Positions 1-39,702 of a stretch of 39,702 nucleotides of DNA are shown in pieces. Below the pieces are notes generated by a model. It made no database searches, was not told the origin of the DNA, and saw only the letters and a program-made list of their open reading frames with translations. Position 1 is the first letter of the stretch. Each line of letters opens with the position of its first letter. This DNA comes from Archangiaceae bacterium (GTDB taxonomy: Bacteria; Myxococcota; Myxococcia; Myxococcales; Myxococcaceae). Where the stretch lies: the NCBI GenBank assembly GCA_016879935.1, contig JAACJQ010000071.1, positions 1 through 39,702 of the forward strand, given 5' to 3'. The position numbers and the translations under genes were made by a program.

Positions 1-31
1 ACGGTTCTCGGCCAAGGTGATCCCTCCATGA
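1..31 (+). CDS. 3' end of an upstream gene (partial)
   Basis: Reading from base 2, the frame gives RFSAKVIPP followed by TGA at 29-31. That stop overlaps the ATG of the next gene (28-30) as ATGA, the same coupling used by several other gene pairs in this window. This is the only reason to call it a gene end; ten codons are too few to recognise a family. If real, the upstream gene is in one operon with the lipoprotein and the TPR protein that follow. Confidence 0.35.
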   Translation, partial: RFSAKVIPP

Positions 32-651
32 GAAACCTGCTCCTCGTCGTAGCCCTCGCGGCGCTCGGTGCCTGTGGCGTCAAGCGTGTGCCGCAGACCA
101 TTCTCGAGAACCTGCCCTACGAGGCGAAGATCGAGCTGCTCGAGAGCGAGAACGATCTCGCCCTCGCCGTCGACCGTCTCGACGAGGCGCGGGCCGAGGT
201 GGCTCGCACGCGCGAGCAGATTCGCCGGGCGAAAGATCGCTACTCCGCGGCCAAGAGCGAGGTGAGCGCCGCCGCCGACAACCTGTCGAAAGAGGTCGCC
301 GAGCTCGCGGTCATCGAATCCGACGCGCGGGTCGAGTGGCTGCGCGCCCGGCAGCGCGTGAACGTGCGTGAGGAGTCGCTCGCCGACCAGAACATGACGT
401 GCGCGCTGGCGCGTCACGAGCAGTCGCGCCTCACCGCGGCCCGGAAGGCCAAGCTCGAGGGGTCGGAAGACTACGACCCTGCGGTGTTCGACCAGCAGGT
501 GAAGGACTGCGACGCCGACTACGCCGCGCTGAAAGAGAAGCTGAAAGAGACGAACACCGAGGCCGACGCCGTGCGCGCCGAGTGGGAGAAGGCACGCTCC
601 GCCCTCGCCAAGAAGACCTTCGACGCCCGCGCATCGCCGTTCGTCGAGTGA
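28..651 (+). CDS. coiled-coil lipoprotein, unknown function
   Basis: A 207-residue protein. It begins with a lipoprotein signal (MRNLLLVVALAALGAC, lipobox LGAC, Cys16), so it should be lipidated and anchored in the inner or outer membrane facing the periplasm. From about residue 35 to 200 it is almost entirely charged helix, rich in Glu, Ala, Arg and Lys with a heptad-like pattern, so a long coiled coil is likely. Two cysteines (about 125 and 159) lie in the helical part. The AAGG sequence upstream of the ATG is a usable ribosome binding site. Only 7 bp separate it from the TPR gene downstream, so the two are probably co-transcribed and may act together in an envelope complex. I do not recognise a named family. 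Confidence 0.85.
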   Translation: MRNLLLVVALAALGACGVKRVPQTILENLPYEAKIELLESENDLALAVDRLDEARAEVARTREQIRRAKDRYSAAKSEVSAAADNLSKEVAELAVIESDARVEWLRARQRVNVREESLADQNMTCALARHEQSRLTAARKAKLEGSEDYDPAVFDQQVKDCDADYAALKEKLKETNTEADAVRAEWEKARSALAKKTFDARASPFVE

Positions 652-658
652 GCCGCCC

Positions 659-2599
659 ATGACCGTCATCGCCATCGCCCTCGCGCTGTCGCTCGGCCAG
701 AAGCCCGACCCCGAAGCGCTCAAGCGCACCGTCGCCGTCGAGTCGGCCGCCGTCGAGAAGAGCCCCGACGACACCGAGGCGCTCTACCGCCTCGGCCTCG
801 CGTACCTCGCGCTCGGTGACGCGAAGCGCGCGATCAAGCCCCTCGAGACGCTCGTGCAGAAGGACGCCGAGTCGCTCGACGGCAAGCTGCTGCTGGCGCG
901 TGCCTACCGGGGCGCGAACGAAGCCGGCAAAGCGAAGGAGCTGCTCGACAAGGCGATTCTGGGGCAGCCCGACGAAGTGACGCTCCGGGCAGAGCGAGGC
1001 GCGCTCGCCCGCTCGCAAGAGGAGATCTCGGTCGCCATCGAGCACTACACGAAGGCCATCGAGCTCGCGCCGACCGACGGCAACCTGCGCTTCAACCTCG
1101 GCGAGGCCCAGCAGAAGTCGTCACGTCTCGACGAAGCCATCGCCAACTACCGCAAGGCGCTCGAGCTCGACTCGAGCCTGACCGCCGCGCGCGTGAACCT
1201 GGGCAAGGCGCTGGCCGAGAAGGGCCTGTTCGGTGAGGCCAAAGAGATTCTGGTCGCCGTCAACAAGGACACGCTCGACGACGCCGAGGCCCACTACAAT
1301 TTGGGCGTCATCCTCATGCGTGAGGGCAACGCCTCGAGCGCGGTGAAGGAGTTCGAGCGCACCCTCGCCATCACCCCCAAACACGCGCAGGCCCTCAACA
1401 ACCTGGGCGTCGCCTGGGACGCGATGGCCGACACGAAGAAGGCGCTCGAGTACTTCAAGAAGGCCAGCCAGGCCGACCCCACCTTCACCGAGGCCTTCTT
1501 CAATCAGGGCATGAGCCTGATGAAGCTGAACAAGCCGGCCGAGGCGACGAAGGCGTTCGAAGCGGCCCTCAAGCTCGAGCCCAGCAGCACCGCGCCCTAC
1601 GTTCAGCTGGGAACCCTGTACCTGAAGCAGGGCAAGAAGGACCGCGCGGTCGAGGCGTTCAAGAAGGCCATCGAGCTCGCCGACGCGCAGGACAAGGCTG
1701 ATTCGGGCTTCAAGGCGCTGCTCAAGCGCAACGAGATGCGCCGCAACACCGACGCCTACCGTGGGCTCGCGCTCGCGTACCTGCAGCTCGGCAAGGTGGA
1801 CGACGCGGTGAACACGCTCAAGCTCGCGACCGACAAGATGCCCAAAGACGCCTCGGCGCGACTGGCGCTCGGTGAGGCGTACCTCGCGCAGAACACCGCC
1901 GATGGTGCGGTGGAGCAGTTCCAGAAGCGGCTCGAGCTCGAGCCCGGCACCGAGGCGCGGCTCGATCTCGCCCGCGCCTACACGAAGAAGCGCGTCGCCA
2001 AGCAGGCCGAGCCGTTGTTCCGCGACATTCTCAAAGAGGAGCCCACCAACCGCGCCGCCAAGCTGGGCCTCGCCGATCTCTTCACCGCGCAGGGCCGCTT
2101 CGCCGACGCCGAGGGCGTGCTGAAAGAGATGATGGCCGCCGACCCGAACGACGGCCAGGCGTTGATGCGGTTCGGCATGATGAAGTCGCGCATGCAGCGG
2201 CCGAACGAAGCGCTCGAGCCGCTCGAGAAGGCCGTCGAGGTGAACCCGTCGTTGCTCGACGCGCGGGCCGAGCTCGGGTTCCTCCTCTTCCGCGGAGACC
2301 CCGCCAGCAACGCCGGCCGCTGCGTCACCACGATGAACGAGATTCTCACCAGCGACGACCGCCACGCCCTCGCCCTGCTGTACCGTGGCCAGTGTCAGTT
2401 CGCCCAGGGCAACAAGCAGCAGGCCGAGGACTCCCTCAAGAGCGCGACCCGCGTCGACCCCTCGTTCGGCAATGCGTGGCTCTCGCTCGGCGAACTCTAC
2501 GAAGACCAGGGCAAGAAGGACGATGCCCGCAAGGCCTACGAGACGGCACAGAAGCTCGACGTGCCCGAGGCAGCCGAAGCGCTCAAACGCCTCAAGTAG
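659..2599 (+). CDS. long TPR-repeat protein, probably exported
   Basis: A 646-residue protein made of about 16-17 tetratricopeptide repeats. Units of 34 residues with the canonical pattern (for example YRLGLAYLALGDAKRAI near residue 43, YNLGVILMREGNASSAV near 220) run from about residue 40 to the C-terminus, with one short spacer near residues 340-360. The first 14 residues (MTVIAIALALSLGQ) are a short hydrophobic segment that could be a signal peptide, though it lacks a basic n-region. TPR arrays scaffold multiprotein complexes. Given the lipoprotein immediately upstream, a periplasmic assembly role is plausible but unproven. The gene converges on the next one, with only 3 bp between the two stop codons. 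Confidence 0.88.
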   Translation: MTVIAIALALSLGQKPDPEALKRTVAVESAAVEKSPDDTEALYRLGLAYLALGDAKRAIKPLETLVQKDAESLDGKLLLARAYRGANEAGKAKELLDKAILGQPDEVTLRAERGALARSQEEISVAIEHYTKAIELAPTDGNLRFNLGEAQQKSSRLDEAIANYRKALELDSSLTAARVNLGKALAEKGLFGEAKEILVAVNKDTLDDAEAHYNLGVILMREGNASSAVKEFERTLAITPKHAQALNNLGVAWDAMADTKKALEYFKKASQADPTFTEAFFNQGMSLMKLNKPAEATKAFEAALKLEPSSTAPYVQLGTLYLKQGKKDRAVEAFKKAIELADAQDKADSGFKALLKRNEMRRNTDAYRGLALAYLQLGKVDDAVNTLKLATDKMPKDASARLALGEAYLAQNTADGAVEQFQKRLELEPGTEARLDLARAYTKKRVAKQAEPLFRDILKEEPTNRAAKLGLADLFTAQGRFADAEGVLKEMMAADPNDGQALMRFGMMKSRMQRPNEALEPLEKAVEVNPSLLDARAELGFLLFRGDPASNAGRCVTTMNEILTSDDRHALALLYRGQCQFAQGNKQQAEDSLKSATRVDPSFGNAWLSLGELYEDQGKKDDARKAYETAQKLDVPEAAEALKRLK

Positions 2600-2602
2600 C
2601 CG

Positions 2603-3478
2603 CTACTTCGATCGGGCCAGCCACGCCTTCAAGCGGGCCTCGGTCGTCTCGCCTCCGCTCGTGTGCACAGTGCGACGCCCCTTGAGGCCAAGCGCGCCCA
2701 TCGCCGTGTGAACCCGCTCGGGCACCTGAAGCACCGGCACGGTGGAGTCGATGGGCAGTTCCTCGACCGCGCGACGCGTGGAGTCGCACACCAGGGCGCC
2801 CCAGGTGAGCTGGTACCAGTTCAACCGAACGGGGTTGATGGCGAGCGTGATGGCCGGCTCACCCGCACGGAAGTGACAGGTCATCGAGAACGGTGGCTCG
2901 CGCTCGAGGCCCAGCGCGGCGACGAAGCTGCGCCACTCATCGCGGCTCTGTGCCTTCAGCGCCTCGTAGCGGGGCTTCACCGAGCTCAAGCGGCCCGAGC
3001 GCTCGGAGAGCCCCGACAGCAGCTCCAGGCGCGCCCCGTCTCGTGAGGCGACGGCACCGAGAAAGATGGGAATCAGCGCGTCGGTGAGGGCGTCGTCATC
3101 GGCACTGGCGAGCCACTCCACGAGCTCGTTCGACGCCTTCTCGGCACGCTGGGCGGCCGTCGTCAGCAGCGCCTCGCGAACCTCTCCAGCCCGAGCCCAC
3201 TGCGCGAGCCTGACGACCCGGTCGGAGGAGCCACGCGAGGCGAGATCAGACAGCGCATCGATGCCGACTTGAACGAGCCGCTGCTGCTCGACGGACGCCT
3301 GCGTGCCGTCGACGAGAGCGCGCAGGAAGAGGTGGGCCTCCGACGACGCCTCAGCCTCGTGAATGGCGGCGACGAGCGCGGGGCGGTCTCTGGCGGCAGC
3401 GCGGCCCCAGACGGCGTCGAGGCCGGCAGAGTTGTTGGTACGCAGGTGCTCGAGAAACGCCTCGCTCACGAGTGACAC
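2603..3478 (-). CDS. hypothetical protein, mostly helical
   Basis: About 291 residues, not recognised. The N-terminal two thirds are Ala/Leu/Glu-rich helices (possibly HEAT- or TPR-like, not clear enough to name). The last 95 residues look like a mixed alpha/beta domain with a hydrophobic strand near TLAINPVRLNWYQLTWG. No signal peptide or membrane segment is seen, so it is probably cytoplasmic. The start is ambiguous: GTG at 3478 has an AGAAGG ribosome binding site 7 bases upstream, whereas GTG at 3469 would give the GTGA overlap with the ychJ-like stop. I prefer 3478. Either way it overlaps the ychJ-like gene and should be translated with it. Confidence 0.75.
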   Translation of the reverse strand: MSLVSEAFLEHLRTNNSAGLDAVWGRAAARDRPALVAAIHEAEASSEAHLFLRALVDGTQASVEQQRLVQVGIDALSDLASRGSSDRVVRLAQWARAGEVREALLTTAAQRAEKASNELVEWLASADDDALTDALIPIFLGAVASRDGARLELLSGLSERSGRLSSVKPRYEALKAQSRDEWRSFVAALGLEREPPFSMTCHFRAGEPAITLAINPVRLNWYQLTWGALVCDSTRRAVEELPIDSTVPVLQVPERVHTAMGALGLKGRRTVHTSGGETTEARLKAWLARSK

Positions 3479-3939
3479 TGCTTCACCTTCTTGCCGCTGC
3501 CGCAGGGGCACGGCTCGTTGCGGCCGAGCTTCACCCGGCTCGTGGTGGCTTCGCCGTCGACGTACGACCAGCGTCCATCGACGCGGGTGAACTGTGAGCG
3601 CTCCTGGAGCGAGACGAGCGCACCGCCTTCGACGAACCGCGCGACGAAGTGCACCACACCGCTCGAGTCAGCGGCCGAGCCCCGCTCCGTCGAGCGAACC
3701 TCGAGGCCCGACCAGCCCACCGCCTTGCCCCATGACGAGAGCTCGGCCGCCTCCTGGGCTCGTGGGGCTCGGGTGTTCGTCTGAACGAGGTAGTCGCCGA
3801 GCCCGAGCACGTACGCGCTGTAGCGGGAGCGCATGAGGGCTTCGGCGGTCTCTGCTGGCCGCGAGCCGTCGTGACGAGGGCCGCAGCAGTCGCGCAACAG
3901 TGAGCCTGAGCCGCAGGGGCATGAAGGTGCCGGGGTCAC
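3466..3939 (-). CDS. ychJ: YchJ-family SEC-C zinc-motif protein
   Basis: A 157-residue protein with the YchJ layout: an N-terminal Cys cluster (CPCGSGSLLRDCC, Cys7, 9, 18, 19), a central NTF2-like domain with the family pattern LMRSRYSAYVLGLGDYL, and a C-terminal SEC-C motif (EPCPCGSGKKVKQCH, Cys144, 146, 155, His156). SEC-C motifs bind zinc and, in SecA, contact SecB and ribosomes. The cellular job of YchJ itself is not well established. The length matches the family (about 150-155). The start is GTG. It overlaps the downstream unknown gene and is divergent from the FG-GAP lipoprotein across a 197-bp intergenic region. Confidence 0.92.
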   Translation of the reverse strand: MTPAPSCPCGSGSLLRDCCGPRHDGSRPAETAEALMRSRYSAYVLGLGDYLVQTNTRAPRAQEAAELSSWGKAVGWSGLEVRSTERGSAADSSGVVHFVARFVEGGALVSLQERSQFTRVDGRWSYVDGEATTSRVKLGRNEPCPCGSGKKVKQCHS

Positions 3940-4025
3940 GAGCTGACGAGTAGCAGAGACGCCGCGAGCCCGCAGGTGCTCGCGCGAGAAGCGGCCTCAG
4001 TGACCACCGCGCAGGGTGTCGAATG

Positions 4026-4049
4026 GCCTCTCCGAGAGGCGTCGACGCC
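4026..4049. promoter_or_regulatory. adjacent palindromes in a divergent intergenic region
   Basis: Between the ychJ-like gene and the FG-GAP lipoprotein lie two touching inverted repeats. GCCTCTC-C-GAGAGGC spans 4026-4040 and the perfect 12-bp palindrome GGCGTCGACGCC spans 4038-4049. They lie 88-111 bp upstream of the lipoprotein start and could be an operator. At this GC content short palindromes arise by chance, so the call is tentative. Confidence 0.25.
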
Positions 4050-4136
4050 GGAAGACGCTCCTCGAGGTGCACACCACCGCTCGCGGCGCCCAGCGCGGCA
4101 TTGACTCGTCTTCCTCCGCCGCTGAAGGTCGCCACC

Positions 4137-6404
4137 ATGCGCACGCTCCTCGTTGTCGCCTGTCTCTTCATCGGAGCCTGCCAGTGCACGAACCAGATTC
4201 AGGTGCGTGACCGTGGCTCTGACGCGGGCACCGACGGCGGCGTGTTCGACGCTGGCGCCATCGGAGGAGGCACGGCTGGCGGTGCGGCAGCCGGTGGAGC
4301 GGCGGGCGGCTCCACGGCGACGTGTACCGACGGCGACCCCTGCGGTGACGGCGGCGTCTGCGCGGGCGGCTCCTGTTGCGCGGCGAACTCGGCGTGCGGC
4401 CCGACCTGCTGCGGAGCCGGCACGACGTGCAGCTTTCAACGATGTCTCCCGCCGGGCAGGGCGTGCCGCGACAGCGCCGACTGCGCCGCGACCGAGTTCT
4501 GCGATCTCGCCAACGCGCGGCCTGCTGCGACAGACGCCGGGGCCTGCCTCGCCACGCCGGCGCAGGGGCAGTGCCTGCCCTTCCCTCCCGCGTGCCCGCC
4601 CGACGCTGGTGCGGCCGCGGGGAAGAGCTGCCTCGAGAGCTGCCGGTTCACCCGGTCGGCCCAGACCTTCCGGCCGGTCGTGAAGTACGCGTGGGGCGAC
4701 CCGACGCCGCCGTACGCCACCGACGTGATGATGGCGCCCATCGTCACGCAGCTCGGCGACGACGACTGCGACGGCCGCATCACCGCGCAGGACCAGCCCG
4801 ACATCGTCGTGGTGACGTTCACCTCTGGCGCGTACACGCAGATCGGCGTCGTGCATGCGCTCACGGTTCGTGGTGGCACGTTGCGCGAGAGCTGGAGCCG
4901 ACCCGGCGTCATCTTCGCGGGCAGCCAGCTCGCCGCGGGTGAGATCGACGGCCAACCGGGGAACGAGGTCGTCGGCTGCGGCACGACGGGGCCGGTGTTG
5001 CTCAAAGGCACCGACGGCACGGTGGTGTGGACGGCGCAGGGCAACGGCTGCACCACGCTGTCGATCGCCGACCTCGACGGAGACGGCAGCGTCGAGGTCG
5101 TCACCGAGACGCAGGTGTTCGACGGGCGCACCGGCGCGCTCGAGCTGGTGCTGCCGTTCGGAGCCAATACCGTCGCCGCCGACGTCGACGGCGATGGCGT
5201 GCAGGACCTCGTCTCGGCGGCCGACATCGCGACGCTCGACGGTGGCTTCCTCGCGCGCGTCACGGGCCCAGGCGGCTTCGTCGCCATCGGAGACCTCGAC
5301 AAGAACGGCCGCGCCGACATCGTCTCGGTCAACTCCTCGACGCACACGCTCGCCGTGTGGACGTACGACCCGACCGCGCCGACGAAGGGCACGCTCGTTC
5401 GCACGGGCATCGACATCAACGCGACCTTGTCGCCTTCACTGTGCGCCGCAGGCAGCTCGGGAAACATCGGCGGTGGTGGCCCGCCCACGCTCGGCGACTT
5501 CAACGGCGACGGCTTCCCCGACGTCGCGCTCGCTGGCGGTGTCGGCTACGCGGTCTTCGACGGCAAGAAGCTGATGGATGGTGTCACGCCGCCCGCACAG
5601 ACCCTGCTGTGGATTCGCCAGACCCAGGACTGCTCGTCGGCGGCCACGGGCAGCACGCTCTTCGACTTCGACGGCGATGGGCGCGTCGAGGTCGTCTACG
5701 GCGACGAGGTGAACCTGCACGTCTACGACTCTGCGACGGGCAACGAGCTGTTCACCACCTGCAACACCTCGGGCACGCTCATCGAGTACCCGCTGGTGGC
5801 CGACATCGACAACGACGGGCAAGCCGACCTCATCGTCGTCGCGAACGCCTATGCCTTCGCCTGCCCCTCGGCGCCGGCGACACGCTTCTCGGGCGTGCGC
5901 GTGTTCGGCAGCGCCGACGACAACTGGGTCGTCACCCGCCGCGTGTGGAACCAGCACGCGTACAGCGTCACCAACATCGAAGAAGACGGCACGGTGCCTC
6001 GCAGGCCCGCCCGCAACTGGACCGTGCCCGGCCTGAACAACTTCAGACAGAACAAGCAGCCCGGCCTGGAGTTCGCGGCCGCAGACGCGGTGGTGAGCGT
6101 GACGGGCGCGTGCGTGAGCGACGGCGTGAGCTATCGCGTCACGGTGCGGAACATCGGAGAGGCGACGCTGCCGGCGGGCGTGCGGGTCGAGCTCGTCGAG
6201 AACCCGGGCACGAACCCGAACGTGCTGACCAGCTTCACGACGACGCGCAGCCTCGGGCCCACGCAGGCCGAGACGTTCTCGTGGTCGACCATGCAGCCAC
6301 TCGGAGCGACGCCGGTCGTGGCGAGAATCGTGCCCGGCGCGGTGCGCGAGTGCCGCGTCGACAACAACACGTCGTCGCCGCCCATCTTCGGCTGCATCAA
6401 CTGA
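4137..6404 (+). CDS. large FG-GAP/VCBS-type surface lipoprotein
   Basis: A 755-residue protein. ATG 4137 is chosen because it has a GAAGG ribosome binding site 8 bases upstream and begins a lipoprotein signal (MRTLLVVACLFIGAC, Cys15). Upstream in-frame codons have no such support. Domain order: a Gly/Ala/Asp linker; a Cys-rich segment with about 18 cysteines (roughly residues 60-160); then at least six Asp-rich calcium-loop repeats of the FG-GAP/VCBS kind (DLDGDGSVEVV, DVDGDGVQDLV, DLDKNGRADIV, DFNGDGFPDVA, DFDGDGRVEVV, DIDNDGQADLI), expected to form a beta-propeller. The last 110 residues resemble a CARDB-like adhesion/Ig fold (YRVTVRNIGEATLPAGV). The type is common among exported proteins of Myxococcota. 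The ligand is unknown. Its stop abuts the stop of the converging gene. Confidence 0.88.
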   Translation: MRTLLVVACLFIGACQCTNQIQVRDRGSDAGTDGGVFDAGAIGGGTAGGAAAGGAAGGSTATCTDGDPCGDGGVCAGGSCCAANSACGPTCCGAGTTCSFQRCLPPGRACRDSADCAATEFCDLANARPAATDAGACLATPAQGQCLPFPPACPPDAGAAAGKSCLESCRFTRSAQTFRPVVKYAWGDPTPPYATDVMMAPIVTQLGDDDCDGRITAQDQPDIVVVTFTSGAYTQIGVVHALTVRGGTLRESWSRPGVIFAGSQLAAGEIDGQPGNEVVGCGTTGPVLLKGTDGTVVWTAQGNGCTTLSIADLDGDGSVEVVTETQVFDGRTGALELVLPFGANTVAADVDGDGVQDLVSAADIATLDGGFLARVTGPGGFVAIGDLDKNGRADIVSVNSSTHTLAVWTYDPTAPTKGTLVRTGIDINATLSPSLCAAGSSGNIGGGGPPTLGDFNGDGFPDVALAGGVGYAVFDGKKLMDGVTPPAQTLLWIRQTQDCSSAATGSTLFDFDGDGRVEVVYGDEVNLHVYDSATGNELFTTCNTSGTLIEYPLVADIDNDGQADLIVVANAYAFACPSAPATRFSGVRVFGSADDNWVVTRRVWNQHAYSVTNIEEDGTVPRRPARNWTVPGLNNFRQNKQPGLEFAAADAVVSVTGACVSDGVSYRVTVRNIGEATLPAGVRVELVENPGTNPNVLTSFTTTRSLGPTQAETFSWSTMQPLGATPVVARIVPGAVRECRVDNNTSSPPIFGCIN

Positions 6405-6992
6405 TCAGCACTCTTCGACGTCGAGCAGCAGCTCGTACCAGTGCAGGTGCAGTGAGCGCAGTGACTCGGCGATGCGTTTCACCTCTTCACCGGCCGAGAG
6501 CTCGAGCTGCCGGGAGAGTGACTGCTCCGACCACGGCTCGTCGAGCACGCCGCGACGCACGAAGCCGATCGCCTGTTCGAGCGCCGCCCGCCCGGCTGCG
6601 TTGAGTGAAGGCAGCAACGCTTCGGCGGCCTCGAGCCACGCCGCCTCACGTGGCGGAGCGACGACCTCGCCGGTCATCAACCGACGGTTTCGAACGAGCT
6701 CGTCGGCGGGGTGGAGGAACGGCTTCTTCTGTCGATGCAGCACCTGCCCGAGCGCGCTGACGGCCTCGTGCAGCACGAACGCATACTCGCCCCGAGCGTC
6801 GAGTTCCTGCGCACGCCGAAAAGCGCCGACGGCGCGCCGCAGATGCCCTCGTGCTGCGTGGAGTTCTCCCAGCCGGAGCCACGCCTCGTGCGCCCGCACG
6901 TCTCCGCCACGAATGACCGACCACAACACCTTCTCGGCCTCGGCCAGCTCGTTGCGTTGAAGCAGGGCCTTCGCGCGCTCGAGGTCGTTCAT
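6405..6992 (-). CDS. small TPR-like protein, last gene of the mpl run
   Basis: A 195-residue protein starting at ATG 6992, which overlaps the stop of the upstream phosphatase gene as ATGA. The N-terminal 75 residues contain two TPR-like units (AWLRLGELHAARGHLRRAV). The rest is helical with no motif I recognise. No signal peptide is present, so it is probably cytoplasmic. A 20-residue upstream extension is open but would read deep into the phosphatase gene, so it is rejected. Its TGA abuts the TGA of the converging lipoprotein, together forming TGATCA. Confidence 0.8.
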   Translation of the reverse strand: MNDLERAKALLQRNELAEAEKVLWSVIRGGDVRAHEAWLRLGELHAARGHLRRAVGAFRRAQELDARGEYAFVLHEAVSALGQVLHRQKKPFLHPADELVRNRRLMTGEVVAPPREAAWLEAAEALLPSLNAAGRAALEQAIGFVRRGVLDEPWSEQSLSRQLELSAGEEVKRIAESLRSLHLHWYELLLDVEEC

Positions 6993-7819
6993 GTCGTCCA
7001 CCGTGCGGGCACGAAGCCGTGCTCGCGCGTGAAGCTGGAGGTCTCGGAGCACAGCGCGTCGAACACGCCCGGCCCCGCCGCGACGACGTCACCGAACTCG
7101 GGCGACCATGCAGCGCCATCGAGACAGGCGATGCGCCCGCCGGCCTCTTCGACGAGCAGGGCGCCAGCGCTCACGTCCCACGGCTTGAGGCCGAACTCCC
7201 AGTAGCCATCGAAGCGGCCTGCCGCGAGCCAGGCGAGGTCGAGCGCGGCGCTGCCGAAGCGGCGCATGCCTCGCGACTTCACGGCGAGGCGGCCGAAGAG
7301 CCCGAGCACCAGATCGGCGCGTGTTGGAAGATCGTACGGAAAGCCCGAGCAGAGCAACGAGCGCTCGAGAGACGTGGTCTGACTCACGGACAGCCGGGCG
7401 CCGTTCAGCGTCGCGCCCTGCCCTCTCGCCGCCGCGAACAGCTCGTCACGCATCGGGTCGAACACCGCCGCCGCGAGCACCGCGCGGCCACCGCTCCACG
7501 GCCCCTCCACGGCGATGGAGACGGAGAAGTGCGGCACCGCATGGGCGTAGTTGGTGGTGCCGTCGAGGGGGTCGATGATCCACCGCAGGCCACCCGACGA
7601 GACCGCGCCCGACTCCTCCGACAAGACGCCGTGATCGGGGAAGCGCGAACGCAGCGCCGACAGCACGACGTGCTCTGCTGCGCGATCGGCGTCGGTGACG
7701 AGATCGTTCCCAGTGCCCTTGATGTCGATGCTCCGGGTCTGGCTCAGCCGCTCCCGCAGCACGGCCCCCGCCGAACGCGCGAGCTCGACCGCGACGGCCT
7801 CCAACGCCACCGGAGTCAC
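6989..7819 (-). CDS. suhB: inositol-monophosphatase family phosphatase
   Basis: A 276-residue protein with all the signatures of the Mg-dependent IMPase/SuhB/CysQ superfamily: SEES (Glu68-Glu69), WIIDPLDGTTNY (Asp83, Asp86, Thr88) and KPWDVSAGALLVEEAGG (Asp215). The family ligands Glu69, Asp83, Asp86 and Asp215 are all present. It should hydrolyse a sugar or nucleotide phosphate monoester. Whether the substrate is inositol-1-phosphate or 3'-phosphoadenosine 5'-phosphate cannot be decided by eye, so the symbol is only a family label. It starts at GTG 7819, overlapping the TlpA-like stop as GTGA, and its stop overlaps the next start as ATGA, so it is translated as part of the Mpl run. Confidence 0.92.
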   Translation of the reverse strand: MTPVALEAVAVELARSAGAVLRERLSQTRSIDIKGTGNDLVTDADRAAEHVVLSALRSRFPDHGVLSEESGAVSSGGLRWIIDPLDGTTNYAHAVPHFSVSIAVEGPWSGGRAVLAAAVFDPMRDELFAAARGQGATLNGARLSVSQTTSLERSLLCSGFPYDLPTRADLVLGLFGRLAVKSRGMRRFGSAALDLAWLAAGRFDGYWEFGLKPWDVSAGALLVEEAGGRIACLDGAAWSPEFGDVVAAGPGVFDALCSETSSFTREHGFVPARWTT

Positions 7820-8364
7820 TTCTCGTCCTTCGCGGGCTCCGCGAGCAGCGTCTCGACGTCGGTGAGCGTCTGCTGAAAGAAGTCGTCGCTGAGCCCCTCG
7901 TGCACGCGCCGCACGACGCCGCGCCGATCGATCAACACCGTCGTCGGCATCTGCGAGACCTTCAGCACGCTCCCAGCGACGTTCGCCTCGGGGTCGTGGA
8001 GCACCGGCAGCTGCAGCTTGAGCTCCTGCACGAACGGCCCGATGACGGATGAATCGGCGTCGACGCTCATGGCGTACACCTTGAGCCCGCGCGCCGCGTA
8101 CTGGCGTGCGAGGTCGTCGTAGAACGGCAACGAGTCACGACACGGCTCGCACCAGGTCGCCCAGACGTCGATGAGCACGACCGAGCCGCGCTCCTGCGAC
8201 AGGCGCCACGCTTCTTTCCCCGGGTGACGGGTGACCGAGAACTCGAGCGGCTGCGCCTCGACCCGCGGCACCAGACTCCGACGCACACCATCGGACTCGA
8301 CGAGCACGGGAGGCGTGGGAAGGCGAACGCATGACGCGAGGGTCAACACGAGCAGCCAACGCAT
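7816..8364 (-). CDS. TlpA/ResA-like thioredoxin-fold lipoprotein
   Basis: A 182-residue protein. The signal MRWLLVLTLASC (lipobox LASC, Cys12) indicates lipidation and a periplasmic location. The thioredoxin domain starts near residue 55 and holds the redox motif WCEPC (Trp71-Cys75) after VVLIDVWAT; the cis-Pro loop appears as QMPTTVLID. This is the TlpA/ResA/DsbE-like class, which reduces or shuffles disulfides of exported proteins, often in cytochrome c maturation, though no such genes are nearby. It starts at ATG 8364, one base inside the Mpl stop (TGATG), so coupling is tight. A longer upstream open frame runs through mpl and is not real. Confidence 0.92.
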   Translation of the reverse strand: MRWLLVLTLASCVRLPTPPVLVESDGVRRSLVPRVEAQPLEFSVTRHPGKEAWRLSQERGSVVLIDVWATWCEPCRDSLPFYDDLARQYAARGLKVYAMSVDADSSVIGPFVQELKLQLPVLHDPEANVAGSVLKVSQMPTTVLIDRRGVVRRVHEGLSDDFFQQTLTDVETLLAEPAKDEK

Positions 8365-9842
8365 CAAGCCCCCCTCGCCGACAGCCGCGCCAGCAGCGAG
8401 TCGATGAAGCCGCCGAAGCCGCCGTTGCTCATCACCAGCACGAGATCGCCACTCCGCGCGCCCGCCGCCACCTCGTCGAGCAGCGCGGGCACGGTCGCCG
8501 CCGCCACCGAAGGAATGCCGGCGTCGGTCAGTTCCTTCGCGAGGCGCGGCACGTCGAGCTCTTCGCCTGCGGGGATCTTGTCGTGCCGCTCGGGAATCTT
8601 GATGGAGGCGCGTGAGGCGCCCTCGAAGCTCTTCGCGTACTCCGCCTGATGCAGGTTGCGGCGGCTCGTGTTGCTGCGCGGCTCGAACACGGCCCACAAC
8701 GGGCGAGAAGGCCAGCGCGACTTCACCGCCGCGATCGTCTCGCGAACCGCCGTCGGGTGGTGCGCGAAGTCGTCGATGACGAGCACGCCCGCGGGCTCTC
8801 CACGAATCTCCTGACGGCGCTTGACGCCCTCGAACGACGAGAAGCCGGCGCGAATCTCGTCAGCGGAAAGCCCCAGTCCGCGCGCGCACGCGTACACGCC
8901 GAGCGCGTTCTCGAGGTTGTGTCTGCCAGCCATCGGCAAGAGGAACTCGCCCTGCGCCATGCCGTTTTCGACGACGACGAAGCGAACACCTTCAGGGCCA
9001 AGGCGAACGTTCGTTCCAACCACGTCGGCCGTCGCGCCTTCGTGACCATCGTACGTCGTCACCTTCGCCTTCGAAGCGCGCGCGAGTCGAACGGCACTGG
9101 GCCAGGCAGCGCTCACCGCGACGTGACCATCGGCCGGCACGAGCGCCATCAGCTTCTCGAAGCTTGACTCGTAGTGCGCGAGGTCGCGGTAGATGTCGGC
9201 GTGATCGAGCTCGATGCTGGTGAGGATCACACTCCTGGGCTGGTAGTGCAGAAACTTGGGGCCCTTGTCGAAGTACGCGGTGTCGTACTCGTCACCTTCG
9301 ACCACGAAGTGCGGCCCGCGCCCGAGCCGGTAGTTGCCCGAGTAGTTCTTCGTGACGCCGCCGACGAGGAAGGTGGGATCTCGCCCGGCCGCAGCGAGCA
9401 CGTGCCCCATGAGCGAGCTCGTCGTGGTCTTCCCATGCGTTCCCGCGACGACGACCGAGTGACGCGACTTCAAGAAGAGCGAGCCCAGCGCCGCGGGGAA
9501 GCTCATCTGCTTCACGCCACGTTCACGCGCCGACGTCGCCTCGGGGTTCACCCGACGAATCACGTTGCCGATGATGACGAGGTCGGCGCGCGCGGCGTCG
9601 AGGTTCTCGGGCTTGTACGGCGTCATCGCGGGAATGCCCCACGTGCGCAGCATGTCGCTCATCGGCGGGTACACGTTCTCGTCGCTGCCCGTCACCTCGT
9701 AGCCCGCGGCCTTCAGCATGCCGGCGAAGCTGCCCATGCCGGTGCCGCCGACACCCACGAGGTGAATGCGTTTGATGGACGAAGGATCGATCGTCGCGAG
9801 CACGTTGCCGTTGTCTGTGTCGGTCATCGCCGTCGGTTCCAT
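8364..9842 (-). CDS. mpl: UDP-MurNAc : tripeptide ligase (Mpl)
   Basis: A 492-residue Mur-ligase. The N-terminal UDP-sugar domain has HLVGVGGTGMGSFAGMLKAAG, the ATP loop is GTHGKTTTS (Gly134-Thr140), the central domain has ELDHADIY and NLENALGVYA, and the C-terminal domain begins near DDFAHHPTAV. Mpl attaches the recycled tripeptide L-Ala-gamma-D-Glu-meso-DAP to UDP-N-acetylmuramate in the cytoplasm, feeding murein fragments back to MurF. The GVGGTGMG / SDENVYPPMS pattern favours Mpl over MurC. The start is ATG 9842, sharing one base with the upstream VOC stop (TGATG); the GTG one codon earlier is an alternative. An LD-carboxypeptidase gene, whose product makes the tripeptide from tetrapeptide, lies about 1.6 kb upstream on the same strand. 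Confidence 0.93.
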   Translation of the reverse strand: MEPTAMTDTDNGNVLATIDPSSIKRIHLVGVGGTGMGSFAGMLKAAGYEVTGSDENVYPPMSDMLRTWGIPAMTPYKPENLDAARADLVIIGNVIRRVNPEATSARERGVKQMSFPAALGSLFLKSRHSVVVAGTHGKTTTSSLMGHVLAAAGRDPTFLVGGVTKNYSGNYRLGRGPHFVVEGDEYDTAYFDKGPKFLHYQPRSVILTSIELDHADIYRDLAHYESSFEKLMALVPADGHVAVSAAWPSAVRLARASKAKVTTYDGHEGATADVVGTNVRLGPEGVRFVVVENGMAQGEFLLPMAGRHNLENALGVYACARGLGLSADEIRAGFSSFEGVKRRQEIRGEPAGVLVIDDFAHHPTAVRETIAAVKSRWPSRPLWAVFEPRSNTSRRNLHQAEYAKSFEGASRASIKIPERHDKIPAGEELDVPRLAKELTDAGIPSVAAATVPALLDEVAAGARSGDLVLVMSNGGFGGFIDSLLARLSARGA

Positions 9843-10189
9843 CACGGCGCAGCGGGATCGTCGAAGAGAAACTCGAACGTCAGCCCGTCGGCGTCACGCA
9901 CGTAGAGCCGGCCGTGCACGTCCTGCGACGCAAGCTGGAGCGCCTCGACTCGCGCGAGCAGCGACGCACGCTCGGCGGCCGTGACCTGGAACGCGAGGTG
10001 TTCTCCGAACGAATGACCGAGTGGATCTCCTTCGCGCCAGGGAACGACGGCGAGCTGAAGCGCTCCAATGCGGAAGAGGTCGTGGCCAGGGCCCTTCGAC
10101 TTCTCGGCGCCAAACAACGCGACGAGCACGGCAGCGGTGGCTTCGGGGTTGCGGCTGGTGAGACCGACGTGGTGCAGAACGGCGTTCAT
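9842..10189 (-). CDS. VOC/glyoxalase-fold protein
   Basis: A 115-residue single-domain protein of the vicinal oxygen chelate superfamily: LHHVGLTSRNPEAT at the start (His7 as a probable metal ligand), GEHLAFQV in the middle and GRLYVRDADGLTFEFLF at the end (Glu in FEF as the second typical ligand). Such proteins act as glyoxalases, epimerases, dioxygenases or resistance proteins; the substrate cannot be predicted. ATG 10189 is preceded by GGAG six bases upstream, better than any longer start. It is the first gene of the run to Mpl, TlpA-like, phosphatase and TPR genes, so the 164-bp gap upstream probably holds their promoter. Confidence 0.85.
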   Translation of the reverse strand: MNAVLHHVGLTSRNPEATAAVLVALFGAEKSKGPGHDLFRIGALQLAVVPWREGDPLGHSFGEHLAFQVTAAERASLLARVEALQLASQDVHGRLYVRDADGLTFEFLFDDPAAP

Positions 10190-10353
10190 GGTGACTCCGT
10201 GGGCAAGCGCGCACACAGGTGCGACGCGCCGCCGTCCACGGGTCCTCGCGTGGGCCCACCCCACGCCGGACATCATCCTCGAGAGAGGTGCTCGGGGCTC
10301 ACCGTGAACCGAGCTGCCTTTTCTGGAAGGTTGGGCGTGACGACTCTACCGGG

Positions 10354-11421
10354 TCAGAGCACGTCGAGCACCGACTCGTGAAACGCCTGCCTGAACGACC
10401 GAATCTGAACGTTCGCGCGACCGAACACGACGCGGTTGGTGAGCAGCGTCACCACGAGCTCGCGATCGAGATCGATCCACAGGCTGGTGCCGGTGAAGCC
10501 GAGGTGACCGATGGCGCCGCGTGGGCCCGCGCGGCCAAAGCGTGGACCACACGAAGCGCCCTCTGCCGACGGTGTGTCGAAGCCGAACGTGCGCGTGCTG
10601 CCAGGCGTCGCGGAATCGACGCTCCACCCGAGCGGAGACACGAGCCACCCATCGAGCACGGCCTGACCGAACCGCGAGACGTCGGCGGCCGTCGAGAAGA
10701 GCCCGGCGTGACCCGCGACGCCGTTCATCACCCACGCGTTGTCATCGTCGACTTCACCCGGGCGTGACGGCCACGTCTGGCACTGCCACATCGACTCCTG
10801 GCCCGGAGCCGGCTCTCTCGGCCGCGTGCCTCCGGTGTCGACGACGTGCGGCGAGCGCGGACGAAAACAACTCGAGAGCCCCAGCGGAGCGGCGACTTCT
10901 TCGGTGAACGCCTCGTCGAGCGGCTTCTTCGTCAGGGTCGCGATCGCTTCGCCCAGCAGAATGAAACCGAGATCGCTGTAGACGGCTGCCGCACCGACTG
11001 CGCGCTCGGCAGAAACGTCGAGCACGCGCGCGACGACCTCGTCACGAACGCGCCGCTGCAACTCGGGCGTGGGGCGTTCGAACAGCGCGGGGTGCTCCTT
11101 CGCCACCTGCGCGAAGAACGGAAGAAACGCAGGCAGGCCTGAACGATGAAACGCGAGGTCGGCGAACGTCGCGTCGACTCGAGCGTTGGGCAGCAGGGTG
11201 CGAACCGGCGCGCGCACGTCGAGCGCTCCACGTGCCGATAGGCGGCAGAGCATCGCGGTGGTGCTCATCACCTTCGTGACCGACGCGAGATCGAACACCG
11301 CCTCGGCCGGCGCGTTGCCGCCCTCGTAGACGAGCTGCCCCTTCGAACGAACGACGGCTCGCGCCTGCGAGAACACGCGATCGTTCACGCCACGTGAGAG
11401 CAGCTCGTCGAGCGACTTCAC
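10354..11421 (-). CDS. serine beta-lactamase-fold hydrolase
   Basis: A 355-residue protein of the class C beta-lactamase / esterase family (Pfam beta-lactamase type). The nucleophile motif is SVTK (Ser47-Lys50), the second motif is YSD (Tyr148-Asp150, Asp replacing the usual Asn), and the third is the HLGFTGT box near residue 310. There is no signal peptide, so it is cytoplasmic, unlike periplasmic AmpC enzymes. GTG 11421 is chosen because it overlaps the LD-carboxypeptidase stop as GTGA; longer frames run into that gene. Coupling to a murein tetrapeptide carboxypeptidase suggests a substrate among recycled muropeptides (amidase, esterase or DD-peptidase). That is inference; drug resistance is not implied. 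Confidence 0.88.
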   Translation of the reverse strand: MKSLDELLSRGVNDRVFSQARAVVRSKGQLVYEGGNAPAEAVFDLASVTKVMSTTAMLCRLSARGALDVRAPVRTLLPNARVDATFADLAFHRSGLPAFLPFFAQVAKEHPALFERPTPELQRRVRDEVVARVLDVSAERAVGAAAVYSDLGFILLGEAIATLTKKPLDEAFTEEVAAPLGLSSCFRPRSPHVVDTGGTRPREPAPGQESMWQCQTWPSRPGEVDDDNAWVMNGVAGHAGLFSTAADVSRFGQAVLDGWLVSPLGWSVDSATPGSTRTFGFDTPSAEGASCGPRFGRAGPRGAIGHLGFTGTSLWIDLDRELVVTLLTNRVVFGRANVQIRSFRQAFHESVLDVL

Positions 11422-12302
11422 GCGAGGCCCTCGAGGCACTCGAGCCGCTTGTTCGACGCGTCGAGGCGCACGCGCGCTCCGAGCACCACTGGCTGGTTCA
11501 CCGCGCCGTGACCGATGGGCAGGCCCGCGAGCACTGGAACGCCGAGCGTGCCCGTCAGCTCGGAGAGCAACTGCGCGCTCGTGAACGAGGCGCCCTTCTC
11601 TTCGCAGTCGGTGAACTCGCCGAGCACGACGCCGACCACACCTTCGAGTGCGCCCGCGAGCTTCAGGTGCGTCCACATGCGGTCGATTCGGTACGGCCGC
11701 TCACCGACGTCTTCGAGCAACAGCACCGCGCCCGAGAGTGACGGCATGAACCGCGTGCCAACGAGGCTCGCGAGCAACGAGAGGTTTCCGCCGACGAGCG
11801 CCCCTTCTGCCTGACCGGGCGTGACGGTGTCAGCCCCCATCAGCGGAGCCACCCGCCGGCCCTCGAGCACCTCGAACGTTCGGGCGACGACGTCGGCCGG
11901 CTGGGTGCCCAACTGCGTCACCACCGGGCCGTGCACCGAGCGCCACCGCCGCGCCTGCCACGCGAGGTGGAGCGCCGTGATGTCGGAGAACCCCACCACC
12001 GTCGCCGCGCGCTTGAAGGTCAGCGACTCGAGCAACCGCATCGCGCCATAGCCACCACGCGCCGCGATGATCGTTCCCAACTCCGCGTCGTCGAGACACC
12101 GCTGCAAGGCACGCGCGCGCGACTCGTCGGAGCCTGCGAGATAGCGAAACGTCTCACCAGCCTCGGGCGCGACCTCGACGCGATACCGGCCCGCCAGCAC
12201 CGCCAGCCCCTTCTCGAACCGCTCGCGATCGAACGGCCCTGACGGCGCCACCACTCCGAGACGGGAGCCGGGCGAAAGCACCGGCATGGCAGAGAACGAC
12301 AT
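11418..12302 (-). CDS. ldcA: LD-carboxypeptidase, peptidase family S66
   Basis: A 294-residue protein of the LdcA/MccF family. It shows GGYGAMRLLE followed by GFSDITALH (nucleophile Ser106), LLLEDVGERPYRIDRM (Glu197) and LPIGHG (His265), the Ser-Glu-His triad of S66 enzymes. LdcA removes the terminal D-Ala from cytoplasmic murein tetrapeptide, giving the tripeptide used by Mpl, which is encoded on the same strand nearby. The MccF branch instead cleaves microcin-type conjugates, and the fold alone does not exclude this. The start is ATG 12302, with AAGGGAG 14 bases upstream; ATG 12287 is possible. Only 30 bp separate it from the divergent gene at 12333. Confidence 0.88.
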   Translation of the reverse strand: MSFSAMPVLSPGSRLGVVAPSGPFDRERFEKGLAVLAGRYRVEVAPEAGETFRYLAGSDESRARALQRCLDDAELGTIIAARGGYGAMRLLESLTFKRAATVVGFSDITALHLAWQARRWRSVHGPVVTQLGTQPADVVARTFEVLEGRRVAPLMGADTVTPGQAEGALVGGNLSLLASLVGTRFMPSLSGAVLLLEDVGERPYRIDRMWTHLKLAGALEGVVGVVLGEFTDCEEKGASFTSAQLLSELTGTLGVPVLAGLPIGHGAVNQPVVLGARVRLDASNKRLECLEGLA

Positions 12303-12332
12303 GACGTGGTTGTACACTCCCTTTGAGCCCTC

Positions 12333-13223
12333 ATGGCCGTTCACGAGTACCGCCCAGCCGCGCCGAAGAAGCCGCCCCGCCCGAAGTTCCCCGTGCCGTG
12401 GGGGCTCTTCGTCGTGCTCGCCGTCTACGCCCTCGCGGTCGTCGGCTACATCTGGAAGACGTACTGGGAGTCGCCCGAGTACCAGGCGGCCGAGCACTAC
12501 GCGAAGGCGCTCTCGTTGCTGGGCGTCGACGACGGCCGAAAGTGCACCCAGCCACAGCTCGAAGCGGCCTTCGGTCACGTGCTCGAAGCGGCGCGGCTGA
12601 TTCCCGAGAACAAAGACCTCGCCACGCACACCGAGCGGCTGCGATGGCGCTTCGACGAACGCGGCTTCAAGTTGAACCCCGACTTCGCGCGCAAGGCCGA
12701 GCTCGTGTCGAAGGCGGCGCAGCGCGTGGAGGAAGAGCGGTCGCCGTGGCTCGCCGTCGGCTCGAGGGATCGCGGCTGGGCGCCTGATCAGCTGCTCGCG
12801 GGTCCCGAGCGGGTCGTGTGGTGGTCGTCGCCCGGAGTCGTGCTCATCATCGCGGTCTGGGTCTACGGCCAGTTCGGCGCGAAGAAGGCGCGTGAGAAGG
12901 AGCGTGAGGAGAACCTGAAGAAGGCCGAAGCCGACGCGCAGAAGCTCGGAAGCTGGCGTGAGGGGCTCGGCGAAGCGCCACGCAAGTACGAAGCGGCCGA
13001 TGAAGACGAAGGCGACTCGACGATCGCCGAGCCACCACCTGTGCCGAAGCCGCGCACGACGAACTCCGGCCGGCCTGCGGTCGCCAGAACGAGCAGCCCT
13101 GGCCGACCCGCCGTCTCGAAGAGCTCGCCTGGAAGACCCGCCGTGAAGAGCTCTCCCGGGCGCAATGCGGTGAAGAGCAGCGGCAGCCGCCCCGCCGTGA
13201 AACGGAAAGACGAAGACTCATGA
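12333..13223 (+). CDS. two-TM membrane protein with GRPAV-repeat tail
   Basis: A 296-residue protein I do not recognise. It has a proline/lysine-rich N-terminus, a first membrane segment at about 22-42 (GLFVVLAVYALAVVGYIW), a soluble helical domain at about 45-160 that may be periplasmic, and a second membrane segment at about 165-184 (SPGVVLIIAVWVYG). A highly charged helix follows (KKAREKEREENLKKAEAD). The last 50 residues hold five near-copies of (S)PGRPAV spaced 9-11 residues apart. By the positive-inside rule both ends should be cytoplasmic. No clear ribosome binding site precedes ATG 12333. The stop overlaps the creatininase start (ATGA), so the two are coupled. Confidence 0.82.
   Translation: MAVHEYRPAAPKKPPRPKFPVPWGLFVVLAVYALAVVGYIWKTYWESPEYQAAEHYAKALSLLGVDDGRKCTQPQLEAAFGHVLEAARLIPENKDLATHTERLRWRFDERGFKLNPDFARKAELVSKAAQRVEEERSPWLAVGSRDRGWAPDQLLAGPERVVWWSSPGVVLIIAVWVYGQFGAKKAREKEREENLKKAEADAQKLGSWREGLGEAPRKYEAADEDEGDSTIAEPPPVPKPRTTNSGRPAVARTSSPGRPAVSKSSPGRPAVKSSPGRNAVKSSGSRPAVKRKDEDS
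13068..13199 (+). repeat. five GRPAV repeats encoding a basic tail
   Basis: Inside the two-TM protein, residues 246-289 carry GRPAV, GRPAV, GRPAV, GRNAV and SRPAV at a spacing of 11, 10, 9 and 9 residues, usually preceded by SSP. The units are rich in Pro, Ser, Arg and Lys, so the tail should be disordered and basic. The DNA repeats too (ggccggcctgcggtc, ggccgacccgccgtc, ggaagacccgccgtg), which points to expansion by duplication. Confidence 0.85.
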
Positions 13224-13945
13224 ACCACCTCGCAGCGCACCTGGCGTGGCCCCGCGTGAAGGCGCTCGCGACCGCGAACGCGTGGGCGTTGTTGCCCATC
13301 GGCTCCACCGAAGCGCACGGCCCACACCTGCCGCTCAACGTCGACGTCGTCATCGCGCAAGAGGTCTGCCGTCGCGTCGGGCTCGTGCACGAGACCGTGG
13401 AGTTCCCCGCCGTCACGTACTCGCTCACCGACTTCGCCGCGCCGTTCGCGGGCACCGTGAGCCTCGCCGCCGAGACCGCGAAGGCGATGCTGGTGAACGT
13501 GATTCGCGGCATCGGGAGCGCCGGCTTCGGCCGCATCTGCGTCATCAACCACCACCTCGAGCCCGCGCACTTCAAGGTGGTGCACGCCGCGGCGACCGAG
13601 GCGGGAACCGGCGCCACCTTTCGCGTCGTCGTGCCTGACCATCGCCGCAAGCCCACCGGCCCGCTGCTCGGAGACGAGTTCATGCACGGCGGCAGTCACG
13701 CAGGCAGCTACGAGACCTCGCTCATGCTCGCCGCAGCTCCGCAGTTGGTGAACGACGAAGCGCGCCGCGCGCTGCCCTCGCTGAACGTCGATCTGCCCGG
13801 CGCCATCAAAGCCGGGGCGACCAACTTCCTCGAAGCGGGCGGACCCGAGGCGTACTTCGGAGCTCCGGCAGACGCGTCGGCCGCCGAGGGCCAGCGGCTC
13901 TTCGAGATCATCACCCGCGCGACGCTCGACGCGATGAACGGCTGA
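13220..13945 (+). CDS. creatininase-family amidohydrolase
   Basis: A 241-residue protein of the creatininase/MftE/FAPy-deformylase family. The N-terminal metal motif GSTEAHGPHLPLNVD gives Glu31, His33 and Asp42. A second block, FGRICVINHH, lies near 103-112, and HAGSYETS (His160, Glu165) supplies the last ligand. Such enzymes use two divalent metals to cleave cyclic amides or formamides, or to trim peptides. No mycofactocin precursor or pyrimidine genes are adjacent, so the substrate stays open. The ATG overlaps the stop of the GRPAV-tail gene (ATGA). Confidence 0.9.
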   Translation: MNHLAAHLAWPRVKALATANAWALLPIGSTEAHGPHLPLNVDVVIAQEVCRRVGLVHETVEFPAVTYSLTDFAAPFAGTVSLAAETAKAMLVNVIRGIGSAGFGRICVINHHLEPAHFKVVHAAATEAGTGATFRVVVPDHRRKPTGPLLGDEFMHGGSHAGSYETSLMLAAAPQLVNDEARRALPSLNVDLPGAIKAGATNFLEAGGPEAYFGAPADASAAEGQRLFEIITRATLDAMNG

Positions 13946-14060
13946 GAACGAACCGGGCGCGCGACGCAAGGGCCGACTGTTCACGGCAGGTGGCAGTGAG
14001 GCACACCTTCCGTGCGAACAACACGCGACGCGCCGTCGAAGTCGGGCAATTATCCCGCGC

Positions 14061-15425
14061 ATGCGCACCCCCGCTTGCGTGCTCCTCATTCTTCTGGCGA
14101 CCAGTGCGTTCGCCGGGCCGAAGAAGAAGCCTGCCGCCGCGAAGCCCGCTTCCGGAAAACCTGCCGTCGTCGTCGATGCTCCGCCTGCGATGGCGCGGCT
14201 GCTTCAGAGCACACTGGGCACGCGCTTCGCGGCCACCATCAACACCAACGCCATCTCGGACTCGCCGACGGCGAAAGAGGTTCGCTCGCTGACGGTACCG
14301 GCGAAGGCGATCGCGGTCGTGCTCGCGCGCTCGGCCGGTGACTCGTGGTCGGTCACGGTGCTCAACGGCGCCGACGGAACGCCGCTCGAGAATCAGGTCT
14401 TCCGCGCCGCTGCTCGCAAGCCGCTCAAGGCGCTGCCGAAGAACGTCGCCGGCGCCATCGTGCTCGCGTGCGCGACGGGCCAGGCGCCTCCCGCAGAGGC
14501 CGCGCCCCAGGCAGAGCCCCCGAAGACGGAGCCGAAGGTCGCCGAGACGAAACCGGAGCCGGCGAAGAAGACCGAGGTCGCGACGAAGACCGAGCCGCCG
14601 AAGAAGGAGGTCACCAGCAGCACGACCACCACCTCCAGCTCCAGCTCCACGTCGAGCGAGACCACCATCTCGTCGTCGACGAGCGCGCCAACGACGCCTT
14701 CGCCGCTGCCCGCGCTGCGGGTCGGGCTGGGCTTTCGCGGCTTCGGCCGTTCGCTCACCTGGGCCGGAGACCCCGAGCAGGCGCTGGCGAAGTACGGCCT
14801 CACCTTCGCGCCAGCCGTCGCGCTCGACGCGACCTGGTACCCGGGAGCGCACGTCACCTCGGGCGTGCTCGCGAACCTCGGCGTGGCCTTCGCGGGTGAC
14901 ATCGCGGTCGGCGTCTCGTCGAAGCAAGACACGTCGAAGTTCGGCACGCGCGCCGATCGCTTTCGCATCAGCGCCGCGTTTCGTCAGCCGTTCGGCTCGG
15001 TGTTCTCGGTCGAGGCCGTCGCCGGCGCCTCGCTCCAGCGCTTCTCGATCGACCCCGTCGCCGCCAACGACGGCACACCGCGCCCCAACATTCCGAGCGT
15101 CGCGTTCACCGGCCCGCGCGGCGCCGTCGGCGTGCGGCTCGTCAAGCTCGGCCCCGTCGGCGTCGACGCGATGGGTGGCTTCACGTTCCTCGTCTCGACG
15201 GGTGAGCTGGGCACTGACGCCTACTTCAAGCGGGCGCGCGGCTTCGGCGTCGACGCAGGCGCTGGCGTCTCGGTCGAGCTCGTCGACAACCTGCATCTGC
15301 GGGCTTCCTTCGACTGGACTCGCTACTTCCTCACCTTGAACCCGGAAGAAGGCGCGCGCTTCACCGCTCCTTCGGCGTCGGATCAGTACCTCGGCGGTTC
15401 AGTGGCACTGCAGTGGGTGATGTAG
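14061..15425 (+). CDS. outer-membrane beta-barrel protein with PKT/Ser linker
   Basis: A 454-residue exported protein. A signal peptide covers residues 1-18 (MRTPACVLLILLATSAFA). A soluble N-domain of about 110 residues follows (residues 35-145), then a low-complexity linker of Pro, Lys, Thr and Glu ending in a Ser/Thr run (about 145-215). The C-terminal 240 residues alternate polar and hydrophobic residues in strands of 9-12 (LRVGLGFRGFGRSLTW, SGVLANLGVAFAGDIAVGV) and end in a barrel-type strand, YLGGSVALQWVM. This suits an 8-10 stranded outer-membrane barrel with a periplasmic or wall-spanning extension. I do not recognise a named family. The 115 bp upstream hold no obvious strong promoter. 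Confidence 0.8.
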   Translation: MRTPACVLLILLATSAFAGPKKKPAAAKPASGKPAVVVDAPPAMARLLQSTLGTRFAATINTNAISDSPTAKEVRSLTVPAKAIAVVLARSAGDSWSVTVLNGADGTPLENQVFRAAARKPLKALPKNVAGAIVLACATGQAPPAEAAPQAEPPKTEPKVAETKPEPAKKTEVATKTEPPKKEVTSSTTTTSSSSSTSSETTISSSTSAPTTPSPLPALRVGLGFRGFGRSLTWAGDPEQALAKYGLTFAPAVALDATWYPGAHVTSGVLANLGVAFAGDIAVGVSSKQDTSKFGTRADRFRISAAFRQPFGSVFSVEAVAGASLQRFSIDPVAANDGTPRPNIPSVAFTGPRGAVGVRLVKLGPVGVDAMGGFTFLVSTGELGTDAYFKRARGFGVDAGAGVSVELVDNLHLRASFDWTRYFLTLNPEEGARFTAPSASDQYLGGSVALQWVM

Positions 15426-15471
15426 GCCCCACCCTCAACGATCACTTTCTCGAATCGCAGTACGCGTGAGT

Positions 15472-15487
15472 TGCGCTAATGGGCGCA
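15472..15487. promoter_or_regulatory. possible LysR operator upstream of the LysR gene
   Basis: TGCGC-N6-GCGCA forms a 5-bp inverted repeat 41-56 bp upstream of the LysR start. LysR regulators often bind a short dyad in their own promoter, but this lacks a clean T-N11-A spacing and could be chance. Confidence 0.2.
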
Positions 15488-15527
15488 CGCCGTTACGTCC
15501 GCACGACCTGAAAGGCCGAGGTGCTCA

Positions 15528-16418
15528 ATGCAGTTGGAGTCGCTCAAGATGTTCGTCGATGTCGTCGAGACGGGTTCGTTCTCGCGCGCGGCGCAGCTCA
15601 ACCACGTCACGCAGAGCGCGGTGAGCCAACAGATTCGGGCGCTCGAGACGCGCTACGAGCAGCGGCTCCTCTCACGCAGCGCGCGGCAGGTGACGCCGAC
15701 GCCGGCGGGTGAGCGGCTGTTCCGCGGGTGCAAAGAGATTCTGGCGCGCTTCGCCGAGGTCGAAGGCGAGATTCGCGAGCAGGCGATGGACATCTCGGGC
15801 ACGTGCAACGTGTCGGCGATCTACTCCGTCGGTCTGCACGAGCTGTCGAACGTGCAGCGCGAACTGCTGCGCTCGCACCCGAAGGTGAACCTGCGCCTCA
15901 ACTACCGCCGGTCTGATCAGGTCTATGACGACGTGATTCTCGGCGCGGCCGATCTCGGCCTCGTCGCGTACCCGCAGCAGCGCGCGGGCGTCGACATCAT
16001 TCCTTTCCGCGAAGACAAGCTGGCGGTCGTGCTGCCGCCGAACCACGCGCTCGCCTCGAAGGCGAAGATCTCGCTCAGCGCCGTCGCGGGCCTGCCCTTC
16101 ATCTCGTTCGATCGTGAAGCGCCGTCACGCAAGGGCATCGACAAGCTCTTCCGCGACAAGGGGCTCGAGCTGAACATCGCCATGGAGCTCGACAACGTCG
16201 AGACCATCAAGCGCGCCGTCGAGCTCGGCCTGGGCATCTCGGTGCTGCCGCAGCCGACCGTGTATCAGGAGGTCACGCAGGGCACGGTCGTCGCCAAGCC
16301 GTTCGCCGAGGGCACGTTCACCCGCCCCATCGGCATTCTGGTTCGCAAGGGCAAGTACCTCTCGCGCGCGTCGCAGGCGGTGCTCGACACCTTCAAGAAG
16401 CTCACTGTCGAGGAGTGA
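15528..16418 (+). CDS. LysR-family transcriptional regulator
   Basis: A 296-residue LysR regulator. The winged helix-turn-helix is at residues 1-60 (MFVDVVETGSFSRAAQLNHV, QSAVSQQIRALE), a linker helix follows, and the effector-binding periplasmic-protein-like domain runs from about 88 to 290. The length is typical. The start has GAGGTG five bases upstream. The gene is followed by a GNAT acetyltransferase 7 bp away and faces the TRAP transporter operon. A role in controlling the transporter or its own operon is possible but not shown. Confidence 0.94.
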   Translation: MQLESLKMFVDVVETGSFSRAAQLNHVTQSAVSQQIRALETRYEQRLLSRSARQVTPTPAGERLFRGCKEILARFAEVEGEIREQAMDISGTCNVSAIYSVGLHELSNVQRELLRSHPKVNLRLNYRRSDQVYDDVILGAADLGLVAYPQQRAGVDIIPFREDKLAVVLPPNHALASKAKISLSAVAGLPFISFDREAPSRKGIDKLFRDKGLELNIAMELDNVETIKRAVELGLGISVLPQPTVYQEVTQGTVVAKPFAEGTFTRPIGILVRKGKYLSRASQAVLDTFKKLTVEE

Positions 16419-16425
16419 CCCTGCC

Positions 16426-16869
16426 ATGCCGTTGGTCGTTCGCAGGGTGAAGGTGTCTGACTTGCCGGTGCTCGAGACGCTCGAGCTCGAGACGACGAAG
16501 CGGTTTCCCGCACGCACGCGGTGGATCGAGACGTTCCGCACGATGCTCGAGACGAGCCTGTCGGAAGAGCCCGAAGGGCTGCTCGTCGCCGACTACGACG
16601 GGCGCGCGATCGGCGTAGCGGTCGCCCGCGTGATGGGCCCGCACCCGCTCACGGGCCAGACGTTGGGGCGCGTGCTGACACTCTCGGTGGCGCCGGGGTG
16701 GAAGGCGCAGGGCATCGGAGAACGCCTGCTCAAAGAGGCCGAGGCGTACCTGAAGTCGCGCGGCTGTCAGGTGATCGCCATGTCGCTGCCCAGTGACGCG
16801 GGCGCCGAAGGTGAGCTCTTCAAGCAGGCCGGCTTCAAGGTGTCGGCCTGGGAGCTCGAGAAGAGCTGA
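16426..16869 (+). CDS. GNAT-family N-acetyltransferase
   Basis: A 147-residue GNAT protein. The acetyl-CoA loop appears as LSVAPGWKAQGIGERLLKEAE (near residues 86-105), followed by the usual beta5 strand CQVIAMSLP and the FKQAGFK segment that ends GNAT folds. Donor and acceptor are not predictable; RimI-like N-acylation or small-molecule acetylation are both possible. AGGAG at the end of the LysR gene serves as ribosome binding site, so it is probably in the LysR operon. Its stop abuts the dctM stop as TGATCA. Confidence 0.9.
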   Translation: MPLVVRRVKVSDLPVLETLELETTKRFPARTRWIETFRTMLETSLSEEPEGLLVADYDGRAIGVAVARVMGPHPLTGQTLGRVLTLSVAPGWKAQGIGERLLKEAEAYLKSRGCQVIAMSLPSDAGAEGELFKQAGFKVSAWELEKS

Positions 16870-18627
16870 TCACTCGGTGGCGGGCTTCTGCTTCGCCTCC
16901 TGCATCAACTCCTGCAGGGTCTTCTCACGCGGCGGTTCGGCAGGCGGCGTCGCTTCACCGGCGGCCTTCTCTTTCGCTTCGCGCATCAGCTCCTGAAGCG
17001 ACTTCTCGGGAGCCGGTGCCGCCGCTTCTCCACCATCGGCCTTCTCTTTCGCCTCGCGCATCAGGTCCTGCAGCGACTTCTCTGGCGCCTCGCCTTCGGG
17101 CGGCTGCTTGTTCGCCTTCATCAAGTCCTGCAGCGACTTCTCGCCCGTGGGCTCGGCCGGCGTGTTCGGCGTCGGCGTCGTCGGGAGCGGCGCTTCGACC
17201 TTCGCCTCGTTGCGCAGCGCGAACACCAGGCCAGTCGCCATCTCGGGCACGTACGAGACGATGCCGAGCGCGACGAGCATGATGAGCAACGTCGGCACGA
17301 CGGCCTTCACCACGAAGCCGATGCTCTCTTTGAACAGCGTCGAGCTGACGAACAGGTTCAGGCCGACCGGTGGCGTGAGGTACCCGATCTCGAGGTTCAC
17401 GATGAAGATGATGCCCATGTGAATCGGGTCGACGCCGACGGCCGCGGCCATCGGCGCCAGCATCGGCGCGATGATCAGAATCGCCGACATGATGTCCATG
17501 AACATGCCGACGATGAGCAGCAGAATGTTCACGAACACCAGGAAGCCGACCTTCGAGAGATTCTGCGCCTTCAGCAGCGCGACCATCTGCTCTGGCACTT
17601 CCTGGTCGACGAGCACGTAGTTGAGCGTGAGCGCGAGCGCGATGATGACGAGCAGCGAGCCCATCACCGTCATCGAGTTCTCGGCGACCGACAGCAGCTT
17701 CTTCCTGTCCATCTCGCCGTGAATGAAGACCTCGACGGCGAGGGCGTAGACGACCGAGACGGCCGACGCTTCGGTGGCGGTGAAGATGCCCGTGTAGATG
17801 CCGCCGAGAATGATGACGGGCAGCATCAACGACCAGAAGCCCTCACGCGTCGCGTTCCACAGGCGCTCCTTCGAGAACGGCTCGCGGGGAATCTTGAACC
17901 GCACGCCCTGCGTCACCGAGTAGAGGGCCAGCAGCGCGCCGATGAAGAGCCCGGGCACGATGCCGGCGACGAACAGCTCGGTCGGGTCCACCGGCGTCGA
18001 GCCCGACACCATGATCGAATAGATGATCATCGGAATCGACGGCGGAATCAGAATGCCGAGCGAGCCCGCGGTGGTGAGCAGCCCGACCGAGAAGTCCTTC
18101 GGGTACTTCGCCTTCACCAGCGCGGGCACCATGATGCTGCCGATGGCGACGACGGTGACGGGCGACGAGCCTGAGATCGCCGCGAAAAAGACGCAGCCCG
18201 CGACCGCAGAGACCGCGAGGCCGCCTGGAATCCACCCGAAGGCGGCGCGCATGAAGTCGATGAGCCGGCGGGCGAGCGTGCCCTGCGTCATCAACTCTCC
18301 GGCGACGACGAAGAATGGAATCGCCAGCAGCACCTCTTTGCCCGCGAGCTCGAGCACCTTGCGCACGGCGACGGGCAGGTCGTCACTCGTGAGCAAACCA
18401 ATGCACATGATGCCGATGCCGCCCATCAGCGCGAACAGCGGCAGGCCCAGCAGCAGCGACGACAAGATGATGGCGAAGACGAGGAAGCCGACCTTGCCGG
18501 TGAAGACGAACAACCCGGTGAGAATCGACAGCCAGATGATCAGGCCCTTCTTGCGCTGCCGGTACGCGAGCGCCGCCAGGGCGGCGACCGCGAGGAACGC
18601 GAGGATCTTGAGCAACGAGAAGTCCAT
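16870..18627 (-). CDS. dctM: TRAP transporter large permease, with repeat tail
   Basis: A 585-residue DctM/TRAP-M subunit, well above the usual 425-440. The core has the family patterns GSLGILIPPSIPMIIYS and LEIGYLTPPVGLNLFV and about twelve membrane helices. TRAP-M is the ion-coupled pore that imports a ligand handed over by the binding protein. Two extras are seen. About 45 residues at the N-terminus add one or two membrane helices (residues 1-50). A 113-residue hydrophilic tail (from about 473) carries four EK(S/T)LQ(D/E)LM repeats. The gene starts 3 bp after dctQ ends. No terminator space exists before the converging GNAT gene. Confidence 0.95.
   Translation of the reverse strand: MDFSLLKILAFLAVAALAALAYRQRKKGLIIWLSILTGLFVFTGKVGFLVFAIILSSLLLGLPLFALMGGIGIMCIGLLTSDDLPVAVRKVLELAGKEVLLAIPFFVVAGELMTQGTLARRLIDFMRAAFGWIPGGLAVSAVAGCVFFAAISGSSPVTVVAIGSIMVPALVKAKYPKDFSVGLLTTAGSLGILIPPSIPMIIYSIMVSGSTPVDPTELFVAGIVPGLFIGALLALYSVTQGVRFKIPREPFSKERLWNATREGFWSLMLPVIILGGIYTGIFTATEASAVSVVYALAVEVFIHGEMDRKKLLSVAENSMTVMGSLLVIIALALTLNYVLVDQEVPEQMVALLKAQNLSKVGFLVFVNILLLIVGMFMDIMSAILIIAPMLAPMAAAVGVDPIHMGIIFIVNLEIGYLTPPVGLNLFVSSTLFKESIGFVVKAVVPTLLIMLVALGIVSYVPEMATGLVFALRNEAKVEAPLPTTPTPNTPAEPTGEKSLQDLMKANKQPPEGEAPEKSLQDLMREAKEKADGGEAAAPAPEKSLQELMREAKEKAAGEATPPAEPPREKTLQELMQEAKQKPATE
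16885..17142 (-). repeat. four SLQ(D/E)LM repeats in the DctM tail
   Basis: Residues 496-507, 516-530, 541-555 and 568-581 of DctM read EKSLQDLMKANK, EKSLQDLMREAKEKA, EKSLQELMREAKEKA and EKTLQELMQEAKQK, separated by Pro/Ala/Gly/Glu linkers. Each could form one short amphipathic helix. The underlying DNA is also repeated, with ctgcagcgacttctc present in two copies and close variants in the others. The pattern is that of a multivalent short linear motif on flexible linkers; the partner is unknown. Confidence 0.9.
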
Positions 18628-18630
18628 CGC

Positions 18631-19497
18631 TCAGGCCCCTTCCTTCGCGACCGCAACCTGCTCGGCTTCTTTGGCGAGCTGCTCCATGTCGACGCCGTGG
18701 GCATCGACGCCACCGACGGGCGGGCCCCAGACGAAGTCGCGAACGCCCGCGCCGAGGAACCGGAAGGCCATGGTGCCGAACGTGACTGGCAGCGCGAGCG
18801 TCACCAGCCAGCGCGGAATCGGCAGCGCGTCGAACACGCCGACGCCGTCACCGTCACGCCAGAGCACGTACTCGCCCTGCAGCTGAATGAGCGCCAACAC
18901 CGTGAGCAGCGCGCAGAACGCGAACGTCACCACGCCGCCGATGAGCGAGAAGAGGTTGCCCATCTTGGCGTCGAGCGACTTCTTCACCGTGTCGAGAATG
19001 ATGTGGCGGCGCTGGCGCGTGGCGATGGAGGCCCCCAGCATGCCGCTCCACAACATGAGGCCGAGCGAGAACTTCTGCGCGCCCGGAAGACTCGAGGGGA
19101 AGAAGTACAGCAACGCCTGCACGAAGCCCGCGAGGCCGGCCCACACGCCGAGGCCGATACCAATCGACGGTGGAAACGACGGCAGCGGCTTCGACAGCTT
19201 CTCGGCCTTGATGGCGCGCGCCGAGTGCGTCGCGAGAATGACGAGCAGCAACGAGCCCAGGTTGAAGACCCACGGCCCCACCGTCTCGATGACGAGCTTC
19301 TGCGTCTCGGCCGACGGCGCCGTCATGAAGCTCAGAATCAACGTGGCGGTCTTCGAGACCGGCCGCGAGAACGTGCGCTGCACGACGTCGAGCGTCACCA
19401 GCACCGTCATCAACGAGAGCGTGGCCAGCAACAGCACACGCTCGATGGCGAGCACGAGGTCGTCGAGGCGATCGATGGACTTGCGGAGCGAGTTCAC
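18631..19497 (-). CDS. dctQ: TRAP transporter small permease, enlarged
   Basis: A 288-residue DctQ/TRAP-Q subunit; usual members have about 160-200 residues and four membrane helices. The family block ASIATRQRRHIILDTVKKSL lies near 160-180, and the final pair of helices follows. Between helix 1 (about 20-38) and this block there is an insert of roughly 80 residues with two further hydrophobic stretches (FNLGSLLLVILATHSARAI, IGLGVWAGLAGFVQALLYFF), giving about six helices. A hydrophilic C-terminal stretch follows. TRAP-Q supports the M subunit. The start is GTG with GGAG upstream. It lies 78 bp downstream of dctP and 3 bp ahead of dctM. Confidence 0.9.
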   Translation of the reverse strand: MNSLRKSIDRLDDLVLAIERVLLLATLSLMTVLVTLDVVQRTFSRPVSKTATLILSFMTAPSAETQKLVIETVGPWVFNLGSLLLVILATHSARAIKAEKLSKPLPSFPPSIGIGLGVWAGLAGFVQALLYFFPSSLPGAQKFSLGLMLWSGMLGASIATRQRRHIILDTVKKSLDAKMGNLFSLIGGVVTFAFCALLTVLALIQLQGEYVLWRDGDGVGVFDALPIPRWLVTLALPVTFGTMAFRFLGAGVRDFVWGPPVGGVDAHGVDMEQLAKEAEQVAVAKEGA

Positions 19498-19575
19498 GGG
19501 GGCTCTCCAGCAGGAACGACGACGCCGGCCGAGGGTTGAGCTCGACCGGCGCGGAACTTCAGGAAGACGACTTCG

Positions 19576-20574
19576 TCACTTCTTCCCGGCAGCGAAGTCC
19601 TTCTTCGCGGCGAGAATCGCGTCGAGCAGCGCTTTGTTGCCCGGGCTCTTCTTCGAGTACAGGTCCCACACGGGCTTGGCCTTCTCGACCCACGCCTTCG
19701 TCTGATCGGGCGTCAGCTTGCACACCGTCTTCTTCGCGGCCGTGAAGTTGTCGAGCAGCGGGTCGGTCAGCGCACGCACGCCAGAGATGCCCGAGCGCTC
19801 GTCGCTGCGGTCGAGGAGGATCTTCTTCAGGTCCTCCGGCTGCGCGTCGAAGACCTTCTTCGAGATGACGATGAGCGCCGGCTGGTAGATGTGCTTCGTG
19901 TACGTGTAGTGGGTGACGCCCTTGTACCAACTGGTCGCCTGCGACAGCAGCGGGCTGTTCGAGTAGCCGTCGACGGTGCCGGTCTGGAGCGCGCCGAGCA
20001 CCTCGGGCGTCGACATCTCGACGGGGGCCGCGCCGAAGGCCTTGTACGTCTCCATGTGCACGTACGACTCCTGCGCGCGCATCTTGAGGCCCTTCATGTC
20101 GTCGGGCTTCTCGACGCACTTTCCCTTGATGCCGTAGCCGTGCCAGCCGTTCTCGCCCCACATCACCATCACGAAGCCCTTGGCCTCGAGCAGCTTGGCG
20201 ACCTGCGGGCGAATCTTGTCGAGCACGTAGTCGGCTTCGGCGTCGCTCGCGTACAGGTAGGGCAGCTCGATGCCGGCGAGCTCGGGCACGTAGGTGGCGA
20301 GCGCTCCAGCCGAGCCGCCGAACATGCCGATGTTCCCGTTGCGCGTCTCTTCGGCCATCTCCTTCTCGCCGCCGAGCTTGCCGCCGAGGAAGAGCTTCAA
20401 CTTCACGCGGCCGCCCGAGTCCTTCTCGAGGCGGGCCTTCACGCCGTCGAGCCAGTCGGACCACGGGGTGCCTTCGGGCGCCACCGAGCCGACCTTCATG
20501 ACGAGCTTCGGGTCTTCGGCGAACGCCGTCACCGAGACGAGGAGCGAACAGCAGAGAACGAGCAGACGCTTCAC
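19576..20574 (-). CDS. dctP: TRAP transporter substrate-binding protein
   Basis: A 332-residue DctP-type periplasmic binding protein. The signal peptide MKRLLVLCCSLLVSVTAFA (residues 1-19) is followed by the mature start KLVMKVGSVAPEGTPW. The family's ligand-binding Arg is at 166 in LKMRAQESY, and the TPEVLGALQTGTVDGYSNS block marks the hinge region. The start is GTG 20574, with a perfect GGAGG ribosome binding site; an upstream open frame in the tatT gene is not real. It delivers the ligand to DctQ/DctM. With TatT encoded upstream this is the P component of a TPAT system, whose known ligand pockets are more hydrophobic than those of sialic-acid TRAPs. The substrate here is unknown. Confidence 0.95.
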   Translation of the reverse strand: MKRLLVLCCSLLVSVTAFAEDPKLVMKVGSVAPEGTPWSDWLDGVKARLEKDSGGRVKLKLFLGGKLGGEKEMAEETRNGNIGMFGGSAGALATYVPELAGIELPYLYASDAEADYVLDKIRPQVAKLLEAKGFVMVMWGENGWHGYGIKGKCVEKPDDMKGLKMRAQESYVHMETYKAFGAAPVEMSTPEVLGALQTGTVDGYSNSPLLSQATSWYKGVTHYTYTKHIYQPALIVISKKVFDAQPEDLKKILLDRSDERSGISGVRALTDPLLDNFTAAKKTVCKLTPDQTKAWVEKAKPVWDLYSKKSPGNKALLDAILAAKKDFAAGKK

Positions 20575-20597
20575 GAAAACCTCCGATGGCGGAGACA

Positions 20598-20660
20598 CAC
20601 GTGTCGCCGCGAGGGTGTGCTGAAGAAGAACGGAGCGCTCCGGCCGAACTTCAATGGCCG
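20598..20660 (-). other. inverted repeats in the tatT-dctP spacer
   Basis: The 104-bp spacer contains a perfect 12-bp palindrome CGGAGCGCTCCG (20631-20642), a CGGCC-N10-GGCCG dyad (20641-20660) and an ACACGTGT core near 20598. Without a T-tract they are not a clear terminator. Stem-loops in such spacers can stabilise the downstream binding-protein mRNA, but that is inference. Confidence 0.25.
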
Positions 20661-20678
20661 AAGCGCCCTGCGGGTGAC

Positions 20679-21551
20679 TCAGAACTTCTCGTCGATCTGC
20701 GAGAGCAGCTTCTTGGCCTTCTCCTGCTCGAGCGTGTTCTCGGCTTCGATGTCGGGCTCGGCGGCGGCGTTGGCGGCCACCACGTCTTTGAGCAGCTTCT
20801 CGAACGTCGCCTTGTCCTGGCGCTTCACGCAGAGGTAGTCGGCCCAGAGCACCTTCGTGCCGAGGTAGGTGGGCGCGAGCTCGACGGCCTTCTTGAAGTT
20901 CTCTTCGCTCTTGTCGAGGGAGCCACCGGCGAGGCCAGCCGTCTGCGCCTCGTAGCCGCCCAGGTACCGCCACGGCGCCGCGAAGAAGTACTTCTCGTCG
21001 AACGACTTCACGTGGTCGATGGTGGCCTTGATGTCGTCCTTGTAGCGGAGGCGCGTCGCGAAGCCCTTCGCCGCGGCCCACTTGCCGAGGTTCGACGCGT
21101 ACCAGTACATCGCGTCGATCGACTCCTTCGGCGCCTTCACGATCGACTCGGCGTGCGACTTGCCCTCGGCCATCGACTTCGCGAACTCGGGCGCCGACAG
21201 CTTCAGCGACTTCGTCGCCCAGTCGAGACCCTTCTGGTACGCCTCGTCGCGCTTGTCGTTCTTGTCGGCGAACGCGGCGCGCTCACCGGCGAAGTACCAG
21301 GCGCGCGAGAGCTTCGCGTAGAGCACCGCGTCGGCAGAGGTGGCCGCGAGGGCTTCCCACTTCGCGATCGCCTCCATGTGCTTCGCTTCGTCCTTGCGCT
21401 GCGCCCACAACGAGTCGGCGTCACCAGCCGCAGCCGCGTCGACCGTGCCCGTCGCCGTCACCTTCTCGTCCCACTTCGCCGCGTGCTGCGTGGCACAACC
21501 CGACAGCGCCACCGAGGCAGACACAGCCACACCCATCATCAGCTGCTTCAT
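20679..21551 (-). CDS. tatT: TatT-like TPR lipoprotein of the TRAP system
   Basis: A 290-residue lipoprotein (signal ending LSGC, Cys19) matching the TRAP-transporter T-component (TatT) family. Helical TPR-like hairpins fill the mature part: LYAKLSRAWYFAGERAAF, an AYQKGLDWATKSLKL segment, the family-typical AMYWYASNLGKWA, and FKKAVELAPTYLGTKVLWADY near the end. In Treponema pallidum TatT forms a complex with the binding protein TatP, and such loci are called TPATs. Here tatT directly precedes dctP, dctQ and dctM, the expected order. ATG 21551 has AGGAG seven bases upstream. It is probably anchored to a membrane facing the periplasm, passing ligand to DctP. Confidence 0.9.
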   Translation of the reverse strand: MKQLMMGVAVSASVALSGCATQHAAKWDEKVTATGTVDAAAAGDADSLWAQRKDEAKHMEAIAKWEALAATSADAVLYAKLSRAWYFAGERAAFADKNDKRDEAYQKGLDWATKSLKLSAPEFAKSMAEGKSHAESIVKAPKESIDAMYWYASNLGKWAAAKGFATRLRYKDDIKATIDHVKSFDEKYFFAAPWRYLGGYEAQTAGLAGGSLDKSEENFKKAVELAPTYLGTKVLWADYLCVKRQDKATFEKLLKDVVAANAAAEPDIEAENTLEQEKAKKLLSQIDEKF

Positions 21552-21576
21552 CGTTCGCTCCTGTGAATGGTTGCCT

Positions 21577-21594
21577 GAAAAACCCGCAGGGCTT
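21577..21594 (-). terminator. weak intrinsic terminator or attenuator before tatT
   Basis: On the minus strand, AAGCCC-TGC-GGGTTTTT forms a 6-bp stem (one G-U pair) with a three-base loop and a run of five T. It sits between the secreted-protein gene and tatT, about 26 bases ahead of the tatT start. T-runs are rare in this window, which raises its significance, but the stem is short. Confidence 0.35.
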
Positions 21595-21658
21595 CCTAAC
21601 GACTTGAGCCGGGGTGTCTAGCCCCGCAGCCGTGCAGGATTTGGAATGACGCGTTTCG

Positions 21659-22267
21659 TCACTCGGAATGGCCGCGCGACCCCGGCCGGAACTCGACGAG
21701 GCGAAAGAGCCAATCGTCGGGGCCGCGCACGCCGACCTTGCCGAGGTTGGGCGCGTAGTAGTGCGTGTACGGCGCGCTGCCATCGAGGCCGGTCTCGAGC
21801 ACGGCGAGGCAGTGATCGATGACGATGCCGTTGGGCAGATCGACCTGTGCGTCGAGCGCGAGCACCTCGTACTGCGACGTCTCTTTGGTGCCCTTCTCGA
21901 TCGACGCAGGCGCCTGCCAGCGGGTGCCGCGCGTCATCACCGCGGGCAGCAAGACGACCTCACCGTCTGCGCGCGCCGACGAGCGCTCGAGCCAGTTGCC
22001 CTCCTTCACGCGCCAGGTGCCGCTGACCGACTTCTTGCCGATGGAATACGAGAAGCCCGCTTTCCATTCGACGAAGGAGTTGATCGACACACGCCCTTTG
22101 GAGCCCGACTGCAGCTGGTACGTCCACGTCGCGCCCGCCTTCTGAATGAAATACTCGGCGCCCAGCCGCGTGGCCTCTGACGTCGCGGTGGCTGGCTGAC
22201 GGGCGGTCGGTGGCTCGGCGGAAGCGGCAGTGGCGAGAACGAGTGCGAGAGCAACGCGACGAAGCAC
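21659..22267 (-). CDS. secreted protein of unknown function
   Basis: About 202 residues from GTG 22267, chosen because it begins a signal peptide (MLRRVALALVLATAASA, residues 1-17); a longer frame to 22360 would bury it. The mature part is predicted mainly beta, with alternating strands such as ATWTYQLQSGSKGRVSIN and VVLLPAVMTRGTRWQ, a single Cys (IDHCLAVLETG) and a Tyr-rich THYYAPNLGKVGV near the end. The family is not recognised; the repeated strand pattern recalls small lipoprotein-carrier-like or beta-barrel-lid folds, without proof. It lies 38 bp downstream of the FIST gene and 107 bp upstream of tatT, all on the same strand. Confidence 0.78.
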   Translation of the reverse strand: MLRRVALALVLATAASAEPPTARQPATATSEATRLGAEYFIQKAGATWTYQLQSGSKGRVSINSFVEWKAGFSYSIGKKSVSGTWRVKEGNWLERSSARADGEVVLLPAVMTRGTRWQAPASIEKGTKETSQYEVLALDAQVDLPNGIVIDHCLAVLETGLDGSAPYTHYYAPNLGKVGVRGPDDWLFRLVEFRPGSRGHSE

Positions 22268-22305
22268 GGCCCGACTATGCCGCGCGCCGCAGGGAATTGA
22301 AGGGC

Positions 22306-23433
22306 TCAATGCGTGACCGGGCGGAACAACGCGAGCGCGCTGGTGAACCCATGCATCCACGTGCGGCCGCTGACGGGGCCGAACTCACCGTTGCAGAAGA
22401 AGCCGCCGAGCGGCGTGGTGGGGAACTTCGAGGCGAAGAGGCCTGCGTCATGGTCCTCGACGCCAAACAGCCCGCGGCCACGGCCCGTGCACGAGAACAT
22501 CAACGCGCCGGCCGGAGCGCTGGGCACCTTCGCCAGCTTCGCGACGAGCTCTTCTTCGGCCGCCCGCGCGTCACGCAGCATGAACTGCACGACCTGCAGC
22601 GGCTCGAGCACCGACGCGACGGCGACCGCTTTTCGTTTCGGCTCGAGGCCGACGAGGTTGCGAATGAGCAACTCCTGCGCGTCTGCGTGAACGGAGCCGG
22701 TCTTGAGGCCGACACCGACGACGAGCGAGTGACGCATGCGCTCCTGCACGTCGGGTGGCGCGGCCGCGTGCAGCTTCTGCATCACGTCGATGGGTGACTT
22801 GCCGTCGAGCTCGAGCAGCAGGTGGCCGTCGACGGCGGTCGCGAACATCGGGGCGCCGATCGGCCGGCAGCCCTGCGCGATGAGCGGCTCGACCGCGAGC
22901 TCTCCCGACAACGCCACGCAGACGGCGCCGGACGTGTGCACGCGTTCGTCGAGGAAGAGCCGGTGCGAGCCCGGCGTGCTGCCACCGCTCGCCATACCGC
23001 CCATCGCCACCACGCCGGGAAACGAGTCATCGAGCTGCTCGAGCGTGGCCTCGGCTTCGAACGAGAACGGGTCGCCGAAGAGCAGCACGGCCTTCGGAGC
23101 GTGGGAGAACGCCACCCGCTCGTTGCTGCGAACCGCGCGGGCTTCGAGCTGCACTCTCGGCAACGACGCAGCGACGACGGCGATGGCGGGCACGTCTTCG
23201 ACCTCGCGCGAGGCGCCGATGACGCCGGCTCCGGAGCAACCAACGAGCGTCGCGTTCGGGTAACGCTCACGCAACCGGCTGACGACGGCAGGTGCTTCTT
23301 TGAGCAGCCCCGACGAGACGAAGAGCAGCACGAGATCGGGCGGAGCGCCGAGCTCTTCGTCGAGCACTTCGATGGCGCGGCTCGCCGCGCCTGCTCCGGT
23401 GGTGTCGCGTGAGAGCGTCGAGGCCCACTTCAT
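22306..23433 (-). CDS. FIST-domain sensory protein
   Basis: A 375-residue stand-alone FIST protein. The FIST_N part has PDLVLLFVSSGLL, TLVGCSGAGVIG and KAVLLFGDPFSF. FIST_C covers the second half, with HSLVVGVGLKTG, ALMFSCTGRGRGLFG and the family-typical end PLGGFFCNGEFGPV. FIST domains occur in signalling proteins and are thought to bind small ligands such as amino acids. No output domain is fused here. ATG 23433 is chosen for its AGGAG five bases upstream; GTG 23439 is the alternative. It is cytoplasmic (no signal). It heads the minus-strand run leading to the TRAP genes, so it might sense the same ligand. That is a guess from context. Confidence 0.9.
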   Translation of the reverse strand: MKWASTLSRDTTGAGAASRAIEVLDEELGAPPDLVLLFVSSGLLKEAPAVVSRLRERYPNATLVGCSGAGVIGASREVEDVPAIAVVAASLPRVQLEARAVRSNERVAFSHAPKAVLLFGDPFSFEAEATLEQLDDSFPGVVAMGGMASGGSTPGSHRLFLDERVHTSGAVCVALSGELAVEPLIAQGCRPIGAPMFATAVDGHLLLELDGKSPIDVMQKLHAAAPPDVQERMRHSLVVGVGLKTGSVHADAQELLIRNLVGLEPKRKAVAVASVLEPLQVVQFMLRDARAAEEELVAKLAKVPSAPAGALMFSCTGRGRGLFGVEDHDAGLFASKFPTTPLGGFFCNGEFGPVSGRTWMHGFTSALALFRPVTH

Positions 23434-23492
23434 CGTCACTCCTGCCGCAGAACGTCGTGCAAAACGGTTGGCCGCTCCCTACACGAAGCGCC

Positions 23493-25115
23493 ATGCGCCG
23501 TCTGGCCCTCCTCGCGTTCACGCTCGCCTGCACCCCGCCGCCGCCTGACCCGAACGTCATCGAGCAGTCGGGCAGTGTCTCGATTCGTCGCGACGTCGTA
23601 CGCATCGCCGCGCCGAAGCCACCCGCGAATCCCTTCACGGGCAGCGCCACGCCCGACGAACTCGATGCCGTCACCGTCGTTCGGTACCGCGTCGACACCG
23701 GCACGAAGCCGCCACGCCCTGCGCGCGCGATCGTGCTGCTGATGCCCGGCTTCATGGGCGGCGCAGGCTCGTTCGATTCACTCGCGCGCGGCATCGTTCG
23801 ACGCTCGACTGCCGACGATGTGTTGGAGGCCTGGGCGATCGATCGCCGCAGCAACGCGATGGAGGATCGCGCCGGCATCGAGGCAGCGCTCTTGGCAAAG
23901 AACCCCGACCTGCTCACCGGCTACTACTTCTCGGGCGAGGCGGTGAACGGGCAGACGTTCGCCGGCTTCAAGAAGCAGGAAGACGTCGCGTTCGAATCGG
24001 AGTGGGGCCTGGTCTCGACGATGAACGATCTGCGCGCGGTGGTGGCGACGATTCCCGCAGAGCAGCGCAGAGCGCGGGTGGTGCTCGCAGGGCACTCGCT
24101 CGGCGCCGGGCTCGCATCGATGTACGCCGCGTGGGACTTCGATGGCGTCGCCGGCTTCTCTGAGCTCGCGGGGCTCGTGCTCATCGATGGCGTCACGGGA
24201 AACGAGGGCCAGCCGCTCACGACGACGCGCGAGGAATACGAGACGACCGGTCTCATGAACTCGGGCTTCGGCGGGCGGCCAAGTCTGCAGCAGGTGCGCC
24301 AGACGAGTCGCTACTTCGCGTTCCCGTTGCTCGAGGCGAAGTTGTTTCCCATCGGCGTTGGTACCGCGATGCGCGCGATGTGGCGGCCCGAGATCATCGA
24401 GAAGGATCAGCCGCGCCGCGACGCGCTCGAGACGTTGTTTCTCACCAGCGATCTGCCGCGCATGACGAACCGCGCCGCGTTCGGGCTCGCCTTCGACGCC
24501 GCGACCTGTCCCGTGAGCATCGCTGCCGTGAACGCGGGCGAGACCGATGGCCCGCTCGTCGACACGACGTCTGCATTCGGAGGCACCATCAAGAAACCAG
24601 CGAGCAGCAACCAGACGTTTCGCTGGAAGGAGTTCGACGCCATCGAGCCGAAGGAGCTCACCTCGCTCTCGGAGTTCGGGCTCGCCTGGGCGCGTACGGG
24701 CTCGGACTTCGGCGAGTGGTACTTTCCCTCGCGGCTCTCGCTCGACACCGTGCTGGGGTCGACGTTGACGCTGACGCCGAATGACTGGCCGGTGACGGCG
24801 TATGGCGTGCGTGCGCTGCATGGCCGCGAAATCGACCTGCCCGTGCTCGTCGAGGCGGCCGGCATTCTCGGTGGCGACGTGACGAAGTACGACAAGCTCG
24901 AGGCGCTGCTCCCCGGGGTCGGTGAAGGGCGGCCGCAGCAGGGCGCTCCGCGTACCGAGTCGCGCGGTTTCGAGGCGATCTCGAACGCGTCGTTCACGCA
25001 CATCGACCCGCTCGCGGGCACCGACGTGGCTGGTGGCGAGGTGGCGCGCTGGTTCGACGCGGTGGCCTCGTTTGCGAAGCGAAACACACCTGCAGGAGGG
25101 ATCGTCGTTCCCTGA
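23493..25115 (+). CDS. lipoprotein alpha/beta hydrolase
   Basis: A 540-residue lipoprotein (MRRLALLAFTLAC, Cys13, then a Pro-rich stretch). ATG 23493 is chosen for this signal. The alpha/beta-hydrolase fold is shown by the oxyanion loop LLMPGFMGGAGSFD (about 82-95), the nucleophile elbow VVLAGHSLGAGLAS (Ser202) and a likely catalytic His in FTHIDPLAGTD near the C-terminus (about residue 507). A long insert of about 250 residues between them probably forms a lid. It should be an esterase or lipase acting outside the cytoplasm. It is divergent from the FIST gene with 59 bp between the starts, and is followed 17 bp later by a small membrane protein. Confidence 0.87.
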   Translation: MRRLALLAFTLACTPPPPDPNVIEQSGSVSIRRDVVRIAAPKPPANPFTGSATPDELDAVTVVRYRVDTGTKPPRPARAIVLLMPGFMGGAGSFDSLARGIVRRSTADDVLEAWAIDRRSNAMEDRAGIEAALLAKNPDLLTGYYFSGEAVNGQTFAGFKKQEDVAFESEWGLVSTMNDLRAVVATIPAEQRRARVVLAGHSLGAGLASMYAAWDFDGVAGFSELAGLVLIDGVTGNEGQPLTTTREEYETTGLMNSGFGGRPSLQQVRQTSRYFAFPLLEAKLFPIGVGTAMRAMWRPEIIEKDQPRRDALETLFLTSDLPRMTNRAAFGLAFDAATCPVSIAAVNAGETDGPLVDTTSAFGGTIKKPASSNQTFRWKEFDAIEPKELTSLSEFGLAWARTGSDFGEWYFPSRLSLDTVLGSTLTLTPNDWPVTAYGVRALHGREIDLPVLVEAAGILGGDVTKYDKLEALLPGVGEGRPQQGAPRTESRGFEAISNASFTHIDPLAGTDVAGGEVARWFDAVASFAKRNTPAGGIVVP

Positions 25116-25132
25116 TAGGAATCGGCGCTCCG

Positions 25133-25522
25133 ATGCTCGTGCGAGTGCTGACAGCGCTGGTGCTCACGCAGGAGGCGACGCCGAGGCTCGTGCTGGAGCA
25201 ACGGTTGAGCGCCCTCGATCAGCAAGCCGCGCGCGCCCGCACCTTGCGAACGCTCGGCATCATCACGCTCGTCGGCGTCGGCGTGTCACGTGAGGTGCGA
25301 AACGTCTTCGCCGCCGTGCAGCACTTCGAGACGTACCGCGCGCTGACGGGCGACCCGTCGGGCGATCGCGGCTATCGACAGATGCAAGATGCGCTCGTCG
25401 TCTCGTGGATCGTGACGGCTGCACTCGCTGCAGCGACGACGTTGTTCTTCGTCATCGGCTTCGCGAGCGACCCGTCAGAGGAGCGAGCCCACGTGGTGGA
25501 CCAGCTCCAGTCGCTGCCCTGA
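25133..25522 (+). CDS. small membrane protein, unknown
   Basis: A 129-residue protein with a hydrophobic N-terminus (MLVRVLTALVLTQ), a helical stretch, a hydrophobic segment at about 40-52 (LGIITLVGVGV) and a clear membrane helix at about 88-109 (ALVVSWIVTAALAAATTLFFVIG). The family is not recognised. It begins 17 bp after the hydrolase gene on the same strand, and may be co-transcribed with it. Confidence 0.65.
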   Translation: MLVRVLTALVLTQEATPRLVLEQRLSALDQQAARARTLRTLGIITLVGVGVSREVRNVFAAVQHFETYRALTGDPSGDRGYRQMQDALVVSWIVTAALAAATTLFFVIGFASDPSEERAHVVDQLQSLP

Positions 25523-25601
25523 GACGCTGAGCCCCGAATACCGGCAGGTTGGGTGGCCTCGAGGCTGCTTCTTCGGCGCTCCCCTTCACCCGGAGCCACC
25601 C

Positions 25602-25883
25602 ATGTCGCTGCAGCTCATCCTTTCGTTCGTCTTCATCTTCACGTCGGGCCTGGTGCTCGCCGCCAACTTCGTTCGCATGACCGCCCGAAACGCGCCGGCT
25701 GATCTTCGCTTTGGTGTGCTGGCGACGGGCGGAGGCCTGGTGATGGTCATCGCTGCCGGCTTGCTCTGGAGCACGTTCGGCGACTTCGTGGTGCTGCTCG
25801 GAATTCAGTCGATCGTCGCGCTCGGCATCGGAGGCTTCCGCCTCACGCGTCACTTCCGCCAGAGCGAGTTCCAGCAGCGCTGA
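25602..25883 (+). CDS. small membrane protein, unknown
   Basis: A 93-residue protein with three predicted membrane segments (about 5-22, 38-56 and 60-78) and a charged C-terminus (RLTRHFRQSEFQQR). GGAG upstream of ATG 25602 supports the start. The family is not recognised. It lies 79 bp downstream of the previous small gene and ahead of the stem-loop that precedes the giant gene. Confidence 0.7.
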   Translation: MSLQLILSFVFIFTSGLVLAANFVRMTARNAPADLRFGVLATGGGLVMVIAAGLLWSTFGDFVVLLGIQSIVALGIGGFRLTRHFRQSEFQQR

Positions 25884-25903
25884 GGCGAATCATCCTCACC
25901 AGC

Positions 25904-25949
25904 GCGTCTGACACCACACACCTTTCTCGCGAACGTGGCTGTCAGACGC
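25904..25949 (+). other. long stem-loop upstream of the giant gene
   Basis: GCGTCTGACA (25904-25913) is perfectly complementary to TGTCAGACGC (25940-25949). Immediately inside, CCAC (25914-25917) pairs with GTGG (25935-25938), with a one-base bulge at 25939. This gives a 14-bp stem with a 17-base loop. No T-tract follows on the plus strand, so it is not a textbook terminator. It lies in the 121-bp gap between the 93-residue membrane protein and the giant exported protein, ending 55 bp before the latter's start, where it could be a factor-dependent terminator, an mRNA-stability element or an operator. Confidence 0.6.
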
Positions 25950-26004
25950 CGCTTCGAGGTTTCAATGGGCTGGCGTGGGCCTTGCTGTAGCGTGCCCCGC
26001 GCGC

Positions 26005-29000
26005 ATGAGCCCTACAGCCCTTCTTCCGTGGTTGGTCGTGCAGGCCGCGTCGCTGAGCCAGAGTTCGGTTCCGGCGGCCGGCCAGTACGAGACGATTCTC
26101 ACTCTCGATGCTCCGGCGGCCGTGCATCTCTCGGCGCGTGGGCCCAGCGGAACGTCGTGTGAGGTGATCGACCGCGTGCGTGGGCCGTTCGCCCGCGCGG
26201 GCACCGTGGGACGCGTCAACTGCGAGCTCGATCTGCTGCTCGACGCGGGTCAGTACAAGGTGCGCGTCGAGTCACCGGCGAAAGGCAAAGGCACGGTCGC
26301 GATCTCGGCGGCAGTGTTCGGTGAGATCAACAAGGGCTCGGTGCAGCTGGCCAACGGCGCAGCCGTCGAGACGACACTCAAGCCCGCGCAGCAGGCCTCG
26401 TTCTGGCTCACGATGCCGACGCGCGGCGTGCCCTACGTTCGCATCAACGGCCGGCACGCAGGTGACGTGCGCTTGTGGCGCAACGGCGAGTGGCTCGAGC
26501 CGATCTCGCTGCGGCACACCACGACGACGAACACGCCCGGCTACCCGATGCACGAGTGGTGGCTCGATCAGGTGCTCGAAGCGGGCGATTACCAACTGGT
26601 CGTCTACGGGCGTGACAGCGTCACCGTGACGGGCTCGACCGTCGACGACTCCCTCACCGTCGAGCGTGGCTTTCGCCCTGGCCCCGTGGAGCGCTCCGTC
26701 TCGTTCACCCTGCCCGCCTCGGGCGTGCTCACGCTCGAGCTGCCGCGCACGCCGACCGCCGCGTACGTCTCGCTCGACAGCGCTCCTGAAGCGCAGGTCT
26801 CTCTCCAGCTCGCCGACCTGGGCGTCGACTCGTCGCTCTCGTTCAATTGGAGCTGCACGATTCCCAAAGGCGCCATCGTGCCCGAGTGCGGGAGCCGCAC
26901 GTTCAGCACGCCCGATCGCCGGGTGCTTCTGCTGAAGGGCCCGCGAGGCACGAAGGGCACGGTGGAGTGGGCGACCGCCGTGAACAACGATCTCGGATGG
27001 CTGACGTCGTGGCGCGGCGGTTACTACGGCGCGCCGAGCACCAACTTCCTCTTCTCGACGCGCATGCGCGGCCGCGTGATGGTGTCGACGCACGATCTGC
27101 CGATCGACTCCGACGCGGCGCCGCTGGGCTGTCAGCTCGAGACGGCCGAAGGGCTCAACGCACCGTTCCGCGTGCTCGCGCGCTCGATGACGAAGCTGAA
27201 CGACGGCGAGATGCTCGAGAAGTCGTTCAACTACGAAGAAGGCGGTGCGGTGATCTGGTTCGAGGTGACCTCGTCGAACCGCTATCGCGTGCGCACCGAT
27301 GGCGGCCGCAAGAACCGCTGCGAGGTCTATCGGCACAAGACAGACGGCACGCTCGAGCGCCTCACCCAGTCGAAGGCGGACGACACCGTTGGCTGCGATC
27401 AGGTGCTCTCGCTCGGCAAAGGCGAGTACCAGCTGCAGCTCTTCGGCGGGAACGCCGGCATCGAGAAGGTCGTGGTGCGCGAAGACTCGAAGCGCGACCT
27501 CAAGAAGGCGGCGGTGCGGAGCACGTGTCAGCTGCCTCCACTCGATCTCGGAGAAGGTCGCTACCGCCTCATTCTCACGCGCACCGGCAACATCACCGCG
27601 CGCGGCGTCTCGTTGACCGAGCTGCCGACCGATCTCTCGCAGCCGCTGCACGTGAGCCTCGACCCGCAGCAGACGCTGACGCTCCCGCTCGTGAAGGGAC
27701 CACCCTTCGTCGTTCGCTCGTCGGGTGGCTCGAGGTTCGGCTGCCAGATTCAGGGGGCTCCGTCGCCCGTCACCACGTCGGAGTGTTCGGTGCCCTCGCC
27801 AGCGAGTGGTGACGCCATCACGCTGTCGAACCCTGGCGAACTCCCCGTGCAGGTGACGGTGTTCCGGCCCGTCGCCGCGCCCATCGCCGGTGCGCTCACC
27901 TCGTATTCGCCGGCGCTCAAGCCCTTGCCCAAGCTCGTGCCCGAGCAACCGACGTGGTTCGACTTCGATCGCAGCCAGACGAACTCGGCCACCTTCGAGG
28001 TCGAGACGCCCGGGCTCTACAACGTGACGACGCTGGGCCTGCTGTCGACGTCGTGCCGGCTGCGCACGCCAGTCGTCGATCTCGTCGCGCAGAACTCGAG
28101 CGGAGGTCGTGGCCGCAACTGCCTCATTCAGACGTACCTGCAGAAGGGCCGCTATCTGCTGAGCGCCACGACGCAGGGCCAGAGCAAGGGCCGCGGCGCG
28201 CTCTTCCTGCTGCGCAAGCCGGCGAAGGAGTACGCGGGCCTCGGCGGCGAAGGTGAGTCATTCTTCCGCGTCGACGCGAACGAGCTCGTTCAGCAGAAGC
28301 TGGTCGTCGGAAAGGGCGGGCTGTTTCAGCTCGGTACGACCGCGCAGGGCGCGACGCTCATGTGCCGCCTCGATGACCCCCAGGGCTGGCCGGTCGAGAC
28401 CGTTCCGTCCCCCTGTGTCGGCGCGCGCAGCCTCACGGCAGGCACGTACCTGTGGACGCAACTGCCGCTCACCGTCGAGTCCATGCGGCGCACGAAGCTC
28501 GAGCGGCAGCGTGACCCGGTGGTGCTCAAGGGAAGCAAGCCGCATGGCATCGTGGCGTTCACCTGGTACGACGCCGAGCTCGGCTCCGATGGCAAAGACG
28601 AGTTCACGTTCTCGCTCGAAGGAGAGACCTCGCTCGACGTCGTGCTGACGCAGGGCATGCAGGGCCGCATCTTCAAGCTCGAGAAGGACCAGCCGCCGAA
28701 GGCCGTCGAAGTCATTGCGCCGCAGGTGTCGGCGTACGACTCGCAGCCCGAAGAGTCCGAGTATCAGGAGCCGCAGGGCGAGTCCGAATACGAGGGCGAG
28801 CGCGAGTACGACGGTGAAGGCGATTCAGAGCCAGTCGTCGCAGCCGCACCGAGTGGACCTGCGATGCGTTCAGCGCCGCCTCCGCCGAGCGGCGCGAAGA
28901 TCACGCTGCCTGCTGGCAGCTACAAACTCGTCACCGAGCACAGCAAGGGCGACGTCGGCATCACCTACAAGCTGCACTTCGGCTCGGCGGTGTTGATGCC

Positions 29001-31248
29001 CGGCATGAGCCGCACGCTGCCGGTGCCGACGACGATTCCGCTCGTGGTGCCGCGCGATGGAACGCTGCGCCTGCGCACGGAAGGCGACGCCGACGTTCGC
29101 TGCCGGCTCTTCGACGAGAAACGCAAGCTGGTGATGGAGGGCAGTGAGAACGGCGCCGACTGGAACTGTGCGCTCGCCGAGCCGGTGCTCAAGGGCCGCT
29201 ACACGCTCGTGCTCGAGAGCGAGACGCAGCTGGCGGGCGAGACGAAGCTGTCGCTCGCGCTCCCGCCGCTCGAAGACAAGGGCGCGTTCGCCGATGGCCA
29301 GAAACTGACGCTCGGTTCGTCGGTGATGCAGTTCACCGTGCCGCCAGGCGACGCGGTGCAGGAGCTCGTCGTGAAGGCCGGCGGCAAGACGCCGTTCTCG
29401 TGCGCGGTCGTTGGGCCCGAAGGCGTGGCAGCTCGACGTTCACGGGTGAGCGACTGCTCGATGCTCGTCTTGCCGAAGCAGGAGGCGTGGTCGCTGCGCC
29501 TGTGGACGACGGACGGCACGTCTCCCGTGGCGACGACGTTCAAGACGCGCACGCTGACGATGTCGGGCAACGAGATCTCGGCGAACCAGGCCCTGTCGAC
29601 CAGCGTCGCGAAGCCCGGTCGCTACAAGACTTCGCCGCAGGCGTTCTGTCTGCGCGGCAAGGCGACGGGCGTCTTCGAGAAGTGTGGCCCCGAAGTGTCG
29701 CTCGAGGCCGGCCCCGTGGTGTTCGCGGGCATCGGGTCCACTTCGACGCCAGTGCCGCTCGACGAGTCCCGCTTCGCGGCGTCGATGACGCCTGGGTCGT
29801 TCGAGCTCTCGCGCGCGACGCATCTGCAGACGGTGACCGCGAGCCAGCCGTCGCTCTTCCTGCTCTCGGTCGTGACGGGTTGGGGAGAAGCGGCTCCGCC
29901 CGCGTGCGCGTTCGATGGCGCTGGCACAGTGCGCGAGCGTCGGGAGTCGTCGTGTTTCGCCGTCAGCAAGGTTGGCAGCGAAGCGCTGGCGCGCGTGTGG
30001 GCCGCGACGGACGCCATCGTGCCGGCGACCGTCGTGCGGCGTGACGTCGCGATTCCGTCGAAGGTCGAGGCCCTCTCGCCCGGCCGTAAGCGCGTGACCT
30101 ACGCCTCCATCGGAGCGTTCGCGTTGCCGCCCAGCAGCCGTTCGCGTGTCGAAGCGACGCTGCCGAAAGACACGTGGGGTGTGCTCGTCGACGACGCTGG
30201 AAACGCGCTCGATCTCTGCGCGCCGACGAACGAGCTTCGTCGCTGCGTCGTCGTGGGCCAGGGCGGAAAGCTCGTGCTCATCGGTGGGGCTGATGGTCAG
30301 GCCGACCTGACGACCGTGCTGCTCGAGACCGCGCCGGCCGTCGTCTCGTTCACGGGCCTCTACGAAGACACGCCGCGCGCTCCGGGGACCGTGAGGCTCA
30401 CCGTGCCCTCGGCCGATCAGGATCGTTCGGTGCTCGTCGAAGGCGCGCTGCGCTGCACGCTGGTGCTGGGCACGGGAGAACGTGTCGCCGAGTGCCGCGC
30501 GAAGCTGCCTGCGAAGACGACGGCCGAACTCATCATCGAGCACGACGTGACGGCGTTGCGGGCGCTCGTGCACACCCAGGGGCGTGAACGCTGGGCGAGA
30601 CTGGGCATCGAGCTGCCGGTCGTCGCGGGGCCTGCGCTCCAGCCTGCCGTCGCCGTGCCGCTGCAGCAGGGCCGAATCGATCGCACGCTGGTGCTCTCAC
30701 AGAGCGCCGTCGTTCGCGTCGCGGCCGAGAGCGGCGTGTGTGGGCTCTTCAAGGGCAACGACCTGCTCGCCGTCGACGGCATCGACACCGGCTGCGAGCT
30801 GGTGCGCGTGCTCAACCCCGGCACCTACCGGCTGCTCGTTCGTCCGTTTGCCAGCCGCGCCATTCCCGGCAGCCTGCGCTGGCTCGCCGAGCCGGTGACG
30901 ACGTTGACCGAAGGCGTTGGCGCCGAGACGTGGCTCGCTCCAGGAGAAGTCCGCCTCTTCACCTTCGACACCAGAAACAAGGGCCGCGTCGGCCTCGGCG
31001 TGCAGGCGAAGAGCGAGAACCTCGAGTGCGCCATCTACAACGACGGCTACCAGGCCATCGGCGAGGGCTGTCACCAGTACGTGCAACTCGACAAGGGCCG
31101 TTTCCTGCTCACGGTGCGCAACCCGAATCGGTCGGGCGCCGCGCCGATTGCAGTGAAGCCCGTGTTGCTCGGTCTCTCGGGTGACTCGAACGACATTCCT
31201 CCCGAGTACCTGCAGGACTTCTTCGGCCGCGTGGGGATGACGCCATGA
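26005..31248 (+). CDS. giant exported protein of repeated Cys-paired beta modules
   Basis: A 1747-residue protein of no family I can name. The N-terminus (MSPTALLPWLVVQAASL) looks like a signal peptide, weak in charge; an upstream GTG at 25975 would add ARG-containing sequence and is possible. The body is nearly all beta and repeats a module of roughly 90-150 residues: a strand, a Cys, 14-25 residues, a second Cys, then Leu-x-x-Gly-x-Tyr-x-Leu. Examples are Cys52/Cys73, Cys684/Cys706, Cys1033/Cys1055 and Cys1675/Cys1689, and about a dozen such pairs are visible. Each pair probably makes a disulfide in an Ig- or PPC-like sandwich, which fits a periplasmic or extracellular place. An acidic Tyr/Glu linker splits it near 911-945. 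Its stop overlaps the A2M start (ATGA), implying joint production. Confidence 0.85.
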   Translation: MSPTALLPWLVVQAASLSQSSVPAAGQYETILTLDAPAAVHLSARGPSGTSCEVIDRVRGPFARAGTVGRVNCELDLLLDAGQYKVRVESPAKGKGTVAISAAVFGEINKGSVQLANGAAVETTLKPAQQASFWLTMPTRGVPYVRINGRHAGDVRLWRNGEWLEPISLRHTTTTNTPGYPMHEWWLDQVLEAGDYQLVVYGRDSVTVTGSTVDDSLTVERGFRPGPVERSVSFTLPASGVLTLELPRTPTAAYVSLDSAPEAQVSLQLADLGVDSSLSFNWSCTIPKGAIVPECGSRTFSTPDRRVLLLKGPRGTKGTVEWATAVNNDLGWLTSWRGGYYGAPSTNFLFSTRMRGRVMVSTHDLPIDSDAAPLGCQLETAEGLNAPFRVLARSMTKLNDGEMLEKSFNYEEGGAVIWFEVTSSNRYRVRTDGGRKNRCEVYRHKTDGTLERLTQSKADDTVGCDQVLSLGKGEYQLQLFGGNAGIEKVVVREDSKRDLKKAAVRSTCQLPPLDLGEGRYRLILTRTGNITARGVSLTELPTDLSQPLHVSLDPQQTLTLPLVKGPPFVVRSSGGSRFGCQIQGAPSPVTTSECSVPSPASGDAITLSNPGELPVQVTVFRPVAAPIAGALTSYSPALKPLPKLVPEQPTWFDFDRSQTNSATFEVETPGLYNVTTLGLLSTSCRLRTPVVDLVAQNSSGGRGRNCLIQTYLQKGRYLLSATTQGQSKGRGALFLLRKPAKEYAGLGGEGESFFRVDANELVQQKLVVGKGGLFQLGTTAQGATLMCRLDDPQGWPVETVPSPCVGARSLTAGTYLWTQLPLTVESMRRTKLERQRDPVVLKGSKPHGIVAFTWYDAELGSDGKDEFTFSLEGETSLDVVLTQGMQGRIFKLEKDQPPKAVEVIAPQVSAYDSQPEESEYQEPQGESEYEGEREYDGEGDSEPVVAAAPSGPAMRSAPPPPSGAKITLPAGSYKLVTEHSKGDVGITYKLHFGSAVLMPGMSRTLPVPTTIPLVVPRDGTLRLRTEGDADVRCRLFDEKRKLVMEGSENGADWNCALAEPVLKGRYTLVLESETQLAGETKLSLALPPLEDKGAFADGQKLTLGSSVMQFTVPPGDAVQELVVKAGGKTPFSCAVVGPEGVAARRSRVSDCSMLVLPKQEAWSLRLWTTDGTSPVATTFKTRTLTMSGNEISANQALSTSVAKPGRYKTSPQAFCLRGKATGVFEKCGPEVSLEAGPVVFAGIGSTSTPVPLDESRFAASMTPGSFELSRATHLQTVTASQPSLFLLSVVTGWGEAAPPACAFDGAGTVRERRESSCFAVSKVGSEALARVWAATDAIVPATVVRRDVAIPSKVEALSPGRKRVTYASIGAFALPPSSRSRVEATLPKDTWGVLVDDAGNALDLCAPTNELRRCVVVGQGGKLVLIGGADGQADLTTVLLETAPAVVSFTGLYEDTPRAPGTVRLTVPSADQDRSVLVEGALRCTLVLGTGERVAECRAKLPAKTTAELIIEHDVTALRALVHTQGRERWARLGIELPVVAGPALQPAVAVPLQQGRIDRTLVLSQSAVVRVAAESGVCGLFKGNDLLAVDGIDTGCELVRVLNPGTYRLLVRPFASRAIPGSLRWLAEPVTTLTEGVGAETWLAPGEVRLFTFDTRNKGRVGLGVQAKSENLECAIYNDGYQAIGEGCHQYVQLDKGRFLLTVRNPNRSGAAPIAVKPVLLGLSGDSNDIPPEYLQDFFGRVGMTP

Positions 31249-34200
31249 CGCCCGCTCCTTCTTCTCACCGGTTCACCACCATGACGCCCCTGTTCCGAAG
31301 CTTCGCCGTCGCCGCCGTTCTTCTCTCTGCCGTCGCGAGCGCGCAGTACACCGCCGCCGACGACGGGCAGCGTCCAGCCGGGAGCGGCACGCGCGTGCTG
31401 CCCGAGTCGTTCCTGCGCGGCTACGACCCCGTCACCGTCTACTTCGATGGCGATCAGGTCTCGTCGAAGGGCCCAGCCGATGACGGCCCGAAGTTCCTCT
31501 CCATCGCGCCGGCGTGGCCTGGTGCGTTCACCTGGGTCGACAAACGCACGCTGCAGTTCCGCCCCGCCGAGCCGTGGCCCGCACTGGCCCGCTTCGCCAT
31601 CGACGCGCGCGGCACCAAGCGCGTGCTCACGACGATGATGTCCGCGCCGTCGGCGATGGCGCCTGCGGCCGGGAGCGAAGGCCTGCGCCCGTTCCGCGTC
31701 GTCACCCTCACCTTCCCGCAGGCGCTGCCCATCGCGTCGCTGAAGAAGATGTTGTCGCTCGAGATTCGCGATCTGCCCGGCCTCGCCGACAGCCCGCGCA
31801 AGAAGGTGCAGAACTTCACGCTCGCGCCTCTTCCGCGTGCCTCGCAGCGAGACCCGGCGTCGTGGGCGCTCACCCTCGAAGACGACGTGCCCGAAGGAAA
31901 GCAGCTGGTCGTCTCGGTGAGCCTCGCGCTCGGCACCGAAGGCACCACGTTGTGGTCAGGCCGGCTCTCGACGCGCACGCCCTTCACGCTGCAGAGCGTT
32001 CGCTGCGGCAACGCCGAGTTCCCGCTCGTCGGTGGAGCGTCGACTCCGAAAGACCTCGCGCTCGGCTGCGGCAACCGCGGCGATCTTCCGCAGCTCGTGT
32101 TCTCGGCGCCGGTGGCCGATCTCACGCTCACCAGCCTTCGCAAGCTGGTGCACCTCGAGCCCGCGGTGCCCGACCTGCGCTTCACGCCGTACGGAGAGCG
32201 CGTGCAGCTCGGCGGCAAGTTCGTGCCCGACACGCTGTACAAGCTGACGCTCGGCACCGCGCCGATTCGTGACGACGCCGGCCGTGCGCTGCGCGACCTC
32301 AAGACCGCCGACGTCTACTTCCACCTCGGGTGGAAGACCTCGTTCCTGCGCTTCACCCAGTCGACCGCGCTCGTCGAGGCGCGTGGCCCGCGCATGGTGC
32401 CGCTGCAGGGCTACGGCGAAGCGAAGGCCGACGTGCGCGTGTACCGCGTCGACCCGCTGCACTCGGGCCTCTGGCCGTTCCCCTCCTCGCCCATCGTCAT
32501 CGACGAGCAGAGCGCGCCGCCGTTTCCCGGTGAGGAGCCGACCACGCCGAACGTTCCAGGCGCCCTCGACGCGCAGTCGCTGCAGCAGCACCTGCGCCTG
32601 CTCGGCAGCCCGCTCGTGTCACGGCTGGTCGACCTGCCGCTCGCCGACAAGGCAAACACGACGACCTTCGGGCTCGACCTCAAGCCGCTCGTCGACGATC
32701 GCCCGGGCACGTACCTCATCGGGCTGCGCCGCCTCACGGGCCGGCCCGAGCGCGCGTACGTGCGCGTTCAGATCACCAACCTCACGCTCACCAGCATCGA
32801 AGAGAACGCCCAGGCGATTCTGTACGTGCGCACGCTCGACACGGGCGAAGCGGTGCGTGGCGCGACGCTGCGCCTCGAAGGCACCGACGAGCTGAACGGG
32901 AACCCGATCTCGATCGAGAAGACCTCTGACGCCGATGGCCGCGTGGTGCTGATGCCGCTGAGCCACTGGGGCTCCATCACGCGCGTGTCGGTGCGTTCGG
33001 GTGACGACGTGCTGGTGCTCGACCCGCGCGAGACGTTGCCGACGTTCGCGAACAACCACTGGTCGAGCTACGGCGGCTGGCTGAACTGGCTCCTGGGCCA
33101 GGCGATTCCGCGGTCGCCGAACGACGCGACCCTCGGCTTCATCTTCAGCGAGCGCGCCATCTACAAGCCGGGCGAGCCGGTGTTCTTGAAGGCCTTCGTG
33201 CGCCGCAAGAGTGAAGGCGCGCTGCAGCTCGAGAACCTGGGCAGCTACCTCATTCGGGTTCGCGGGCCAGACGGCACCGTCTACCCCGTGACCGCGACGA
33301 CGACCCCGCTCAGCTCGATGGCGGGCACCTTCAAGGAAGACGGCGTGCCCACGGGTGAGTTCTCGGCCGAGCTCGTCTACGCGCCGATTCGTCAGCAGGA
33401 GACCATCGTCGCGACGCGCAGCTTCAAGATCGAGGCGTACCGCGTGCCGACGTTCGAGGTGCAGCTCACCGGCGCTCCGCGCGTGCGCAACGACGGCGCG
33501 TTCAAGGTGAAGGCCGTCGCGCGATACTACGCGGGCGGCAACGTCGCGAACCAACCGATCACGTGGAACGTCACGCAGCGGCCCTACAGCTGGTCTCCCA
33601 AAGGCCTCGAGGGTTTCCTGTTCGCGTCGTCGGCGCAGTTCGCGCGCCCGCAGTCGCAGCGTTCGCCCGGCGTCACCTCGCAGCAGGGAGAGCTCGACGA
33701 CAACGGCGCCGCTGACATCACGATGAACCCGCAGCTCGATCTCGACGGCTCTGGCCGCGTGTACCGCTTCGAGGCGACCGTCGTGGGCCCCGATGAGCAG
33801 CCCGTGACGAGCGCGACCGAGGTGAAGGCGCTGCCGCCGTTCGTGCTGGGGCTCAAGGTGCCGCGCTACCTCGAGAAGGCCACCGAGCTGAAGACCGAGC
33901 TGGTCACGGTCGGCATCGACGACAAGCCGTTCAAGGACCAGGAGGTGCGTGTTCGCCTGCTGCGCCGCGTGTGGCACTCGACGCTGCGCGAGACGAGCTT
34001 CGCGACCGGCCAGGCGAAGTACCAGACCGAGCAGGAGGACCTGCAGGTCGCGGAGAAGACGCTCAAGACGCTCGACGCGCCCCTCACGCAGGTGTTCCCC
34101 ATCACCGACTCGGGTGTGTACGTGGTCGAGCTCTTCGCGCGCGACAAGCTGGGCCGGGTGCAGACCCTCTCGGCCGACCTCTACATCGGCGGCAACACGC

Positions 34201-36989
34201 CGCAGTCGTGGCAGAAGTCGCGCGATGGCGTCTTCGAGGTGAAGACCGACAAGAAGTCGTACGTGCCCGGTGAGCTCGCGCACCTGCTCGTGCAGAGCCC
34301 GTACGCCACCGCCCGCGCGCTCGCGATCGTCGAAGACCCGACCGGTAACCGCTACTTCTGGAAGGACGTGTCGGGCTCTCGCGTCGTCATCGACGTGCCC
34401 ATCACCGACCGTCACGTGCCGAACCTGCCGGTGCACGTGGTGCTGATGCGAGGGCGCATCGGCGAGGGAAAGACCGATGACTCCCGCTACAAGCCGGCGA
34501 CCGCTGCGAGCAGCATCGAGCTCGAGGTCGAACCCGCGAAGAACCAGCTCACGGTGAACGTGCAGCACCCCGAGGTCGCGCGGCCCGGCACGAAGCAGGA
34601 CTTCACCATCACGCTGACCGACGATCAGAAGAAGCCGATTGGCGGCGAGGTCACGCTGTGGCTCGTGGACGAAGCGGTGCTCTCGCTCGCGAAGGAGGCC
34701 ACGCTCGACCCCCTCTCCGCGATGATTCGCCGCAACTCGCGCACCATCACCATTCGCGACTCGCGCAATCTGGTGGTCGGCCGCATCACCGAGCTCGAGG
34801 AGGATCCCGGCGGTGACGGTGGCGACGACGAGAGCCAGGGCGGCAAGCGGCTCGTGCGCAAGGAGTTCAAGACCGTTCCCTTCTACGCGGCGACGCTCGT
34901 GGTGCCGCCGAGCGGCAAGCTGGTGGTGCCGATTCAGCTCTCTGACGACCTCACCAACTTCCGCGTGCGCGCGGTGGCCGTCTCGGGAGCGACCCGCTTC
35001 GGGCTCAAGCAGTCGACCCTGCGCGTGCGTCTGCCGGTGCTCGTGCAGCCGCAGCTGCCGCGGCTCGTTCGCGTCGGCGACTCCTTCTGGCCCGGAGCCG
35101 TGGCGCGCGTCGTCGAAGGCCCTGATGGCCCTGCGAGCGTCGACATCTCCATCACCGGCGCCATCGACGGCAAGGCGAAGTCGAGCGAGCGCATCGAGCT
35201 GAAGTCGACGAAGGCGCAGTCGGTGCTCACGCCGGTGACGGTGAAGAACGTGCCGACCGGGAAAGAATCGGCGCTCACCGTTCGAGTCGACGTCACGCGA
35301 CTGTCGGACAAAGCCGGTGACGCGTTCGAGGTGAAGTTGCCGCTGCTGCCCGATCGCGCCATCGAACGCGCAGCCTCGACGCTCACCCTTCAGAACGGCA
35401 CCGCGGTGATCAAGCCCTTCCCCGAGCCGCCCCGGCCCGGCACCGCGACACAGTCGTACGTGTTCACGAACCAGCCTGGCGTGCTCGAGCTCGCCTCGAG
35501 CCTCGAGTACCTCTCTGCGTACCCGCACGGCTGTCTCGAGCAGCGCATGAGCCAGGTGTACCCAGACCTCGTGCTCGGCTCGCTGCTCAAGAAGCTCGAG
35601 CTCGACACCCGCTTCACGCCACGGGTGCAACAGAACACGAAGCAGCTCCTCGACGAGGTGGCCCAGTACCAGGACTCGAGCGGCTTCGTCGGTTACTGGC
35701 CCGGCACGTCGGGCAACGTGCAGCTCACCGCCGCCGCCGTCGAGTTCATGACGATGGCGAAGAAGGCGGGCATCAGCGTCGACGAGAAGGTGCGCACCCG
35801 CGCCATCGACGGCCTCAAGCGCGTGCTGCGCAAGGACTTCAACGGGCTCTGGTCGGACTATCGCTACAACCAGCAGGCGGCGGCGCTTCGGGCGCTCTCG
35901 AGCACCGGCGCGCTCGATGACAACTACGCGGTCGAGCTCTTCTACGGCCGCGCGGCGATGGACTCGACGGCGCTGGCCGATCTCACCTCGGCGATGGCGG
36001 AGCGGCCCAACGTGTTCCAGTCGAACCTGGGCACGCTCAAGGGAGAGCTGTGGGACGAGCTGGTGTTCAAGCTGGTCAAGGGCAACCAGGTGTTCGATCG
36101 CCTGCGCCGCGATCGCACGAGCTGGTCTGGGCTGTACCTGGGCAGCTCGGCCAGCGCCGTGGCCGCCGTGTGGGAAGCGCTGCTGCGCGTCGACCCGTCG
36201 AGCGAGAAGCACGCGCTGATTCGTGACGCGCTGCTGGCGAAGTCGACGGCGAACTCGGGCTTCGGCTCGACCTACGACAACCGCCGCGCCATCTCGGCGT
36301 TCGCGCTGTACCTGGAGAAGGCGCAGACCGGCAAAGGCAAGTCGACCATCACCATCAGCGGCCTGCCCGACGTGGTGCTCGACGACGCGAAGAAGGCCGG
36401 CCGCCGAATCACCGACTCCGAGCAGGTGCCCACCATCACCGTCTCGGGCGGCCCCGTGGGCGCGCGCGTGCAGGTGAAGTACCTGCCGCTGCAGCCGGGC
36501 GACCAGGCCGAGGCGAAGAAGCAGGGCCTCATCGTCAGCCGCAGCCTCACGCGGTACCCGGCCGATGGCAGCGCTCCGGTGAACGTCGAAGACAAGGCAG
36601 GCCAGACGCTGAAGGTGCCGCTGGGCGAGGTCATCGAGATTCACGCGCAGTTCACGACCGACGAAGCGCGCCAGCACCTGGCCTTCGTGGTGCCGTTCGC
36701 CGCGGGCCTCGAGCCGATGAACCCGAACCTCGAGACGTCGAGCAGCGACGCGAAGCCTTCGCAGGCCGACTCCATCACGCCGACGTACGTGCAGCGCCTC
36801 GACGGCGAGGTTCGCTACGCGTTCACCGAGATTCCGCGCGGCACGCACACGTTCCACTTCCGCGTGCGGGCGTCGAGCGAGGGCAGCTTCGTGCACCCGC
36901 CTCCGACGGCCGAGCTGATGTATCGCGAAGAGATTCGCGGGCGCGGCGTCGGCCAGCGCATCGTGGTGACCGGCACCCGCCAGCAGTGA
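31245..36989 (+). CDS. yfhM: bacterial alpha-2-macroglobulin with thioester
   Basis: A 1914-residue A2M-family protein, somewhat longer than the E. coli protein (about 1650). A signal peptide follows a short extension (FRSFAVAAVLLSAVASA). No lipobox Cys is seen, unlike E. coli YfhM. Family blocks in order: SERAIYKPGEPVFLKAFVRR (MG2-type, about residue 636), KTDKKSYVPGELAHLLVQS, LWLVDEAVLSLAKE, VPIQLSDDLTNFRVRAVAV, and the thioester site YPHGCLEQRM with Cys1430, followed by an alpha-helical thioester-domain region. The thioester covalently traps attacking proteases. ATG 31245 is preferred for its ATGA overlap with the giant gene; ATG 31281 has no clear ribosome binding site. The symbol denotes the family, not proven orthology. 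PBP1C follows 7 bp later. Confidence 0.95.
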   Translation: MTPAPSSHRFTTMTPLFRSFAVAAVLLSAVASAQYTAADDGQRPAGSGTRVLPESFLRGYDPVTVYFDGDQVSSKGPADDGPKFLSIAPAWPGAFTWVDKRTLQFRPAEPWPALARFAIDARGTKRVLTTMMSAPSAMAPAAGSEGLRPFRVVTLTFPQALPIASLKKMLSLEIRDLPGLADSPRKKVQNFTLAPLPRASQRDPASWALTLEDDVPEGKQLVVSVSLALGTEGTTLWSGRLSTRTPFTLQSVRCGNAEFPLVGGASTPKDLALGCGNRGDLPQLVFSAPVADLTLTSLRKLVHLEPAVPDLRFTPYGERVQLGGKFVPDTLYKLTLGTAPIRDDAGRALRDLKTADVYFHLGWKTSFLRFTQSTALVEARGPRMVPLQGYGEAKADVRVYRVDPLHSGLWPFPSSPIVIDEQSAPPFPGEEPTTPNVPGALDAQSLQQHLRLLGSPLVSRLVDLPLADKANTTTFGLDLKPLVDDRPGTYLIGLRRLTGRPERAYVRVQITNLTLTSIEENAQAILYVRTLDTGEAVRGATLRLEGTDELNGNPISIEKTSDADGRVVLMPLSHWGSITRVSVRSGDDVLVLDPRETLPTFANNHWSSYGGWLNWLLGQAIPRSPNDATLGFIFSERAIYKPGEPVFLKAFVRRKSEGALQLENLGSYLIRVRGPDGTVYPVTATTTPLSSMAGTFKEDGVPTGEFSAELVYAPIRQQETIVATRSFKIEAYRVPTFEVQLTGAPRVRNDGAFKVKAVARYYAGGNVANQPITWNVTQRPYSWSPKGLEGFLFASSAQFARPQSQRSPGVTSQQGELDDNGAADITMNPQLDLDGSGRVYRFEATVVGPDEQPVTSATEVKALPPFVLGLKVPRYLEKATELKTELVTVGIDDKPFKDQEVRVRLLRRVWHSTLRETSFATGQAKYQTEQEDLQVAEKTLKTLDAPLTQVFPITDSGVYVVELFARDKLGRVQTLSADLYIGGNTPQSWQKSRDGVFEVKTDKKSYVPGELAHLLVQSPYATARALAIVEDPTGNRYFWKDVSGSRVVIDVPITDRHVPNLPVHVVLMRGRIGEGKTDDSRYKPATAASSIELEVEPAKNQLTVNVQHPEVARPGTKQDFTITLTDDQKKPIGGEVTLWLVDEAVLSLAKEATLDPLSAMIRRNSRTITIRDSRNLVVGRITELEEDPGGDGGDDESQGGKRLVRKEFKTVPFYAATLVVPPSGKLVVPIQLSDDLTNFRVRAVAVSGATRFGLKQSTLRVRLPVLVQPQLPRLVRVGDSFWPGAVARVVEGPDGPASVDISITGAIDGKAKSSERIELKSTKAQSVLTPVTVKNVPTGKESALTVRVDVTRLSDKAGDAFEVKLPLLPDRAIERAASTLTLQNGTAVIKPFPEPPRPGTATQSYVFTNQPGVLELASSLEYLSAYPHGCLEQRMSQVYPDLVLGSLLKKLELDTRFTPRVQQNTKQLLDEVAQYQDSSGFVGYWPGTSGNVQLTAAAVEFMTMAKKAGISVDEKVRTRAIDGLKRVLRKDFNGLWSDYRYNQQAAALRALSSTGALDDNYAVELFYGRAAMDSTALADLTSAMAERPNVFQSNLGTLKGELWDELVFKLVKGNQVFDRLRRDRTSWSGLYLGSSASAVAAVWEALLRVDPSSEKHALIRDALLAKSTANSGFGSTYDNRRAISAFALYLEKAQTGKGKSTITISGLPDVVLDDAKKAGRRITDSEQVPTITVSGGPVGARVQVKYLPLQPGDQAEAKKQGLIVSRSLTRYPADGSAPVNVEDKAGQTLKVPLGEVIEIHAQFTTDEARQHLAFVVPFAAGLEPMNPNLETSSSDAKPSQADSITPTYVQRLDGEVRYAFTEIPRGTHTFHFRVRASSEGSFVHPPPTAELMYREEIRGRGVGQRIVVTGTRQQ

Positions 36990-36996
36990 GGACGTG

Positions 36997-39387
36997 ATGG
37001 CGCGCTGGCGAACGGCACTGACGACGTGGCTCTCGGCGCACCGCCGCCAGGTGCTGCTCGGGCTCGTCATGTCGTCCGTCGTGGGAAGCGTGATGTTCTG
37101 GCGCTCTCTCGACGACGCGCTCTCGCCGCGCAAGCCGTCACACGTGCTGCTCGATCGCCGCGGACGCTTCCTGGGCGAGCTGCCGGGCACCCACGAGGCG
37201 TACGGCTTCTGGCCGCTGCCAGCGACGCTGCCCGAGAAGGTCGTCGTCACCACGCTCGAGACCGAAGATCGCACCTTCTTCGAGCACGACGGCATCGCGT
37301 GGCGCTCCGTCGCGAGGGCGGCCTGGCAGAACGTCAGCAACGCGCGCGTCATCTCGGGAGCGAGCACGATTCCGATGCAGGTCGCGCGGCTGCAGCACCC
37401 GCGCTCGCGCACCATCGTCGCCAAGGTGCACGAGGCTGCCGAAGGGCTGCTGCTCACCCGTCGTCACGGCCACGACGCGATCTTGCGGCAGTACCTCACC
37501 ATCGCGCCGTACGGGAACCGCACCCACGGCATCGTGCGCGCGGCGAACCTGTACTTCGACAAGCCCATCGACGACCTGTCGTGGCTGCAGGCGGCCTACC
37601 TCGCGGCGCTCCCGCAGCAGCCCAGCCGCATGTCGCCGTGGACGAAAGATGGCCACGAGCGCGCGATGGCGAGAGCACGGCGAATTCTCAATCAACTGCA
37701 CGAGCGTGGTGTCATCGGCGACGAAGACCTGCACGTCGCGCTCACGTCAGACCTCGCGCTCTCACGGCACCCGCTGCGGCCGGTGGAGTCGATGCACGCG
37801 GTGCTCGCGTGGAGCCGGCGGATTCCAGACGACGGCTCGGTCATTCACCGCACCACCATCGATCTCGATCTGCAGCGCGAGACGTACCAGGCGCTGACGA
37901 AGAACCTCGACTCGCTGCGCACGTCTGGCGCAGGCAACACGGCTGGCGTGGTGGTCGAGCTGCCCGGCGGCGAGCTGCGTGCGTACGTGGGGAGCGCCGA
38001 CTACTTCGACGACGAGCACCGCGGCGGCATCGACTACCTCACGACGCGGCGATCTCCCGGCTCGGCGCTCAAGCCCTTCATCTACGCGATGGCGCTCGAG
38101 CGCGGTGGCCACACGGCGGCGAGCGAACTGCCAGACACACCAGTGGAGTTCGCGACGGCGACCGGCGGGCTCTACGTGCCCGAGAACATGACGCACACGT
38201 TCCTCGGGCCGATGCTCTTGCGGCAGGCGCTGGGCAACTCGCGCAACATTCCCGCGCTGCGCGTGCTGTCGGAGCTCGGCGTCGACCGCGTCGTGCAGCG
38301 GCTCGAGCACGGCGGGGTGAAGCAGGTGAACTACGACCCCGACGCGTACGGGCTGACGCTCGCGATGGGCTCGCTCCACGTGACGCCGCTCGAGCTGGCG
38401 CAGCTGTACACGGCGCTCGCGAACAAAGGCGTGACGGTGCCGCTCAGGCGCTTCGTGGACGAGCCGGTGACGCCCGGCGTTCGTCTGCTCAACGAAGACG
38501 CGGCGATGCTGACGGCGCACATTCTGGCTGACTCCGAGGCGCGCAGGCCGGCGTTCCCACCCGGAGGACCGCTCGACTTCGACATGGCCGTCGCGGTGAA
38601 GACGGGCACGAGCCAGGGGTATCGCGATGCGTGGGCGGCTGCGTTCTCCGATCGCCTGCTGGTGGTGACGTGGGTCGGCAATCACGACTGGCGCCGCATG
38701 AACGGCGTCTCGGGAGCGCTCGCGGCTGCTCCCGCTGCGCACGACGTCTTCGATCGCCTGAGCGACGACGTTCGGCCCTGGCAGCCACCTGCCCTCACCT
38801 TCCCGCTGCCGTCACAGTCAGTCGCCGTCGACGTGTGCCCACTCTCGGGAAAGCTGCCGGGCCCGACGTGTCCGCACGTGAAGACCGAGCACTTCGTGCG
38901 TGGCACCGAGCCGAGCGAGCCCTGCCCCTTTCACGCGAACGTGCGCATCGACACCCGCACCGGGTTGCTCGCCGGCCCGACCTGTCCCGAGAGCGTCGTG
39001 GTGACGAAGACGATGCTCGCGCTGCCCGAGGTCTACGCGCCGTGGGCCCGCAAGCAGCGCTTGTCGATCGCGCCGACCGCCGACTCGCCGTTGTGCCCAT
39101 CGAACGATCCGACCGTGCGCACCGTGCGCATTCGTGAACCCGCGACCGCGAGCCGGTTCCTCTTCGACCCCGACACGCCACCCGAGCTGTCGACGGTGAA
39201 GCTCTCTGCCGCCGTCCAGCCCGCGACCGAGGAGGTGGTCTGGGTCGTCGATGGAACGCCGATCGCGCGAGTTGGTTACCCGCACGAAGCTCGGTGGACA
39301 CTCACGCCAGGCACGCACGTGATTCGCGCGGTGCTGGCCGGAGGTCGAGAAACGAGCGCACCGATCAGAATCGTCGTCGACGACTGA
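36997..39387 (+). CDS. pbpC: penicillin-binding protein 1C
   Basis: A 796-residue bifunctional class A PBP of the 1C type. A membrane anchor lies at about 18-36. The glycosyltransferase domain has LETEDRTFFEHDG (Glu90 catalytic) and GASTIPMQVARL. The transpeptidase has SALK (Ser356-Lys359), SRN (415-417) and KTG (535-537). The C-terminal part has the Cys-rich block of PBP1C (VCPLSGKLPGPTC, EPCPFH, GPTCPE) and a beta-rich end typical of BiPBP_C. It polymerises and cross-links peptidoglycan at the periplasmic face. ATG 36997 has GAGG five bases upstream; a GTG one codon earlier is possible. PBP1C beside an A2M gene is a widespread pairing, proposed to couple protease trapping with wall repair. 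Confidence 0.96.
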   Translation: MARWRTALTTWLSAHRRQVLLGLVMSSVVGSVMFWRSLDDALSPRKPSHVLLDRRGRFLGELPGTHEAYGFWPLPATLPEKVVVTTLETEDRTFFEHDGIAWRSVARAAWQNVSNARVISGASTIPMQVARLQHPRSRTIVAKVHEAAEGLLLTRRHGHDAILRQYLTIAPYGNRTHGIVRAANLYFDKPIDDLSWLQAAYLAALPQQPSRMSPWTKDGHERAMARARRILNQLHERGVIGDEDLHVALTSDLALSRHPLRPVESMHAVLAWSRRIPDDGSVIHRTTIDLDLQRETYQALTKNLDSLRTSGAGNTAGVVVELPGGELRAYVGSADYFDDEHRGGIDYLTTRRSPGSALKPFIYAMALERGGHTAASELPDTPVEFATATGGLYVPENMTHTFLGPMLLRQALGNSRNIPALRVLSELGVDRVVQRLEHGGVKQVNYDPDAYGLTLAMGSLHVTPLELAQLYTALANKGVTVPLRRFVDEPVTPGVRLLNEDAAMLTAHILADSEARRPAFPPGGPLDFDMAVAVKTGTSQGYRDAWAAAFSDRLLVVTWVGNHDWRRMNGVSGALAAAPAAHDVFDRLSDDVRPWQPPALTFPLPSQSVAVDVCPLSGKLPGPTCPHVKTEHFVRGTEPSEPCPFHANVRIDTRTGLLAGPTCPESVVVTKTMLALPEVYAPWARKQRLSIAPTADSPLCPSNDPTVRTVRIREPATASRFLFDPDTPPELSTVKLSAAVQPATEEVVWVVDGTPIARVGYPHEARWTLTPGTHVIRAVLAGGRETSAPIRIVVDD

Positions 39388-39390
39388 ACC

Positions 39391-39403
39391 CGCGTGTGAC
39401 GCG
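39391..39403 (+). other. short hairpin after pbpC
   Basis: CGCGT-GTG-ACGCG begins 3 bases after the pbpC stop. It has no T-tract and only five base pairs, so it is at best part of a transcription end. Confidence 0.2.
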
Positions 39404-39449
39404 AGTCCCCGCGGCGTGCGGTGATCTCCTCTCGACCCAGCCGCGAAAC

Positions 39450-39567
39450 CACTGTTGCCCCGGTGCGCATCGGGAACTCCTCATCGAGCAGCGCGCACCG
39501 AGGCGAATCACTGTTGCCCCGGTGCGCATCGGGAACTCCTCGTCGAGCAGCGCGCACCGGGGCGAAA
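39450..39567. repeat. tandem pair of 59-bp palindromic repeats
   Basis: Two copies with a period of 59 bp (39450-39508 and 39509-39567) differ at only a few bases. Each contains a 12-bp inverted repeat: GCCCCGGTGCGC (39457-39468) with GCGCACCGAGGC (39493-39504) in the first copy, and GCCCCGGTGCGC (39516-39527) with GCGCACCGGGGC (39552-39563), perfect, in the second. The loops are 24 bases. The mismatch in copy 1 is C-A on the plus strand but G-U on the minus strand, so the RNA read leftwards folds better. The pair sits between two converging genes and could serve as a transcription end or be a small dispersed element. The 59-bp period argues against coding. Confidence 0.85.
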
Positions 39568-39574
39568 GCTGGAA

Positions 39575-39702
39575 TCAAAGCGCGATGACGGTCGGGGGCG
39601 TGCGGCGGGGAACCATCGCGGCGGCCGCCTCCGAGGCGAGGCGCTGCGTTCGCGAGTCCACCAGCGGCGCCCAGTCGGTCAGGTTCAGCATCTCGTCGCG
39701 CA
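39575..39702 (-). CDS. 3' end of a minus-strand gene (partial)
   Basis: Running off the right edge, the minus strand keeps an open frame of about 42 codons ending in TGA at 39575-39577. The C-terminus includes RDEMLNLTDWAPLVDS and ends PRRTPPTVIAL. The third positions are mostly G or C, as in neighbouring genes, which supports coding. There is too little to name a family. The stop lies 7 bp from the palindromic repeat pair. Confidence 0.6.
   Translation of the reverse strand, partial: RDEMLNLTDWAPLVDSRTQRLASEAAAAMVPRRTPPTVIAL

Follow-up and report, generated by a model that had tools for sequence, protein, structure and literature searches.

The locus analysed here raises the question of whether a giant exported protein without a known family, encoded directly upstream of an A2M gene and a PBP1C gene (pbpC), is a member of the same unit, and of what it would do there. 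That A2M lies next to PBP1C is a known pairing, as an earlier note on this DNA had stated, and the standing hypothesis for this adjacency is a protease trap working with wall repair (PMC5764988, PMC3328433). The window, i.e. the whole stretch of 39 702 bp that was analysed, is an entire contig (G000:C394) of a 9.5-Mb genome in 445 contigs. Reading of the open frames placed three co-directional genes on its plus strand, in the order giant–A2M–pbpC, and all features given below for these genes lie on that strand. The gene for the giant (1747 aa, 26005..31248) begins at an ATG, at or near which its orthologues also begin, with an alternative in-frame GTG at 25975. Its stop overlaps the A2M start in an ATGA (31245..31248), which places the A2M-frame start codon at −4. 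The A2M gene (31245..36989) encodes 1914 aa and is followed by PBP1C (797 aa, 36994..39387), 315 bp past which the contig ends. The stretch that separates the giant from the gene upstream of it contains an inverted repeat, GCGTCTGACA...TGTCAGACGC (25904..25949, no strand assigned), which occurs as a single copy in the window and, from its sequence, is a possible terminator or regulatory site. A 1612-aa open frame antisense to A2M was rejected as a gene, being an ordinary by-product of high G+C. A protein with FIST N and FIST_C domains, encoded on the minus strand at 22306–23439, has apparently no relation to the triad.

Wherever a triad locus offered enough sequence, the order giant–A2M–pbpC was kept, even with giants that are only about 25 % identical. 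Of 32 loci, 31 have an A2M-frame start (ATG, GTG or TTG) at −4 relative to the giant's TGA. Exceptions were L147, with CTG at −4, and the fragmentary L200, which deviates. Because the order persists at this level of identity and the 4-bp overlap recurs in 31 of the 32 loci, the arrangement is far beyond chance. The earlier note had proposed a survey of Myxococcota for this order and had described an overlap between the giant and A2M; the order and the overlap were both confirmed across loci. Its placing of PBP1C 7 bp behind A2M holds in the window from the ATG at 36997 (4 bp from the alternative GTG start at 36994) and does not extend to other loci, where the spacing ranged from about −11 to +737 bp. 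Co-variation of the giant's length, also expected there, was not seen, the length being nearly fixed (mostly 1737–1811 aa among the measured orthologues). No flanking gene was widely shared; no open-frame family occurred in more than 6 of the 32 loci, mostly near relatives, and the unit therefore consists of these three genes.

Within the same family, whose named relatives in our set are Myxococcaceae MAGs and Archangium, the giant was detected in 28 of 59 genomes and an A2M orthologue (>1900 bits in the best piece) in those same 28. Its presence was patchy, extending to 13 of 26 genera. A sample of 193 genomes from the phylum was searched with a single-protein query for the giant and a threshold of E up to 1e-100 for A2M. 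The A2M was present in 46 genomes, all 46 of which carried the giant, and neither was found in 146; the genomes are related, so these counts overstate independence. No intact partial triad was seen among the 193. A 47th giant, in a genome without a strong A2M match (G068), is frameshifted and adjoins truncated A2M and pbpC pieces, and MAG sequence errors are a possible source of its broken genes. This apparently decaying triad (L199 6705–12123, minus strand, reverse-complement coordinates) has the giant in three pieces. Among the named triad loci are those of Archangium violaceum Cb vi76, Archangium lansinium MIWBW and Hyalangium versicolor H56D21, of a 2.7-Mb Cystobacterineae MAG (Th196P3bin117) and of several Deltaproteobacteria/Myxococcota MAGs; these names come from a scan with two short peptide patterns, and absence from the list is uninformative. 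Our study shows that in Myxococcota inheritance and loss affect the giant, the thioester A2M and PBP1C jointly, and the three-gene unit described in the earlier note is real, in its order and in its joint inheritance across the phylum. A literature search, which excluded most subscription journals, found no paper on the giant–A2M–pbpC triad.

Such a pattern could also be left by co-regulated neighbours that serve a shared envelope-stress response with no contact between their products, the giant having a task of its own. The unconserved spacing of PBP1C is in keeping with this, as is the lower conservation of the giant, which stands at 33 % in the most distant family member compared to 52 % for A2M and 52 % for PBP1C. 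However, all-or-none inheritance at phylum-scale divergence, a conserved overlap and the lack of any other conserved neighbour exceed the usual traces of shared regulation, and we regard co-regulation by itself as an unlikely explanation.

The A2M of the window gave macroglobulin, bait and TED matches (bMG10, 1e-25; A2M_BRD, 3e-18; A2M, 2e-11). The bait-region domain (A2M_BRD) spans residues 998–1148 (34236..34688) and the thioester motif CLEQ lies at 35532..35543; it is present in nearly all orthologues and conforms to the CxEQ thioester of type I A2Ms. Two triad A2Ms have lost the thioester cysteine while the triad is kept, namely L084 (SLEQ, from the 2.7-Mb Cystobacterineae MAG) and L152 (NAEA). 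The genome that contains the window encodes a second A2M of 1764 aa with GCVEQ (L195 779–10419; G000:C123 12778–22418). The gene 60 bp ahead of it specifies another large protein, of 1428 aa and with nine He_PIG Ig-like repeats, that is unrelated to the giant. PBP1C comprises an N-terminal transmembrane segment, transglycosylase, transpeptidase and BiPBP_C, and scored 516 bits against the NCBIfam equivalog TIGR02073 (cut-off 494). It retains the catalytic SxxK and KTG motifs and appears to be active.

The signal peptide of the window A2M (31245..31343) ends at an apparent signal peptidase I site, between ASA and QY, and has no lipoprotein box after it of the kind found in ECAM. The mature N-terminus of triad A2Ms usually follows an AxA-type site and starts with Q. 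Genomes without the giant commonly keep a different A2M beside pbpC, and some genomes hold both kinds (G010). By one fixed pattern rule, a lipobox was present in 33 of 37 giant-less A2Ms (36 by eye) compared to 2 of 31 triad A2Ms; these two (L143 and L145) have a credible site for signal peptidase I in addition to their lipobox-like motif. All triad A2Ms fall into a single clade (support 1.0). The earlier note's concern that the giant might be absent where A2M–pbpC is kept applies literally to the giant-less genera, but the A2M in these belongs to another clade and the orthologous A2M was not seen without the giant in the family and phylum samples. Genetically, the giant is thus the obligate companion of a non-lipidated, type I-like A2M, which appears to have lost the lipid anchor carried by its relatives.

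Sequence searches of the giant against Pfam, NCBIfam and PDB gave no convincing match, and by this measure it represents a new, uncharacterised family of large proteins, about 1750 aa long. It has a probable N-terminal signal sequence (residues ~1–18, 26005..26058), with a hydrophobic N-terminus across orthologues and no lipobox, and has no membrane anchor of its own. The 30 cysteines of the window giant are each kept in at least 30 of 35 aligned sequences and fall into 14 local pairs and two further residues, Cys376 and Cys508, the pairing being inferred from spacing; an oxidising compartment is therefore implied. An acidic low-complexity hinge lies at residues ~905–964 (28717..28896) and is constant in position and composition among the measured orthologues (59–101 aa, 19–40 % Asp+Glu). 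AlphaFold2 predicted two all-beta arms with this acidic linker between them: an N arm of sandwich modules (residues 20–900, 26062..28704; pLDDT 88.9, pTM 0.80) and a C arm (residues 963–1747, 28891..31245; pLDDT 86.6, pTM 0.61), which is closed by a short conserved helix (EYLxDFF). Because of the signal sequences, the cysteines and the known families, it is strongly implied that the giant and A2M are exported and that PBP1C is the membrane-anchored member.

Two modules of the AlphaFold2 model were matched by VIA-align to the collagen-binding domain of ColG (1nqj) and are PPC-like: residues 641–737 (27925..28215, Cys684/Cys706; Z 13.1, 2.1 Å, 92 residues) and residues 1631–1723 (30895..31173, Cys1675/Cys1689; Z 12.1, 1.9 Å, 87 residues). 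The other modules are beta sandwiches in the model. Across the whole giant, profile comparison found seven modules to be related (near Cys52, 439, 684, 787, 1033, 1579 and 1675; best pairs 95–97 % probability). The Pfam PPC profile (PF04151) had no match in the window giant at E up to 1; of 31 N-half members, two matched it weakly, with a best E of 0.0044. The PPC matches concern single domains of low sequence identity; they are a predicted likeness of fold and indicate no function. Relationship of the modules to MG domains or to the C-terminal domain of PBP1C was rejected (best probability 13 % by profile comparison), as was a single BiPBP_C match in one giant orthologue (E 0.00018), which profile comparison did not support. 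Whole-arm Foldseek matches to complement, A2M, neuropilin and botulinum HA had TM-scores of ~0.1 and reflect only a resemblance among proteins of many beta domains. Next after the collagenase domains came PliG, a periplasmic inhibitor of g-type lysozyme (Z 10.7–11.7, 2.5–2.7 Å), by which the giant might be an inhibitor or decoy whose array of PPC/PliG-like modules binds peptidoglycan hydrolases, the unit then joining protease trap, hydrolase inhibitor and wall repair. However, the matches to the PPC domains of collagenases are no poorer and the fold is common, and we consider such an inhibitor decidedly improbable.

The earlier note had suggested a surface scaffold, a receptor for trapped proteases or a periplasmic spacer. 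These are indistinguishable by sequence, although the loss of the lipobox would favour a docking role. As the giant lacks its own anchor, it could tether A2M only via something else, such as PBP1C, peptidoglycan or the outer membrane. Loss of the lipid anchor could alternatively mean that A2M and the giant are released outside. The two would then form an extracellular unit beyond the outer membrane, protecting a cell or the swarm against its own proteases and those of prey or rivals, which agrees with an A2M signal peptide that lacks a lipobox, a giant without a membrane anchor and the presence of PPC-like domains, which are typical of secreted proteins. It is quite unlikely, however, given that PBP1C, by family a periplasmic enzyme of the inner membrane, belongs to the same unit, and that no outer-membrane export signal was recognised in the giant (CHU_C E 0.007 at best). 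We give roughly even weight to the locus being an inherited three-protein envelope-defence unit with the giant as docking partner of A2M, a role proposed because of the missing lipid anchor and the analogy with MagB and MagD. By that analogy, the giant probably holds the protease trap in place as a docking scaffold. Its two disulphide-stitched beta-sandwich arms, partly PPC-like, would form the scaffold together with the acidic hinge, and would keep the soluble, non-lipidated A2M close to the inner membrane, the wall and PBP1C, a placing that the lipid anchor provides in the A2M's relatives and MagB provides for MagD of P. aeruginosa. Whether the giant goes further and bridges A2M and PBP1C, coupling protease trapping to wall repair on the spot with a protein scaffold in place of the lipid anchor, is more doubtful, and we put this forward tentatively.

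Among known systems, the type I pair ECAM/YfhM–pbpC of Escherichia coli resembles the triad in its CxEQ thioester, bait region, MG domains and adjacent pbpC. A lipoprotein box is present in ECAM, and its partner PBP1c has a single transmembrane segment (PMC3328433), whereas the triad A2M is nearly always without the box and has the giant gene coupled upstream; a lipobox-type A2M–pbpC pair is often found on its own in related genomes. The Mag complex of P. aeruginosa (MagA–F), built around a type II A2M, also has its A2M made with operon partners; MagD binds these 1:1 and requires MagB for its stability (PMC5764988). MagB is the partner that both holds this A2M at the membrane and stabilizes it, and the giant, although unrelated, may be comparable in its proposed role. 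MagD has no thioester, whereas the triad A2M does, and the Mag partners are of 26–60 kDa in an operon without pbpC, compared to a giant and pbpC in the triad. Pfam searches gave no match of the giant to the MagA, B, C, E or F partner families, and no other conserved neighbours were found at triad loci. The PPC/collagen-binding domains of clostridial collagenases share their beta-sandwich fold with several giant modules (Z 12–13, ~2 Å), but the latter have no attached protease and form a tandem array with conserved cysteine pairs. PliG shares the fold class of single giant modules, and is itself a single-domain protein. In summary, the A2M–PBP1C module is known, and what is new is the giant family as its third member. 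The hypothesis of a trap combined with repair has had little direct test so far, and a phylum-wide obligate third partner tied to the loss of the anchor offers a concrete handle on it.
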